Shown here: in pieces, positions 1 to 64,000 of the stretch
Position numbering within the stretch: the stretch's first letter is position 1
How the letters are laid out: every line of letters starts with the position of its first letter
Source of the DNA: Nostoc sp. CMAA1605
Lineage (GTDB): Bacteria; Cyanobacteriota; Cyanobacteriia; Cyanobacteriales; Nostocaceae
Direction: 5' to 3'
DNA length: 64,000 nucleotides
Assembly (NCBI RefSeq): GCF_021596505.1
Contig: NZ_PJIZ01000001.1
Coordinates: 1 to 64,000, forward strand
Notes under the pieces: model-generated
What the model was told of the DNA's origin: nothing
Database searches by the model: none
What the model saw: the letters and a program-made list of their open reading frames with translations, nothing else
Made by a program: the position numbers and the translations under genes

Positions 1-1
1 C

Positions 2-946
2 TGGGACATTAAGTCACCAAGAAAAATTGCTTTAGTGAAGCTTACAGGACTACCTGCACAACGCTGGACACCACAAACTATCAAAACGAAAGATTTATCT
101 TGTTATCAAGGTTTAGTTTTAATTGATAACCAAGGAACAACCAGTCAACTACTGACATCTGTAGAGCAAGCAGGCATACCGATAGTAGCCGTAATCGACC
201 ATCACAGCTTACAAGCCGAACTCAAGTCAGAGTTTGTGGATGTGCGTCCTTATGTACGTGCTACAGCCACAATTTTTACACAGTATCTGCAATCTGGGTT
301 ATTGGCTTTAGATAGTAGCATTAGTCAACACGTCAAATGCGCTACGGCTTTGATGCACGGTTTACGCTCAGACACGAATCGCCTGATGCAAGCCCAAGAA
401 GAAGACTTTATGGCAGCAGCTTATCTAAGCCGATTTTATGATGCCCAACTGCTGAATGCAATTCTTCAGGCTAACCGTTCTAAGCGGGTGATGGATGTGA
501 TTGAGCGATCGCTGAAAAATCGGATCGTCCAAAATAACTTTTCCATTGCTGGTGTTGGGTACTTACGCTATGATGACCGCGACGCTATCCCCCAAGCAGC
601 AGATTTTCTAGTGACAGAAGAAAACGTGCATACTGCTGTAGTTTACGGCATTGTTCACGACGAAGATGATGAACTAGAAGTAGTCATTGGTTCGTTGAGA
701 ACAACTAAACTCACCCTTGACCCTGATGAATTTATTAAAGAAGCCTTTGGACAAGATAGCACCGGGCGATTTTTTGGTGGTGGGAGAACGGGTGCTGGCG
801 GCTTTGAAATTCCGATGGGTTTCTTATCTGGTGGTAATGAAAATTCTGCTTATGCCAGAATGAAATGGGAAGTATTTGACGCGCAAATTAAGCAGAAATT
901 GCTGAAATTGGTGAACCCTAAAGATAATCCCATTCAGTCAGAGTAG
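2..946 (+). CDS. DHH-family phosphoesterase (NrnA/oligoribonuclease-like), 5' end cut by window
   Basis: The frame is open to the left edge of the window, so the start lies upstream; the first in-window start-like codon (GTG at 35) is probably internal. Counting from that GTG, the DHH core motif VIDHH ends at residue 57, an isolated metal-ligand-like Asp sits at 31, the helix motif GLRSDT lies at 109-114, and the C-terminus holds a GGGRTGAGGF stretch typical of the DHHA1 substrate-binding domain. These enzymes use Mn2+ to cleave short oligoribonucleotides, cyclic dinucleotide products or phosphoadenosine phosphate. The first DHH-family metal motif must lie in the missing N-terminal part. It is followed by a good hairpin terminator, so it ends its own transcription unit. 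The family is clear; the substrate is not. Confidence 0.85.
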   Translation, partial: WDIKSPRKIALVKLTGLPAQRWTPQTIKTKDLSCYQGLVLIDNQGTTSQLLTSVEQAGIPIVAVIDHHSLQAELKSEFVDVRPYVRATATIFTQYLQSGLLALDSSISQHVKCATALMHGLRSDTNRLMQAQEEDFMAAAYLSRFYDAQLLNAILQANRSKRVMDVIERSLKNRIVQNNFSIAGVGYLRYDDRDAIPQAADFLVTEENVHTAVVYGIVHDEDDELEVVIGSLRTTKLTLDPDEFIKEAFGQDSTGRFFGGGRTGAGGFEIPMGFLSGGNENSAYARMKWEVFDAQIKQKLLKLVNPKDNPIQSE

Positions 947-1039
947 GTTTTGTACTCAAGTAATCATAATCAAGAAACAAAATCCATTAAAACTGATTTC
1001 AATCAAGTAAATACTGAGCTTTAACTCAGTCAAACCTGA

Positions 1040-1066
1040 GCCAAGAAATTTATTTCTTGGCTTTTT
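1040..1066 (+). terminator. Rho-independent terminator after the DHH gene
   Basis: A perfect 10-bp stem (GCCAAGAAAT paired with ATTTCTTGGC) with a minimal loop is followed directly by five T residues, about 95 bases after the DHH stop codon. Confidence 0.8.
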
Positions 1067-1192
1067 ATGTATGGTGTTCTTGCCTATAATTTGGTATAAA
1101 GTTCGTATAAGACCATTTATGCCTGAAATTTCAGAAATCAGTTATGAAAAGTTATGTAAGTTTTCTAGCTATCATTAAAATATCAATTTAGA

Positions 1193-1609
1193 ATGTCAAT
1201 AATATATTTACCTTTTGAATTTATTATTCCCAGAAGGCCAGTTGCGATACAAGTAAAAAATCAGAAAAAACTTCAGGCATGGAAGAATTTTGTGCGTTCT
1301 GAAGCTCAAAAAGTTTGGAAAGGTAGTAGTCCAATTTAAGACCTTAATCTACAGTTGACGCTAGTTTATTTTTGTGATGATTATCCCCCCGACACCGATA
1401 ATATTATCAAGCCAATTCAAGATGCACTTGTAGGCTTAGTTTTTGAAGATGATAATTTGATATCAGATGTAGACAGCCATCGTCGTTTTATGTCTGATCC
1501 GATTGATTTGATAAGTTTACCTTCTTTATTGCAGAATGGTGTCCTCATCGGTGAAGAGTGTGTTTATGTAAAAGTTAGTGAATCTCAACCATTGGAAAAA
1601 TACTTATGA
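1193..1609 (+). pseudogene. RusA-like Holliday junction resolvase, interrupted by an in-frame stop
   Basis: An ATG at 1193 opens a frame (MSIIYLPFEFIIPRRPVAIQ...) that is stopped by TAA at 1337-1339 and then continues in the same frame to 1609. The part after the stop carries the RusA signature: DTDNIIKPIQDAL, then FEDDNLISD, which supplies the Asp cluster that binds metal in this resolvase family. The two halves together would give 138 codons, the normal RusA size, so this looks like a single nonsense change rather than two genes. A short product from the TTG at 1355 is possible but would lack the N-terminal strand. Its stop overlaps the start of the next gene (ATGA at 1606-1609), which suggests translational coupling. 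A sequencing error at 1337 is an alternative. Confidence 0.7.
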
Positions 1610-2283
1610 CTAATAATACTAAAACTCTACATGATGAAAAAATTATATCTCTAGCAAATAAGTATGTTCGTGAGGGTTTTCAGGTTTTAATTGAACCTAA
1701 AACAGATCAATTACCCTTTGATTTGGGTAATTACCAACCAGATATTATTGCTACTAAAGATAACACAGGTTTTGTAATTGAAATAAAAACCAGCCTTAGT
1801 AGAATTTCTGTGGAAAGGTTAAAGGCTGTAGCAGAGGAAGTTAGTAAGCATCCGGGTTGGCGTTTTTTATTAGTAAGTCTTGAAGATATAGAAGCAAAAT
1901 TATTACCTGGAACAACACAAAAACTTCCTTCATGGCAAGAGCTAACAGACCGTTTTATTCAGACTCATAATCTCATTGAAAACGATGCAATTGAACCAGC
2001 ATTTCTTTTTCTGTGGAGTATTTTTGAGGGGGCTTTAAGAAAGCGAGCAGTCGATGCGTCAATACCTATAGAACAGTTTCCAATTATAGGTTTACTAAGA
2101 CAAATGTACTCTTTAGGAGAGTTGTCAATTTCTCAATTTGATCTTGTTCAAGATTGTTTGAAAATTAGGAATCGTCTAGCACATGGATATATAGAAACAT
2201 TAAACTTAAAAGTTGTGCATGATTTTGATAATTTAGTTGGTGAATTATTAGAAGAATGGAGAAATGAAAGTAAGAGAAACTAG
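1606..2283 (+). CDS. PD-(D/E)XK nuclease-fold protein with C-terminal HEPN-like RNxxAHG motif
   Basis: The 225-residue protein has two recognisable parts. The N-terminal part (about 1-105) shows the order expected of a restriction-endonuclease-like core: P45-D46 in 'YQPDIIATK', then E59-I60-K61 in 'FVIEIKT', matching the PD...(D/E)xK catalytic pattern. The C-terminal part (about 120-225) is helical and ends in 'IRNRLAHGY' (R188, N189, H193), the R-(4-6)-H motif seen in HEPN-fold RNases and in helical proteins of defence and toxin systems. It starts inside the stop codon of the broken RusA-like gene, so the two were made together. Function is not known; a nucleic-acid-targeting defence or repair role is inference. 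It resembles proteins grouped as REase_AHJR-like. Confidence 0.7.
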   Translation: MTNNTKTLHDEKIISLANKYVREGFQVLIEPKTDQLPFDLGNYQPDIIATKDNTGFVIEIKTSLSRISVERLKAVAEEVSKHPGWRFLLVSLEDIEAKLLPGTTQKLPSWQELTDRFIQTHNLIENDAIEPAFLFLWSIFEGALRKRAVDASIPIEQFPIIGLLRQMYSLGELSISQFDLVQDCLKIRNRLAHGYIETLNLKVVHDFDNLVGELLEEWRNESKRN

Positions 2284-2313
2284 AAATGTTGTTAATTTAC
2301 ATCGGGTGCGACT

Positions 2314-2808
2314 GTGGAAGTTTATCTGATTCGTCATGGCATAGCCGAAGAACAACAGGCGGGAATTAAAGATGAGGAACGCCAACTGACCAAAGAAGGA
2401 AGACAAAAAACTGAGAAAGTAGCCCAGCGATTAGTAAAACTGGGTTTGCAGTTTGATTTGGTTGTCACTAGTCCTTTAGTACGCGCTAGACAAACCGCCG
2501 AAATTCTCCTAGAAGTAGGATTGAGTTCTCAGATGGAGGAATCAAACCATCTAGCTCCCAATGGTCATATTTCCAGTTGGTTAGATTACTGGTTGCAACC
2601 CAAAAATTTTGCCCCAAACACCCAATTAGCCGTAGTAGGACATGAACCTTGTTTGAGTAATTGGGCAGAAATTCTGCTATGGGGGGAAGTCAAAAGCGTC
2701 TTAGTCCTCAAAAAAGCAGGTATGATCGGAGTAAAACTGCCAGAAAATGGTTCACCTGTGGGTAGAAGTCAGATGTTTTGGTTGACACCTCCCAGGTACT
2801 TACTATAA
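2314..2808 (+). CDS. sixA: Phosphohistidine phosphatase SixA
   Basis: A 164-residue histidine-phosphatase-superfamily protein, the usual SixA length. The catalytic RHG motif is at residues 7-9 (LIRHGIAEE), the conserved Arg of 'SPLVRARQTA' is near 57-59, and the second catalytic His is H110 in 'VVGHEP'. SixA removes phosphate from phosphohistidine, for example on His-phosphotransfer domains or PTS-type proteins, in the cytoplasm. The start is GTG at 2314, directly before the RHG strand as in the family. It follows the nuclease gene by 30 bases. A general phosphoglycerate-mutase-like phosphatase is the alternative, but the short length favours SixA. Confidence 0.88.
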   Translation: MEVYLIRHGIAEEQQAGIKDEERQLTKEGRQKTEKVAQRLVKLGLQFDLVVTSPLVRARQTAEILLEVGLSSQMEESNHLAPNGHISSWLDYWLQPKNFAPNTQLAVVGHEPCLSNWAEILLWGEVKSVLVLKKAGMIGVKLPENGSPVGRSQMFWLTPPRYLL

Positions 2809-2920
2809 CAGTTTGGCAATAATTTGTTAAAGAATTGTTGTTAGCTAGGTTACTGTTATGGCAACCATCATTTCTGGTAAGTTAGCGTGTCGGATATTTC
2901 ATTAAGCAAATGGTGTTGCC

Positions 2921-4057
2921 ATGATGGTGTGCGAATACAAGCCTGGTTTAGAAGGCATTCCCGCCGCCCAATCGAGTATCAGTTATGTAGATGGGCAGAA
3001 GGGAATACTTGAGTATCGTGGCATTCGGATTGAGGAACTAGCAGCTAAAAGTACGTTCTTGGAAACTGCTTACCTTTTAATCTGGGGAAAATTACCCACG
3101 AAAGATGAATTACAAGCATTTGAGGAAGAAGTCCGCCTCCACAGGCGAATTAAGTATCGCATTCGGGATATGATGAAATGTTTTCCCGAAAGCGGTCATC
3201 CGATGGATGCGCTGCAAGCCTCTGCTGCGGCTTTAGGCTTGTTCTACTCCCTACGGGATTTACATAATCCTGCCTATATTCGGGATTCTGTGGTGCGCCT
3301 CATCGCGACAATTCCCACGATGGTGGCAGCATTTCAGTTGATGCGGAAAGGTAATGACCCCGTTAAACCCCGCGATGACTTAGATTATTCTGCCAATTTT
3401 CTCTACATGCTCAACGAGAAAGAACCGGATGAATTAGCAGCGAAAATCTTTGATGTCTGCTTGATTCTCCATGTTGAGCATACGATGAATGCTTCTACCT
3501 TTAGTGCTAGGGTGACAGCTTCCACTTTAACCGACCCTTATGCGGTGGTTGCTAGTGCTGTCGGAACTTTAGGCGGCCCGCTTCATGGTGGTGCTAACGA
3601 AGAAGTCATTCAAATGTTGGAAGAAATTGGCTCTGTGGAAAATGTCCGTCCTTATGTTGAGGAACGGTTACAAAATAAACAGAAGCTCATGGGCTTTGGT
3701 CATCGTGTCTACAAAGTGAAAGACCCCAGAGCTATTATTCTGCAAGACTTAGCCGAGCAATTATTTGCTAAGTTTGGCGCAGATAAATACTACGACATTG
3801 CCCAAGAAATGGAACGGGTGGTGGAAGAGAAGTTGGGTCACAAAGGAATTTATCCTAATGTTGACTTTTACTCTGGTTTGGTGTATAGAAAGATGGGGAT
3901 TCCCACAGATTTGTTTACACCAATATTTGCGATCGCGCGTGTGGCTGGTTGGCTAGCCCACTGGAAAGAACAGCTAGCAGAAAACCGGATTTTCCGTCCT
4001 ACTCAGGTTTATAATGGTCATCACGATATGCCTTACACACCCCTCAACCAACGCTAA
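2921..4057 (+). CDS. gltA: Citrate synthase
   Basis: A 378-residue citrate synthase that condenses acetyl-CoA with oxaloacetate, the entry to the (incomplete or modified) cyanobacterial TCA cycle and a source of 2-oxoglutarate for nitrogen assimilation. The catalytic residues are visible: H222 in 'GGPLHGGANEE', H261 in 'MGFGHRVYK', and D315 in 'PNVDFYSG'. The length fits the short dimeric type II-like/Gram-positive-like form. ATG occurs twice in a row (2921 and 2924); the first is used here. A methylcitrate synthase activity cannot be ruled out by eye. It stands alone between sixA and the ndh operon. Confidence 0.95.
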   Translation: MMVCEYKPGLEGIPAAQSSISYVDGQKGILEYRGIRIEELAAKSTFLETAYLLIWGKLPTKDELQAFEEEVRLHRRIKYRIRDMMKCFPESGHPMDALQASAAALGLFYSLRDLHNPAYIRDSVVRLIATIPTMVAAFQLMRKGNDPVKPRDDLDYSANFLYMLNEKEPDELAAKIFDVCLILHVEHTMNASTFSARVTASTLTDPYAVVASAVGTLGGPLHGGANEEVIQMLEEIGSVENVRPYVEERLQNKQKLMGFGHRVYKVKDPRAIILQDLAEQLFAKFGADKYYDIAQEMERVVEEKLGHKGIYPNVDFYSGLVYRKMGIPTDLFTPIFAIARVAGWLAHWKEQLAENRIFRPTQVYNGHHDMPYTPLNQR

Positions 4058-4539
4058 AGAGGCAGAGGGGCTTCAGAAGTAGGGCGCAGGGGGAAAATTA
4101 CTGAGCGACTTTGCCACACTCCTGCATGAAGGCACTTAGGACGATTGATTCCATTGTCAATCACTTCACTACAATCTCAGGTTGGTAAATATCAACCTTG
4201 TGACAATGGAAAACTGTTGCTAAAAGAAAGGGGTAGTAAGTCCAAAGGTAAGAGGTAAAAGGCAAAAGAAAGAAATCTTTTACCCTTTTACTTTTTACTT
4301 TTGCCTTTTTTTATGCTCTATCTCCCAAGACATAGCAAATCTCAATCCTAGCTATAAGTAGAAGTTCTTGTGTAGCTACAGAAGCCAAAAACCATCGGGC
4401 GATATACTAGGCATGGGTATTGGCAAAAAATATTAACTCAGGTGTCATCTCAACAGAGAGATAAATGGGTGTTATTTCAATTATTAGTTTAACTAATGAT
4501 TGTGCAGCACCATGACTTGATGACTTAAAGAGCAGAAAC
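4058..4539 (+). other. Spacer between gltA and ndhA
   Basis: The 482-base spacer holds no convincing gene. It contains a terminator-like inverted repeat at 4257-4312 and, nearer ndhA, AT-rich sequence that probably carries the ndh operon promoter. A 147-codon frame on the minus strand crossing into ndhA is antisense noise. Confidence 0.6.
4257..4312 (+). terminator. Inverted repeat ending in a T run
   Basis: AAAAGGCAAAAG at 4257-4268 is the exact reverse complement of CTTTTGCCTTTT at 4298-4309, followed by more T residues. The loop is 29 bases of low-complexity sequence, so it may be a repeat derivative rather than a strong terminator. It lies 200 bases after gltA. Confidence 0.45.
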
Positions 4540-5658
4540 ATGAATTCAGGAATTGACCTCCAAGGAACTTTTATTAAATCCTTGATGGATTTAGGACTCC
4601 CACAGGGGGCAGCTAAAGCAATTTGGATGCCTCTACCCATGATCCTGATGCTCATTGGGGCAACAGTGGGTGTACTTGTTTGTGTTTGGTTAGAACGGAA
4701 GATTTCCGCCGCCGCACAACAGCGAATTGGCCCCGAATACATCGGGCCTTTGGGCTTATTAGCTCCCGTCGCCGACGGTTTGAAGCTGGTATTTAAAGAA
4801 GATATCGTACCAGCACAAGCTGACCCTTGGTTATTTACCCTCGGCCCCATTCTCGTTGTGTTGCCAGTGTTTCTGTCTTATTTAATTGTTCCGTTTGGAC
4901 AGAATATTGTCATCACCAATATTGGGACAGGGATATTCCTGTGGATTGCTTTATCGAGCATTCAACCGATTGGGTTATTGATGGCTGGTTACGCCTCCAA
5001 CAATAAATACTCCCTCTTGGGTGGCTTGAGAGCAGCCGCGCAATCAATTAGTTATGAAATTCCCTTGGCGTTGAGTGTGTTAGCGATCGTGATGATGTCT
5101 AACAGCCTCAGCACTGTGGATATCGTCAACCAACAGTCCGGCTATGGTCTTTTGGGTTGGAACATTTGGCGACAACCTTTGGGCTTTCTCATTTTCTGGA
5201 TTGCGGCTTTAGCTGAATGCGAACGCTTACCCTTTGACTTACCAGAAGCTGAAGAAGAACTAGTTGCAGGTTATCAAACCGAATACTCTGGGATGAAATT
5301 CGCCCTGTTTTATCTCAGTTCTTACGTCAACCTAGTGCTTTCTGCATTATTGGTGGCAGTTTTGTACTTGGGTGGTTGGGATTCTCCCATTCCTATCAAT
5401 GTTTTAGCAGGCTGGTTAGGAATTACTGAAGTCAATCCCATACTTGAAGTAGTTAATGCTGCTTTGGGTATCATCATGACTCTAATCAAAGCTTACTTCC
5501 TTATCTTCATTGCCATTCTCTTACGCTGGACAGTACCACGGGTACGGATTGACCAGTTGCTAGATTTGGGATGGAAATTTTTATTACCAGTGGGATTAGT
5601 AAATCTACTAGTAACCGCAGCCTTGAAACTGGCCTTTCCCGTCGCCTTCGGTGGTTAG
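4540..5658 (+). CDS. ndhA: NAD(P)H-quinone oxidoreductase subunit 1 (NdhA)
   Basis: A 372-residue polytopic membrane protein homologous to NuoH/ND1. Family landmarks are the '[19 protein letters not shown]' loop after the first membrane helix, '[21 protein letters not shown]' (acidic quinone-site loop; conserved Glu cluster), and 'YQTEYSG'. It anchors the quinone chamber of the thylakoid NDH-1 complex, which uses reduced ferredoxin for respiration, cyclic electron flow and, in some forms, CO2 uptake. It is the first gene of the ndhA-ndhI-ndhG-ndhE operon, the standard cyanobacterial order. Confidence 0.97.
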
Positions 5659-5663
5659 TCCAA

Positions 5664-5725
5664 TTTGAGATTTGAGATTTTAGATTTATGCCAAAATCTA
5701 AAATCCAAAATCCAAAATTCCCAAG
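5664..5725 (+). repeat. Short tandem repeat between ndhA and ndhI
   Basis: Imperfect copies of AAAATCCAAAAT/AAAATCTAAAAT and its complement-like form (TTTGAGATTTTAGATTT) fill the gap between ndhA and ndhI. This repeat carries an upstream in-frame ATG (5688) that falsely extends ndhI. Confidence 0.75.
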
Positions 5726-5738
5726 AGAGAGAGACAAA

Positions 5739-6323
5739 ATGCTAAAGTTCCTCAAACAAGTTGTTGATTACGGCAAAGAAGCGATACAAGCTGGCCGTTA
5801 CATCGGTCAAGGATTATCCGTCACCTTTGACCATATGCGCCGCCGTCCGGTCACTGTACAGTACCCCTACGAAAAACTCATCCCTGGTGAAAGATTTCGC
5901 GGTCGGATTCACTATGAATTTGATAAGTGTATCGCCTGTGAAGTGTGTGTGCGCGTTTGTCCCATTAACTTACCTGTAGTTGACTGGGAATTTGACAAAG
6001 CTACCAAAAAGAAAAAGCTCAAGCACTACAGTATTGACTTCGGGGTTTGTATTTTCTGCGGTAACTGCGTGGAGTATTGTCCTACAAACTGTCTTTCCAT
6101 GACAGAAGAGTACGAGTTAGCCGCCTACGATCGCCATGAACTCAACTATGATAATGTGGCGTTAGGTCGTCTGCCCTACAAAGTTACAAATGACCCAATG
6201 GTCACACCATTACGCGAATTGGTTTACCTACCTAAAGGCGTTCTCGACCCCCACGATCTACCCGCCGATGCACCCCGCGCTGGCGCACGTCCAGAAGACC
6301 TAGTAGAACAAGTGGAAAAATGA
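5739..6323 (+). CDS. ndhI: NAD(P)H-quinone oxidoreductase subunit I, 2x[4Fe-4S] (NdhI)
   Basis: A 194-residue ferredoxin-like subunit homologous to NuoI. Two complete [4Fe-4S] motifs are present: C64-C67-C70-C74 and C104-C107-C110-C114. It carries electrons from reduced ferredoxin towards quinone in NDH-1. The start at 5739 ([12 protein letters not shown]) is preferred over the in-frame ATG at 5688 because the extra 17 residues would be encoded by tandem-repeat DNA, and a purine-rich AGAGAGAGA ribosome site lies just before 5739. It is the second gene of the ndhA-I-G-E operon, with a repeat-filled gap on each side. Confidence 0.96.
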
Positions 6324-6364
6324 GATTAGTTCAGAGTCAAGAGTCAAAAGTCCATAGTGTTTTA

Positions 6365-6417
6365 CCTATTGACTGTTGACTATTGACTATTGACTATTTG
6401 ACTATTGACTATTAACT
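6365..6417 (+). repeat. Heptamer tandem repeat (TATTGAC) between ndhI and ndhG
   Basis: Several copies of a 7-base unit TATTGAC/ TATTTGAC/ TATTAAC lie between ndhI and ndhG. It is one of several members of the same heptamer class in this window (also near 8393 and 18502). Confidence 0.8.
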
Positions 6418-6431
6418 GAGGACAAAAAACA

Positions 6432-7040
6432 GTGAATCTAGCGGAAGGAGTACAACTTGTTACCTTCGGCATACTGGCCGTAATGATGATTGGAACAGCC
6501 CTTGGTGTGGTGCTAGCATCCAGCATTGTTTATTCTGCCTTTATGTTGGGAGGAGTGTTTATCAGCATCGCGGGTTTGTACCTGTTGTTGAATGGTGATT
6601 TTGTCGCCGCCGCCCAAGTGCTGATTTACGTGGGAGCAGTCAACGTGCTGATTTTGTTTGCCATTATGTTGGTGAACAAACGCCAGAATTTTACTCCCTT
6701 CCCCAGTGCTGGCGTAAGAAAAATTCTGACTGCGATCGTTGCTGTCGGTTTGTTCGCGCTATTAAGCACAATGGTATTAGCTACACCTTGGGCTTACTCC
6801 ACTACTCCAGTAACTGGAGAAAGCACCATTGTGTTGATTGGTGAGCATTTCTTCTCTGACTTTTTATTACCTTTTGAATTGGCTTCGGTATTGCTGTTAA
6901 TGGCAATGGTCGGAGCGATTATTTTGGCGCGTCGTGAGTATTTGCCAGAAGTCACCCCTTCAGAATTGCCTCAAACAGTGTTGACTTTACCAGAACGTCC
7001 CAGAGAACTTGTCGGGGCTGGTAGCGATACTCAAGAATAA
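6432..7040 (+). CDS. ndhG: NAD(P)H-quinone oxidoreductase subunit 6 (NdhG)
   Basis: A 202-residue membrane protein with about five hydrophobic helices, homologous to NuoJ/ND6. The stretch '[23 protein letters not shown]' matches the conserved third helix with its pi-bulge region, and the sequence is rich in Gly/Ala as in the family. It is part of the membrane arm of NDH-1. The start is GTG at 6432, right after the heptamer repeat (sequence [10 protein letters not shown]). It is followed after 37 bases by ndhE. Confidence 0.95.
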
Positions 7041-7077
7041 ATACAAGCCAGATTGTTCAAAAGGGATACGAGAACCG

Positions 7078-7383
7078 ATGCAACTCCAATATTTTTTGTT
7101 ACTTGCAGCCGCTTTATTCTGCATTGGCATTTATGGCTTAATTACCAGCCGTAACGCCGTCAGAGTATTAATGTCTATCGAATTACTGCTGAATGCTGTT
7201 AATTTGAATTTAATGGCATTTTCCAACTTTCTTGACTCAACATTAATTAAGGGTCAAGTATTCACAGTGTTTGTGATTACTGTGGCCGCTGCTGAAGCGG
7301 CGGTAGGTTTAGCGATCGTGCTTGCCATTTATCGTAACCGTGATACCGTCGATATGGAGCAGTTTAATCTCCTGAAGTGGTAA
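7078..7383 (+). CDS. ndhE: NAD(P)H-quinone oxidoreductase subunit 4L (NdhE)
   Basis: A 101-residue protein with three membrane helices, homologous to NuoK/ND4L. It shows the conserved '[15 protein letters not shown]' helix with its buried Glu and '[16 protein letters not shown]' with the second membrane Glu, both proposed proton-path residues. The ATG at 7078 ([10 protein letters not shown]) is preferred to a TTG at 7009 that would overlap ndhG in another frame. The stop codon directly abuts the NAD kinase gene, suggesting co-transcription. Confidence 0.95.
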
Positions 7384-7389
7384 TTGCGT

Positions 7390-8310
7390 GTGCAACTCAA
7401 GCAGATAATCATTGCTTATAAAGCGCGAGACTCCCAGAGCAAACGCTGGGCAGAAATTTGTGCTAAACAGCTAGAAAGTCGCAATTGTCAGGTCTTAATG
7501 GGGCCAAGCGGGCCAAAAGATAATCCTTATCCGGTATTTTTGGCTTCCGCAGGACAACCAATTGATCTGGCAATTGTCCTCGGTGGTGATGGCACAGTCC
7601 TTACTAGTGCCAGACATTTAGCACCGGCTGGTATCCCAATTTTGGGAGTCAATGTCGGTGGTCATTTAGGGTTTTTAACTGAATCGGTAGAAGAATTTCA
7701 AGATACGGAAGCAGTTTGGGATCGGCTGTTTGAAGACAGGTATGCTATTCAACGGCGGATGATGTTACAAGCCGCAGTGTATGAAGGACATCACACAAAT
7801 TTAGAACCTGTAACGGAACGCTTTTTGGGGTTGAATGAATTTTGTGTCAAACCTGCTTCTGCCGATCGCATGATCACCTCTATCTTAGAAATGGAAATTG
7901 ATGGGGAAGTCGTAGATCAATATGTGGGTGATGGGCTGATTGTTTCGACTCCCACAGGTTCTACAGGTTATACTGTCTCTGCTAATGGGCCAATCATGCA
8001 CGATGGTATGGAAGCAATTACCATCACGCCTATTTGTCCGATGAGTCTTTCTAGTCGTCCTCTGGTTTTACCCGCAGGTTCTGTTGTGAGTATTTGGCCT
8101 TTAGGTGACTATGAGTTGACGACGAAATTATGGATGGATGGAGTCTTAGCAACCTCAATTTGGCCTGGACATCGCGTTGACATCCGTATGGCTGATTGTC
8201 TGGCTAAATTTATTATCCTAAGAGAGAACAACTCTTACTATCAGACGCTACGAGAGAAATTACTCTGGGCAGGTACTAGGGTTCGCTACACTAATAATCA
8301 TCAAAATTGA
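7390..8310 (+). CDS. nadK: NAD kinase
   Basis: A cytoplasmic enzyme that phosphorylates NAD to NADP. The GGDGT ATP/NAD-binding motif (residues 65-69) with its catalytic Asp, 'NVGGHLGFL', 'GDGLIVSTPTGSTGY' and 'SLSSRPLVLP' are all present over 306 residues. The start is uncertain between TTG at 7384, which touches the ndhE stop, and GTG at 7390; the latter gives the family-like MQLKQIIIAYK beginning. Being last in an ndh operon fits a role in pyridine nucleotide supply. Cyanobacteria usually have two NAD kinases, so this is one of probably two copies. Confidence 0.93.
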   Translation: MQLKQIIIAYKARDSQSKRWAEICAKQLESRNCQVLMGPSGPKDNPYPVFLASAGQPIDLAIVLGGDGTVLTSARHLAPAGIPILGVNVGGHLGFLTESVEEFQDTEAVWDRLFEDRYAIQRRMMLQAAVYEGHHTNLEPVTERFLGLNEFCVKPASADRMITSILEMEIDGEVVDQYVGDGLIVSTPTGSTGYTVSANGPIMHDGMEAITITPICPMSLSSRPLVLPAGSVVSIWPLGDYELTTKLWMDGVLATSIWPGHRVDIRMADCLAKFIILRENNSYYQTLREKLLWAGTRVRYTNNHQN

Positions 8311-8392
8311 GGATATCTGCCCAGTAATTTAACTACTAATCTCTGTTTTAATTTATCTTACCCCTAGTCATCAAACTGGGGGTTTTGTGATT

Positions 8393-8521
8393 TAGTCAAT
8401 AGTCAATAGTCAATAGTCATTAGTCATTAGTCATTAGTCATTAGTCATTAGTCATTATTCATTAGTCATTAGTTTTTCCCCCCTTCTACCTTGTCTACCT
8501 TGTCTACCTTGTCTCCCCAAT
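8393..8521 (+). repeat. Tandem heptamers GTCAATA/GTCATTA, then a TACCTTGTC repeat
   Basis: About eleven copies of a 7-base unit (first AGTCAAT, then AGTCATT) run from 8393 to 8472, followed by three copies of TACCTTGTC near 8489-8515. The 415-base spacer 8311-8725 contains this block and no gene; a 63-codon frame at 8607 looks like chance. Confidence 0.85.
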
Positions 8522-8725
8522 CCCTAGTTATGTAAGCTTGATATTAGACCAATTCTGTATCCTATTGCCAGATTTTTTAGGAATTTAAGCTCATAATAAA
8601 CCTACGTTGAATCAAAAATGTCCAACAGGTGGTATGCTACCTGCTACAAATGAAACAAACATATCAAATTCTCTTCAATTTCACTTGTTACCTGTCACCT
8701 GTCACCTTTGTTTTTTAAGAGACAG

Positions 8726-9517
8726 ATGGAAATTTCATACAGATATATCGATTATTCACTTAGCAATCCTTCTGCTTTTAAAGATTTTCCTATCCTAGAA
8801 ACTGATAAGTACATACTGAAAATTGCTTTAACGCCTCACGAATTAGAATCTATTTTTCGTTTGCGATTTGAAGTATTTAATTTAGAGTTAGGTTTAGGTT
8901 TTTCTTGTTCCCAATTAACACAGATGGATGAAGATCAATTTGATAGCATTTGTCATCATTTGATGTTAATTTGTAAAGCCACTGGTAAAACTGTTGGTAC
9001 TTACAGAATGCAAACTTATAAAATGGCATCTCAAGGATTAGGATTTGATGCTGCTGATATTTTTAATCTTCAGACAATTCCTGACAGTGTATTACAAGCA
9101 TCTGTAGAAATTGGACGTGCCTGTATCGCCAAAGAATATCGCAATATCCAGTCGCTTTTATTACTTTGGGAAGGATTAGCTAAATATCTCATTTGGAGTG
9201 GTAGTGAATATTTTTTTGGCTGCTCTTCATTACTTACACAATGCACCTGGGAAGCAGCTTGTGTCTATGATTATTTTCAAAAAAATGATTTGATGCACAA
9301 AACTATTTTAGTTTATCCTCACTCACAATATTGCCTGAATTTACCCCAAATTCATAATCATAGATGCCATGTGGAAATTCCAAAAATTGTCCAGGCTTAT
9401 TTGAGTATTGGTGCTAAAATCTGTAGCCTGCCAGCACTTGACCATAATTTTAAAACTATTGATTTTCTAACTATATCTAGAATCCAAGATTTTACACACT
9501 TGCATTCATTGCCTTAA
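8726..9517 (+). CDS. GNAT-fold acyltransferase of the hemolysin/OlsB-like family
   Basis: The 263-residue protein shows the pattern of acetyltransferase_5/AHL-synthase-like proteins: 'FRLRFEVFNLELG' (about 44-57), an acidic 'DEDQFDSICHHLM' (68-80), 'TVGTYRM' (89-95) and 'VEIGRACIAKEYRN' (127-140), close to the E-x-GR-x-C/S-V motif of ornithine-lipid and related N-acyltransferases. Such proteins move an acyl group from acyl-ACP or acyl-CoA onto an amine. The ATG at 8726 is preferred to the TTG at 8708 because an AAGAGA ribosome site precedes it. The next gene, 57 bases on, is a membrane glycosyltransferase-like protein. The substrate is not predictable from sequence. Confidence 0.72.
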   Translation: MEISYRYIDYSLSNPSAFKDFPILETDKYILKIALTPHELESIFRLRFEVFNLELGLGFSCSQLTQMDEDQFDSICHHLMLICKATGKTVGTYRMQTYKMASQGLGFDAADIFNLQTIPDSVLQASVEIGRACIAKEYRNIQSLLLLWEGLAKYLIWSGSEYFFGCSSLLTQCTWEAACVYDYFQKNDLMHKTILVYPHSQYCLNLPQIHNHRCHVEIPKIVQAYLSIGAKICSLPALDHNFKTIDFLTISRIQDFTHLHSLP

Positions 9518-9573
9518 TATTCACTGTATACTGATACTGTTTGTAGATATGAATATCGAAAACAGTCATAAAA

Positions 9574-11121
9574 ATGTCATCTAAAAAATTAATTAATCGT
9601 TTTACACAGTTATCTTTTGATTCTCCCTGGTTGATTATAATTATTTTTTCTGTGCTGGGTTTAGTAGGAATAATCAACCATGCAATGTGGAGAGATGAAC
9701 TAAATCCTTGGTTAATTGTGAGAGATAGCACATCCTTTGAAGAATTAATTAATAATATTCGCTACGAAGGTCATCCTGCTCTCTGGTACTTTTCTTTGGC
9801 TGTAATCAGGATGATTGCTGATACTCCTGTAATCATGCAGATTTTTCATTTAAGCATCACAATTTTAGCTGTCATACTTTTTTGGTTATACAGTCCTTTT
9901 AATTATCAGCAAAAATTGATTTTTACATTTGGATATTTTCCTTTTTATGAGTATTTGTTAATTTCGAGAAATTATGCGTTCAGTTTGCTGTTTGTTTTCG
10001 CTTTCTGTGCTGTTTTTCCATCCAGAAAGAAGACTTATCTTTATTTAGCAATTTTATTAGGGTTACTGGCTAATAGTAGTGCTTATGCTCTATTAGTTGC
10101 GTTATCATTATCATTAACTTTATTGGTAGAGTTTTGCTTTGATAGAGAACATCGTCAGCAATACATACATCAAAGTCAGAGATATGATTTGTTTTTGAGC
10201 ATTAGCATTATTATAGTTGCTTTTATTTTATCCATTTTAACTATTACTCCGCCATCTGATAGTTATCTTCACGGAGGTTTAGATAATGGATGGTTATTGC
10301 AATTAGACTTTAGGCATTTTTTAAGAAGTATCAGCAGATTATTTGGTACTTATTTTCTGATTGTTCCCCACAAAAGATGGCTGGATTTAATAGTTTGTAG
10401 TTTGATTGTTATATTTATTTGTGTCTTGACTGTAATAAGATTATCGAAAAAACCATTTTCTGTATTTTTATTTATTACGGGTAATTTGATACTGTTAACA
10501 TTTACTTACTTAAGATTTGCTGGACATACTAGACATTTTGGGCATTTCTATTTAGTTTTAATAGCTGCATTATGGCTGGGCAGATATTACCATGAATCTG
10601 ATTTTATTATCAATAAGTTTCGGATTACAGAAAGATTGTTTATGTGGGGTCACAAATGGCAAAATCTCGCCTTAATGCTGATTTTGTATGCCCAACTGCT
10701 AGGAGGAATATACGGTTTTGCTAGAGATATAATTATACCTTTTTCTGCCAGTCGTGAGACTGCAAATTATATCAAAAAAGAGAAATTAAATGATGAATTT
10801 ATTTTTGCTAGTCGGGATGCAAACATGGCTGCATTATCTGGGTATCTTAACCGTAAATTGTATTATCCTGAGTTGCAAGATTTAGGTAGTTACACATTAT
10901 TTAAATCGGGACGTAAACCAGTTGGACAGGGGGAAATATTAGCTCAGATTAATGAGGTATTGAAAAATCCAACTAACAAAAACCGAATTTTATTGGTTTT
11001 AAATAAAAAGCTGACTTTCAACCATGAAAATTTACAGGTTGTTTCTATTAAGAGTTTTGAAAGATCATGGGTGGATAGTGAAAGATATCATCTCTATTGG
11101 GTGTCTGAAGTAAATTATTAA
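9574..11121 (+). CDS. Polytopic membrane protein, GT-C/GT39-like glycosyltransferase candidate
   Basis: The 515-residue protein has around ten hydrophobic segments. Its first extramembrane loop reads 'WRDELNPWLIVRD' (D41, E42) followed by 'EGHPALWYF' (H67, P68), which is the layout of GT-C glycosyltransferases such as the PMT/ArnT group: an acidic pair in loop 1 and an H-P-x-L-x-Y motif. These enzymes move sugars from polyprenyl-phosphate carriers on the outer face of the membrane. The C-terminus is a soluble tail. The AT-rich composition (many TTA and ATT codons) is higher than in neighbours such as the ndh genes. Exact donor and acceptor are unknown. Confidence 0.6.
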   Translation: MSSKKLINRFTQLSFDSPWLIIIIFSVLGLVGIINHAMWRDELNPWLIVRDSTSFEELINNIRYEGHPALWYFSLAVIRMIADTPVIMQIFHLSITILAVILFWLYSPFNYQQKLIFTFGYFPFYEYLLISRNYAFSLLFVFAFCAVFPSRKKTYLYLAILLGLLANSSAYALLVALSLSLTLLVEFCFDREHRQQYIHQSQRYDLFLSISIIIVAFILSILTITPPSDSYLHGGLDNGWLLQLDFRHFLRSISRLFGTYFLIVPHKRWLDLIVCSLIVIFICVLTVIRLSKKPFSVFLFITGNLILLTFTYLRFAGHTRHFGHFYLVLIAALWLGRYYHESDFIINKFRITERLFMWGHKWQNLALMLILYAQLLGGIYGFARDIIIPFSASRETANYIKKEKLNDEFIFASRDANMAALSGYLNRKLYYPELQDLGSYTLFKSGRKPVGQGEILAQINEVLKNPTNKNRILLVLNKKLTFNHENLQVVSIKSFERSWVDSERYHLYWVSEVNY

Positions 11122-11268
11122 CAGAAGCATTAATTTTTGCTGTAGTTGTAGCACTGGGGAAAAACAAGGCCAAACCCCTATCTAGCTGGTATCATACACC
11201 TAATTTCTCTATAAGAGTGCAAGCTATTATGTATGGGAAACCATGCGCCATACATATTGAGGTTTTGC

Positions 11269-12294
11269 ATGAAAGTAGCAGTCTTCAGCACCAAAGCTTA
11301 TGATAAACAGTTTTTAGAAGCTGCAAATTATCCCCAAAAACATGAATTGGTGTTTTTTGAACCTCGGCTGAGTCAAGATACCGCTATCCTAGCCGCCGGT
11401 TTTCCGGCGGTTTGTGTATTTGTCCATGACCAAGTTGATGCACCAACGCTAGAAATTTTAGCCGCCAGAGGTACGCGCTTAATTGCGCTGCGTTGTGCTG
11501 GGTTCAACAATGTAGACTTAAAAGCCGCCGCCACGTTAGGAATTACCGTGGTACGTGTTCCAGCCTATTCACCCTATGGTGTAGCAGAACACGCTGCGGG
11601 ATTAATTTTGAGCTTAAATCGCAAAATTCACCGTGCTTATAACCGTGTTAGAGAAGGTAATTTTTCCTTAGAAGGACTACTGGGATTTAACTTAAATGAA
11701 CGGACTGTGGGGATAATTGGTACTGGTAAAATCGGTTTGATTTTGGGAAAAATCATGAGGGGGTTTGGTTGTCACCTACTGGCTTATGATATGTATAAAA
11801 ATTCTGATTTAGAGGTATTGGGTGGCAAGTATGTAGAGTTGCCAGAATTATTTGCTAACTCTGACATTATTTCTTTGCATTGCCCCTTAACACCAGAAAC
11901 TCATCATCTCATTAATGCTGATGCGATCGCACAAATGAAATCTGGTGTTATGTTAATTAACACCAGTCGCGGTGCGCTAATTAACACTCAAGCCGTAATT
12001 GAAGGACTCAAGACAGGTAAAATCGGTTCTCTGGGGGTAGATGTCTACGAACAGGAATCAGAATTATTTTTCGAGGATTTGTCTGATGAAATCATTCAGG
12101 ATGATGTCTTTCAACGCCTAACAACATTTCCTAACGTACTAATTACCGGACACCAAGCATTTTTCACAGAAGAAGCCTTGCGTAATATTGCAGACACAAC
12201 ACTAGCCAATATTACAGATGTTGAACAAGGCCGCACCTGTGCCAATGAACTACACACACCACCGGAAATAGGGAATAAGGTTTTGGTAAGTTAA
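11269..12294 (+). CDS. ldhA: D-lactate dehydrogenase / 2-hydroxyacid dehydrogenase
   Basis: A 341-residue NAD-dependent D-2-hydroxyacid dehydrogenase. Visible landmarks are '[10 protein letters not shown]' (75-84), the Rossmann motif GTGKIG (151-156), '[12 protein letters not shown]', the catalytic Arg in 'NTSRGALIN' (R234), the acidic 'GVDVYEQE' stretch (256-263) and catalytic H295 in 'TGHQAFFT'. It reduces pyruvate to D-lactate in the dark or under anoxia. The internal ATG at 11269 gives the family-like [13 protein letters not shown]; the in-frame ATG at 11233 would add 12 unusual residues. Substrate assignment to D-lactate rests on overall similarity to LdhA-type enzymes. Confidence 0.88.
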
Positions 12295-12299
12295 TCTTT

Positions 12300-12425
12300 G
12301 AAAATAGGGAATTGGGCATTGGGCATTGGGAATTGGGCATTGGGAATTGGGCATTGGGCATTGGGCATTGGGCATAGGTATAAAATCTACCTTGTCTCCC
12401 AGTCCCCAGTCCCTAGTCCCCATTC
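12300..12425 (+). repeat. Heptamer tandem repeat (ATTGGGC/ATTGGGA)
   Basis: Roughly ten copies of a 7-base unit fill the gap between two convergent genes (ldhA and the Wzc-like gene), followed by CCAGTCCCCAGTCCC-type repeats. Frames running through it are repeat translations, not genes. Confidence 0.85.
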
Positions 12426-12427
12426 CC

Positions 12428-14602
12428 CTAATTACTCGCTTCATTGGCGATAATGCCAACCAAATTCAAGCGATTTAAAATTTCCACTGCTTGAGTAACT
12501 TCGGTTTGAGTGACCCAACCTACACGCCCTACCATCATAATGCCGTTACACAAAGAAGCGACGATTCTGGCATCCACTGTACCTAAAATGGCTGGCGCAT
12601 CGATTAATACTAAGTCATAACTTTGCTCGAATAACTCGATAAGTTCCTTCATACGCTGAGAACTCAGCAATTTTACAGGATCTTCTGGCGGAGAACCAGC
12701 AGTCAAAATATCGATGGAGGGGTGAATAGGCTGAATATAGTCGTGGACATTTTCATTAGTCTCATCAACTAGTAAAAGAGATAGTCCCCATTCGTTGGGT
12801 AGTTGGAGAATTTTGTGGAGTTTAGGCGATCGCAAGTTAGCATCAATTAATAATACCCTTTGGTGCATATGTGCAGCACTGGCAGCTAAACCTAAAGCTA
12901 AAGTCGTGCGTCCCTCTCCTGGTAATGCAGAAGTTAACATCAAAGAATTAAAAGGAAAAGGATGCTTCAAGATTTGGGTATTTTGATACACCATATCTAG
13001 GGTTTCGTGACAAGGTAGCCAGGAGTTAGTTTCTACTAGAGGCGGTTTTGTGTTGCGTCGCCAGTTCCAAGCTAAACTCGGTAGTCGCTTTTCCATTGCA
13101 TGGGATGCAAGTTTCGGTACAGAACCTAATAATCTCAGGTTGCTGATTCGTTGTAAATCTTGGGGTGAACTAATGACACGATGACGCATTCCCCAAATTA
13201 GTGCAATACCTATACCCAAAATAGGCCCCATCACCATACCCCCAAACACTAGCCACAGTTTGTCATAACTGTTATATGTTGCTAAAGTTGGTGTTTCTAA
13301 AAATTGCCAGTCAAAGCCTGTTTGAGTGATTTTTAAGCCGACAAACTGTTGTGTTTGTAGTAATTGTTCCAAAGCTTGACGTTGAGTTTCTACTTCTGGT
13401 AAGAGACGTTGGTATTCTGTAATTAAGCTGGGATATTTCTTTAACTCTGTACTAATTCGCTGTTCTGAGAAAACTAAGTTTTTTTCCTGATTTTTTAATT
13501 TATCAGCAGTTGCTTTTAATTGGTTTAACTCTTCTACTATCTGCCCTTGTGTTAATGCTGCTGCTTTTGTAGTATCGATTTTTAATTGCTTTTTCTCCTG
13601 TTGCAAGAGTTGTAACTGATGTTGATATTGCTGTTTGAGACTGACGATAATCGGCGAGTTATCTGTATAACGTAACTGTTCCTGTGCTAATGCTTGTTCA
13701 GTTTTCTGCACTTCACTTAACAGCATTTGATAACGAGTTGATTCACCCAAATTAGCATCAATCAGTGATTGTTGAGTTGAGGTGGCTAATATCTGTTCTA
13801 AATTTTGCTGACGTTCTTGGACATTTTGTAACTCTGTGCGAGTTGTTTGTAATTGTTTTTGAATATCCGTTAATGATTTCAACAGAATTTGACTTTGTGA
13901 TTGGGGATCTAATAAGTTGTGCTTTTTGCGGAAATTCTCTAAATTGCGTTCAGCTTGTCTAACCTGTTTTTGTAGTAGTGGTATACGGGTATTAACAAAA
14001 GCTAATCCTTTATTGAGACGTTCTTGCTGCTGTTCGAGATTATAATCTTGATAAACTTTTTGTAAGGCTAATAATACTTTTTGGGCTTTAACAGGATCAC
14101 TATTCTGAAAAGAGACTTCAAATACTGGACTAACTAGCTGATTAGCTCCTCTTTTCTTTTCTATTTGTGTAACTTGCAAAGGTGAATTAAGTCCGTCACT
14201 TGATGTGCCTTTAATGTCATTTACAGTAATATTAGGATAAGTAGAACGGAGTAAAGTTACTGCTTTTTCTAGCAAGTTAGAACTCAGCATCAGATTTTTC
14301 TGAGCAGCGTAGTAATCAATCACCTGGGGCTGAGGATTCGCTTGCTGATTAACGCTATTATTGGGAATATTAGTTAATTCTATACCTTCATACACATTAG
14401 AATTTACTAAAATTTGCATATAGCTTTTGTAGTTAGTCTTAGTCATGACAGCCATGAGGCTAGTAACAGACATGACAATACAAGAAACTCCCAAGACTAC
14501 AAACCGCCGCCGCAGTAAGATTTTAGATATATGTCTAAATCTGGCTTGTTTTTGGAATGAGTTAGTAACAAATTCCTCTTGATTTAAACTTACTTTAGAC
14601 AT
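12428..14602 (-). CDS. Wzc/GumC-like polysaccharide co-polymerase with P-loop tyrosine-kinase-type domain
   Basis: The 724-residue protein has the Wzz/PCP layout: a membrane helix near 34-52, a long periplasmic part with coiled coils (about 195-420), a second helix near 449-472, then a cytoplasmic ATPase. The ATPase shows PGEGRTT near 561-567, Walker A' in '[12 protein letters not shown]' and Walker B in '[10 protein letters not shown]'. Two oddities: the P-loop has Arg where BY-kinases normally have Lys, and there is no C-terminal tyrosine cluster. It probably controls export or chain length of an exopolysaccharide. The start MSKVSLNQ at 14602 has a GAGGA ribosome site; the TTG at 14617 lies within it. 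Confidence 0.85.
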
Positions 14603-15331
14603 TAGTAAAATCCTCAAGTGTTGTGAAAACTTGAACCGTTATTTTTTATGTATATGCAATTTTCCATACCAATTTTTAGGATATTGGCATGGAGAATATA
14701 GAGCCTAAAATAATCTGCTCCTTGATGTCAATGTTCTGTGCAAGCCTTTAATGTATCCTTATTAAAGATGCACAAGTTATTTTTTAGTTTCTCTGGAGTT
14801 GATATTTTTAGCAGTATTTATAGTTATTAATGTTTCTCGTCAACTCTCAAATTTGTTAAATAATGATTGGATATCTAAAGGACTATGCAGAAATATGAAA
14901 ACTAAATTCATTGGTAGTGTTGTTTTCAATACCAACAAAGATGAATCTAAGTTTACTATGAACCTCAAAATGCTGAAATAATGGCTATTTTACTGGCATC
15001 TAGCTCTAGAAAAATAATCACTGTTAAATATATGGATGTTTGTACATTCACAATTTAGTGAATAAATATACTTTGTATACAAAATAAAATCATAAATAAC
15101 CATTAACTAAATATAAATGTATAATATGGTTCTACCTATTGGGTAACTTCTGGTAAGAAATCAAAAGACTCTTGACTTATTTATCATTTAATTGGCAGGA
15201 GAAAATTAAGCTTAGATAAAATTATCTACTACTTTCCGGTTATTTCCTCAGAATTGTTTATGGCGGAAATAGTATTTAAGTATACTATTTCGGAGTGCGA
15301 TCGCTATCTTTGGGTGGAATAAATTAGAAAA
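14603..15331 (+). other. Long AT-rich spacer upstream of the Wzc-like gene
   Basis: The 729 bases hold no gene that can be supported. A 60-codon frame (14799-14981) from a TTG start lacks a ribosome site and recognisable motifs. The right part near the Wzc-like start presumably holds its promoter. Confidence 0.5.
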
Positions 15332-16825
15332 TTACAGTGTGTTATTTAACGACATACCACGTTGATAGATTGCATAAGCGTAATCTGTCCATGTACCTTG
15401 TCCCCAATAGCGGAAACAACTTGTTTGCAGTAACAAATTATGTAACAGTGCTTGGCGATATTCAGCTTTTTTAGTCACAGATATTTCTGAAGATGATTGC
15501 AATAATTGATCAAATTTTTGATGAAATACACTACTTAATTCATACATGGGAGATAACACATTTTCATAACCCTTTACCCAACTGATATGATTTGTCCAAG
15601 ATGCCCCATCCATGTGAAAGTTTGGGTTATTTTGCTTTAATTCCTGAATCGCATTTTCTACTGCTTCAGGCTGACTATTGTCGGGTTCTACTCTTTGCCA
15701 TATTTGATATTGTCCTACTGGCTGACACATAGGAAAATCGGCAGATTTACAGCCAGCAGACTCAATTAATTCTAAATATTCCGTACCACACACACCCACA
15801 ACCCCTGATTTACCGCCACCGTGATTTACCATATCCCACCAAGCTTGTTTAAAAGCACTGGGAAATTCATTCATCATCACGCCACCATTTTCACCGTCAC
15901 CAATTTGGCTAACTATAGGTGGTATAAATACATCACCTAATTGTTGTGGGGATAAGGTTTTAGCTTCATAATAAGGCTGCATTTGACCAACTAATTTTGT
16001 ATCTGAACCTTGAGTTTTAATTAAGGCTGTAATACTAATAGTTTCCCCATAGGAATTACGCGCAATTAAACGATGTGGTAAATGTTTATGAGTGAGTACA
16101 TGACCATCAATTGTTTCTACGGAATGTTCTTGTACTAGTAACCAACGATAACCACATTCTTTTAAAGCTTTGACAAATGCAAATAAAGTATCAGGATGAT
16201 TTGGTAAGTGCATTTCTGGTGGCGAAAATCCCTTAACTCGTGCCAATGCTTCCCAACCAAAAATTGCTGCAAAATGTTGTTGCCAAGCTAATATATGTAA
16301 TTTAATATCGGGAATCGGGGTAGAAGGTACGACAGCATGACCCCACATTGTTCCTAACCATTCTACATAGGGTTGATAGATGTTATCGCAGGTAATCCGC
16401 TTGAGATTATCGATAATATCATCGCGTCCCATTTGTCTGAGTCCCCACAGCAGATTACCAGAATAATCCAGCATGACACGGGGATTGCAACCTTGATGGA
16501 CAAGTTCAGGAATGAAATCCCCCATACGGCTGTAGCAATAAGCAAAAGGTGCGGCGTTGTGGTTGTCGCCTTCATGGGGATGTTCAAACATATATTGCAG
16601 ATTGCTAATGAGTTTACCATCATGACCAGCCGGAATTGTGGGTTGGTGCATATGTAACGCGATCGCAAATACTGCATTGATATTCTCTAACTTCAAGTTG
16701 GTTTTTGGTAAAAACACAGGTGCGTCATGGTTAACCACATTCATCACCTCTGGTTCCCAACCGCAAATATTCGGTAAGCCATCAATGATTTCTGGTGGTA
16801 GGGTGTGAGGAAAATTCAGCATCAC
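15332..16825 (-). CDS. Glycoside hydrolase family 57 protein
   Basis: A 497-residue GH57 protein. The family's first motif HMHQP is at 58-62, the nucleophile region 'GFSPPEMHLP' has Glu204 and a later 'GDGENGGVMMNEFP' stretch supplies further acidic residues. GH57 enzymes act on alpha-glucans (alpha-amylase, 4-alpha-glucanotransferase or branching activities) and are common in cyanobacteria beside glycogen metabolism. The length and the 'EWLGTMWGHAVVPSTPIPDI' block match cyanobacterial GH57 proteins of unproved specificity. No secretion signal is seen, so it should act in the cytoplasm. It is transcribed alone on the minus strand. Confidence 0.88.
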   Translation of the reverse strand: MMLNFPHTLPPEIIDGLPNICGWEPEVMNVVNHDAPVFLPKTNLKLENINAVFAIALHMHQPTIPAGHDGKLISNLQYMFEHPHEGDNHNAAPFAYCYSRMGDFIPELVHQGCNPRVMLDYSGNLLWGLRQMGRDDIIDNLKRITCDNIYQPYVEWLGTMWGHAVVPSTPIPDIKLHILAWQQHFAAIFGWEALARVKGFSPPEMHLPNHPDTLFAFVKALKECGYRWLLVQEHSVETIDGHVLTHKHLPHRLIARNSYGETISITALIKTQGSDTKLVGQMQPYYEAKTLSPQQLGDVFIPPIVSQIGDGENGGVMMNEFPSAFKQAWWDMVNHGGGKSGVVGVCGTEYLELIESAGCKSADFPMCQPVGQYQIWQRVEPDNSQPEAVENAIQELKQNNPNFHMDGASWTNHISWVKGYENVLSPMYELSSVFHQKFDQLLQSSSEISVTKKAEYRQALLHNLLLQTSCFRYWGQGTWTDYAYAIYQRGMSLNNTL

Positions 16826-16873
16826 TGATAACTCCGAAATTAGAGAATATCTAATTATCTAACGAAGATGCTC

Positions 16874-17098
16874 AGGAGTGGAGAGTGCTGAGTTTTGAGT
16901 GCTGAGTTGTGAGTTCAACCCCATAGTTAAAACCAGGGAAGTGAAATAAGAACGTACTTTTTCTTGCAATACGCCTCTTGTAGCCGCAAGACTTCTGTTT
17001 ACTTGTTACTCAACACCGGCTAAACGCCGCGCTTCCGCTAACAGCACTCCTTACTCAGCACTCAGCACTCAGCACTCAGCACTCGTTACTCTCTTACA
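16874..17098 (+). repeat. Short repeats: GAGTGCTGAGTT and CAGCACT arrays with a palindromic GC-rich unit
   Basis: At 16874-16917 there are copies of GTGCTGAGTT; at 17056-17085 CAGCACT/CAGCACTC is repeated four times. In between, about 17006-17055 is a GC-rich unit (GGCTAAACGCCGCGC...CGCTAACAGCACTC) that recurs at 18561-18606. No gene is present. Confidence 0.75.
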
Positions 17099-17101
17099 CC
17101 C

Positions 17102-17974
17102 CTATACTTTACGTGCAGAAACGAAAGCCAACATATTTCTAGATAGCGATAAATCAGCAACACGCTGGATTTTCGCCAACCAGCTTGGTTTTTCTGATGT
17201 TTGCGCTGTTGGTGGTGCAGCTATTTTTAAAACAATTTCCAGCAACCAAGGTGCTAAACGTTGACACCATACAGCTAGGTGACTTTGCCATCCTACTATG
17301 ATTTCTGGGGAATCTTTTTCTAGTCCGGTGACTAGTGCTTTGGCGACTTGCTGGGGAGTCATGGGGATCACCCAGCGAAATAATTGCAAGTCGCGCACCA
17401 TGTCTGTGTCGGTGAGGGTGGGTAATAAGGCTTTGACTTGAATGTTGTATTCTGCTAGTTCTTGGCGCAAAGCTTGGGTAAAGCCTAAGATGGCGAATTT
17501 TGTGGCTGAATAGGTAGCCATCGTTGGTGCGGCGACTTTCCCCATTAAGCTGGAAACGTTGATAATTGTCCCCTGTCTTTGGCTAGCCATACGTTTGGCG
17601 ATGAGACTGGTGAGGGTATACATTCCTAATAAATTGACTGAGAGTTCTTCTTGTACCTGGGGGAGTTTGGAACGTAAAAAGGAATTTTGGTATGCAACCC
17701 CAGCACAGTTTACCAGCAGGTGAATTGGGCCATAAGTGCGCCACAATTGCGCTATGGCGATATTTACTTCTGTAGCTTGGGTTAAATCAATCGCTAAAAC
17801 TGTGGCTTGAACACCCATCGCTTCGATTTCTTGAGCTAATTCTCTCAACTTTTGGCGATCGCGCGCCACTAAAATTAATCTTTGTATTCCTTGTTCTGCT
17901 AATTCTAATGCGATCGCTCTTCCAATACCACGGGAAGCTCCCGTCACTAGAGCTACTTTACCTTGAATCTTCAT
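17102..17974 (-). CDS. Short-chain dehydrogenase/reductase (SDR)
   Basis: A 290-residue classical SDR. The cofactor motif TGASRGIG is at 11-18, 'NCAG' at 89-92, and the catalytic Ser (about 141-142), Tyr155 and Lys159 (YSATK) are in place. An Arg after the second strand ('LVARDRQKL') favours NADP over NAD. The C-terminal 30 residues are longer than in minimal SDRs. Close family members act on fatty acyl, sterol or keto substrates; nothing here defines the substrate. The start MKIQGKVALVTG is conventional. Confidence 0.88.
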   Translation of the reverse strand: MKIQGKVALVTGASRGIGRAIALELAEQGIQRLILVARDRQKLRELAQEIEAMGVQATVLAIDLTQATEVNIAIAQLWRTYGPIHLLVNCAGVAYQNSFLRSKLPQVQEELSVNLLGMYTLTSLIAKRMASQRQGTIINVSSLMGKVAAPTMATYSATKFAILGFTQALRQELAEYNIQVKALLPTLTDTDMVRDLQLFRWVIPMTPQQVAKALVTGLEKDSPEIIVGWQSHLAVWCQRLAPWLLEIVLKIAAPPTAQTSEKPSWLAKIQRVADLSLSRNMLAFVSARKV

Positions 17975-18606
17975 CGGTTTTCACCTCCAAATTCTGAGCC
18001 TTACCCCAGTTCTGCATTCATCAATCAGCGCAAATCTCAATCCCCAGGGAAGACAAATTATCAGTTACATTTCTATTAACAACAGCAATCAACCTGTAGC
18101 AACGACGTATTTTTGAATTAATCTGCGTTTTTCATAACTTGCAGATTGTAGATTGCAAATCAATTGTTCCCACAATTGGCTAAACGGATACGGCTCATAG
18201 CTTTACCTCTCTTTAATTCGGAGCGTTCATCAGCATCGTTGCTGATACACACGTTAGCAATTAAATCAATGACTTGCAATATTTTTTAATAAGTATTTCT
18301 TAATACTTGTTTACAATGTATATATAAACTACTCAAAATTCAATAAGTTTTTATAAATACTATTTCAAAAATATTGTGATCCCCTGACAATAAATTCCAA
18401 GAGTCAGAAATACACAAAATTGTCATACATAAAACAAAAAAAAGACATATATTTTAGGAACAAAATTTCTCCAATTGTCGTCAGCAATTGTACTGAATTT
18501 GGTCAATAGTCAATAGTCAATAGTCAATAGTCATTAGTCATTAGTCATTAGTTATTAGTTATTACTCAGCAACGGCTAAACGCCGCGCTACCGCTAACAG
18601 CACTCA
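17975..18606 (+). other. Spacer with heptamer array and GC-rich repeat unit
   Basis: The left part (17975-18500) is AT-rich with no supported gene and should hold the promoter of the SDR gene. At 18502-18564 there are about eight heptamers (GTCAATA, then GTCATTA and GTTATTA). At 18561-18606 lies a second copy of the GC-rich unit found at 17006-17055; it reaches the stop codon of the hydrolase gene. Confidence 0.75.
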
Positions 18607-20244
18607 CTACTTTTGCTTGACTACTTGATTTAACTCGTCTGTAGTTAATGACTGTAAAAGACTAAGATTTAAAGGTGGTTGACTAATATATTGAGCGTAG
18701 GAAGGCTGTAAATAAGAACGATATTCAGCACGATTCAAAAGATTAGCTTTTAAAAAAGCTACACTCAAAGCATTAAGATAAGAATAAGCTGTATTACGTT
18801 CAGGGCCTAACAAGCCATTAGGGACGGGTAAAACATTACTCTCTTGGGGAGATTCACCAATAAAGGTGAAATGAGTGCCATTTTCAACTAAAAATAAATA
18901 TTTATTAGGATTAGGTAATTCAGTAAAAGGGCGAATTTGTTCTGGCAAAGGTGGGGCAAAAATATCTTGAGTACCTGCGATAAACATTGTCGGTAGTTTC
19001 ACTTGACTAATCCCACTATCACCGAACACAGCACTATTAATCGGATTAATAGCAATAATCGCCTTGATACGATTATCCTGCAATTGATAACTATCTAAAT
19101 TTAATTCGTTGGCTTGACATTGCAAAATCAACGATAAATTTAAATAAGAATTATCAGGTAAACAATTCTTATTCAGATTATCAAAGTTAATTTGCGCCCC
19201 AGCCAAAGCTAAAATAGTGTAACCGCCAAACGATTGGCCTATAGCCCCAATTTTCTCAAAATCTAGTTTTCCTCTCAGCTTGGGATCAGCTTGTTCCATA
19301 CGCTGGAGTTCATCTAATAAAAATTTGATATCTAAAGGTCTATCAATAAATTCTCTGGGTGCTGGTGGTTCTGCTAAACCGGAAAAGTATTTTTGAAAGC
19401 GGCTAGCATTACTACCAGGATGTTCTATTACCGCAACAGCAAAACCGTAGGATGCTAAATGTTGAGCTAAATAGGCGAATGTGTAGCGGTCGGAAGCGAC
19501 ACCATGAGAAATCACAATGAGGGGAAAAGGTGGTTGGGTGTTATTCTCTGCCGTGGCTATGGGTAAGTATAAATCTAAAGGTAAACGGCGATCGCGCCCA
19601 GGATCAATTAAATTAAACTGACTAACTTGCCAGCGCAAATTTCCAGGCTTTCTTAAATCTGGTAACTTGGAAAAATCAACCTCAGAGGAGGTAGACTGCC
19701 TTAATGATTCTTTTTGCAAAGCTGCTACAACTTTATCCCTAGTTTTGAGTAGCTGTGACAAATCATCAACTATTTTCACCGCTTCTGTAAAATTTAGTCG
19801 CACATCATTACTAGGAAACTTCCGCAGCAAATTGGTAATTGATAAACCCTCTGATGAAGCCGCCGATAAAATTAAAGCCGAACGCAAAGCGTAAAAACCA
19901 TTCTTCCGAGAGTCAGTTAACAACAATTCCCCTATTCGTTGTAAAACCTCTTCTCCCACGGGAGAGTAAGTAACTTGGGATACGAGAGTTGGTGTAACAT
20001 TGAAACGTATTTGCAGCAGTTCCCGTAATTGTGCTAGTTGTTCAGGCGTAGCGCGTTCAGCATAAAATCTGAGATTCCTATCTATCTTCCCTTCCTTGGC
20101 AAAAGTTTCTAAAGAACTAACAGGTAAAGAGAATTCTCCAAAAGGAGGATAAAAGAAACTAATGCGTTCAGCCGCAATTCCAGGGTTAGCAGTTAAAAAC
20201 GTAGATAATAACCCCAAAGTGAGGTACTTTAACATTCTTTTCAT
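18607..20244 (-). CDS. Exported DUF1400 + alpha/beta hydrolase (PAF-acetylhydrolase-like)
   Basis: The 545-residue protein begins with a signal peptide (about 1-25, ending GIAA). Residues about 26-160 match the cyanobacterial DUF1400 domain ('ISFFYPPFGEFSLPVSSLE'). An alpha/beta hydrolase follows: oxyanion 'VISHGVASD' (about 244-252), nucleophile S338 in GQSFGG, acid D427 in 'GTQDIF' and His458 in 'NGTHFTF'. The fold resembles platelet-activating-factor acetylhydrolase and dienelactone-type lipases. It probably hydrolyses an ester outside the cytoplasmic membrane. Substrate unknown. Confidence 0.88.
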   Translation of the reverse strand: MKRMLKYLTLGLLSTFLTANPGIAAERISFFYPPFGEFSLPVSSLETFAKEGKIDRNLRFYAERATPEQLAQLRELLQIRFNVTPTLVSQVTYSPVGEEVLQRIGELLLTDSRKNGFYALRSALILSAASSEGLSITNLLRKFPSNDVRLNFTEAVKIVDDLSQLLKTRDKVVAALQKESLRQSTSSEVDFSKLPDLRKPGNLRWQVSQFNLIDPGRDRRLPLDLYLPIATAENNTQPPFPLIVISHGVASDRYTFAYLAQHLASYGFAVAVIEHPGSNASRFQKYFSGLAEPPAPREFIDRPLDIKFLLDELQRMEQADPKLRGKLDFEKIGAIGQSFGGYTILALAGAQINFDNLNKNCLPDNSYLNLSLILQCQANELNLDSYQLQDNRIKAIIAINPINSAVFGDSGISQVKLPTMFIAGTQDIFAPPLPEQIRPFTELPNPNKYLFLVENGTHFTFIGESPQESNVLPVPNGLLGPERNTAYSYLNALSVAFLKANLLNRAEYRSYLQPSYAQYISQPPLNLSLLQSLTTDELNQVVKQK

Positions 20245-20516
20245 CAGAAAAACCCACTGTTGACTTTATCTTTGCAAGTTTGGGACTAGGAGAAAGCAAA
20301 ACAAGAACTAGGCTGCATTCCTACTTAATTTAAGTTTAGATATTTAAAATCGGCTATAAGCATCATAAAGCAAGTGCTTACATTCATAAATCTGCTATTT
20401 GTAGCATAAATCAAATATTTGCCTGCAAGTATTCATACTTACGGATATATTGCAGTTGAACCCGATAAACTCAATCAGGAGTGCAATAATAGGTTATAGA
20501 TAGCAAAGTACAGAAT

Positions 20517-20717
20517 ATGACTGTTAATAGTTGCGCCAGTTGTGCTGTTGTCCTCAACCAACAGCAAGAAGAAAATATTGCTCATCAACACCAATGTCAG
20601 GATGAGCCAATTCAACAAAACCAAAATATAACTCAAGCTAAGACTGTAGTAGAAAATGGCAAGGTTGTAGTTAAAGCAGCACAACCATCAGGCGATGAGA
20701 CTTTGAATAATGCTTAG
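20517..20717 (+). CDS. Small hypothetical protein upstream of higBA
   Basis: A 66-residue frame with a CASC pair (C6, C9), a Gln/His-rich middle and no known domain. It ends 14 bases before the HigB-like toxin start, so it could share its transcript. No clear ribosome site is seen. An overlapping minus-strand frame of similar length is hydrophobic and looks less likely. It may be real or chance. Confidence 0.35.
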   Translation: MTVNSCASCAVVLNQQQEENIAHQHQCQDEPIQQNQNITQAKTVVENGKVVVKAAQPSGDETLNNA

Positions 20718-20731
20718 TTTAATTGTTTCAA

Positions 20732-21031
20732 ATGCACATCATCAGCCGGAAAAAGCTACGAGAATTTAGTCAAGCACACGCTGATTCCGGTGAACCTCTT
20801 GATAACTGGTATATAACTGCGAGTCAAGCCACCTGGGTAAATCTATTAGAAGTTCAAACTGTTTATCCTCAAGCTGAAGCAGTAAGTAATTTTACAGTTT
20901 TTAATATTAAAGGGAATAAATACCGCTTAATTACCAGTATCAACTATGAGCGACAGATAATATATATAAAATATGTCTTAACTCATGCCGAATACGACAA
21001 AGACAAATGGAAAAATGACCCTTACTTTTGA
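20732..21031 (+). CDS. higB: HigB-type mRNA interferase toxin
   Basis: A 99-residue protein with the HigB_toxin family signature: N-terminal 'MHIISRKKLREF', 'TASQATWVNLLEVQTVYPQA', 'VFNIKGNKYRLI' and C-terminal 'VLTHAEYDKDKWKND'. HigB is a RelE-fold endoribonuclease that cuts translated mRNA on the ribosome. The ATG at 20732 is preferred to the TTG at 20723. It overlaps the antitoxin gene by 17 bases, in the toxin-first order typical of higBA. Other RelE-fold toxins are possible, but the HigB match is strong. Confidence 0.9.
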   Translation: MHIISRKKLREFSQAHADSGEPLDNWYITASQATWVNLLEVQTVYPQAEAVSNFTVFNIKGNKYRLITSINYERQIIYIKYVLTHAEYDKDKWKNDPYF

Positions 21032-21416
21032 CTCCAAAGTTTACAGTCAGTTATTGTCTGAGTATCAACCTCGAATCATTAAGACAGAAGCCGAAAACGA
21101 ACATTTTTTAGCAATTGTAGAAGAATTGCTGTCTCGTTCTCATCTGACACCTGAAGAAAATACCTTGTTAGAGCTATTAGTGAGACTAATTGAAGATTTT
21201 GAAGACCAGCATTATCAAATAAATTTATCCACTCCTCATTCAAGGCTATTACATTTGATGGAAGCTAGAGATTTAACAGCAGCTAATTTAGTAGAAATTC
21301 TCGGCTCTGAAGAAATTGTAAATCAAGTGATTAATGATCAAACTAGATTCACTCAGCAACAAGCTGAAGCTTTAGGAAAGTTTTTTCATGTTAATGTAAA
21401 GTTGTTTTTAGACTAG
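21015..21416 (+). CDS. higA: HigA-type antitoxin with C-terminal HTH
   Basis: A 133-residue protein whose C-terminal part (about 75-133) forms an XRE-like helix-turn-helix ('LMEARDLTAANLVEILG' ... 'TRFTQQQAEALGKFFHV'), with an acidic helical N-terminal region likely to cover the toxin. It pairs with the HigB-like gene it overlaps and should repress the operon. ATG at 21015 is chosen because it lies inside the end of the toxin gene with GGAAAA upstream; the ATG at 20985 would overlap more. Confidence 0.87.
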   Translation: MTLTFDSKVYSQLLSEYQPRIIKTEAENEHFLAIVEELLSRSHLTPEENTLLELLVRLIEDFEDQHYQINLSTPHSRLLHLMEARDLTAANLVEILGSEEIVNQVINDQTRFTQQQAEALGKFFHVNVKLFLD

Positions 21417-21844
21417 GCGATCGCTTAATCTTGATCAATCGGTTTTATATTTATATTTTCTCACATATATTGATAATTTTGTCCTTGAATAAGAATTCAG
21501 AATACCCTTTCAGGTAATCAATCTAAGTTAGTCATAACAAGGAAGTAGTGGATTCAGCAGCCCTATTAGTGGACTATTATAAATTTTATTATTGAAGTAT
21601 TAAAAAATGTAAATATTAATAATTAATTGATTTTCAGTAAAAATACTGAAACAGTTATTAAGTGGCTAGATTTAAACTTGGTTGTTGAAAGTTTTGGCAA
21701 ATAAAAACATTGTTTAAATAGCAACAACTATTTTAAGTTGATGCTTGATTTTTGCAGTCAATATACTATCAAAAATTCACTAATAACAGTGTTTTAATTA
21801 TCTGCTTTAAGCAGAAAATATCCAAAAATTGCTAGGAGCTAATC
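21417..21844 (+). other. AT-rich spacer between higA and the patatin gene
   Basis: No gene is supported here. The sequence is strongly AT-rich and probably holds the promoter of the patatin gene; AGGAG lies at 21834-21838, just before its ATG. Confidence 0.5.
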
Positions 21845-22912
21845 ATGTATCCAGTCAGAATATTATCTATTGATGGTGGTGGAATTCGTGGGATAATACC
21901 CTTAAAAATTTTAGAGTATATTGAAAGTAAAACAGGTAAACAAATTCATCAACTGTTTAATATATTTGGTGGGACATCGACGGGAGGCATCATTACACTT
22001 GGTTTAAATGTCATCAACCCTGCAACTAAAAGAATATATAAAGCAGAGGAACTGATGAAATTTTATACACAGGATGCTGATCAAATATTTTGCTCTTGGA
22101 ATCATGGTAGTGGGCCTGGTTGGTTTTCGTCTCAATATTCTCCTGAAAACATTGAGAATTACCTACAGAAAAAATTCGGTAAAACTACAATTTTGAGAGA
22201 GTTACCAACAACAGAAGATTGTGATGTAACAGTTTATAGTTATGATCTCAAAAGCAATCAACCGTTCTATTTTAATAACCGTGATAAAGTGAACGGTTCT
22301 TTTTTTGTTTGGCAAGCGGCTAGAGCTACATCAGCAGCACCAACGTTTTTTCCGGCTTTCAGGTTGAAAAGTGAAGAAATGGATTGCCTATTAACTGATG
22401 GAGGCGTTTACATCAATAACCCATCACTCAATCTTCTGATTCGTGCCAGAAAACAGTTTCCCCATATTAAGAGACAGAGCCAACTTTTAGTTTCTCTTGG
22501 AACGGGTCAATTTAGCCCATCTAGAGAAGATTTAGAGAATTCTGGCTTAGGTAATATTGGCAACATTTGGCACGTAGATAATGGTTGGGGCAAAGCTATT
22601 TTTAATATTGCCTCAATGGGAACTTCTGCTGAGTCCGAGTCCCAAATATTTGAACTTCTAGAATACGTAGATCCTCACGTACTCCACGACGAAGAAGCGT
22701 ATGAACAAAGATATTACCGATTTCAGAAACACTTTAAGAAAGATGTGCCTATGGATGGTAAGACGAAGGAAGAACTTAAACGTCTCATGCAGTTAGGAGA
22801 TGAACTTGTTCAAGAAAGAAAGGATGAACTTGATCAGTTATGTGCAACCCTAATCACACCTTTAGAAATTAGTGACTCAGATATTTTAAACACACAGTTT
22901 GCCTACGTTTAG
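21845..22912 (+). CDS. Patatin-like phospholipase
   Basis: The 355-residue protein has the whole patatin catalytic set: oxyanion GGGIRG at 11-16, nucleophile S45 in GTSTGG, and Asp185 in the DGG motif of 'LLTDGGVYINNP'. Patatins cleave acyl chains from membrane lipids with a Ser-Asp dyad. The length and the 'LSIDGGGIRGIIPLKILE' start resemble plant patatins and bacterial single-domain enzymes, including CapV effectors, but no cyclic-nucleotide synthase is next to it. It has an AGGAG ribosome site and its own strong terminator, so it is monocistronic. Confidence 0.92.
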   Translation: MYPVRILSIDGGGIRGIIPLKILEYIESKTGKQIHQLFNIFGGTSTGGIITLGLNVINPATKRIYKAEELMKFYTQDADQIFCSWNHGSGPGWFSSQYSPENIENYLQKKFGKTTILRELPTTEDCDVTVYSYDLKSNQPFYFNNRDKVNGSFFVWQAARATSAAPTFFPAFRLKSEEMDCLLTDGGVYINNPSLNLLIRARKQFPHIKRQSQLLVSLGTGQFSPSREDLENSGLGNIGNIWHVDNGWGKAIFNIASMGTSAESESQIFELLEYVDPHVLHDEEAYEQRYYRFQKHFKKDVPMDGKTKEELKRLMQLGDELVQERKDELDQLCATLITPLEISDSDILNTQFAYV

Positions 22913-22929
22913 GGCAGCAAAATCATCAT

Positions 22930-22970
22930 AAAGCGAACACTTTTTTAATTTAAAAAAGTGTTCGCTTTTT
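22930..22970 (+). terminator. Strong hairpin terminator after the patatin gene
   Basis: A perfect 19-bp stem (AAAGCGAACACTTTTTTAA and its complement) with a one-base centre ends in TTTTT. Because the stem itself carries A and T runs it could work on both strands, but the uvrA stop is 90 bases away. Confidence 0.9.
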
Positions 22971-23061
22971 AATGAGGTAATGTCATGTCTGTTTCATCAA
23001 TTACGATATGTAATTGTGAGTACAACGGAGTGGAATAAAGCGATCGCCTCTAACTCTGCGA

Positions 23062-25950
23062 TTACTTCACTTCGCTTATTGCTGGATACTGCTGTAAAAC
23101 TTGCTGTAAATATTGCCCAGTATAAGACCGAGAATTTTTAGCAACTTCCTCCGGTGTTCCCACAGCTATTACTTCTCCACCTTTATCGCCACCTTCTGGC
23201 CCCAAATCTATCACCCAGTCAGCACAGCGAATCACATCTAAATTATGTTCAATTAGTAAAACAGAATTACCTTTATCTACCAATCTTTGCAACACATCTA
23301 ATAATTTATGCACATCATAAAATGATAAACCTGTGGTCGGTTCATCGATTAAATAAATCGTCTTACCTGTAGCACGACGTGCTAATTCTGTGGCTAATTT
23401 CACCCTTTGCGCTTCACCACCAGATAAAGTAGTGGCGGGTTGTCCTAACTGCACATAACCCAAACCAACATCAACTAATGTTTGTAGACGATTAACAGCT
23501 TTAGGGATGTTTTGGAAAAACTCTAAGCTTTCTTCCGCCGTCATATTCAAAACATCAGAAATTGACTTATTCTTATACTTCACCTGCAAAGTTTCGCGGT
23601 TATATCTCGCACCTTTACACACTTCACACTGGACATAAACATCAGGTAGAAAATTCATTTCAATGACATTGACACCCTGTCCGCCGCAAGCTTCACAACG
23701 TCCACCTTTGACGTTAAAAGAAAATTGTCCTGGTTTATAACCTCTGGTTTTAGCTTCTACGGTTTGTGAAAATACCTCTCGAATGACATCAAAAACCCCT
23801 GTATAAGTTGCGGGGTTAGAACGGGGTGTGCGTCCAATGGGAGATTGATCAATAACGATTGCTTTATCAATACTATTTAATCCTTGAATTTTTTCAACAT
23901 CTTTTGGTAAAGGTACTTTTTTAGTTAAATGATGTTGTAATGATGGGTAAAGTAATTCATTAATTAAGGTCGATTTACCAGAACCAGAAACACCAGTGAC
24001 CACTACAAGTTTACCTAAAGGAATTTCCACATCAATATTTCTTAAATTGTTGCGATGGGCATTTTTAATAATTAAGCTGCGTCCATTCCCTTCGCGGCGT
24101 TCTTTGGGGGTGTGAATGACTTTTTTTCCTGATAAATATGCACCTGTTAATGATTCTTCTGAAGTGAGTAATGATTGTAAATCACCTTGGGCGATAATAT
24201 TACCACCATGAATTCCCGCACCAGGGCCGATATCAACTATATAGTCGGCGGCGCGGATGGTTTCTTCGTCGTGTTCTACGACAATTAAAGTATTACCTAA
24301 ATCGCGTAATTTAGTTAAAGTTTTCAGCAATCTGCTGTTATCTCTTTGATGCAAACCAATACTTGGTTCGTCTAAAACGTAGAGAACTCCTGTTAAGCCA
24401 GAACCGATTTGTGTAGCTAGGCGAATGCGTTGCGATTCACCGCCAGAAAGGGTCATGGCGGCTCTATCTAAACTGAGATAATCTAAACCGACATCTAATA
24501 AAAATTGCAATCTAGCTCTAATTTCTCTTAAGACTAAATCAGCAATTTTCATTTGGCGATCGCTCAATTTTAAATGATTAATCCTTTCCAGACAATCCCG
24601 AATCGATACACCAGTCAAATCTAAAATATTGTATTGTCCTAATCTCACCGCTAAAGCTTCCGGTTTTAATCTTTTACCGCCGCAAACTTCACAGGGTTGA
24701 TCAACTAAATACTGCTCTAATTTTTGCTTAATTAACTCCGAACCACCTTCATATTGTCGCTGCAAAATGGGAATTGCACCTTTATATTGGGGTGTTTTTT
24801 GGTCTTTACTAGTTTCCGTTTCCCCATACAGAATAATTTGCTGCTGTTGGGGTGTTAACTTACTCCAATTTGTTTGTAATTCAAACCCATGATTACTACC
24901 CAAACTATAAAGTAGTTCTAGATAATAAGAATTTTCCTTATCTGACCAAGGCGCGATCGCAGCGTATACTGGAGCTTCAGGATCAGGTACTACCAAATCC
25001 GGCGAAAATCTCCGCAACGTCCCCAAACCGTGACAGTTCGGACAAGCACCATAAGGGGAATTAAACGAGAATAAGCGCGGTGATAATTCATCCATCACCG
25101 CGCCGTGTTCTGGACAAGCAAAGTTTTCGGAGAAGACTAATTCTTGTTCTTCTTCAGTAGAATCATCACTATTGGGACTGACAAGAATTCTAGCAATACC
25201 ACCAGATTGTTTCAGGCACGTAGACAAAGAATCTACCAAACGTTCCTGAATATCAGGCTTCTTCACCAATCGGTCAATTACCAACTCAATATTATGAGTA
25301 TAATTTTTATCTAATTCAATAGAATCTGACAGTTCCCGAATTTCCCCATTGATGCGGACACGCACAAACCCTTGGGAAGCCAAACTAGATAATAACTTGC
25401 GGTGAGTTCCTTTTTTACCCCGCACCACAGGGGCGAGAATTTGGAACTTAGTGCGGTCTGGTAGTTCCATAATGCGATCGCACATTTCGTCTATAGTTTG
25501 AGGTGCAATAGAGCGATCGCATATGGGACAATGGGGTTCACCAGCTCGACCATACAATAACCGCAGATAATCGTAAATTTCCGTTACCGTCCCCACCGTA
25601 GAACGGGGGTTATGAGAAGTTGATTTCTGGTCAATGGAAATCGCCGGACTTAAACCTTCAATCGCTTCGACATCTGGCTTATCTAATTGTCCCAAAAACT
25701 GGCGAGCGTAAGCACTTAGAGATTCTACATAACGCCGTTGACCTTCCGCGAAAATCGTATCAAACGCCAAAGACGATTTACCCGAACCTGAGACACCAGT
25801 AAACACGATCAGGCGATCGCGTGGCAATTCTAAGTCAATATTCTTCAGATTATGCTGTCTTGCGCCGCGAATCCGAATTGTATTCTGGGGGTTAGAGTTG
25901 GGGTAGGGAAGGTGTCCATTTAAGGATGCGGCTAGCTTGTGATCTGACAT
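23062..25950 (-). CDS. uvrA: Excinuclease ABC subunit A (UvrA)
   Basis: A 962-residue DNA damage recognition ATPase. Two ABC modules are visible: Walker A '[14 protein letters not shown]' and '[14 protein letters not shown]', signature '[19 protein letters not shown]' and '[17 protein letters not shown]', Walker B '[12 protein letters not shown]' and '[12 protein letters not shown]'. Zinc-binding Cys groups ([37 protein letters not shown]) are present. UvrA with UvrB scans and verifies lesions in nucleotide excision repair. The ATG at 25950 ([12 protein letters not shown]) is preferred; the longer frame from 26034 adds 28 residues with no family match. Confidence 0.97.
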
Positions 25951-26092
25951 ATTGACAGGCCAAATAATGAGAGGCAGCGTGAAACAGTTCTTAATAATAC
26001 TATCTTTATTAAGCTTTGTTATCACTACACCCATAGCAGTACAATAATACTACTTTGCTTCACATTTGAGCTAATTACACCTGAACCTGTTG

Positions 26093-26151
26093 GTAGTAAG
26101 GACTTCAGTCCTTGGAATATTCAGGACTAAAGTCCTGACTACAAACTACCA
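26093..26151 (+). repeat. Short copy of a dispersed palindromic repeat (core only)
   Basis: GTAGTAAGGACTTCAGTCCTT, then GGACTAAAGTCCT and ACTACAAAC. The same core occurs inside the larger elements at 44214-44397 and 58898-59079. This copy lacks the outer arms and terminal inverted repeats. Confidence 0.75.
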
Positions 26152-26236
26152 TCTGCTAACTTGGAAGCATCATGATCAACCATCCTCCTGAGAAGGCTTT
26201 GGCTTTTAAACGGGCAATAAACAGTTATCTAATTTG

Positions 26237-26584
26237 CTATGGGTCTAAATACTCTGCTACTGCTGCTAAATCTTCCATTGCCCGATTCAGACGATTTAGC
26301 ATTGCTTGGGCTACTTCCGGTTGAGTGCTAATGGTTTCTAGTTTTTCTTTTAGATGACAATCTAGGGCTTCTATCCACAATGACAATTGTGTATGACGAA
26401 CTGCTGTAAGTAGCCCCATATTTCTTAACACAGCCAAATGAAACCCTAATTGGTCTTGTCCACCGTAGCCCAAGTATCCGTTCCACAGTTCCAACTTTTC
26501 GGGAGTAAATTCTGCATACTGGTCGAAGGTAATACCAGCCGGCTCTAGTTGTGGTTGTGGCAGTGGAGGTTGAGGGTTAGTCAT
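26237..26584 (-). CDS. Conserved-looking hypothetical protein
   Basis: A 115-residue soluble protein with a Pro-rich start (MTNPQPPLPQPQ), then 'GITFDQYAEFTPEKLELWNGYLGYGGQ', and a helical C-terminal half. The 'F-T-P-E-K-L-E-L-W-N-G-Y' phrase resembles the N-terminal strand of cyanobacterial Uma2-like/DUF820-associated proteins, but the catalytic part of Uma2 is missing. No function can be assigned. A remnant of a Uma2-type gene lies nearby at 27123. Confidence 0.55.
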   Translation of the reverse strand: MTNPQPPLPQPQLEPAGITFDQYAEFTPEKLELWNGYLGYGGQDQLGFHLAVLRNMGLLTAVRHTQLSLWIEALDCHLKEKLETISTQPEVAQAMLNRLNRAMEDLAAVAEYLDP

Positions 26585-26724
26585 AGTAAGACACCTGTTG
26601 ATTTTGCTAAAACCCTATCTAAATAGGATAGACGCATTCTGCACGGGATGCCTGCGGTGTTCTCGTTGCCATCGCCTATGATTTTTCTTAGAGGAAATTG
26701 GTAGTGTGCGATCGCTAATTCCTT

Positions 26725-27099
26725 CTAATTTCCTGCCAAGAACACTTGAAACAAGTCTGATATTTTCGCCTTGAGTGCTGAAATCGCCTCTTCTAAAGTT
26801 TCACAAGGGTCTGTATTGACTAGATGAGCGTCCCCCACATCAGCACTTGACCATAGATAGCTGTGTAGTCCTACCGTTAAACATCCTTGCCATTGATCCT
26901 CATGATTAGTATCAAGTGTGATAAAAAACCGCCGTGGTATTATTAGTTCTTCGGTTTTAATTTCAAACTCTCCCCATACCGAGAATCCAAAATACTCACC
27001 GTTTTTTTCATTGTTGTATTCCCAGTTGGTGAAGTTGGGAAAAGCAACTTTAACCCGTTCTAAAACTTGTTGGATTTCTGGTTGTGTTAGTAGCATCAT
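26725..27099 (-). CDS. Hypothetical protein
   Basis: A 124-residue soluble protein beginning MMLLTQPEIQQVLERVKVAFPNF, with a beta-rich middle ('EYFGFSVWGEFEI', 'RRFFITLDTNHEDQWQGCLTVG') and a helical tail. No family is recognised. The ATGATG at 27099 has an AGAGGA ribosome site; the longer start at 27144 would run through the Uma2 remnant on the other strand and is rejected. Confidence 0.55.
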   Translation of the reverse strand: MMLLTQPEIQQVLERVKVAFPNFTNWEYNNEKNGEYFGFSVWGEFEIKTEELIIPRRFFITLDTNHEDQWQGCLTVGLHSYLWSSADVGDAHLVNTDPCETLEEAISALKAKISDLFQVFLAGN

Positions 27100-27122
27100 T
27101 TTTTCCTCTTGTGATTTTGCAA

Positions 27123-27388
27123 ATGGACGATTGGGTAAGTCCACGCTTGAAAATCCGGTTTGTGCTATCCCCAGAGGGTTTACAGCTATATCGCCCAGAT
27201 GGTAAACGGTTCTTATCTTATTAGAAATCTCTCAACAGGCAGAACAGGAACGCCAACTTGCTGAACAGGCAGAACAAGCTAGATGCAATGCGATACCGCA
27301 ACTATGACAAATGGGTTTAAATTTAGAGCAAATTGCCCAAGCGTTGAGTTTATCACTTGAAGAAGTAAAGGCGATCGCCAATAAGTAA
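27123..27388 (+). pseudogene. C-terminal remnant of a Uma2-family (DUF820) endonuclease gene
   Basis: The first frame reads DDWVSPRLKIRFVLSPEGLQ then LYRPDGKRFLSY before a stop; after a one-base shift the next frame reads EISQQAEQERQLAEQAEQAR, then a stop, then QMGLNLEQIAQALSLSLEEV. This is the usual Uma2 tail order: 'GWxSPxLxIRF', 'LQLYRPDG', an AE-rich coiled coil and 'LR-x-MGLxxEQIAQALxLSxEEV'. The catalytic PD-(D/E)XK part is gone and stops and a frameshift break the rest. It is a relic, partly antisense to the gene at 26725. Confidence 0.75.
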
Positions 27389-27418
27389 GATTGATTTCAT
27401 ACATATCCATTACATGGG

Positions 27419-27444
27419 TAGAGACGTTGTCTACAACGTCTCTA
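27419..27444 (+). repeat. Hairpin repeat GAGACGTTG...CAACGTCTC
   Basis: GAGACGTTG (27421-27429) and CAACGTCTC (27434-27442) form a short hairpin flanked by TA. A degenerate copy lies at 34653-34683, so it is a dispersed repeat rather than a specific terminator. Confidence 0.7.
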
Positions 27445-27474
27445 GGGACTTCCAGATAAAAAAATATCCAAACT

Positions 27475-27539
27475 GTAGGGTGCGTCAGTATGAATAATCT
27501 CTTGGTATAGTTAGGTTTTATCGCACTGACGCACCCTAC
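27475..27539 (+). repeat. Inverted repeat GTAGGGTGCGTCAGT, MITE-like
   Basis: GTAGGGTGCGTCAGT (27475-27489) is exactly mirrored by ACTGACGCACCCTAC (27525-27539), with a 35-base centre. This 15-bp terminal inverted repeat on a 65-bp unit is typical of small non-autonomous elements in cyanobacteria. Confidence 0.75.
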
Positions 27540-27893
27540 TAAGCCGTTTATTGGCGATAATTTATTTTTTGGTGTTACCCTACAAAAACCGATAAACATC
27601 AATAAAAAGTATCAAAAGATTCAACATATTTGTAATTTTCTTAATAACACATAAAATCAATGTTAAAAATTACTCATCAAAATGTAAGTTCTGTTAACCT
27701 TGCCTAGAGGTCATTACTGTAATTATTTGATTTGTATTGTAGATTGCTGCCAGTGTAGTCAATAGCTAATCACACTTATTTTTCCAGATCCAACTGGAAA
27801 AATTTGTCATGAGTAAGATGACCTTCAAAGCGCAAATAACTACACTGACATAGAACAGAAATTCGGCAAAATTATTGTGTAATGGAGTTGAAG

Positions 27894-30275
27894 ATGACTT
27901 TAGCAAGTCCTCCACAGACAAAGCCTTTAACCGATGCAGAATTGCATAAAATGAATGCCTACTGGCGGGCGGCGAATTATTTGTCAGTAGGGCAAATATA
28001 TTTATTAGACAACCCTCTGCTGAAAGAACCTCTCACCTTAAAACACGTTAAACCTAGACTATTGGGACATTGGGGAACAACCCCAGGTTTGAATTTTATC
28101 TACGTTCATCTCAATAGAATCATTAAAAAGTATGACCTGAATATGATCTACATTGCTGGCCCTGGTCATGGAGGGCCGGGACTGGTAGCCAATACATATT
28201 TAGAAGGAACATACAGTGAATATTACCCCAACATCTCCCAAGATACGGAGGGGATGAAAAAGCTGTTTAAACAATTCTCCTTCCCTGGTGGTATTCCCAG
28301 TCACGTAGCACCGGAAACCCCTGGTTCGATTCATGAAGGGGGAGAATTAGGTTATGCCTTAGTTCATGCCTATGGTGCGGCGTTTGACAACCCTGATTTA
28401 ATTGTGGCGGCGGTTGTAGGGGATGGGGAGGCAGAAACCGGTGCTTTAGCCACTAGCTGGCATTCTAACAAGTTTCTCAACCCCGCTACTGATGGGGCGG
28501 TGCTACCGATTTTACATTTAAATGGGTATAAAATAGCGAATCCTACGGTCTTGGCGCGGTTGAGTTACGAGGAACTAGAAAGCCTATTTGTTGGTTATGG
28601 GTATAAACCTTACTTTGTGGAAGGTTCAGATCCCGCCGATGTACATCAGCAAATGGCAGCAACCTTAGATACCATCACTAACGAAATTCGGAATATTCAA
28701 CGAGAAGCCCGTGTGCATGGGTTTACCAAACGACCCATGTGGCCGATGATTGTCCTGAGAACCCCCAAAGGTTGGACAGGGCCAAAAGAAGTAGACGGGA
28801 AAAAGACAGAAGATTATTGGCGATCGCATCAAGTCCCCTTTGGTGATTTAGCGAATAAACCCCACCACATCCAACTCCTCGAAGACTGGATGAAGAGTTA
28901 CAAACCCGAAGAACTCTTTGATGCTAACGGCAGATTAATTCCTGAACTGGCAGAACTTGCCCCCACAGGCGATCGGCGCATGGGTGACAATCCCCATGCT
29001 AACGGCGGTATCTTGTTGCGTGACTTGAAGATGCCCAACTTCCAAGATTATGCAGTCAACGTTCCCCAACCAGGAAGAGTCATTGCTGAAGCCACCCAAG
29101 TCACCGGCAAATTCCTGCGGGATGTGATGGAACTCAACTTAGATAGCAAAAACTTCCGCGTGTTCGGCCCTGACGAAACCGCCTCAAACCGTATCAATGC
29201 CGTCTTAGAAGTCACAAACCGGACTTGGGTAGCCCAAACCCTCCCAGAAGATGACCATCTTTCCCCCGACGGACGAGTCATGGAAATCCTCAGTGAGACT
29301 TGCTGTCAAGGCTGGTTAGAAGGATATCTGCTGACAGGTCGTCACGGTTTCTTCTCTTGCTATGAAGCATTTATCCACATCATTGACTCGATGTTCAATC
29401 AACACGCCAAATGGTTGAAAACAACTCGTCATATACCTTGGCGTAGACCCATAGCATCCCTCAACTATCTCCTCACCTCCCACGTTTGGCGACAAGACCA
29501 TAACGGCTTTTCTCACCAAGACCCTGGTTTTATCGACCATGTGATGAACAAAAAAGCCGAAATCATTCGCGTTTATCTCCCACCCGATGCCAACACCCTC
29601 TTATCGGTGACAGACCACTGTTTAAGAAGCCGTCAATATATCAACGTCATCGTGGCAGGGAAGCAACCAGCATTGCAATACCTAGATATGGATGCAGCCA
29701 TCAAACACTGCACCAAAGGCATTAGTATTTGGGAATGGGCAAGTAATGACCAAGGTGGTGAACCAGATGTAGTCATGGGTTGTGCTGGCGATGTCCCCAC
29801 CTTAGAAACCCTAGCTGCTGTGGATATTTTGCGGCAAAACTTCCCTGACTTAAAAGTGCGGGTAGTCAACGTTGTAGATTTGATGACCTTACAACCCCAA
29901 ACAGAACATCCCCACGGTTTAACAGCCAAAGAATTTGACACCATCTTTACTACAGATAAACCCATTATCTTTGCCTTTCATGGCTATCCCTGGTTAATTC
30001 ATCGTCTCACCTACCGCCACACCAACCATAAAAACCTCCATGTGCGCGGTTACAAAGAAGAAGGAACTACCACTACCCCCTTCGATATGGTTGTCTTGAA
30101 TGATTTAGACCGCTTCCATTTAGTTATGGATGTAATCGATCGCGTCCCCAAACTAGGGTACAAAGCAGCTTACGTCAAGCAACACCTCCAAGACAAACTC
30201 ATCGAACATAAACACTACATCGATAAATACGGTGAAGATATGCCAGAAATTCGGGACTGGCAGTGGCCGTATTAA
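27894..30275 (+). CDS. xfp: Phosphoketolase (xylulose-5-P/fructose-6-P)
   Basis: A 793-residue thiamine-diphosphate enzyme that splits xylulose-5-phosphate (and often fructose-6-phosphate) with phosphate into acetyl-phosphate and glyceraldehyde-3-phosphate (or erythrose-4-phosphate). '[17 protein letters not shown]', '[26 protein letters not shown]', the ThDP motif '[10 protein letters not shown]' and 'GPDETASNR' are family hallmarks. ATG at 27894 with GGAG six bases before it is preferred to ATG 27882. It is the first of four sugar-catabolism genes on the same strand, and its glyceraldehyde-3-phosphate product feeds the gap gene next door. Confidence 0.95.
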
Positions 30276-31657
<1,382 letters not shown>

Positions 31658-31670
31658 GAAGAGAACAGGG

Positions 31671-31775
31671 CGAGGAAGAAGCAGGGGAGCGGAGGTGCAG
31701 GGAGCAGAGGAGAAAAAATCCCCCTGCCCCTGCCCTCTGCCCCCTGCCCTCTGCCCCAGTCCCCAATCCCAAACT
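31671..31775 (+). repeat. G-rich then C-rich tandem repeat between gap and pyk
   Basis: A G-rich run (GAGCAGGGGAGCGGAGG) is followed by repeated CCCTGCC/CCCTCTGCC units. The two parts are partly complementary and could fold. It fills almost the entire 128-base gap. Confidence 0.75.
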
Positions 31776-31785
31776 CCTCACACAT

Positions 31786-33216
31786 ATGCGTCGAACAAAA
31801 ATTATCTGTACTGTAGGGCCTGCTACCTCTGCACCAGACAGACTACAAGCATTGGTAGAAGCCGGGATGAATGTGGCGCGGTTGAATTTTTCCCACGGGG
31901 CTTATGAGTTTCATGCCCAAACGGCTCAATATATCAGGCAAATCAGTGCTGATGAGCAAAGACCTGTGGCTTTGTTGCAGGATTTATGTGGGCCGAAAAT
32001 TCGGTTGGGAACTTTACCCCCAGACGGTTTGACGGTGGAAGCTGGTGATCAAGTCACTTTTGTTTTGAAGGAGAAGGGTGACAATATCCACGAATTACCC
32101 TTACCTTTGCCGACTTTGTTCGCAATGGTACGACCAGGAGAGCCAATCTTAATTAATGACGGTCGGGTCAAAATGATGGTATGCGATCGCGATGCCGATC
32201 GCATTCATGCTTTGGTCAAAACTGGTGGGGTTATTTCTACCCGCAAAGGGGTCAACCTGCCTGTAACTCGCTTACCTGTCAGTTCCATCACAGAAAAAGA
32301 CTTACATGATTTGCGTTTTGGTATGGAATTGGGTGTTGATTGGGTGGCGGTTTCTTTTGTGCAGTCTCCCCATGATTTAGAACCAGCCAAACGGATGATT
32401 GAATCGGCGGGATTGTCGATTCGGGTAATTGCTAAAATTGAACGTCCAGAAGCAGTAGAACAAATTGATTCTATTATTGCTGCTGCCGATGGGATTATGA
32501 TTGCCCGTGGGGATTTAGGGGTAGAAATGCCCATTCACCAAGTCCCCTTGATCCAAAAAGATATCATTCGCCGTTGTAATCAGGCAGGTAAGCCAGTAAT
32601 TACCGCCACCCAAATGCTAGAGTCCATGATTAGCGCACCTGACCCCACCCGCGCTGAAGCTACTGACGTAGCAAATTCTATCCTCGATGGTACAGATGCC
32701 GTCATGCTTTCTGGCGAAACTGCTGTCGGACAGTATCCCATAGCAGCCGTGCAGGTAATGAATGATATCGCGATCGCCACAGAAAAATCATTACAGGAGG
32801 GTAGTAAACACTGTTGGACTCATGACGCTGGGAGTTTAAGCGTTACCGAATCCGTAGCGGAAGCCGTCTGTCGCATCGCCTATGAAACCGGCGCACGGGC
32901 GATTTTGTGTAACACCTCATCAGGAAGTACGGCTAAACTTGTTTCCAAATACCGCCCCAGCACCCCAATTTTTGCCTTCACTCCTGAAGAAACTAGCTAT
33001 CATCAGTTAGCTTTATCTTGGGGTGTTGAACCCTTACTCATCCCGCCTGTTTACAATGCTGAAGAAATGTTTACGAATGTAGTCAGCACCGTCCTGAGAA
33101 CAGGCTTAGTCCATGAAGGAGATAAGGTAGTTATTACCTCTGGAGTGCCAATTGGTAAATCAGGAACAACTAGTTTAATTAAAGTGCATTCTATCGGACA
33201 ACCAATCACTGCTTAA
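31786..33216 (+). CDS. pyk: Pyruvate kinase
   Basis: A 476-residue pyruvate kinase that converts phosphoenolpyruvate and ADP into pyruvate and ATP. Markers: 'RRTKIICTVGPAT', 'NVARLNFSHG', the active-site 'IAKIERPEAVEQID' with its Lys, 'GIMIARGDLGVE' and 'ATQMLESM'. The length fits the short form without a C-terminal PEP-utiliser domain. The B domain lies near residues 70-165. No clear Shine-Dalgarno precedes the ATG, because the C-rich repeat lies directly upstream. It is third in the phosphoketolase-gap-pyk-tal group. Confidence 0.95.
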   Translation: MRRTKIICTVGPATSAPDRLQALVEAGMNVARLNFSHGAYEFHAQTAQYIRQISADEQRPVALLQDLCGPKIRLGTLPPDGLTVEAGDQVTFVLKEKGDNIHELPLPLPTLFAMVRPGEPILINDGRVKMMVCDRDADRIHALVKTGGVISTRKGVNLPVTRLPVSSITEKDLHDLRFGMELGVDWVAVSFVQSPHDLEPAKRMIESAGLSIRVIAKIERPEAVEQIDSIIAAADGIMIARGDLGVEMPIHQVPLIQKDIIRRCNQAGKPVITATQMLESMISAPDPTRAEATDVANSILDGTDAVMLSGETAVGQYPIAAVQVMNDIAIATEKSLQEGSKHCWTHDAGSLSVTESVAEAVCRIAYETGARAILCNTSSGSTAKLVSKYRPSTPIFAFTPEETSYHQLALSWGVEPLLIPPVYNAEEMFTNVVSTVLRTGLVHEGDKVVITSGVPIGKSGTTSLIKVHSIGQPITA

Positions 33217-33357
33217 CAGCCTAGAATTAGGCTGAGGCTTCCGGCGATCGGCAAGAGTTAAGAAAAATTGCCAAAATCAGAATTGTTAAGCAGAAAAATG
33301 GGTGTAAAGAAGAGGGGAAGTGTAGATCCTTATTTGAAGAAGTAGAGGGCGGATGAG

Positions 33358-33427
33358 GCAGGGGGGCAGGGGGCAGGGGGCAGGGGGAAAAATTTTATAC
33401 CCTATGCCCGATGCCCGATGCCCTATG
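33358..33427 (+). repeat. GGGGGCA repeat and CGATGCC/CTATGCC repeat between pyk and tal
   Basis: About four GGGGGCA-type units are followed by repeated CCCTATG/CCCGATG units. An in-frame ATG inside (33411) falsely extends the transaldolase gene by 18 codons. Confidence 0.75.
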
Positions 33428-33464
33428 CCCAAAGCACAGATCAACAACAATCATGGAGTATCTT

Positions 33465-34466
33465 ATGTCTAAAAATTTACTGGAACAATTGCGGACAATG
33501 ACCGTTGTGGTGGCAGATACAGGTGATATCCAAGCCATTGAAAAGTTTAAACCCCAAGATGCTACTACCAATCCCTCTTTGATTACGGCAGCAGCTAAAA
33601 TGCCGGAATATCAAGACATTGTGGATCAGACTTTACTGCAAGCTAAAAAAGATGCAGGTGCAGGTGCTAGCCAAAGTCAAATCGTGACTTTGGCTTTTGA
33701 CCGTTTAGCGGTTTCCTTCGGTCTGAAGATTCTACAAATTATCCCTGGTCGTGTGTCTACAGAAGTAGATGCGCGTTTGTCCTACGACACTGAAGCTACT
33801 GTTACTAAAGCACGAGAATTAATTGCTCAGTACAAAGCTGCTGGAATTACTCCAGAACGCGTTTTAATTAAAATCGCTTCTACCTGGGAAGGGATTAAAG
33901 CGGCAGAAATTCTAGAAAAAGAAGGCATTCACTGTAACTTAACTTTACTGTTTGGTTTGCATCAGGCGATCGCCTGTGCTGAAGCTGGTGTCACCTTAAT
34001 TTCTCCCTTCGTTGGACGCATTCTCGACTGGTACAAAAAAGAAACAGGTAGAGATAGCTATCCTTCTGCGGAAGACCCCGGCGTATTGTCAGTTACTACA
34101 ATCTACAACTACTACAAAAAATTTGGCTATAAAACCGAAGTTATGGGCGCAAGCTTCCGTAATATCGGCGAAATCACTGAACTAGCTGGTTGCGATTTAT
34201 TGACCATTTCTCCCTCTTTGTTGGGTGAATTACAAGCTACTATCGGCGACTTACCCCGCAAACTAGAAACAGCAAAAGCAGCTACTTCTGATATTCAAAA
34301 GATATCCATTGACAAGGCTACGTTCGAGCAAATGCACGCTGCTGACCGCATGGCTTACGACAAACTTGACGAAGGTATCAAAGGCTTTACCAAAGCACTA
34401 GAAGATTTAGAAAAACTCTTAGCAGACAGACTCACTGCTTTAGAAGGAGTAGTAGCTAGCCATTAA
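33465..34466 (+). CDS. tal: Transaldolase
   Basis: A 333-residue transaldolase of the longer TalB-type. The Schiff-base Lys is K136 in '[12 protein letters not shown]'; 'DATTNPSLI' (32-40), '[14 protein letters not shown]' and 'FVGRILDW' are also conserved. It transfers a dihydroxyacetone unit between sedoheptulose-7-phosphate and glyceraldehyde-3-phosphate in the oxidative pentose phosphate pathway, the main dark sugar route in cyanobacteria and heterocysts. ATG at 33465 has GGAG at 33455-33458; the earlier ATGs at 33453 and 33411 are in repeat or ribosome-site DNA. It closes the four-gene cluster. Confidence 0.95.
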
Positions 34467-34652
34467 GCTACTCATACCATTTCACGAAAAACCTGATACA
34501 GACGTAAACCCTGAAAGTTTTGCTGCATCTAAGTTTTTTAATTGCGAATTGCGTTAGCGTAGCGGGACGTTAGTCCATTGCGAATTGTGAATTGGTATCA
34601 CCGTTGGTGAGAAAATGTTCTGTTAAAGATTATTTTCAGTGATTTCATACAA

Positions 34653-34683
34653 GTAGAGACATTGCATAGCAACGTCTCTATTT
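34653..34683 (+). repeat. Degenerate copy of the GAGACGTTG hairpin repeat
   Basis: GTAGAGACATTG ... CAACGTCTCTA followed by five T residues. It could serve as a terminator for the minus- or plus-strand genes around it. The 281-base spacer 34467-34747 otherwise has a GTTAGCGTAGCGGGACGTTAG palindromic patch near 34552 and no gene. Confidence 0.6.
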
Positions 34684-34747
34684 TTATGGAAAAAGCACTG
34701 ATCGATAAAAGTTGTAAACTCTCTCTTGCGCTCTATCCCTGGGAATA

Positions 34748-35071
34748 TCAATAGCGTCTATCGTATCGCCGACGGATGTATTGCCGTCTGGCTCTTTCAT
34801 GTCGCCGGATGTATTGCCGTCTGGCTCTTTCGTGTCGCCGGATGTATTGCCGTCTGGCTCTTTCGTGCCGCCGGATATACTGCCGTCGATCATATCGGCG
34901 AGCTATGAGTAACTCGTCGTTACTAACGCTAACAACATTTTCCCCTGTATCCAAACTTGATGTTTGCAGAGAATTATCCAGAGAAGTAGTTTTAGCTTCA
35001 GCAATTGAGGATGGATAAGCAAAAGCACATAATAATAATGCGATCGCAGATAGCTTTTTGAAACTGTTCAC
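34748..35071 (-). CDS. Secreted Arg/Tyr-rich repeat protein
   Basis: A 107-residue protein with a signal peptide (about 1-26, ending in IAEA) and a strongly basic C-terminal half made of an 11-residue unit RRQYIRRHERA repeated three times, then a partial copy ending RRYDRRY. The DNA repeat unit is 33 bp and nearly identical between copies, so it was amplified recently. No known family. A similar composition is seen in small exported proteins that bind polyanions, but that is a guess. The opposite strand also reads open through the repeat as a by-product. Confidence 0.65.
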   Translation of the reverse strand: MNSFKKLSAIALLLCAFAYPSSIAEAKTTSLDNSLQTSSLDTGENVVSVSNDELLIARRYDRRQYIRRHERARRQYIRRHERARRQYIRRHERARRQYIRRRYDRRY

Positions 35072-35213
35072 CTGATTTTTCCTTGGTTACAAAAAGATTA
35101 AGTATCACACTTAATAAAAAAGAGACTATTAAAGTGTGCATGGATAATCTTCTGCCGATAGAGAGATACTTACGCAATTGTCAAGGTGAATTTTTCTGAA
35201 GTTTAATGCTGAT

Positions 35214-36194
35214 TTAGGGATTTTCTCCCATATATTTCTTCATAATTTGCGTAAAATCCACATTGCCACCACTGATAATAATACCGACCCTCATTTGGGA
35301 GGCTGTAATTACACCTTCTAACAAAGCGGCGGCGGCTAATACGCCAGTGGGTTCAACAACAATTTTCATTCGTTCCCACAGGAAAAACATGGTGCGAACA
35401 ATTGCGGCTTCTGAGACTGTCACCATGTCATCAACGTATTGCAATACTAAAGGGAATGTAATTTTACCTAAGCAGGGAGTCCGCGCACCGTCGGCGATGG
35501 TATCGGGATTGTGGACAGTTTGCAAGGTTTTACTATAGAAAGAACGGGTAGCATCGTCAGCCAGTGCTGGTTCTACCCCAATAACGCGCACATTGGGTAA
35601 CAGGGTTTTCGCCACGATCGCACTCCCAGAAATCAATCCCCCACCACCACAACACACTAACAATAAATCTAGTTCGCCTACTTCTTGAATCAGTTCTAAG
35701 GTGGCTGTACCTTGTCCGGCGATCACATGGGGATGATCGTAAGGAGGAATTAAACTTAAACCGCGATCGCTGCTCAAATTTCGCGCTAATTCTTCACGGT
35801 TCGTAGTTTGACGATTATATAAAATTACCTCTGCGCCATAACTGCGAGTGGCTATTTGCTTCACTAGGGGCGCATCATCGGGCATTACAATTGTAGTTGG
35901 GATATTCAGTAATTTTCCGGCTAGGGCGATCGCTTGTCCGTGATTTCCCGATGAAAATGTCAGTACACCTTGTTGTTTTTGTGCTGAAGATAGTTGTGCC
36001 AAGGCATTATACGCACCCCTAAATTTAAACGAGCCAGTGCGTTGAAAATTTTCACACTTGAAGAACACGCGGCTATTAGTGTGTTCATTGATGGTTTGAG
36101 AAGTGTGTATTGGTGTGCGGTGAGCAATACCAGCCAGTCGTCGTTGTGCTGTCAGTACATCATTGATGCTGAGAATATCAGAGTTAGACATCAC
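35214..36194 (-). CDS. PLP-dependent threonine/serine dehydratase-like protein
   Basis: A 326-residue fold-type II PLP enzyme. The Schiff-base Lys is K57 in 'TGSFKFRGAYNAL'; 'SSGNHGQAIA' (81-90) contacts the cofactor ring and the phosphate-binding Gly run GGGGL is at 183-187. There is no C-terminal ACT regulatory domain, so it is not biosynthetic IlvA. The length and motifs match catabolic threonine dehydratase, serine racemase or threo-3-hydroxyaspartate ammonia-lyase, which cannot be separated by eye. It is monocistronic on the minus strand. Confidence 0.87.
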   Translation of the reverse strand: MMSNSDILSINDVLTAQRRLAGIAHRTPIHTSQTINEHTNSRVFFKCENFQRTGSFKFRGAYNALAQLSSAQKQQGVLTFSSGNHGQAIALAGKLLNIPTTIVMPDDAPLVKQIATRSYGAEVILYNRQTTNREELARNLSSDRGLSLIPPYDHPHVIAGQGTATLELIQEVGELDLLLVCCGGGGLISGSAIVAKTLLPNVRVIGVEPALADDATRSFYSKTLQTVHNPDTIADGARTPCLGKITFPLVLQYVDDMVTVSEAAIVRTMFFLWERMKIVVEPTGVLAAAALLEGVITASQMRVGIIISGGNVDFTQIMKKYMGENP

Positions 36195-36221
36195 TAAGCC
36201 TGCTCGCGGAAAATTGGGAAT

Positions 36222-36320
36222 TGAGAGTTGGGCATCGGGAATTGGGCATCGGGCATTGAATTTCTCCCCTTGCCTCCCCTGCCTCCTGCCCCCTGCCCCC
36301 TGCCCCCTGCCCCCTGCCTA
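36222..36320 (+). repeat. ATTGGGC and CCCTGCC tandem repeats
   Basis: Three or four (A/G)ATTGGGCATCGG units, then about five CCCTGCC units. The repeats lie upstream of the dehydratase gene. The rest of the spacer 36195-36583 is the element at 36443 and nondescript sequence. Confidence 0.75.
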
Positions 36321-36442
36321 CGCAATGATAGTATATCTTCTAGTAGGAGTTCCCTGAGTGCGCGTAGACGAAATGAGCCGCAAATTCTCTTCGTTCAGGC
36401 TAAATATACCTAAATCAGCCTCAATTGGGAATTTTGAATATA

Positions 36443-36591
36443 GAACTTACGCAACGCCGCTCATGTCATTGCAACCGGAACGAATTGTAGGGAAGCAATC
36501 CCAGTGTCAAGGGAGATTACTAACCTGCGGGAACACTTTGTGAACGCGATCGCTCGTAATGACGAAGTTATGTTATTTTTGCGTCAGTCTT
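36443..36591 (+). repeat. MITE-like element with ACTTACGCA ends
   Basis: The left end ACTTACGCA is mirrored with one mismatch by TGCGTCAGT at the right end, about 150 bases apart. Inside are the complementary stretches CTCATGTCATTGC and CGTAATGACGAA. A shorter relative with GACTTACGC ends is found at 62600-62686. Confidence 0.55.
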
Positions 36592-36745
36592 GGAATAGTT
36601 TTGTCCCAGGCTGATTAAAAGTTAAAACGGTATTATTCTCAGTGTTTATTTGTGGATTTTTTCCCAAAGGGGATGGACGATGTACTTGAGCAAATAAACT
36701 GAGAGTAAATGTTAAAATCCCCGCTAATAAAAGTCTTTCCATCAT
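36584..36745 (-). CDS. Small exported hypothetical protein
   Basis: A 53-residue frame beginning MMERLLLAGILTFTLSLFAQ, which reads as a signal peptide, followed by a short polar tail (VHRPSPLGKNPQINTENN...). GGGGAG lies eight bases before the ATG at 36745. No family is recognised. The end of the frame touches the MITE-like element, so the C-terminus may have been altered by it. Confidence 0.45.
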   Translation of the reverse strand: MMERLLLAGILTFTLSLFAQVHRPSPLGKNPQINTENNTVLTFNQPGTKLFQD

Positions 36746-36959
36746 AATTTTCACTCCCCACACAACCAAATAATAAATTATACTTATGTTGTAGTTCAGC
36801 ATAATTTATCTTTATTTAAATAATGCGATCGCCCCAGACAACAGCTAAGGGGTTACTGATTTTGAATCAGCACATTAATTTATATTTAAATAATATTTGT
36901 GATGTATGATGCTAGTTAAGGCGGAAATTACGCAAAAATATTTTTTTCTGAACACCATA

Positions 36960-36996
36960 TAAAATAACCCCAGTCTCTTGATGAGAATGGGGTTAT
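36960..36996 (-). terminator. Terminator for the 1047-residue repeat protein gene
   Basis: On the minus strand ATAACCCCA...TGGGGTTAT forms a 9-bp stem followed by TTTTAT, 20-60 bases after the stop codon at 37018. Confidence 0.75.
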
Positions 36997-37017
36997 AGGT
37001 TTTTACAGATGTGATTT

Positions 37018-40000
37018 TTAACCAGGTAAAGATAAGCCTGTGACAGCAATTACACCAGCAATTACACTAGCAACCAGGGAAGATAGAGCCGTACCGAATA
37101 ACCACCAAGCTGCACTAGCAACTGTGTTTCTGGTGGCTTCAGCTTGCTGTTTAGCTTGCTGTTGAACTGCTTTGATGCGTCTTTGGGTTTCCTGCTGAAT
37201 TTTTTCGGCGCGTTGCAGTACGCTATCTCTGGCGGCTTCGATTTGGTTGATAATGCGGTTAGCGTCTTCTGGGGAAATATCCTCGCGAGAACTGAGGATG
37301 GCAACTAGGGTATCACGGTTGAATTGACTAAGGCGATCGCCCAAAGCGGCAAATCCCACTTGTGGATCATCAAACAATTTTATAAAGTCTTGTCTAATCC
37401 CCTCATAGCTGAGTTCTGGACGTTCCAAGGAGTCGAGATACTGACGAATCTTCGCAAAGATTTGGTCAATTGCTGACTGGAATCTTTGTTGGACTTGTTG
37501 GATTTGCTGAACAATTGAGTTTCGTACAGACTCGATTTGCTCAACAATGCGGTTGGCTTCCTCTTCGGAGATATCTTCCCTTTGGGATAGCAACGCCACC
37601 ATTGTGGAACGGTCAAATTTAGACAAGCGATCGCTGAAATTTTCCACTCCCAAACGAGGATCTTGCAAAAGCAATCTTAAATCTCGTTTGATACCTTCAG
37701 GATTGAGTTCGTCTTTATTGGTTTGACGCAGATAGTTTTCCAGATTGGTGACAAAATCTCCCACCCTTTGAGTAGTCCGCTTTGCTAAACTGCGGGGTGT
37801 TCTGATCATGTTGCCAATTGCCTCTTGTACTTGGTCAATGGTGCGATTAACTTGCTCTTCAGTTAAATTTCCCCGTTGAGTCAGGAGTTTAACTAAAGTT
37901 TCGCGGTCAACCTGCGCCAATCTTTCCCGCAAAGCTTCTACACCCTCCTGTGGCTGAGTCAGTAAGGTTTCTAAATCCTGTCTTATACCTTCAGGGTTGA
38001 GTTCTTCTAGGTTAGTATCCCTCAGATAATCACCAATAGCAGCAATAGTGCGATCGTATTGTTCTCTAGCTTGCTCTAATGCTGCTTGTGGTGCGTGTAA
38101 AACGTTATCTCTGACAGACTCTAGCTGATCAATAATTTGATTGATTTGCTCTTCATCCAAATCTTGACGCTGACTCAGAAGTTGGACAAATGTATCGCGA
38201 TCGAACTGCGATAAACGGGAGCTAATTTGCCTAATTCCTCCTTGGGGATCTGCCAACAATGCTTGAAAATCACGTCGAATACCTTCAGGATTTAACTCAT
38301 CTTTGTTGGTATTGCGGAGATAATCTTCTACCTTTTGCCATAGTTGATTCACTCTAGCTGTGGCTTGTTCTTGCTGGTCTCTAGATTGATTAGAGATATC
38401 ATTGCATATACCTTCTAATTGACCCACAATCTTATTAGCTTCCTCTTCGCTAAAATCTTGCCGTTGCACAAGGATCTGCACAAAGGCTTCCCGGTCAAAT
38501 CCTTGTAAGAGGGTGCTAAAATCTATCGATTGATTATCTAATTCCGTTAACAGGTTGGTAAAGTCTTGCTGAATCGCCTCTGGGTTGAGTTGTTCTTTTC
38601 CGGTTGCACGTAAATAATTTTCGATGCGGAGGCGGATTTGTTGACCTTTTTCCACCTTTTCAGATTGCTGCACAGTTTCTAGAACTTCTTGACGGATACT
38701 ATCCATCTGTTGCGCTATTTCTGTGACTCTGGCTTCACTGATATCACCTCGTTGTTTTAGCCAGTTGCTAAAGTCACTTGGCTGGAGTTGTTCTAATTGC
38801 TGACGCACATTTGTCGGATCTGCTTGGGGGTCATAGATAACTTCCGCAAATTCATCTCTAATAGTGATGCGGTTGAAATGCCAAGGGAAAGAATTCAGGA
38901 TATAGTCTTTAACATCTGATTTGATGGTATTGTCTGTTGGTGTAGGGAATCTAGTGATAACTTGCTCGGTGGCTTGCTCTCTGAGTTGCTGGATTTCGTG
39001 GGTGATTTTCTCTACATCGATATCTTGCACCTTTTCTTTTAACTTTTGCAATTGATGGGTGATTTTTTCCACATCGATGTCAGTAACATCAACTCGCTCT
39101 AAAACAGCAGGGATAGCAGCAGTTACCCCATATTGTATAGCCTGTTTCAATACACCATTTCTACCATTACCATTGCTGCTTCTGGCAGTAACTAATTGCT
39201 GTAATCTTTCACCTAATTTTTCTGAATTTAATTCTTCAGGAGTAGCAGATTTTAGCAAATTAATTACTTGTTCTGTAGGATTTTGACGAGTAGAAGTTTG
39301 TTGCCAAGCAGCGTTTAATTGGTCGGCAATCTGATTGATATTCTCCTGAGATAAATTTGTGTTCTTGCTAATCAAATCTACAAAAGTTTGGCGATTAATA
39401 TTCTTGAGTAAATCACCATCTGCTAGCGATCGCCAATCAATATCACTGAGAATTTTATCAAATTGATGGCGAATTTCCGTTAAATCTAATTTGGGGAATG
39501 GTAAAGATGCTAAAGAATTTTGCAAAGTATTGGTAATACTTTCGGCATCTAAACCAGCAGTTAATTCTCTTCTGACTGCGGCTGTAATTTCTTGTGCTGT
39601 GGAAACTGCTTGTTGCTGTGTAGCAGCAGCACCAATGGCTGTAGTTGCTGTTCCCATCAAGGATTGTAAACCAGAATTAATGCTGCTGATGAGCGAACCA
39701 AGTAAAGAGCCGACGGCAAAAGAACCCAACCAAGCTACCAATAAGAAATAGGTAGACCAAATGACAACGCCAAGAATAGCTCCTAACAACGCACTGCTAA
39801 TTAAAGTCAGTTTCACTGCTAAAAAGCAAGCGGTAAATAACGCCATACTAGCGGTAATGATACCCCATGTACCAACTTTAGCTTCAACTTTACGAATTTT
39901 TCTACCCAGGCTTTCTGATTCATCGTCATCATCGATATCAGTTCCTAAAGTTGATATTCTAGCGGCTACTGAAAGGTTAGTTAATAATAATTGGAAGGCA

Positions 40001-40161
40001 ACTGCCATTAACGTACCAGCTATTAAGGCTACTATAAACTTAGAAGCTGAAAGACCAAAAAATGGTTCTACTGGTACTATGACATCTGGTAATCTTGTCG
40101 TAGGTGTGATTCCGAAAGATAGCCAAGACTGTGTAAAAATACCTGTCAAAATTTGCCACAT
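37018..40161 (-). CDS. Large membrane protein with seven tandem ~100-residue helical repeats
   Basis: The 1047-residue protein has an N-terminal membrane part (helices near 41-63, 98-118 and 122-155, with a DDDDESES acidic loop between), a Gly/Ala-rich link, then a long helical region and a final membrane helix near 1020-1045. Five clear copies and two divergent earlier ones share the plan 'YLRxTNKDELNPEGIRxDF ... LSQFDRDTFVxLLSQRxDLSEEEANRIxxQLExVR'. The repeats are rich in Gln, Arg and acidic residues and should form helical bundles or coiled coils. No named family was recognised. Its divergent neighbour and the genes beyond look like stress or envelope genes. It ends in its own terminator. 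Confidence 0.8.
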   Translation of the reverse strand: MWQILTGIFTQSWLSFGITPTTRLPDVIVPVEPFFGLSASKFIVALIAGTLMAVAFQLLLTNLSVAARISTLGTDIDDDDESESLGRKIRKVEAKVGTWGIITASMALFTACFLAVKLTLISSALLGAILGVVIWSTYFLLVAWLGSFAVGSLLGSLISSINSGLQSLMGTATTAIGAAATQQQAVSTAQEITAAVRRELTAGLDAESITNTLQNSLASLPFPKLDLTEIRHQFDKILSDIDWRSLADGDLLKNINRQTFVDLISKNTNLSQENINQIADQLNAAWQQTSTRQNPTEQVINLLKSATPEELNSEKLGERLQQLVTARSSNGNGRNGVLKQAIQYGVTAAIPAVLERVDVTDIDVEKITHQLQKLKEKVQDIDVEKITHEIQQLREQATEQVITRFPTPTDNTIKSDVKDYILNSFPWHFNRITIRDEFAEVIYDPQADPTNVRQQLEQLQPSDFSNWLKQRGDISEARVTEIAQQMDSIRQEVLETVQQSEKVEKGQQIRLRIENYLRATGKEQLNPEAIQQDFTNLLTELDNQSIDFSTLLQGFDREAFVQILVQRQDFSEEEANKIVGQLEGICNDISNQSRDQQEQATARVNQLWQKVEDYLRNTNKDELNPEGIRRDFQALLADPQGGIRQISSRLSQFDRDTFVQLLSQRQDLDEEQINQIIDQLESVRDNVLHAPQAALEQAREQYDRTIAAIGDYLRDTNLEELNPEGIRQDLETLLTQPQEGVEALRERLAQVDRETLVKLLTQRGNLTEEQVNRTIDQVQEAIGNMIRTPRSLAKRTTQRVGDFVTNLENYLRQTNKDELNPEGIKRDLRLLLQDPRLGVENFSDRLSKFDRSTMVALLSQREDISEEEANRIVEQIESVRNSIVQQIQQVQQRFQSAIDQIFAKIRQYLDSLERPELSYEGIRQDFIKLFDDPQVGFAALGDRLSQFNRDTLVAILSSREDISPEDANRIINQIEAARDSVLQRAEKIQQETQRRIKAVQQQAKQQAEATRNTVASAAWWLFGTALSSLVASVIAGVIAVTGLSLPG

Positions 40162-40609
40162 CGTATTCTTCTCTTCTACACAATAGATTCAAGGTCTATC
40201 CCTCAGTCTAAGTATCAGTTGTCTAGAGATTTCACCTTCTGGAGTAGGAATTTAAATTATCTCAGGTTAGAGGTTTTTGAATAGTAGTATTGCCAGATGA
40301 TCCTAATCTTTATAAGTTTTATTTAAAGTGTCAAAAAAGATACTAATTAATTTTTGTTACGTCATCTAAATATATATTTAGTACGTTTATTTGCTCTATC
40401 AAATCTTTATTAGTGATGAATATTGTCAATAATAATTATGCAGACAATATTCTCTATATCTCTTGATAGAACCAGAAATTATCTCGCCAGATTGATGAAA
40501 AACAAATTTAAAAATGGTTAATTGAAAGTATTGATATCAAACTTTTCTCTATTTGTGAATGGATTTTTTTATCAGTAATTATTGTGTTGATTATCGGAGC
40601 AATTCAGAC
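40162..40609 (+). other. Divergent promoter region
   Basis: 448 AT-rich bases between two divergent genes (repeat membrane protein and YflT-like protein). GGAG at 40598-40601 is the ribosome site of the plus-strand gene. No gene or repeat array is seen. Confidence 0.5.
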
Positions 40610-42184
40610 ATGGTTGTAGGTATACATAGACGTTCTGTAGGTGTGTTTTCTCATCGTCGGGATGCAGAAGCAGCACTACATGAACTCAAGCAGTCTGGCT
40701 TTCCTATGGATCGAGTTTCAGTGATTGCACAAAGTGCAGACAGAGATGATGAGATTGCTGGTACTCCCGTGCAGGAGAAAGTCGGCAATAAAGCTGACGA
40801 AGGTGCAGCAACCGGAGCAATTTCGGGGGGAGTTTTAGGTGGTTTAGGTGGTTTGTTAGTTGGTCTTGGGACTTTAGCAATTCCGGGAATTGGCCCCATC
40901 ATGCTAGCGGGTGCAACTGCCACTACCCTAGCCACTACCCTAGCCGGAGCAGGGATTGGTGCTGTGGCTGGTGGTTTACTAGGTGCATTAATTGGTTTGG
41001 GTATTCCTGAAGAACGCGCACGAGTTTATGAAGAGAGGGTGCGGCGGGGGCATTATTTAGTAATTATCGATGGCACAGATGCAGAAATTGCTCAGGCACA
41101 GGCTATTTTACATCGGCGTGGCGTTGAAGATTACGGTGTTTATGACTATCCCCATGAACAACGTTCTACTACAGATGTCGGCACTCGCAAGTATGCGATC
41201 GGTTATTTTCCGCAATTGGCAGATGCTGAAGCGGCAATTAACGATTTGCGGAGTGCCGGCTTCCCTCTGACTCAACTCTCTTTAATCCATCGCGAACCCT
41301 TACAGCGTCCTTCTTTGACCGGTATTGACGTAACTAACTGCTTTGACCCCAATCGTTGGCGGTTGCCTCACGATCGCACCAGTTTCTACAATGAGCGCAT
41401 CAATCATGGCGACTATATAGTTGCAGTCAGTGGTACAGATGCAGAACTTCAACGTGCAGCTGCCATCCTGAATCGCCACAACATTCACCAGTGGCAAATT
41501 TTTGAGCCAGATGCTCATACTACTGTCCCCGTACACACAAGAAAACGCTCAATTGGTGTATTCCCTCATCGTCGAGACGCAGAACTCGCATTAGCTGAGT
41601 TGCGGAATGCAGGTTTCCCAATGAACCAGGTTTCTTTGATTGCAAAAGATAGCGACAGTCATCGAACACCAGGTACAGGTAATAAAGCCGATGAAGGAGC
41701 TAAAGCAGGAGCTGCTACAGGCGGAGTTTTAGGCGGTTTAGGCGGTTTATTAGTTGGTTTAGGTGCCTTAGCTCTTCCTGGTATCGGCCCAGTCATTGCC
41801 GGTGGTGCAGTCGCCACCGCTTTGGCGACGACTTTAGCAGGTGGCGCAATTGGTGCAGCCGCCGGAGGAATCGTTGGCGGGTTAGTGGGTTTAGGAATTC
41901 CCGAAAACCGCGCCAAAGTTTATAGCGATCGCTTCCAAAGAGGTGATTACTTGATTATTGTCGATGGTACAGAAACGCAAATCCAGCAAGCTGAAGCTAT
42001 TCTCAGACATCGAGGTATTGAAGAGTTCGCCGTGTTTGATGCCACCGATGTCGATAGAGAACACACCCGTCAAGACTTGAATCGCTCCAGAAACGAAGAC
42101 ATCGTGCGGACTGACTACCCAGTCACAGGCGATCGTCAAGATCCTGCGGTAGTAATTATCGACCATCGAGAAGGACAAATCTAA
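40610..42184 (+). CDS. Triple YflT-like (general stress) repeat protein with glycine zippers
   Basis: The 524-residue protein has three copies of a 'GVF-x-HRRDAEAAL-x-EL-x-x-GFPM-x-x-VSVIA' module: about 9-180, 196-300 and 314-478. Copies 1 and 3 contain a Gly/Ala-rich glycine-zipper insert (65-130 and 365-430) able to insert in or bind membranes; copy 2 lacks it. Each ends with a 'GIPE-x-RA-x-VY ... G-x-YL(V/I)IVDGT' unit. The module resembles the heat-induced YflT/general stress 17M-like domain. ATG at 40610 with GGAG upstream is chosen over ATG 40559. Function is not proven. Confidence 0.8.
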   Translation: MVVGIHRRSVGVFSHRRDAEAALHELKQSGFPMDRVSVIAQSADRDDEIAGTPVQEKVGNKADEGAATGAISGGVLGGLGGLLVGLGTLAIPGIGPIMLAGATATTLATTLAGAGIGAVAGGLLGALIGLGIPEERARVYEERVRRGHYLVIIDGTDAEIAQAQAILHRRGVEDYGVYDYPHEQRSTTDVGTRKYAIGYFPQLADAEAAINDLRSAGFPLTQLSLIHREPLQRPSLTGIDVTNCFDPNRWRLPHDRTSFYNERINHGDYIVAVSGTDAELQRAAAILNRHNIHQWQIFEPDAHTTVPVHTRKRSIGVFPHRRDAELALAELRNAGFPMNQVSLIAKDSDSHRTPGTGNKADEGAKAGAATGGVLGGLGGLLVGLGALALPGIGPVIAGGAVATALATTLAGGAIGAAAGGIVGGLVGLGIPENRAKVYSDRFQRGDYLIIVDGTETQIQQAEAILRHRGIEEFAVFDATDVDREHTRQDLNRSRNEDIVRTDYPVTGDRQDPAVVIIDHREGQI

Positions 42185-42194
42185 CGAAAACACA

Positions 42195-42312
42195 GGAGAG
42201 GGGTGTAAGGGTGTGGGGGTTTAAGGGTTTAAGGGAAAGAATTTTAGATTGAAATCCAAAATTGAATTCCCCAGTCCCCAGTCCCTATTCCCCAATCCCC
42301 AATCCCCAAATT
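42195..42312 (+). repeat. G-rich, AAATCCAAAAT and CCCCAGT/CCCCAAT tandem repeats
   Basis: GGGTGTAAGGGTGTGGGGG, then GTTTAAGG twice, a single ATCCAAAATTG unit and a run of CCCCAGT and CCCCAAT heptamers. It fills the gap before the BON lipoprotein gene. Confidence 0.75.
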
Positions 42313-42331
42313 CACATCCAGAAGTAAAGAC

Positions 42332-42790
42332 ATGAAGAAGTTAACTCCTTTTATCATTAGTTGTGTTCTAGTAGTTGGCACAGCAGCCTGTCAAGATACA
42401 GCCAAAACCACTGTAAATGCACCAGCACCCGACGAGAAACCAACAGCACCCACTGCACAGGTGACACAAGAAGCTCAACAAGACGCGCAAAGTGAACTCC
42501 GCAGGAGACAACTGAATGAAGATATTCGCGCCCGTGAACAGCGTAATAATGCGACTGGTGGAGATCAGGAAAGAGCCGGAGGTGATCTGGCTAGTGAAGT
42601 GCGGTCAAAACTAGAGGCTAACATCCCTAATGGTCAATTAACAGTTAATGCTAAGGAAGATGGTACGGTGACAGTTTCAGGAACCGTGAACAACCAAGAA
42701 CAGTTAGCTAAAATTGAACCATTGGCAAAGGAAATTAAGGGTGTCACACAAGTAATTGTTAATGCTACTGTCGCGCCACCAAACAGCTAG
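42332..42790 (+). CDS. BON-domain lipoprotein
   Basis: A 152-residue protein with a lipoprotein signal: basic start, hydrophobic core, and lipobox GTAAC with Cys20. A Pro/Ala/Gln-rich linker follows and a BON domain fills about 85-152 ('LASEVRSKLEANIP...LTVNAKEDGTVTVSGTVNNQEQLAKIEPLAKEI' in segments). BON domains bind phospholipid surfaces and occur in osmotic-stress and envelope proteins such as OsmY. It likely sits in the periplasm on a membrane leaflet. It lies between a YflT-like protein and a CAAD protein. Confidence 0.88.
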   Translation: MKKLTPFIISCVLVVGTAACQDTAKTTVNAPAPDEKPTAPTAQVTQEAQQDAQSELRRRQLNEDIRAREQRNNATGGDQERAGGDLASEVRSKLEANIPNGQLTVNAKEDGTVTVSGTVNNQEQLAKIEPLAKEIKGVTQVIVNATVAPPNS

Positions 42791-42889
42791 ATTGACTTTG
42801 TGCAGATTTTCCAAACGTAAGCAAGTGTAAATAAATATAGCTAATCATTAAAATAGTCAGTAGTTAACCCAGCTACTGGCTTATCTTGA

Positions 42890-42919
42890 TTGACATTTGA
42901 CAACGCTCATGATTATGTT
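42890..42919 (+). promoter_or_regulatory. Candidate sigma-70-type promoter
   Basis: TTGACA (42890-42895), 18 bases, then TATGTT (42914-42919), 55 bases before the ATG of the CAAD protein. A second TTGACA overlaps at 42897. Prediction from sequence only. Confidence 0.4.
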
Positions 42920-42974
42920 TATTTACATCATGCCCACTTAGAATAATTGTTTTGATTACCACAATAGAAAAACT

Positions 42975-43409
42975 ATGGAAACCGAACAACAACAACCGGA
43001 ATCCTTAAATGCCACTCTACCACAAGGCGCGATCGCACTAGCTAGCCCAGAGAATGGTCAGATTCAAAAGCTCCCTTCAGCTAGTAATACTAATGCTGAG
43101 TGGCAGCAAACAGCCAAGCAAGTAGCTGATACTCTAGGACAGCTACCCGATTATTTAGGAAGTTTCTATCAACAATATAAACAACCCATATTCATTGCCC
43201 TCATTATCTTATCAGTGGTAGTGACCTTAAGGGTATTACTGGCTTTAATTGATGCCATCAACGATATCCCTCTGTTATCACCCATTTTTGAAGTAATTGG
43301 CATTAGTTATTCTGCTTGGTTTGTTTTCCGTTATCTCATCAAATCTTCCACTCGCCAAGAGCTATTCGCCGAAATTAACTCATTGAAAAACCAACTTTTC
43401 GGTAACTAG
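42975..43409 (+). CDS. CAAD-domain (CURT1-like) thylakoid membrane protein
   Basis: A 144-residue protein: a polar N-terminal 50 residues, an amphipathic helix, two adjacent membrane helices (about 69-92 and 100-124) and a short amphipathic tail. This is the CAAD domain, first named from aminoacyl-tRNA synthetases of cyanobacteria and shared with CURVATURE THYLAKOID1 proteins. Standalone versions bend or organise thylakoid membranes. The gene is monocistronic, with a candidate promoter upstream and a terminator downstream. Membrane-shaping rather than tRNA function is the better guess. Confidence 0.85.
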   Translation: METEQQQPESLNATLPQGAIALASPENGQIQKLPSASNTNAEWQQTAKQVADTLGQLPDYLGSFYQQYKQPIFIALIILSVVVTLRVLLALIDAINDIPLLSPIFEVIGISYSAWFVFRYLIKSSTRQELFAEINSLKNQLFGN

Positions 43410-43517
43410 ATTCTATTAAAAATTCAGGAGTTAGAATCATCAAAATCCTGTCACCTGAATTTCTCAAATACTGTAGCAATCCTAATTTAAAATTGAAGCA
43501 TTGCTTAAATTAAGAAG

Positions 43518-43546
43518 CCCAGTTTGATTAATTAACTGGGTTTTTT
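43518..43546 (+). terminator. Terminator after the CAAD gene
   Basis: CCCAGTT...AACTGGG forms a 7-bp stem followed by six T residues. The surrounding 390-base spacer 43410-43799 holds no supported gene. Confidence 0.8.
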
Positions 43547-43799
43547 GTTTGTCTATTATCTTGAATTGTTAATTGTGAATTAGAGTGTACCACTGTGTGG
43601 CAGTCAGCCAAGCCTAGCGTCTTGTTGAGAAGCGATTTGAGTTTCAAACCTATTTGTTGTTTCCTGTTATATCTCTCAAGATAGAAAAGAATGATACATA
43701 TTTGTCTAGTGATCACTCCTAAAGATAGTAGATTTATAGTTTTCAAAAGCATAATCTAGTTCTCGAAGTTTTAACAATCTTTTTAACGAGGATAGATTT

Positions 43800-44204
43800 A
43801 TGACTAATGAAAAAAATAGAGCAATTGATTCACATGAGCGTGTAGAAGTAGACACATACGACAGAGGTATTGTACCTGCGGAAACTGCTGCTCGTAGAGA
43901 AAGGGAAGGAGATTTATACAAAACACTTCCCACAGAAGAAAGAGAAGCAGACGCGCCTACAGATGATCAAACAAATGCTCAAAGCATCCGCACTACAGAC
44001 GGCTATACAGTAGACAAAGAAGGGTTATTAAATAACTACGCTATCGAACCGGAAATGTATTATGAAGTTCCTGGTGATGCTGCGGCTGTAACGGAACAAG
44101 ATACCGCTAAGAGAATGGAAGAGTTAGCAGAAGTTAATGAAGACAAAGAAGGCGAATTAACTGAAAAAGATGATGTTAGAGGGAAAGGAACAGGTTTCAT
44201 CTAA
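43800..44204 (+). CDS. Acidic hydrophilic protein of unknown function
   Basis: A 134-residue, Glu/Asp-rich, soluble protein with almost no hydrophobic core (MTNEKNRAIDSHERVEVDTY ... DKEGELTEKDDVRGKGTGFI). It looks largely disordered, as hydrophilin-like stress proteins do, but no named family is recognised. ACGAGG lies 9-14 bases upstream of the ATG. It is followed directly by a MITE-like element starting at 44214. Confidence 0.65.
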   Translation: MTNEKNRAIDSHERVEVDTYDRGIVPAETAARREREGDLYKTLPTEEREADAPTDDQTNAQSIRTTDGYTVDKEGLLNNYAIEPEMYYEVPGDAAAVTEQDTAKRMEELAEVNEDKEGELTEKDDVRGKGTGFI

Positions 44205-44213
44205 ATCAGACTG

Positions 44214-44397
44214 TAAGTAGAACGACTTGAAAAAACCAAACTATGTGAAGTAATGTAAAAAGATTGGAATCTAGTTCGTAGTAAGGACTTCAGTCCTTAT
44301 CAGAGGACTAAAGTCCTCTCTTCGAGACGCTTGCGCGTAGCTTGCTTCCCCGCAGGAGTACACTACAAACCTTGAATTATTTACACCGTTCTACTTA
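44214..44397 (+). mobile_element. MITE-like element, 184 bp, with perfect 11-bp terminal inverted repeats
   Basis: TAAGTAGAACG at 44214-44224 is exactly mirrored by CGTTCTACTTA at 44387-44397. The interior has the GTAGTAAGGACTTCAGTCCTT palindrome, GGACTAAAGTCC and a GACGCTTGCGCGTAGC insertion. It encodes nothing. A homologous 182-bp element is at 58898-59079, and a core-only copy at 26093. The ends TA...TA suggest TA target duplication, as for IS630-related MITEs. Confidence 0.75.
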
Positions 44398-44427
44398 ATC
44401 ATTAGTAGCATTCAATTCACACCTGCC

Positions 44428-44457
44428 AACCCCACAGATTTAATCTGGGGGGTTTGT
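44428..44457 (+). terminator. Weak terminator-like hairpin
   Basis: CCCACAGAT...ATCTGGGG followed by GGTTTGTGTTT. The stem has a bulge. It may end transcription of the acidic protein gene read through the MITE. Confidence 0.4.
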
Positions 44458-44461
44458 GTTT

Positions 44462-44549
44462 AGTGGTGAGTGATGAGTAATGAGTAATGAGTAAAAATCC
44501 CAATCCCCAATTCCCAATCCCCAATTCCCAATCCCCAATTCCCAATCCC
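44462..44549 (+). repeat. Tandem repeats TGAGTAA and CCCAATCCCCAATT
   Basis: Several copies of GTGAGTAATGAGTAA, then three or four copies of a 14-base CCCAATCCCCAATT unit. They fill the gap upstream of the solute-binding protein gene. Confidence 0.8.
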
Positions 44550-44640
44550 ATTAAGCTTTGTGCTGAGACGCTTGAGTGCGGAGCTACTCTAGGTTAGAGT
44601 GCTATTTCCTCATCATTCAACGCTATGATTGGAAGTAGTG

Positions 44641-46068
44641 ATGCTTACTAGAAGACGTTTTCAAAAATTATCTTTTTTGAGCCTGTTCTTATCTACCCTC
44701 AAAGGTTGTGGCAATGTAGACAGAACAGATATCAAAGTCAATTCCGTGGCTACCAATCCTGAACTATTTATTCTCTGGGAAAGGGGATATCTAGCTGAAG
44801 AGAACCAGGGTATTTTGGAACTAGTCGCAGAATGGCAGCAAAATACTGGTAAAAGGGTAAATTTAAAGTTAGTTTCCGATGATTTTATTGAACAATCATT
44901 ATTAGAGGCTTGGAAGAATCCCTACAATCTCAATGCGCCTGATATTGTATTTTCAATTACTTTTAATCAAATTATTGCACCTATACTGGCATGGGAAGAT
45001 AAACTGCTTGATCTGTCTGACTTGATTCATCCCATCGCCTCTAATTTTCAACCTCATGTCTTACCCCAGGTTCTTTATCGCAACCAAGTGCGGGGCGATC
45101 GCGGTTACTATGCCTTACCGATTGGGCAATCAGATGCTTATATCCATTACTGGAAAGACTTACTGGCTGAGATAGGATATACGGAAGCCGATATTCCCCA
45201 AACATGGGATAGATTTTGGGAGTTTTGGCAAACGGCTCACAAACAGTTGCGATCGCGCCAATATCAAGAATTATACGGTTTGGGTTTGTGTATGTCTGCA
45301 AACGGTTTCGATACTATTGCCGCCTTTCAGCTGTTCTTGGATGCTAATAACGTGGCGATCGGCACCCATGAACAAGGTCTGATGATTGGAAATACTGACA
45401 ACAGGCAGAAGTTAATCCATGTTATTACTGAATTCGTCGAATTTTACCGACAAGGATATGTGCCTCCAGATACCATTGAATGGTCAGGTTCAGGTAATAA
45501 TATTGCTTTTCTCAACCGTAAAATTTTGATGACTCTTAACATGACTTTATCTATTCCCAAATCACAAAAATTAGAAAACAGTCAATATAATCGCAATGCT
45601 GCACAGCGATACCGAAATATTGGCACATTAGCAGGTTATCCCCAAAAACTAGACGGTACAACTTTGCAAGCTCCGAGAGTCCTCAATCAGATTATTGCTC
45701 TCAAACACCAACGACCATCTCAACAAACCTGGGAGTTTCTGCAATATTTACTCAAACCAGATAATCTCCAGCGATTAGTTCACGGATTTAATGGCCGAAT
45801 TTTACCAACTATGCCACAACTGTTAAACAATCCTCTATGGCAAGACGCTTCTGATCCTCATTCCGCAGCAGCCCTCGCTATCTACAATCGCCCTCGACTA
45901 CCAGAGGATGACAAATTGCACCCTGTCTTCAGTCAAATTTATATGCAACAACTTTGGGCGCAAATCATTCAGAAAACGCTGAAAAATCAGGCTTCACCCA
46001 CCCAAGCTGCTGATTGGGGCATTATGCAGATCCGCAAAATTTGGGAACGCTTCGAGAACCGACTATGA
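44641..46068 (+). CDS. Extracellular solute-binding lipoprotein (ABC family 1 type)
   Basis: The 475-residue protein begins [20 protein letters not shown] then KGC: a twin-arginine-like RRxF start with a lipobox Cys23. The body matches periplasmic family 1 (sugar/maltose-type) binding proteins: '[21 protein letters not shown]' near the start, '[31 protein letters not shown]...TWDRFWEFW' in segments, and a C-terminal Trp-rich helix. No ABC permease or ATPase is nearby. Its stop overlaps the start of a hybrid histidine kinase (ATGA at 46065-46068), so it probably delivers a ligand signal to that kinase. ATG 44641 is preferred to TTG 44629. Confidence 0.85.
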
Positions 46069-48497
46069 GCATTTGGAATCGTAAAAGTTTACTGTATCAA
46101 TTAGTCTATAGATTTTCCGTGATTTCTTGGGTTACGACCGGATTAGTTGCTGTTGGTGCTTCTTGGTATTCTCGCCAAAATTTACGGGGAGAAGTGGTCA
46201 GTCGCCTGAATGATTCCTTGGATTTTAAGTCTAAGGAGTTGGACTATTGGGTTAACAATCAATTGCGGGATGTACTTCACTTAGCACAACAAACTGAAAT
46301 TCGCGAGGCTGTACCAAAATTAATCGAACGGCAGAATTCCCAGGCTCGAAAAATAGCTTATGATCGCTTACAAAAGTACCTTGATCAAACAGCGTTCGTT
46401 AAGCCGAATCTCCGCAATATTTGCATTACCGAAAATAGTGGCTATATAGTTTTCTGCTCAGGTTCTTCAACTCAAGATGAGCAATATTTACCTTTAGGCT
46501 ATCCTATTACTTATCTGACACAAAAAAATTTAACTTCCGTTACACCGAATTTTTATTTAAATCAAGAGCGACAACCAGCTATCACGATCGCCACTCCTTT
46601 AAAAGATAGTTCAGGAATTCAGATGGGGGCTTTGGTAATTAATCTGAGTCTCACAGAACTGCAAAATATGTTGTTAGAAAGCACTATTAAAACTGAGACT
46701 CAAGCTATTTATTTAGTAGGAGAATCTAACTTAAATGCCGTTGTTTTTCTCAACACGGCAAGTGATAAGTTTCGCAAGGGGCAAAATTTACCTTCAGATT
46801 TAACACTCAAAAGCACAGCGATTGATCGGGCGATCGCTCAAAAAAATGGCGTGGCTGATTACTACAATCAATATGGTGTGTCTGTCATCGGCGTATATCG
46901 TTGGTTGCCTAAGTATAGTGTGGGCTTCGTGGCCGAAATCAGTCATGAGGAAGCATTTAAACCTGCTAATCGCTTGGGATTAAGCTTTGCTTTGTTCGGT
47001 TGTATTACTTCTTTTCTCTTAATGTTGGCTATTTACTTTCTGTCTCGACAAATTACTGAACCGATTCAAAACATTAGTCAGGCGGCTAAACGTTTAACCC
47101 AGGGAGATTTAAATCAATATGTCCCGGTGATTACTCAAAATGAAGTCGGGATTCTCGCCCAGACTTTTAACACTATGGCCGAGCAAATCAAATTAGATCG
47201 GGAAAATTTAGAACTACGGGTGGCAGAACGTACATTTGAATTAGCGGTTGCCAAAAGTCAAGCGGAGTCGGCTAACCAAGCTAAAAGTGAGTTTCTAGCG
47301 AATATGAGTCATGAATTGCGGACTCCCTTGAATGTGATTCTTGGTACTTGCGAAGTGTTGCTAGAAGAAGTTTTTGGGAGAATCAACGAAGGTCAAGAAA
47401 ATTCTTTATTGTTGATCGAAAACAGTGGACGACACTTGTTAGCAATTATTAACGATATTTTGGATGTTTCTAAAATCGAAGCTGGTTGTCTAGAATTGGA
47501 AATTTCCACTGTCTCGATTACACATCTTTGTGAGTCTAGTGTGGCATTAGTCAGACAACAAGCCATCAAAAAAGAAATTCAACTATCAACTATTCAATCA
47601 AGCAACTACGAGCATATTGCTGTGGACGAACAGAGGATGCGTCAGTTACTGATGAATCTCCTCACTAACGCCGTCAAGTTCACCCCTACGGGTGGAGAGG
47701 TGGCTTTGGAGGTTCGTTTTGGGACTATTGCACTACCGAACTTAGAGGTGGATGTTGTCTTTGCAGGTAATCAACCATCACCTGATGAGGAATTTCTGTA
47801 TTTTTCCGTGAGCGATACTGGTATTGGGATTCCGAAATCTTTTCAAGATAAACTGTTTCAGCCCTTCGTTCAAGTTGACAGCAAACTTAACCGCCACTAT
47901 GAAGGTACTGGCTTAGGACTAACCTTAGTGAAACAAATTGCCGAATTGCATGGTGGTTCAGCGATTGTACAGAGTGAGTTGGGAAAGGGTAGTTGTTTTA
48001 GTGTCTATTTACCCCGTACTTGTTTGGTGCTAGACCAGTCGATGTCAAATCAGGATATTACATCAGAACCGCTAGCCGAAATGGCAACAGATATACCAGA
48101 AGCAGAAACCGATGATCCTTTGGTGTTGTTAGCTGAAGATAACGAAGCTAATGTCCTAGCGATTTCTTACTACCTGACAGCTAAGGGCTTCCGGCTGATT
48201 GTGGCGCAAGATGGCAAAGATGCGATCGCCATTGCCCAAAGCCGACACCCTGATATCATTCTCATGGACATTCAAATGCCAGGATTAGATGGTATAGAGG
48301 CGATTAAACGCATCCGTGCAGATAGTCAACTAGCCCATATCCCCATTATTGCCTTGACGGCTTTAGCCATGCCCAGCGATCGCGAACGTTGTCTTGAGGC
48401 TGGAGCAGACGAATATCTTGCTAAACCAGTGAAACTCAAACAATTGCAAACTACCATACAACAATTTTTGAATATATCTCAACACCGTGAACCATAG
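46065..48497 (+). CDS. Hybrid sensor histidine kinase with dCache-like sensor and receiver
   Basis: 810 residues in order: membrane helix 15-37; extracytoplasmic sensor of dCache type about 40-300; second helix 304-327; HAMP about 328-380; coiled coil; HisKA with H416 in '[11 protein letters not shown]'; HATPase with N-box near 530-537, G1 'DTGIGIP' (584-590) and G2 'GTGLGL' (614-619); receiver domain about 685-805 with D735 (MDIQMPG), T765 region and K787. The His-to-Asp relay is complete inside one protein. It is translationally coupled to the solute-binding lipoprotein, which should sit next to its periplasmic sensor. No separate output regulator is adjacent. The ligand is unknown. Confidence 0.93.
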
Positions 48498-48541
48498 GGG
48501 TGTAAGGGGGTAAGGGTGTAGGGGTATAGGGGTATAGGGGA
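48497..48541 (+). repeat. GGGGTGTAAGG / GGGGTATA tandem repeat
   Basis: Repeated GGGGTGTA and GGGGTATA octamers fill the 55-base gap between the kinase gene and the convergent secreted protein gene. Confidence 0.75.
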
Positions 48542-48552
48542 AAATCACTTGA

Positions 48553-49347
48553 TTAACGCCACTTCTCATTCCAATCACCTGTCACATCAATACCACCAGG
48601 AACAGGTGTTAATTTTAATGAACCCCAATCAAAGTTATTACAAATTGTGCCGAAGTTAGTACCGCAAAGATCACCAGCACCATAACCAGCAGAAGAACGT
48701 GTTCCTAAATGGGAATAGGTAGCACCTTCCCAATTACCATTACCAAACCAGGTGGTGTTTTTGATTCCGACACGCAACACACAACGCAAACCATCACCAT
48801 TGCGGCTGTCTGAAAGGTCAGAAACTTGATATTGATCAAAATATCCACCACAGGTTCTTGCTCTGGGTAAGGGGTTGTAATTAGTGGTGTTAACTAATCG
48901 CCATTCTTCATTCCACGCACCAGTGACACGAATTCTTGCACCACCACTTAAAACCTGCACATTTAAATTCCCAGGGAAGTTACCGTTAAAACCTTCTCCA
49001 TTACCATGAATATCTGACGCAAAACCGACAAGATTACTACCTCTGTAGATGGCTTGTCCGACGTGGCGGTAAGTTGTCCCTCCCCAATTTCCTTCGCCGT
49101 ACCAAGCTAATCTAGGAATTCTTGTCCCTGGTTTACCTGCGCTCAATTTGACACAACGAATACCAACACCTTGATTTCCATTCAGAGATCGCACAATATA
49201 AGTACGCAGATGCGACCCGCAATTAAAATTTGCAGTTTGAACTAGTTTAAAGTTTTGTAATGTTGGTACTTGGGCTAGCGCAGTAGTTGCCGTAGTTAAG
49301 GCCACCATACTACCTAGTGTTAAAGATTTAAGTCCTAAGCGAAACAT
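48553..49347 (-). CDS. Exported protein with a duplicated Gly/Trp-rich domain
   Basis: The 264-residue protein has a signal peptide (about 1-25, ending ALA) and then two homologous halves of about 115 residues. Each half holds 'CG-x-(H/Y)-x-x-(T/Q)Y', 'GIRCV' or 'GLRCV', 'WYGEGNWGGTTYRHVG' or 'WFGNGNWEGATYSHLG' and 'VTG-W-NE-(E/K)WR'. Paired Cys in each half suggest disulfides in the periplasm or outside. No named family was recognised. It reads as a beta-rich secreted protein. It is convergent with the kinase gene. Confidence 0.7.
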   Translation of the reverse strand: MFRLGLKSLTLGSMVALTTATTALAQVPTLQNFKLVQTANFNCGSHLRTYIVRSLNGNQGVGIRCVKLSAGKPGTRIPRLAWYGEGNWGGTTYRHVGQAIYRGSNLVGFASDIHGNGEGFNGNFPGNLNVQVLSGGARIRVTGAWNEEWRLVNTTNYNPLPRARTCGGYFDQYQVSDLSDSRNGDGLRCVLRVGIKNTTWFGNGNWEGATYSHLGTRSSAGYGAGDLCGTNFGTICNNFDWGSLKLTPVPGGIDVTGDWNEKWR

Positions 49348-49429
49348 GATTCTTGTTCCATGTAGTAAAGTTTGTTGAGGTGTTGTTGAACACCTTCTGT
49401 TGTCCTATTAGGTCGGCCTCTAGTTTTTT

Positions 49430-50605
49430 ATGCAACCTCGGCAAAGCATTATTGAAATTTTTTCAACTTTTGTGCAGTTTGATGCCGATCGCTTCAGTCG
49501 GTGGGCGACGGAATCACGTTTGCGTCGCAGTATCCAAAGTTGTCTCCAGCAAACTCCCAAGGAAACTTCGGAATATTTTTGGGCATTGTACTGGTATAAG
49601 TTTTGGCAAGTGCCGGAAACTCAACCTTTAGCCAAGCAACATCTGACGGCTTATTTGCAAGAACCTTGTTATTGGACTTCCCAAAAAACCGCCGCCAGTT
49701 TTACCAGTACACAGTACAAACTTTCTGACTGTTTTCAAGTGGCGATCGCCCAAGTTGATCGAGTCCTCAAAGGCTTTAATCCCAGTCAATCTAGCACTCT
49801 GAAAAACTACGCCAGTATTATTTTCGGGAGTGCAATTCGGGAAACACTCCGCCAACGTCAGGAAGTTGATATCTGCACTGATTGGGGTTTATTACGCAAA
49901 ATCAGCCAAAAGCGATTAGAGGAATCTTTGCAAAATGCTGGTTTATCCCCAAGCAAAATTCACAGTTACATCCAGGCTTGGAATTGCTTCAAAACTCTGT
50001 ATGTCCCGACAAAAGCCGCTAATTCTCGCCAATTATCCCGCCCAGATGATGCCACCTGGGAAGCGATCGCTCAAGCCTACAATGCCCAAAATACACCATC
50101 AGTCAGCCCCAAAACCCTAGAAGAGTGGTTATTGTATGCGGCTAAAGCGATACGCAAGTATCTTTATCCCACTCCTGATTCATTAAATGCTACTAAGGGC
50201 GGTGATGATTCCTCGGAGATTTTAGATAATCTTCCTGGTACAGAACAACCATCTTTAATGCAAGAAATCATTGCCCAAGAAGAAGAACAGGCAAGGAATT
50301 CGCAGAAAACAGAAGTTAATCAAGTATTAATTAAAGCAGTATCTCAATTAGATTCGCAATTGCAAGAAATTTTACTTTTATACTACGGACAAAAAGCCAA
50401 TCAGGATGCGATCGCGCAACAATTAGACATCAAACAGTACACTGTTTCACGACGACTGAGTAAAGCCAAGGAGAATTTATTGCGATCGCTGGCTAGCTGG
50501 AGTCAGGACACACTGCATATTTCTCTCACACCGGACATACTCAAAGGTATGAGTACATTAATAGAAGACTGGTTACAGAATTACTACAATGTCTCGCCAC
50601 CCTAA
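49430..50605 (+). CDS. Sigma-70-like sigma factor (cyanobacterial group 3/4 type)
   Basis: The 391-residue protein has a helical N-terminal part, a region-2-like stretch around 'LKNYASIIFGSAIRETLRQRQEV', and a typical sigma region 4 at about 315-360: 'LDSQLQEILLLYYGQKANQDAIAQQLDIKQYTVSRRLSKAKENLL' in segments, with a clear helix-turn-helix. The order fits divergent sigma factors special to cyanobacteria rather than a housekeeping factor. It would direct RNA polymerase to a small set of promoters. It is followed 141 bases later by a DUF1822 protein, a common companion. No anti-sigma factor was identified by motif, though the DUF1822 protein is a candidate partner. Confidence 0.8.
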   Translation: MQPRQSIIEIFSTFVQFDADRFSRWATESRLRRSIQSCLQQTPKETSEYFWALYWYKFWQVPETQPLAKQHLTAYLQEPCYWTSQKTAASFTSTQYKLSDCFQVAIAQVDRVLKGFNPSQSSTLKNYASIIFGSAIRETLRQRQEVDICTDWGLLRKISQKRLEESLQNAGLSPSKIHSYIQAWNCFKTLYVPTKAANSRQLSRPDDATWEAIAQAYNAQNTPSVSPKTLEEWLLYAAKAIRKYLYPTPDSLNATKGGDDSSEILDNLPGTEQPSLMQEIIAQEEEQARNSQKTEVNQVLIKAVSQLDSQLQEILLLYYGQKANQDAIAQQLDIKQYTVSRRLSKAKENLLRSLASWSQDTLHISLTPDILKGMSTLIEDWLQNYYNVSPP

Positions 50606-50746
50606 ACCATGCTAAAACTGTCGCAAACTCATTATTAAGATTTATAGATTTTTACCTCGGTTTGCCAAGGGGTGAATCATTCAAAATCTTCTTAATGAGT
50701 AAATTTTGAATTTTCAATTTTGAATTGATCCCCCGGAGTATGTACC

Positions 50747-51913
50747 ATGACTGCTAACCCCACCATCTTTACCTTTGCTGACTCAACGGGCTTGATTTTA
50801 GAAATCCCTAATCATCGCCAAAATCTAGCTAGTCAGTCTTTTTCACATCCTATTGCTTGGTATCAAGCCTATTTAAATGAAAATTGCTTGAGTGCAGTCT
50901 TGCCGTGGTTGCAGGAAGATTTTACACGCCAAGCAAAGGTATGGCCTTCTACCAATTCTCTAGCCAGCATTTGGGAACTGGTAAATGGAACTGCCGTAAA
51001 TATAGACGTATCTAGATTTATCTTAGTTCCCAGTGAGACTATTGACTTAAGTGAATTACGTGTACCTCAAGAGTGGGTAGATTTACCAAGTTGGGTAGGG
51101 GATTATTATTTAGCAGTGCAAGTAGATACGGATGCAGGTTATGTGCGGGTGTGGGGTTACTGTACCCATGCACAATTGAAAACTCAGGGCAAATATGATC
51201 CCAGCGATCGCACTTATACTTTAGATGCGAGTAACTTAACAACTGACATGAGTGTGTTATCTGTGGAATTACAATTTTGTTCCCAGACAGCTACACGCAC
51301 TCAACTAGCAACCTTACCCAGTATTCCCGTTACCCAAGCCCAAAACTTAATTACCCGCTTAGGAAATCCCGAAGTCATCACCCCTCGGTTAGCCGTCCCT
51401 TTTGAATTGTGGGGAGGACTAATAGAACATAGCGGATGGCGAACCAACCTCTATGAACGCCGCATCGGCTTACCAGAACAGCGTTCAGTGCTGCAATGGT
51501 TGCAAGCAGGCGTTTCCCAGACAGCCGAGGCGATGGGTTGGGGGAGATTGAACTTACAATTAAGTGCGGCTGGGGCGCGGAGTGTCGAAGGAGTACAACC
51601 TGGAATCACACTATCTCGCAGATTAGCGATCGCAGGACAAACCTACGAACTCTCAATTTCCCCCCAAGGCGAACCCGAAGCACCATCTTGGCGGTTCGAG
51701 TTACGCAACGCCACAGTCGGCGCAGTCATCCCCGGCGGCTTTAAACTCCGACTCCTCACCGAAGACTTACAACCATTCCCCAACAATGAAGATATAGCCA
51801 CAACCGCCGTCGAGCAACTTTTCGTAGAAGTCGCCCTCGAAGCTGGCGAAGGCATAGTGTGGGAAGTCGAACCACTTCCAGAAAATTATGACCGAGAAAT
51901 TTTAAAATTCTAA
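50747..51913 (+). CDS. DUF1822 family protein
   Basis: The 388-residue soluble protein matches the cyanobacterial DUF1822 family: N-terminal 'HPIAWYQAYLNENCLSAVLPWLQE' in segments, 'PSWVGDYYLAVQVDTDAGYVRVWGY', 'DRTYTLDASNLT', and a C-terminal beta-rich region ('GITLSRRLAIAGQTYELSIS', 'PGGFKLRLLTEDLQPFPNNEDIAT'). No catalytic motif is obvious. It follows the sigma factor on the same strand, which suggests joint control or a regulatory pairing. Biochemical role unknown. CCCCGGAG precedes the ATG. Confidence 0.82.
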   Translation: MTANPTIFTFADSTGLILEIPNHRQNLASQSFSHPIAWYQAYLNENCLSAVLPWLQEDFTRQAKVWPSTNSLASIWELVNGTAVNIDVSRFILVPSETIDLSELRVPQEWVDLPSWVGDYYLAVQVDTDAGYVRVWGYCTHAQLKTQGKYDPSDRTYTLDASNLTTDMSVLSVELQFCSQTATRTQLATLPSIPVTQAQNLITRLGNPEVITPRLAVPFELWGGLIEHSGWRTNLYERRIGLPEQRSVLQWLQAGVSQTAEAMGWGRLNLQLSAAGARSVEGVQPGITLSRRLAIAGQTYELSISPQGEPEAPSWRFELRNATVGAVIPGGFKLRLLTEDLQPFPNNEDIATTAVEQLFVEVALEAGEGIVWEVEPLPENYDREILKF

Positions 51914-51968
51914 GCTGTTGGGGGCTTTTTTTATTGATAATGTGGATAAACATCATTTCTCTATCCAC

Positions 51969-52451
51969 ATGAGATTACGAGCTATGGGAGAAAAACACAA
52001 CCAACAAATGCGAGTCTGGGCTATGTTGTGTCATCTCTCAGCATTGTTAGCTTGGATACTATTATTTGGTTTAATTTTAATCGGTATTCCTTTATTTTTA
52101 CCATTGAACATCGCCGCCCCTCTCATGATTTGGCGACTGAGAAAAATTAAATATCCTTGGGTAGACTTTCAAGGTAGAGAATCATTAAATTTTCAAATTA
52201 CCTTAACGTTTTATATCGTCGTTGTCATCATGATTTCTCTGTTGCTAGTGCTAGCCAGTTGTGGTATTGCAGTAACTACTAACGGCGAAATTAATCAAGT
52301 AGACACAGTTTTAGACAGCTTATTATTTATTTGGATGACCTTTATTATCGCCCTATTTTTAATCCAATTATTCCTAGTTACATTTGCCGCCACCAAAGCA
52401 TACAACGGCGAACATTACCGCTATCCCTGCACCATGAGAATCTTAAGGTAA
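51969..52451 (+). CDS. DUF4870 family membrane protein
   Basis: A 160-residue protein with four hydrophobic stretches: 'RVWAMLCHLSALLAWILLFG', 'IPLFLPLNIAAPLMIW', 'ITLTFYIVVVIMISLLLVLA' and 'LFIWMTFIIALFLIQLFLVTF'. The phrase 'WVDFQGRESLNFQIT' between helices 2 and 3 is the hallmark of DUF4870. It is a small inner or thylakoid membrane protein of unknown role. The start may be ATG 51969 or ATG 51984; neither has a strong ribosome site. Confidence 0.8.
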   Translation: MRLRAMGEKHNQQMRVWAMLCHLSALLAWILLFGLILIGIPLFLPLNIAAPLMIWRLRKIKYPWVDFQGRESLNFQITLTFYIVVVIMISLLLVLASCGIAVTTNGEINQVDTVLDSLLFIWMTFIIALFLIQLFLVTFAATKAYNGEHYRYPCTMRILR

Positions 52452-52552
52452 ATTCCTTTTCCTCCTCCTTTGTCCCTTTGCGTCTTTGCGCCTTTGCGTG
52501 AGATAATCATACTCCTATGATACTCAGCATAAATTTCTAACTAAAAAAATTC

Positions 52553-53668
52553 ATGGAACTAAAAGATAAAATAGGTGTAGCAATTGTTGGTACAGGATTT
52601 GGTCAAAAAGTCCACATCCCCGCATTGCAAGCCCATCATCGCACAGAAATAACTGCGATTTATCACCGCGATATTAATAAAGCCCAAACCATCGCCACAG
52701 CGAATAACATCCCCCAAGCCTGCGACACACTTACAGATATTCTCGCTTTACCAAAAGTCCAAGCAGTCAGCATTTCCACACCACCATTTCTGCACTACGA
52801 AATGGCAAAACAAGTATTACAAGCAGGTAAACATTTACTACTAGAAAAACCAGTAACTTTAAACGTCACCGAAGCTAAAGAACTGTATCAATTAGCCCAA
52901 CAAAAAAATCTCATCGCCACAGTAGATTTTGAATTTCGTTTTGTTCCCGCATGGCAATTTTTTGCAGAATTATTAACATCAGGTTACGTTGGCAACCCAC
53001 GCTTAATTAAAATTGATTGGTTGGGTTCATCTCGTGCTGACACTTCCCGCCCTTGGAATTGGTATTCATCTCAAGAAAAAGGTGGCGGTGCATTAGGTTC
53101 TTTGGGTTCTCATGCGTTTGATTATATCTACTGGCTATTTGGTGCAGTCAAAAGATTAAACGCCCATTTAACTACAGCTATTCCCACACGGGTTGAACCT
53201 GCGACTGGGGAATTAAAACCTGTAGAAACTGATGATACCTGTCTCATCTCCTTAGAATTAGCTAATGGAACACCCTGTCAAGTTGCGATTAGCGCAGTGG
53301 TTCATGCTCCCCGTACCCATTGGGTAGAAGTATATGGCGATCGCGGTACTCTAGTTATAGGCAGTGACAACCAAAAAGATTACATACATGGGTTTAAAGT
53401 TTGGGGTTCTCAGCCAGGTAAACCCCTGGAAGAAATCGAAATTCCCCCAAGATTTTTATTTCCCCAACACTATGCTGATGGACGCATTTGTGCATTTTTG
53501 CGAGTAGTTAATCAATGGGTACAAGGAATTGATACTCAACAGCAAACTATCCCATCATTAAAAGAAGGGGTATACTCACAATTATTAATGGATTTATCCC
53601 ATCAATCTCATCAAAATTCCACTTGGGTAAATGTCCCAAGTTTAGACGAAACTATTAATCATATCTAA
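52553..53668 (+). CDS. Gfo/Idh/MocA family oxidoreductase
   Basis: A 371-residue NAD(P)-dependent oxidoreductase. The Rossmann motif 'VAIVGTGFGQKVHIPAL' is at 9-25, 'ISTPPFLHYEMAKQVLQAGKH' and the 'LLEKPVT' motif with the conserved Lys near 100 follow, and the C-terminal alpha/beta domain has 'GGGALGSLGSHAFDY' with the catalytic His. Members act on sugars, inositol, biliverdin-type or amino-sugar substrates; the substrate here is open. Its 3' end overlaps the convergent NIL-domain gene by 4 bases. Confidence 0.88.
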   Translation: MELKDKIGVAIVGTGFGQKVHIPALQAHHRTEITAIYHRDINKAQTIATANNIPQACDTLTDILALPKVQAVSISTPPFLHYEMAKQVLQAGKHLLLEKPVTLNVTEAKELYQLAQQKNLIATVDFEFRFVPAWQFFAELLTSGYVGNPRLIKIDWLGSSRADTSRPWNWYSSQEKGGGALGSLGSHAFDYIYWLFGAVKRLNAHLTTAIPTRVEPATGELKPVETDDTCLISLELANGTPCQVAISAVVHAPRTHWVEVYGDRGTLVIGSDNQKDYIHGFKVWGSQPGKPLEEIEIPPRFLFPQHYADGRICAFLRVVNQWVQGIDTQQQTIPSLKEGVYSQLLMDLSHQSHQNSTWVNVPSLDETINHI

Positions 53669-54321
53669 ATCCAAATAATATCTCCATGTAGAGAAGACGC
53701 GTCTAACCACAGGGGTAAATTCAGTTCTCTCAAATAATTAAAGCAAGCAAAAAGTTGCTGAGGTTTACCCCACAAGTCTAAATCAAACCAACCATCATTT
53801 TGCTGATTAGCTGATAGTGATGCAGCAATAATATTGACAGTGATGCTGAAGCGAGAAACTAATTCAAAAATCACTGGTGTCTGATAATAATCCTTCAAAA
53901 TACAAAGTTGTAACCGCAGACGGTGAGATTGTCCAATATAATCTCCATAACTTTGGTAAACAGGAGTACCTGTAGTCAGGGTAAATGGCGAAGACTGTTG
54001 TTGATTAATCTGGGATGGAGAGTCAGGAAACTCTTGATAACTCAACTTATGTTGTACATTACCAGCAATACCCAGTTCGATTAAATCGACTCCCAAATTT
54101 TGTAAATACAGCAGGCTATTACAAATATTTTCGGAATTTCCTTGCAGTTCTAAGTCAAACCAACCGTAATTTTCATCTGCTGCCAACATTGCTGCTTTAA
54201 TATTCACAGTCACACCATAGCGTGATATTAACCGCGAAATTATCGGTTGTTGTCGATAATGTTGGGGTATCCGAATACGGCTATCTACAGGGGTGGTTGG
54301 GGATGATTTATGACTGAACAT
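53665..54321 (-). CDS. Protein with two NIL-type domains
   Basis: The 218-residue protein consists of two repeats, each 'R-x-R-x-x-(x)-P-x-(I/V)-(S/F)-x-L-(I/V)-SR-(Y/F)-(G/S)-(V/I)-TVNI-x-AA-x-(L)-x-A-(D/N)-x-x-x-GWFDL-(E/D)-L-x-G'. This is the ferredoxin-like NIL domain known from the end of methionine-importer ATPases and in standalone form in cyanobacteria. The domains usually bind a small ligand or act as regulators. There is no ATPase domain. It ends 4 bases inside the oxidoreductase gene and is followed upstream on the same strand by a small conserved-looking protein gene. Confidence 0.75.
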   Translation of the reverse strand: MFSHKSSPTTPVDSRIRIPQHYRQQPIISRLISRYGVTVNIKAAMLAADENYGWFDLELQGNSENICNSLLYLQNLGVDLIELGIAGNVQHKLSYQEFPDSPSQINQQQSSPFTLTTGTPVYQSYGDYIGQSHRLRLQLCILKDYYQTPVIFELVSRFSITVNIIAASLSANQQNDGWFDLDLWGKPQQLFACFNYLRELNLPLWLDASSLHGDIIWI

Positions 54322-54354
54322 AGAAATATTCAATATAAATATATGTTTTTAGTG

Positions 54355-54597
54355 TTATTTAATGTTTAAAACTTGTCGAGCAACTTTGAGTTTTTTCCAA
54401 AGCGATTTGATTTGTTGATAAGCATCATCCAAAGATATTTTTCCTCCAGTTTGTAAACTACATATATAGTTAACTCTTTGAGAAAAATCTTGCAATTGAT
54501 GGTTAAAACTTATGTATTCGGGGCTAATCTGCCCATAATAAGGACTACGATTATATAAAAATTCATTTAGTTCGTTGTCCGAAGATTTTTGTTCCAT
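54355..54597 (-). CDS. Small helical protein, DUF7219-like
   Basis: An 80-residue helical protein: 'EFLYNRSPYYGQISPEYISFNHQLQDFSQRVNYICSLQTGGKISLDDAYQQIKSLWKKLK' in order. The phrases FLY-x-R-S, FN-x-x-L-Q-x-F-x-QRV-x-YIC and LxTGGKIS-x-x-x-AYxQIK match a small family found across cyanobacteria. No enzymatic motif is seen. It lies 33 bases upstream of the NIL-domain gene and should be co-transcribed with it. Confidence 0.7.
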   Translation of the reverse strand: MEQKSSDNELNEFLYNRSPYYGQISPEYISFNHQLQDFSQRVNYICSLQTGGKISLDDAYQQIKSLWKKLKVARQVLNIK

Positions 54598-54814
54598 AAA
54601 TATGCACTCTCCCTATGATGAACGAGTGAAGTTGGAAATAAATTAGTAGATGGATAATATACCCATCTACTACTAGTAATAGTTAGGAGACAACCGCACA
54701 GGAATACTTCAATGTCAAATACAAAGGAACTTAAATTACAGTAACTTGATTGGATTACCGTAGATTAATGCTACTCTCAAAGTATTGCATATGTAAGTAA
54801 GTAAATCAATACCT

Positions 54815-54854
54815 TAAACAAAAAAATACTGTAAGTCCATACACTTACAGTATT
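54815..54854 (-). terminator. Terminator of the sugar kinase gene
   Basis: A perfect 12-bp stem (AATACTGTAAGT and complement) with a 6-base loop is followed, on the minus strand, by a run of T. It is 118 bases after the kinase stop, with the AAAATCC array in between. Confidence 0.8.
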
Positions 54855-54884
54855 TGCAGATCATGAGTGAACAATCAACTAATT

Positions 54885-54960
54885 TTGGATTTTAGATTTT
54901 TCCTGGGGCTTGTACCCAAAAAATTCAAAATCCAAAATCCAAAATCCAAAATCTAAAATT
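54885..54960 (+). repeat. AAAATCC/AAAATCT tandem repeat
   Basis: About five AAAATCC(AAAATCT) units, the same type as between ndhA and ndhI at 5664-5725. Confidence 0.75.
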
Positions 54961-54971
54961 CGGCGGGTTAA

Positions 54972-55946
54972 CTATTTCCTATCCTTAAGAAAAGATGCGA
55001 CTTCAGCCGGAGTAGGTTGAGAAGCGATCGCACCTGGTTTGGTAGTAGTTAATGCACCCACTGCACTAGCGTAAGTAATAATACTTTTGACGGTATCAGC
55101 ATCACCAAGGCTATGGATACCTTTTTGACTGAGTTGATGGATAAATCCGGCTAAAAAGCTATCACCTGCGCCAGTAGTATCAGCCACAGGAACGTCAAAA
55201 GCAGGTAATTTACCTTCATTTTCACCTAAGCAATAGGCGCAACCATGCTCACCGTCTGTCACTAATACCCCTTCAATCGAGCCTAGACGGTAAGTGATTG
55301 CACCAGGGTCAGCAGTATCAAATAGCCATTCTGCCTCTTCCTTGGAGAGTTTCAAGAAATCGACGCGTTTAAATGTATCGTTGATTTTTTGGCGGGCGAT
55401 ATTTTCATCTTGCCAAAATACCGGCCGCCAATTGACATCTAGCACAATCTTTAAATCATACTGTTCAGCCAATGCTAAAGCGCGATTGATGGCTTTTTCA
55501 CTTTCAGGATAGGCTAATTCCAAAGTACCTAAAACCAGAAACTCTGCATCTCGAAACAGTGACTCTGGTAATTGCTTGGCTTGTAAGCGTGTATCAGCAA
55601 ATTCTGAAGTGTCATATTTACCAAAGCCAGCAAAAGTGCGATCGCCAGTTAAACTTCTTACCACATAAACTTGGCGTGTGGGCGCACTAGCATGACGTTG
55701 TATACCCGTTGTCTCTACACCTACTTCTTGTAGTAGCTGCACTAGTGCATTCCCTGGTTCATCTTCTCCAACACAACCCACAAATCCAGTAGGAGTTCCC
55801 AACTTCACCAAAGCACAGGCCACATTCGCTGGCGCGCCACCAGGGTAAGGAGTCCATGATTGCACTTCTTCCAGCTTTAGCCCTAACTGATCAGCTAAAC
55901 AATCAAATAAAATTTCACCAAGGCACAAAACACGGGGACTACTCAT
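54972..55946 (-). CDS. PfkB-family sugar kinase, fructokinase-like
   Basis: A 324-residue ribokinase-fold protein. N-terminal 'CLGEILFDCLADQ' and 'PGGAPANVACALVKLG' bind the sugar, and the C-terminal anion-hole motif 'DTTGAGDSFLAGF' contains the catalytic Asp. The 'GGAPANVA' and 'GEIL-D' pattern is closest to fructokinases, which feed fructose from sucrose breakdown into metabolism. ATG at 55946 is preferred; the 12 residues before it (from 55982) are not family-like. It has its own terminator. Ribokinase or another PfkB sugar kinase is possible. Confidence 0.85.
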   Translation of the reverse strand: MSSPRVLCLGEILFDCLADQLGLKLEEVQSWTPYPGGAPANVACALVKLGTPTGFVGCVGEDEPGNALVQLLQEVGVETTGIQRHASAPTRQVYVVRSLTGDRTFAGFGKYDTSEFADTRLQAKQLPESLFRDAEFLVLGTLELAYPESEKAINRALALAEQYDLKIVLDVNWRPVFWQDENIARQKINDTFKRVDFLKLSKEEAEWLFDTADPGAITYRLGSIEGVLVTDGEHGCAYCLGENEGKLPAFDVPVADTTGAGDSFLAGFIHQLSQKGIHSLGDADTVKSIITYASAVGALTTTKPGAIASQPTPAEVASFLKDRK

Positions 55947-56362
55947 CTCAATCTTAGCCTTACAAAAGGACTGCAATCTCATTCTAGATTTTCGCAGTGT
56001 TCTTGCTAAAAGGGATTGGGTATTGGGGACTGGGGACTGGGGACTGGGGAAATCTTAACTAGTAACATCAAATTCCAAGCTCTATTTCCTGTTCCCTATC
56101 AATAAATAACCAGTATAATCAATAACATAGTTCTGTTTTGGCTACGTGTTTACAGATAAGAATAATGCAGTATTTTTAATTAAAAAAGTAGTGCTATTTA
56201 ATATAAGTGCTGTAGAATTGGCGAAATTATCGTCAAACTCAAAAAGGAAAAAAATATTGTCAATCGTATTGCAGCTAACACTTGAAATGCCTACAGCCAA
56301 AAGAATCTTCTAGAATTAAGAAGAGTGATTAAGTACATATACCAAGGGAGGATAGAAAACTC
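55947..56362 (+). other. Divergent spacer with TGGGGAC repeats
   Basis: GACTGGGGACTGGGGACTGGGG near 56020-56050 is a short tandem repeat. The remainder is AT-rich and presumably holds the promoter of the PedR-like gene, whose ribosome site GGGAGGA is at 56346-56352. No gene seen. Confidence 0.6.
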
Positions 56363-56626
56363 ATGGCTGGTGGCGAGTCTCAGACCCCTGTTAGTCTGTC
56401 AGACAGAGAACTGCAAATTATCGACTTAGTGGCCGCTGGCTTAACTAACCAAGAAATTGCAGCGAAACTGGAAATTAGCAAGCGCACAGTTGATAACCAT
56501 ATCAGCAACATTCTCGACAAAACCCGAACTGAAAACCGAGTGGCTCTAGTTCGCTGGGCCTTACAGTGGGGTAAGGTCTGCTTGAATGATGTCAATTGTT
56601 GTCCTCTACCAACCCCAGACGAATAA
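56363..56626 (+). CDS. pedR: Small LuxR-type regulator, PedR-like
   Basis: The 87-residue protein is almost only a GerE/LuxR helix-turn-helix (about 10-70: 'LSDRELQIIDLVAAGLTNQEIAAKLEISKRTVDNHISNIL'), with no receiver domain. A short tail has Cys73, Cys79 and Cys80. Standalone LuxR regulators of this size in cyanobacteria include PedR, whose redox state follows photosynthetic electron transport through thioredoxin and a C-terminal Cys. The C79-C80 position fits. Family assignment is firm; PedR orthology is probable. It is monocistronic with a strong ribosome site. Confidence 0.8.
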   Translation: MAGGESQTPVSLSDRELQIIDLVAAGLTNQEIAAKLEISKRTVDNHISNILDKTRTENRVALVRWALQWGKVCLNDVNCCPLPTPDE

Positions 56627-57092
56627 ACCGATTGCAGACACTCTCAAGTGCATCTAGCATGGCAATTAATTTCGTCTGGCTACAGCAAGGCTGATTTTGA
56701 CTGCTTATTGTTTTCTCCTCACGCAATATTTTGTGAATCTCTAGCGCAAGTCTCACACAAGTCAAAATCTAGCAGAAGGTAAAACTTGGCTGTTTAGTTA
56801 TTGTGGGTGGCTGTTTTTCCCCGTTGGTACAGTTTTGTAACTAACTGTACTAACGGGTAATTTTGGCATATCAGAATTTATAAGGGGTGTAAGGGTTTAG
56901 GGGTGTGGGGGTTTAGGGGAAGAAAAAGAGTTTCTTCATATTTCGCTTGTGGTAGTTGCGCGAGTGGAAGGCTTGGAATTGTCAAAAAATATTGAGACAA
57001 TCATCAACAAAATTTAGCAACAATCCTTTGCCTCAGACGCTACATTGGTAAGAAATCTATATTGCTCCATCATCTTGAGGGGCGGTGTTTTT
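56627..57092 (+). other. Spacer with a GGGTGTAAGGGTTTAGG repeat
   Basis: 56880-56920 holds GGGGTGTAAGGGTTTAGGGG-type repeats. CCGTTGGTACAG...CTGTACTAACGG (about 56821-56855) is an inverted repeat that may end transcription of the PedR-like gene. No gene seen. Confidence 0.55.
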
Positions 57093-57746
57093 ATGAATAC
57101 TTCTGCTTCTTCTGTTGGTAGTTCGTCTCCCTTTGATTTTTTGAGTTTTGATTTTACAACCCCTCAACCCAGACAAGATGCTGATTTACTTCAGCAGCTA
57201 TCTTTTGTCCCTGGGTTGAAAGAGATTCTAATGCTGCGTCAAGTCCATGCTTTAGAACACGCTACTGTTTGGGTGTTAAGCGAAGTCAAAAATACTCATT
57301 CTCCGACTGGAAGACCAAGCAAAATTCAAATTGATGATGAGTTATTGGGTGGGCTATCTACAGACCAAGGGTTTTATCTCTATGGCGAGGTGAATATCAG
57401 TGATTTGCGTCGCGCAGTAACTCTGGCTCTTCACCGCCTGACTCACGGCGAATGGGATTTGGCTGTACATCCCCGTTGTGGGACAAATTTGTCGGTAGCG
57501 ATGTTATTAACTGCTAGCCTGGCGGTGGGTGTGAATTTGATGTTACCATTCCGACCGATAGAGCAATTGATTGGGTTAGGCTTGGCAGCAACTACAGCCT
57601 CAGAGCTGGCTCCTGATTTGGGTGCGATCGCTCAAAAATATCTTACCACTGCGATTCCCTTTAACTTAGCTGTAGAAAATATTACAATCTCCCGTGATGT
57701 GTGGGGTCGTCAAGGTCATTTTGTCAAAGTAAACTGGCGAGAGTAA
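57093..57746 (+). CDS. DUF6391-like protein
   Basis: A 217-residue protein: disordered Ser/Asp-rich start, 'LKEILMLRQVHALEHATVWVLSE', then 'GGLSTDQGFYLYGEVNISDLRRAVTLALHRLTHGEWDLAVHPRCGTNL', two hydrophobic helices around 145-190 and a basic tail. The 'HALEHATVWVL' and 'VHPRCGTN' phrases fit a cyanobacterial family of unknown function (probably DUF6391). Conserved His residues might bind metal, but that is not shown. ATG 57093 with GAGGGGCG upstream is preferred to GTG/TTG at 57045. It is followed closely by a glycosyltransferase. Confidence 0.7.
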   Translation: MNTSASSVGSSSPFDFLSFDFTTPQPRQDADLLQQLSFVPGLKEILMLRQVHALEHATVWVLSEVKNTHSPTGRPSKIQIDDELLGGLSTDQGFYLYGEVNISDLRRAVTLALHRLTHGEWDLAVHPRCGTNLSVAMLLTASLAVGVNLMLPFRPIEQLIGLGLAATTASELAPDLGAIAQKYLTTAIPFNLAVENITISRDVWGRQGHFVKVNWRE

Positions 57747-57798
57747 GAAGAAGGTAAAAGGTAAAAGAGAAAAGGTAACAGAAGATTGAATTAGTGTA

Positions 57799-58800
57799 AT
57801 GCGAAAACTTTACTTTTTAGTTCCTGGAACTGGGGGCAAATTTGCTTGTGGTGGGTTGTGGGCAGAGTTGAAAGCGTTTAAACTGGCTCAACAAGTCTGT
57901 ATTGCTGAAGTGGTGACTTATCGCCAACGAGAACCAGATAAACCCTTTTTAGATGACTTGCTGCAAGAGCCAAATTTAGATAACGCCATTTTTGTGATTA
58001 GCTGGGGATTTGATATCGCTCAATTAGCAAAAAAACTCCAGCAACACAATGTTGTTTATCATGCCCATAGTGCAGGTTATAAATTTAGTTTACCTGCTAG
58101 CATCCCGATTATTACTGTCAGCCGGAATACCCTGGGATATTGGGGACAAAAAGCACCTAATTCTCTAATTTATTACTTGCCGAATGAAATTAGTTATGAA
58201 TTTAAAAACTTGCACTTAGAACGAGATATTGATGTTTTAGTACAAGCTAGAAAATCTTCAGAATATTTACTCAAACAACTGATTCCGGCTTTACAACAAA
58301 AATGTCAAGTCCAGGTAGTTGATTCCTATGTAGAAGATTTACCAGGACTATTTAATCGAGCCAAAGTTTATCTTTACGACTCGGCGGAATATTGGGCGCA
58401 ACAGAATGTTAGTGAAGGTTTTGGGTTGCAACCAATGGAAGCAATGGCTTGTGGTTGTCAGGTTTTTTCTAGTATCAATGGTGGACTTTCAGATTATTTA
58501 GACCCTGGATTTAATTGCTATAAAATAGCTGGATATTCTCAAGAATATGATGTAGATAGAATTTTCAAGGTGATAAATGCGGCTATATCACCTAATTTAT
58601 CTGAAGAATTTTTCGCCGAGTACCGACCAGAAAATATTATTAAGCGTTGGCAAGTAATTATTGAGGAATTAAACGCATTTTTCAACCACAAAAAAAATTA
58701 TCCTGGTAATATTACCAGTTTAACTAGAGGGCGTTTATTGAATCTATCTATCCAGAGAATTAAAAATAAATTTCGCAAAAAATATTTTCAGGGTTTATAA
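57799..58800 (+). CDS. Glycosyltransferase, GT4-like
   Basis: A 333-residue GT-B-type glycosyltransferase. The C-terminal donor-binding motif 'SEGFGLQPMEAMACGCQVFSS' followed by 'NGGLSDYL' (about 208-233) is the family 4 E-x7-E signature. The N-terminal domain begins 'MRKLYFLVPGTGGKFACGGLW' with the Gly-rich loop. It transfers a sugar from a nucleotide donor to an unknown acceptor; the basic C-terminus (KNKFRKKYFQ) may hold it to the membrane. It lies 52 bases after the DUF6391-like gene and has its own terminator. Confidence 0.83.
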   Translation: MRKLYFLVPGTGGKFACGGLWAELKAFKLAQQVCIAEVVTYRQREPDKPFLDDLLQEPNLDNAIFVISWGFDIAQLAKKLQQHNVVYHAHSAGYKFSLPASIPIITVSRNTLGYWGQKAPNSLIYYLPNEISYEFKNLHLERDIDVLVQARKSSEYLLKQLIPALQQKCQVQVVDSYVEDLPGLFNRAKVYLYDSAEYWAQQNVSEGFGLQPMEAMACGCQVFSSINGGLSDYLDPGFNCYKIAGYSQEYDVDRIFKVINAAISPNLSEEFFAEYRPENIIKRWQVIIEELNAFFNHKKNYPGNITSLTRGRLLNLSIQRIKNKFRKKYFQGL

Positions 58801-58861
58801 ATATCACCATAACGAATACTGGCTTGAATACTGGTTGCTTGGGGATGTTGATTCATTTATC

Positions 58862-58897
58862 AGTCGATGTTTAGTTTGAGAAACTAAACATCGACTT
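58862..58897 (+). terminator. Perfect 16-bp hairpin after the glycosyltransferase gene
   Basis: AGTCGATGTTTAGTTT (58862-58877), loop GAG, then the exact complement to 58896. It is followed by TTTAAG. It lies next to a MITE-like element. Confidence 0.75.
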
Positions 58898-59079
58898 TAA
58901 GTATAACGACTTGAAAAAACTAAACTATATAAATAATGTAAAAATACTAGTATTTAGTTCGTAGTAAGGACTTTAGTCCTTTTTTGTTCGTGGAGCATCT
59001 GTCTACGACACGCTACGCGAACGGAGAGAGAACTAAAGTTCTCACTACAAACCTTTAATCATTTACCCTGTTCTACTTA
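58898..59079 (+). mobile_element. MITE-like element, 182 bp (second copy of the family at 44214)
   Basis: TAAGTATAACG at 58898-58908 mirrors TGTTCTACTTA at 59069-59079 with two changes. The interior shares CGACTTGAAAAAAC, TTCGTAGTAAGGACTT and ACTACAAACCTT with the copy at 44214-44397, and has a CTACGACACGCTACGCGAACGG insertion in the same place. No coding capacity. Confidence 0.72.
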
Positions 59080-59425
59080 TTCATGGTTTAGGAATGCGAT
59101 CGCACTGTGTTTAAATCGATATATCGTAGTAGCTTTGCTTTTTCGATTTCACCGTGAAGCAGTAACATGGAATAAATTTATATATCAATCCATTATCAGT
59201 CACTTCAATTTTATTTAAATATTTAATAAAAAAATAATTAACTGTCTTAACTGTCTTAACTGCCTTAACTGTTCTTGCACCCATATTAAATTATTGATAT
59301 ACACTAAATCACTGAAAGTTTTCTCAAAATCGTTTTTGTAAAAATATTAGCCTAAATTTTATTAGCTAATATTTTTCTAGCGTTTTGTAAAGTAGTATTT
59401 CATAAATTTAGCAAGGAAATAATCA
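59080..59425 (+). other. Promoter-side spacer of the carotenoid oxygenase gene
   Basis: 346 AT-rich bases with a 9-base tandem repeat (CTTAACTGT, four copies, about 59238-59275). No gene. AAGGAA at 59413-59418 is the ribosome site of the next gene. Confidence 0.6.
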
Positions 59426-61675
59426 ATGTCATATAAAGTTACAGGCAAAGTTTATGAGGCGGAAACTGGTTTAGGAATACCTCATCTAATTATTCAAGCT
59501 TTCGATAAGGACTTACTGAAGAATGATAGTTTAGGGGAAACAATAACAGATAGCCAAGGCAAATTTGAAATCAATTATACCGAAAAAGACTTCAAAGAAT
59601 TATTTGAAGGTGAACCAGATGTATATCTTGTGATCAAGACAGGCGATCGCATCAATACTTTATATAACGGAGAAAAGAATATTCGTCATGGAGCCAAGCG
59701 ACATGAATACTTTGAAGTAGGGATTCCTAAATCAGCTTTGGTTAACCAAAGCAAAGATGATCAACAACTGTTAAAAGTTCTTTTTGGTGTTGCTTGGTTA
59801 GATGGAGTTCTCGAACCAGGAGAAAAACTATATCTACAGCAAGTAGCACATCAAAAAAGACTGGCAGATGATCCAGAAATCCAAACTTTATTAGCTGGAA
59901 AACCAGTCGAGCCTCAAGAAGCTTACACCTATTTACAAGCATATTTAGGGACTAATCCTAGTGATGAAGATTATGATGAACTCTGTCAATCACTAGAAAC
60001 ACTAGTCGCTCTTGATTCTATAGTCGAAGGTATTGAAACAGAATTTTTAGCAAGCATACCCAAAAAAGCAGCTCGTCAAGTCGCTCTCAAGCAACGCCTA
60101 GCAGGTGCTTTTCTCGACTCTCAATTTATGGCGAAGGTGGCTAAACCACAACTTAAAACTAGCCAATCAATACAGAAAAAAGGCTTTTTAGCAGAAATAC
60201 CTTTCAACGTCATCAATAAGTTAGTTGACACAATTGAACCTCCAGAAATGAGAGGATTACAAACTACTTTATCTAGGTCATTTTTACAAGATAACTTTGC
60301 TCCAGTCCACGAGGAAATTACCGCCGATAATTTACCAGTAATTGGTCAAATTCCCCAAGAATTATCAGGTCTATTTTTACGTATTTCGCCTAATCCTCAA
60401 TTTTTCCCCGTGGGGCTGTATCACTGGTTTGATGGCGATGGGATGTTACATGGGGTAAATATCAAAAATGGTCAAGCTAGTTATCGTAATCGCTATGTTC
60501 AGACTGAGACGCTGAAAATTGAAAAAAAAGAAGGGAAAGCAATCTGGCCAGGTTTACTGAATATCCCCAGGTTTGACTCTCCCTATGGAATTATGATGAA
60601 AAATTCTGCCAATACATCTGTAATTTGGCACGCTGGGAAACTATTAACCTTGTTTGAAGCAGGATTACCCCATCAGATTCGAGTTCCAGATTTAGAAACC
60701 GTTGGTACTTACACTTTCAAAGATAAACTCACCTGTTCTTTTACAGCGCATCCTAAAGTAGATCCCGTCACGGGAGAAATGATATTTTTCGGCTGTTCTT
60801 ACATAACTCCGCCTTACCTCTACTACGGTGTAGTCACAGCAGAAGGTGAAATTAATCGCATTGAGGCGATAGATTTACCAAATCCCATCATGATGCACGA
60901 CTTTGCCATCACTGAAAATTACTCAGTATTCCTAGATTTACCCTTCCTCTTCCAAATCGGAAAAGTGATGAAAGGCGAAATTCCTCTACATTTTGATAGG
61001 AACAAAAAAAGTCGTATCGGTATTATTCCACGTCATGGTAACAACAAATCTATACGCTGGTTTGAGATCCCAACTTGTATGGTTTATCATACCGCAAATG
61101 CTTACGAAGAAGGGGACGATATAGTTCTGTTAGGTCTGCGGATGCCTTCCACTAATCTGTTAATCCCTAGTGATTCTACAGAAATGGGACAGAGTTCTGA
61201 TTGTGAGATAGCAAAAATGTGTCGTTGGCGGATTAACCTCACAACAGGAGCTGTCACCGAAAAATTACTTGATGATCAAATTACGGAATTTCCCCGCATC
61301 AATGATAATTTCATAGGGCGCAAAATGCGTTATATTTATGCCGGACAAGCTGCAATTTATGCTGGTAGACCCCTGTTTGATTGTGTGAGAAAATATGATT
61401 TAGAAAAAGAGACAGCTGAAAGCTATTTCTTTGGCAGAGGGCGTTTTGGCGGTGAGTGTGTATTTGCGCCTCGTCCTGGAGCGACTGTTGAAGATGATGG
61501 TTGGGTGATTACCTATATTCACGATACGATTACCAACAAGTCAGAATTGCTAATTCTCAATGCACAAAATATCACCTCCGAGCCTGTAGCACGGGTTATG
61601 CTCCCTCAGCGTGTACCCTATGGTTTCCACTGTGGCTGGGTTTCTGAGGAACAAATGGCAAGTCAGAAAATTTGA
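59426..61675 (+). CDS. Carotenoid cleavage oxygenase with N-terminal beta-sandwich and TerB-like domains
   Basis: The 749-residue protein is a three-part fusion. Residues 1-100 ('YKVTGKVYEAETGLGIPHL', 'TDSQGKFEI', 'VYLVIKTGDR') look like a transthyretin/carboxypeptidase-regulatory beta-sandwich. Residues about 112-215 ('LLKVLFGVAWLDGVLEPGEKLYLQQVA') look like a TerB-type helical domain with its acidic site. Residues about 285-749 are a carotenoid oxygenase beta-propeller, with all four iron-binding His present: H442, H491, H555 and H735. Cleavage oxygenases cut carotenoids to apocarotenals and retinal. The next gene is crtW, a carotenoid ketolase. The order of domains is unusual; ordinary enzymes are about 480-500 residues. 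Confidence 0.88.
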   Translation: MSYKVTGKVYEAETGLGIPHLIIQAFDKDLLKNDSLGETITDSQGKFEINYTEKDFKELFEGEPDVYLVIKTGDRINTLYNGEKNIRHGAKRHEYFEVGIPKSALVNQSKDDQQLLKVLFGVAWLDGVLEPGEKLYLQQVAHQKRLADDPEIQTLLAGKPVEPQEAYTYLQAYLGTNPSDEDYDELCQSLETLVALDSIVEGIETEFLASIPKKAARQVALKQRLAGAFLDSQFMAKVAKPQLKTSQSIQKKGFLAEIPFNVINKLVDTIEPPEMRGLQTTLSRSFLQDNFAPVHEEITADNLPVIGQIPQELSGLFLRISPNPQFFPVGLYHWFDGDGMLHGVNIKNGQASYRNRYVQTETLKIEKKEGKAIWPGLLNIPRFDSPYGIMMKNSANTSVIWHAGKLLTLFEAGLPHQIRVPDLETVGTYTFKDKLTCSFTAHPKVDPVTGEMIFFGCSYITPPYLYYGVVTAEGEINRIEAIDLPNPIMMHDFAITENYSVFLDLPFLFQIGKVMKGEIPLHFDRNKKSRIGIIPRHGNNKSIRWFEIPTCMVYHTANAYEEGDDIVLLGLRMPSTNLLIPSDSTEMGQSSDCEIAKMCRWRINLTTGAVTEKLLDDQITEFPRINDNFIGRKMRYIYAGQAAIYAGRPLFDCVRKYDLEKETAESYFFGRGRFGGECVFAPRPGATVEDDGWVITYIHDTITNKSELLILNAQNITSEPVARVMLPQRVPYGFHCGWVSEEQMASQKI

Positions 61676-61859
61676 TGTAACTTAGAGGATGTTCCATCTC
61701 ATCACCTGCTTTCTACACCTGTAAAAGAGGGAGAAAGCAGGTGAATTCGATAAACAGATTTTATTTACTAAATTGCTATGAGTCTCCCATTGTTTTCTGT
61801 ACTCAGTATTAGACCTGAATCTTGACATTAAGTTTAATAGAATATCTCCACTAACAAGA

Positions 61860-62591
61860 ATGACAAACTTTGATATAAATAGCAGAATAACAAATACTAG
61901 TAACGGAATTTTTATTGCTTGCCTTATTTTAGGATTGTGGTCAACAAGCCTAATTATATTATTGTCTTTAGATATTGCTAAAACTCAAATTATATTCATC
62001 GCTTTAGCCGTAGTTTGGCAGACATTTTTATATACAGGATTATTTATTACTGCCCATGATGCCATGCACGGTGTAGTTTTTCCTCAAAATCCCAAAGTCA
62101 ACAATTGGATAGGTAGAATATGCGTGCTATTTTACGCTCTATTTTCTTATCAAGAGCTATTAAGAAAACATGGCTTACATCACCGCTATTCTAGCACCGA
62201 AGATGATCCTGATTTTTATGAAAATCAATATCAAAACTTTTTTGCTTGGTATTTTAACTTTGTAAAATCTTACTGGAGTTGGCAACAACATCTGGGATTG
62301 ATATGTGCATATATTGTTCCTAGATATGTTTTTCATATATCTGATGCTAATTTAATTGTATTTTGGGTAATACCATCTATTTTTAGTTCAATACAATTAT
62401 TTTATTTCGGCACATTTCTACCCCACAGAAGGCTTGAGGAAGGATATACCAGTGTACATCAGACAAGAAGTATCCCATTACCTACTTTTTGGTCATTTAT
62501 AGCTTGTTACCATTTTGGCTATCACAAAGAACATCATGAACATCCGAATGTTCCTTGGTGGAGATTACCGGATGTTTACAAAGGGAACTAG
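61860..62591 (+). CDS. crtW: Beta-carotene ketolase CrtW
   Basis: A 243-residue membrane di-iron enzyme of the fatty-acid hydroxylase/desaturase type. His boxes: H66-DAM-H70, H104-GL-H107-H108, and H222-KE-H225-H226 with H228. The C-terminal 'YHKEHHEHPNVPWWRLPDVY' is a CrtW signature. The enzyme introduces a keto group at C4/C4' of beta-ionone rings (beta-carotene to echinenone and canthaxanthin). Ketocarotenoids are used by orange carotenoid protein and in the cell envelope of Nostoc-type cyanobacteria. It lies 184 bases after the carotenoid oxygenase, on the same strand. Confidence 0.93.
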   Translation: MTNFDINSRITNTSNGIFIACLILGLWSTSLIILLSLDIAKTQIIFIALAVVWQTFLYTGLFITAHDAMHGVVFPQNPKVNNWIGRICVLFYALFSYQELLRKHGLHHRYSSTEDDPDFYENQYQNFFAWYFNFVKSYWSWQQHLGLICAYIVPRYVFHISDANLIVFWVIPSIFSSIQLFYFGTFLPHRRLEEGYTSVHQTRSIPLPTFWSFIACYHFGYHKEHHEHPNVPWWRLPDVYKGN

Positions 62592-62599
62592 ATAAAGTT

Positions 62600-62686
62600 A
62601 GGACTTACGCAAAAAGATGATTTATTGAGAATGGGTGTAATTTTGTAGGGTTATAAGGGTTTTGAACATCCATAAGCGTAAGTCAA
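62600..62686 (+). repeat. Short MITE-like element with GACTTACGC ends
   Basis: GACTTACGC (62602-62610) is exactly mirrored by GCGTAAGTC (62676-62684), with an 83-base span. It is a short relative of the element at 36443-36591. It lies between the convergent crtW and azoR genes. Confidence 0.65.
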
Positions 62687-62695
62687 CTATAAAGA

Positions 62696-63319
62696 CTACC
62701 AGTTAACGACAGCTTGCGCGATCGCATCTTTAGCTGCTATCAAGGATTGTTGACGTGCATCATCCCCCATGCTCAAATTCTCAGCGTGGATAAAAGTCAC
62801 ATCTGTTAAACCGATGAAACCTAAAATGGCGCGGAGATAGGGTTCTTGATAATCATAGGGTGCAAAGGGTGTTCCTGGGGAAAATGCACCACCACGAGAG
62901 GTAATAACTAAGACCTTTTTGCTACTAGGAATTAAACCTTGATAACCATTTTCGTCTACGGCAAAAGTACGACCAACGCGGACGATTTGATCAATGTAGG
63001 CTTTGAGAGTAGAGGGAATATTTAAGTTATACATCGGTACGCCAAAAACACAGCGATCGGCCGTGAGAATTTCATCAATGAGGCTATCAGATAGCTGGAT
63101 AGCTTGATTTAACTCTGGAGTACGTGCATCTTGGGGTGTAAAAGCAGCCGCAATCCAAGATTCATCAACATGGGGGACAGGATTACGCCCTAAATCTCGG
63201 TAGGTGATGGTATCACCAGGATGAGCATTTTTCCAAGCGGCAACAAATTCATGGGATAGTGTGCGTGAAATAGAACGTTCGCCACGGGGACTAGTATCAA
63301 TGTGGAGGATATTCGCCAT
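62696..63319 (-). CDS. azoR: FMN-dependent NADH-azoreductase
   Basis: A 207-residue flavodoxin-like quinone reductase. 'HIDTSPRGERSISRTLSHEF' is the FMN phosphate loop, 'VFGVPMYNLNIPSTLKAYID' and 'VITSRGGAF' are the other FMN-contact stretches. It reduces azo dyes and quinones by two electrons with NADH, and probably protects against electrophilic quinones. The length and the sequence from MANILHIDTSPRG are full. It is the only gene on this strand here. Confidence 0.93.
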   Translation of the reverse strand: MANILHIDTSPRGERSISRTLSHEFVAAWKNAHPGDTITYRDLGRNPVPHVDESWIAAAFTPQDARTPELNQAIQLSDSLIDEILTADRCVFGVPMYNLNIPSTLKAYIDQIVRVGRTFAVDENGYQGLIPSSKKVLVITSRGGAFSPGTPFAPYDYQEPYLRAILGFIGLTDVTFIHAENLSMGDDARQQSLIAAKDAIAQAVVNW

Positions 63320-63700
63320 AACAAATTACTCTAAATTTAGGAATTAGATGTGGTTTTTCGCACATTAGCTTCGCAATACCACCAATTGGTCTTGCTGGTT
63401 ATTCAGGATAACAGTTTACAAGTTAATGTCGCAATATTAACGGGGACTGGGGAAGGCCAAATCAACGCTATGCTGTTAATTTTTTCATCGTGTTAGGGAC
63501 ATTAGCGCGTTGTGAATTGCTAGGGTTTGCGGTTTTCAACTAGACGGAAAAAATTACTTTATGAAATTTTTATACTAACTTCGTAATTTCCCTGTTTACG
63601 CAAAGATTTCATCAAAATTTGGAGCTCCATCTCCGAAAAATTACGAATTCACTTTATTAGTTGGGTATATAGCTATAGACCTTAGAAGCTACCCAACGCC
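63320..63700 (+). other. Divergent spacer between azoR and the last gene
   Basis: 381 bases with an imperfect inverted repeat (TTCGTAATTT 63580-63589, AAATTACGAA 63638-63647) around a GGAGCTCC palindrome at 63621-63628. These could be operator sites or another small dispersed element. No gene is seen. Confidence 0.5.
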
Positions 63701-64000
63701 ATGAAGCGATCGCATCTTGTTAAATTGACGATGATAGTTTTCTTTTCTCTCGGCAGTGTCGGTGTTGTCGGTGGTAGTTTCTTTCTCAGAAGGGCGTTTA
63801 GTAGCAGTAGCCAAAGTCAAGTCATCACTGACGTATCGCGTTATCAAGAAATTCGCCAGCAACTTTGGCAAAATCAAGACGCAATTAAGCATTTCCCCGC
63901 AGAAATACCGAAAGACACCAAGAATTTACGTATTGCCTATTCTCCTGGTGTGTCTCAAGCTAGTATCTTCTTTCAAGCTAGACTCAAACAATCACCAGCA
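63701..64000 (+). CDS. Membrane-anchored protein of unknown function, 3' end outside window
   Basis: The frame from ATG 63701 is open to the last base: MKRSHLVKLTMIVFFSLGSV, then a Gly-rich stretch and a Phe-rich part form one membrane helix or signal anchor (about 8-33), followed by a polar region (SSSQSQVITDVSRYQEIRQQ...). The first 100 codons show no known domain. The start follows the N-terminal pattern basic-hydrophobic-polar. It is divergent from azoR. What the rest encodes cannot be seen. Confidence 0.65.
   Translation, partial: MKRSHLVKLTMIVFFSLGSVGVVGGSFFLRRAFSSSSQSQVITDVSRYQEIRQQLWQNQDAIKHFPAEIPKDTKNLRIAYSPGVSQASIFFQARLKQSPA

Follow-up and report, generated by a model that had tools for sequence, protein, structure and literature searches.

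The gene analysed here encodes a real and conserved variant of the carotenoid oxygenase family, in which a transthyretin-like (TTR-like) beta-sandwich and a TerB-like helical domain, together the front end, precede a carotenoid cleavage oxygenase (CCO) domain. It lies in a stretch of 64,000 nucleotides of DNA from Nostoc sp. CMAA1605 (contig NZ_PJIZ01000001.1, positions 1 to 64,000), hereafter called the window. On the evidence presented below we consider it somewhat probable that the encoded enzyme is a CCD1/NosCCD-type cleaver of the C9-C10 bond of carotenoids, whose front end docks to a membrane or a partner and tunes the access of keto- and hydroxy-carotenoids. To our knowledge, it is not settled how carotenoid oxygenases reach their water-insoluble substrates within membranes. 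In this family the front end can be removed, and natural relatives lack it, so that the question can be addressed directly through domain deletion and domain swap. The domain that the family has in common with lipoxygenases, among them one of solved structure, provides a concrete structural hypothesis.

The gene is a single uninterrupted open reading frame of 749 codons (749 amino acids), which starts with ATG and has the motif AAGGAA shortly before it (Table 1). Hereby, the Pfam family RPE65 (PF03055) matches residues 291-740 with an E-value of 4.3e-147 and 491 bits versus a cut-off of 27, the profile being matched across positions 1-469 of 469. The iron-ligating residues H442, H491, H555 and H735 are all present and are invariant in an alignment of 28 rows, 25 of which are single-domain relatives. 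By analogy with ACO-type enzymes, we take E411, E561 and E621 to be the second-shell glutamates. The neighbouring gene is identified as crtW by an NCBIfam equivalog (395.6 bits versus a cut-off of 350). The original prediction, made from the window alone, of an oxygenase fused behind two extra domains, with four intact iron-binding histidines and crtW next door, is borne out. Two further carotenoid oxygenases are encoded in the same genome (frames of 528 and 472 residues, 27-28% identical), both without the TTR-TerB front end.

Table 1. Features of the fused gene and its downstream neighbourhood; positions refer to the window.
Feature	Positions	Strand	Basis
TTR-TerB-carotenoid oxygenase fusion gene	59426..61675	+	ORF list, Pfam, 749 aa
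Transthyretin-like (TTR-52/CarboxypepD_reg-like) beta-sandwich, residues 1-103	59426..59734	+	
TerB-like helical domain, residues ~108-240	59747..60145	+	Pfam in homologues, helices in model
Linker with amphipathic segment, residues 253-278	60182..60259	+	
Carotenoid cleavage oxygenase domain, residues 285-749	60278..61672	+	Pfam, alignment, structure comparison
Stem-loop between fusion gene and crtW	61703..61743	+	z -4.3
crtW, beta-carotene ketolase	61860..62591	+	NCBIfam equivalog

Assignment of the catalytic domain to the carotenoid cleavage oxygenase class is strongly supported. The full-length AlphaFold2 model (28 alignment rows, just three of them spanning the front end; mean pLDDT 79.7) fits the seven-bladed propeller fold, with VP14 as the top match in the structural comparison (Z 47.1, rmsd 2.1, 466 aligned residues, 35% identity). 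The best PDB chain by sequence is a carotenoid 9,10-dioxygenase (Osmanthus CCD1 entries, E 4e-115), and Osmanthus CCD1 likewise shows the highest identity in the structural comparison (42% over 467 residues, Z 44.2), with bacterial, fungal and ACO rows at 25-31%. As judged by sequence, the oxygenase domain is nearest to CCD1. With its four histidines it is probably of the same kind as plant CCD1 and as NosCCD/NSC1 (all1106) of Nostoc sp. PCC 7120; the latter, according to the available text of PMC5133782, cleaves at C9-C10 and takes echinenone as well as 4-ketomyxol fucoside as substrates. Because the nearest solved chains are 9,10-dioxygenases and NosCCD cleaves C9-C10, we infer that the fused enzyme would cleave beta-ring, keto and hydroxy carotenoids at this bond. 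Two observations count against the C9-C10 reading: lignostilbene dioxygenases reach Z 44-45 in the structural comparison, level with CCD1, and the best NCBIfam model is that of a 13,14-cleaving 8'-apo-carotenoid dioxygenase (NF052295), which at 355.3 bits is far under its cut-off of 675. In a tree built without all1106, the fused oxygenase domains group beside cyanobacterial single-domain CCOs of similar length. In contrast to the fused enzymes, which fall together on the tree, the single-domain loci carry neither a TTR-like nor a TerB-like front end; NosCCD is likened to them by description.

For the front end, the original naming as a beta-sandwich followed by a TerB-like domain proved correct in outline. 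The window's front part matches Pfam TTR-52 (PF01060) with an E-value of 0.0035, or 0.0005 when residues 1-103 are scanned alone, and scores 21.0 bits versus a curated cut-off of 24.9; among 18 homologous domains, 17 match at E <= 0.1, the best of them at 4.4e-6. In the AlphaFold2 model residues 1-103 form strands, with block pLDDT values of 35-77 that denote low to moderate confidence. When five fused front ends were combined into a profile, its best PDB match was the N-terminal beta domain of the lipoxygenase CspLOX1 (5ek8, E 0.0027), the next PDB matches being unrelated kinases with E-values of 0.3 or worse. A wider TTR profile matched 5ek8 with an E-value of 1.5e-10; this value is partly circular, since the profile includes one lipoxygenase domain, and the profile is noisy in that it also matched designed TIM barrels (E 1e-7 to 1e-4). 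For seven preselected lipoxygenase ORFs, in all of which Pfam confirmed a lipoxygenase, E-values calculated for a database as large as the PDB copy were 3e-10 to 2e-5 with a lipoxygenase-free profile and 2e-5 to 0.025 with a profile built from fused genes only. Across the phylum, a TTR-like domain was found in 19 of 386 genomes, on the oxygenase in four, on lipoxygenases in seven and elsewhere in eight; one of the last lies in a Tc-toxin-like protein and the others have no Pfam-named partner. The TTR-like domain is thus common to the fused oxygenases and to cyanobacterial lipoxygenases including CspLOX1. Fold searches with the low-confidence model of the front end alone gave no convincing match: the best VIA matches (Z 5.8) were to receptor and Ig-like sandwiches, and in Foldseek CspLOX1 ranked third (E 0.058), which proves nothing by itself. 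No TerB entry was among the best 50 matches listed in either search, which is not evidence of absence. Modelled alone from three rows, the front end reached a pLDDT of 53, which together with the fold searches counts against the best explanation.

Two proteins from other cyanobacterial loci also hold the TTR-like domain. One is a 2109-residue protein with Tc-toxin-like domains in genome G133 (L125:5571-11897), the other an 853-residue frame in G451 (L207:4248-6806), which is headed by a TTR-like domain 42% identical to that of the window and in which no Pfam family was found at E <= 0.001.

The TerB-like part of the window was matched by Pfam TerB (PF05099) with an E-value of 0.044 (16.3 bits versus a curated cut-off of 24.4), whereas in 20 of 21 homologues the match reaches E <= 0.1, with a best value of 5.4e-10. 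The domain carries the motif W-x-D-G-x-x-E-P-x-E. Residues 112-238 are helical in the model, the pLDDT of ten-residue blocks being 67-89 for residues 111-200 and 57-68 for residues 201-240, and the best PDB profile match is the TerB-like entry 2ou3, which is weak (E 0.066). Behind this domain, the linker (residues 253-278) is amphipathic at about residues 253-272, and all 32 of 32 rows have its P259. It recalls the hydrophobic patch formed by helices of VP14 that, in the part of PMC5133782 available, is described as presumably facing the membrane. Free-standing TerB-like homologues are widespread in the window's family. Reading the function of the domain from the neighbours of these genes proved uninformative, as 24 of 30 free-standing loci (L009-L033, L182-L185, L208) stand beside a gene for an rRNA methyltransferase that we presume to be rsmB-like. 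The original suggestion that such domains sense metals or interact with membranes found no support among the literature matches listed, and metal sensing by TerB was rejected on this basis. On the Nostoc plasmid NZ_CP151102.1 (L230, locus 6557-10265), the fused gene has upstream of it another gene that is annotated as TerB; when the TerB part of the fusion served as BLAST query, no match was listed at the corresponding place in L204.

The fused architecture is patchily distributed. Of 386 genomes drawn from the whole phylum, four have a full front end; of 388 drawn from the whole order, 11 do, and six of these 11 belong to four other families. Within the window's own family, near-full front-end matches were obtained in 22 of 217 genomes, which shows that the arrangement is no product of chance, and some front-end match in 207, most of the listed ones covering the TerB-like part alone. 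In genome_contigs, 577 stretches encode a relative, and two of the best 80 of these have the full front end. Altogether, 28 uninterrupted TTR-TerB-CCO genes were found. They are spread over 27 genomes, which represent five families within a single cyanobacterial order, and genome G557 holds two fused copies. The 32 fused loci referred to below include the partial or broken L187, L203, L206 and L247 and exclude the remnant L117; L188 and L201 duplicate the contigs L034 and L035, and each contig enters the count once. Hereby, L206 and L247 encode a TerB-CCO protein without the TTR part, which can therefore be lost or absent. Broken copies, located in G469 and G558, are L187 with an in-frame stop and L203, which is spread over three frames. 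A remnant in G382 (L117:6172-6998) consists of the TerB part and the last 94 oxygenase residues, the remainder being missing.

Carotenoid genes accompany some of these loci. Among 25 fused loci, crtW is near five, codirectional with the fused gene in G340 and the window genome and convergent in G555, G550 and G522, crtR is near two, and another carotenoid oxygenase is near three (one a fragment, two in one genome). Equivalog names were assigned to the neighbours at L189, L192 and L194. Together, crtW, crtR or another CCO is found at 10 of the 25 loci and at none of seven further ones, that is at 10 of 32, versus none of 77 single-domain control loci; in this count the loci are related and not independent events, and the neighbour queries, being taken from the window genome and from fused loci, make finds there more likely. 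Moreover, 13 of the control loci measure no more than 8 kb, and 13 have titles not naming a cyanobacterium. L084 was excluded from the count, and L035, which lies on a 3-kb contig, could show no neighbour. In the window genome, which is 94% complete, the adjacent crtW is the only one found above the cut-off, and the same holds for G340; a second crtW is present in G555, G550 and G522. As the adjacency of crtW is restricted to two sister subclades of differing orientation and to five of 32 loci, a conserved crtW operon can be rejected as a general rule. In the gap of 184 bp between the fused gene and crtW lies a strong stem-loop, each arm of which spans at least 11 bp, and it recurs in G340 with changed letters (z about -4 in both); the feature was not among the predictions of a terminator scan and may be a terminator, an attenuator or a repeat. 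The restricted adjacency of crtW, this stem-loop, which bears on whether the two genes are co-transcribed, and the 22 of 32 fused loci without any queried carotenoid neighbour count against the best explanation, as do the two genes lacking the TTR part and the member L241 described below.

With regard to function, both the bond cleaved and a role of the front end in docking appear plausible, and the activity, the substrates and the contribution of each front domain are predicted from the comparisons above. The Fe(II) beta-propeller would cleave carotenoids most likely at C9=C10 (and C9'=C10'), yielding ionone-type volatiles and C14 dialdehydes, and ketolated or hydroxylated carotenoids provided by CrtW and CrtR would be likely substrates. 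The TTR-like sandwich may pack against or support the catalytic domain, while the TerB-like helices and the amphipathic linker may hold the enzyme at a carotenoid-bearing membrane or at a protein partner. This division of labour is suggested by analogy to CspLOX1 and other cyanobacterial lipoxygenases, in which a related TTR-like domain likewise stands ahead of a lipid dioxygenase, albeit one whose catalytic domain comes from a different family. In the available text of PMC10889196, the beta domain of CspLOX1 matters for catalysis and removal of its N-terminal helix impairs the interaction with membranes. The analogy is imperfect: the same text reports the sandwich of CspLOX1 as not important for membrane binding, and the helical extension of CspLOX1 precedes the sandwich, whereas the helical TerB-like part of the fusion comes after it.

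The front end could alternatively act as a protein-protein adaptor to a soluble carotenoid carrier of the OCP/HCP type or to CrtW/CrtR, with no direct role at the membrane, a reading that we judge rather unlikely but the best of those competing with membrane or partner docking. It would agree with the small free-standing TerB-like proteins of many genomes, with the CrtW and CrtR neighbours of some, and with the description of NosCCD as soluble in the part of PMC5133782 available. However, the free-standing TerB-like genes adjoin the rsmB-like gene and not carotenoid genes, and the partners named are candidates.

Somewhat less likely still, the front end might be a Ca2+- or metal-dependent switch, in which cations bound by D27, D29, D34 and D65 together with the D-G-x-x-E of the TerB part would gate activity or docking at the membrane, as in a C2 domain. 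The Asp cluster D27-x-D29...D34...D65 is indeed kept in 28 of 28 TTR-bearing fused genes, D27, D29 and D65 are present in 18 of 18 rows of a wider set, and a profile search weakly matched ferlins, at E 0.004 and 0.04, as well as TTR-52 itself at E 0.06. The same profile, however, matched designed TIM barrels at lower E-values, which is necessarily chance, and the model of the TTR part is of low confidence.

To follow the origin of the fusion, a tree of 114 oxygenase domains was calculated, from which 20 rows of distant CCO types were omitted. A single label change accounts for the 31 fused rows in this tree, and the branch that separates exactly these rows has a support of 53. The low value is probably due to L084, whose ORF is cut by the end of its contig: in a first tree, from which matches under 380 residues and identical sequences were omitted, L084 fell among the fused rows, and the group including it has an SH-aLRT of 99. 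Both trees are quick ones, and they are most simply read as one ancient fusion event followed by losses. All three parts are under purifying selection, the front end being generally less constrained; in a simple Nei-Gojobori count over 11 gene pairs, the TTR part had dN/dS values of 0.02-0.48, the TerB part of 0.06-0.36 and the CCO part of 0.05-0.16. Model, selection and conservation rule out that the front end is an unstructured leader, the helical model of the TerB-like part and the dN/dS well below 1 in both domains arguing directly against common leaders of this kind. That the fusion is nearly neutral, with a front end gained in one event and retained although it serves no particular purpose, is very unlikely given these dN/dS values and a domain order kept in 28 genes of five families, even though the patchy distribution, the two genes without a TTR part, the G382 remnant and the broken copies in G469 and G558 would agree with it. 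That the fusion took the place of a single-domain NosCCD-like gene was rejected as a general rule, as G278 holds both; in G000, G340 and G101, the search found no further CCO with an identity above 35%.

All four histidines are present in 30 of the 32 fused rows. The exceptions are L203, whose frame is truncated, and L241 of G655 (L241:5274-7616), which encodes a full-length TTR-TerB-CCO protein with Arg and Pro at two of the four iron-His positions and, judging from these replacements, is probably a non-cleaving member. Ten genomes of the family of G655 were searched and held no other fused gene, hence no further case of lost histidines. A comparable protein may be WP_016873878.1 of Chlorogloeopsis fritschii, described in the accessible part of PMC7029182 as a "much longer RPE65" that has two of the four His; the two proteins, both long CCOs with two lost histidines, are likened by description, as a lead only. 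On a broader and more speculative view, to which we assign a low probability, a portable cyanobacterial TTR-like domain would have been joined separately to lipoxygenases and to carotenoid oxygenases for work on membrane-embedded polyenes; with the TerB-like domain it would form a cation-responsive switch that links ketocarotenoid synthesis by CrtW to the release of apocarotenoids, and the module of L241 would carry a non-cleaving carotenoid binder.

The domain order had been put forward as new. Searches of the open-access literature found no description of the TTR-TerB-CCO architecture, no paper combining "carotenoid oxygenase" with "TerB" and none naming "Ava_2047", and in this respect the novelty stands, as the architecture is not already well described there. 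It does not stand in the sense of a singular case, since the order recurs in 28 genes and a protein of fitting length was tabulated in 2012: Table 2 of that survey (PMC3299332) lists gene 2047 of Anabaena variabilis ATCC 29413 as a CCD1 of 765 amino acids, the other entries having 459-515, and the available text makes no comment on its length. Ava_2047 agrees with the fused family in length and in CCD1 type and is probably a member, although the likeness is one of description in the part of the survey available. An earlier count has thus probably included the family, though its architecture is apparently undescribed. On a plasmid of Nostoc sp. UHCC 0302, the fused gene is annotated as "carotenoid oxygenase family protein". 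Tandem carotenoid oxygenase genes with the fused one last occur at two loci, three genes at L202:2084-7534 (G477) and two at L205:3039-7029 (G557).
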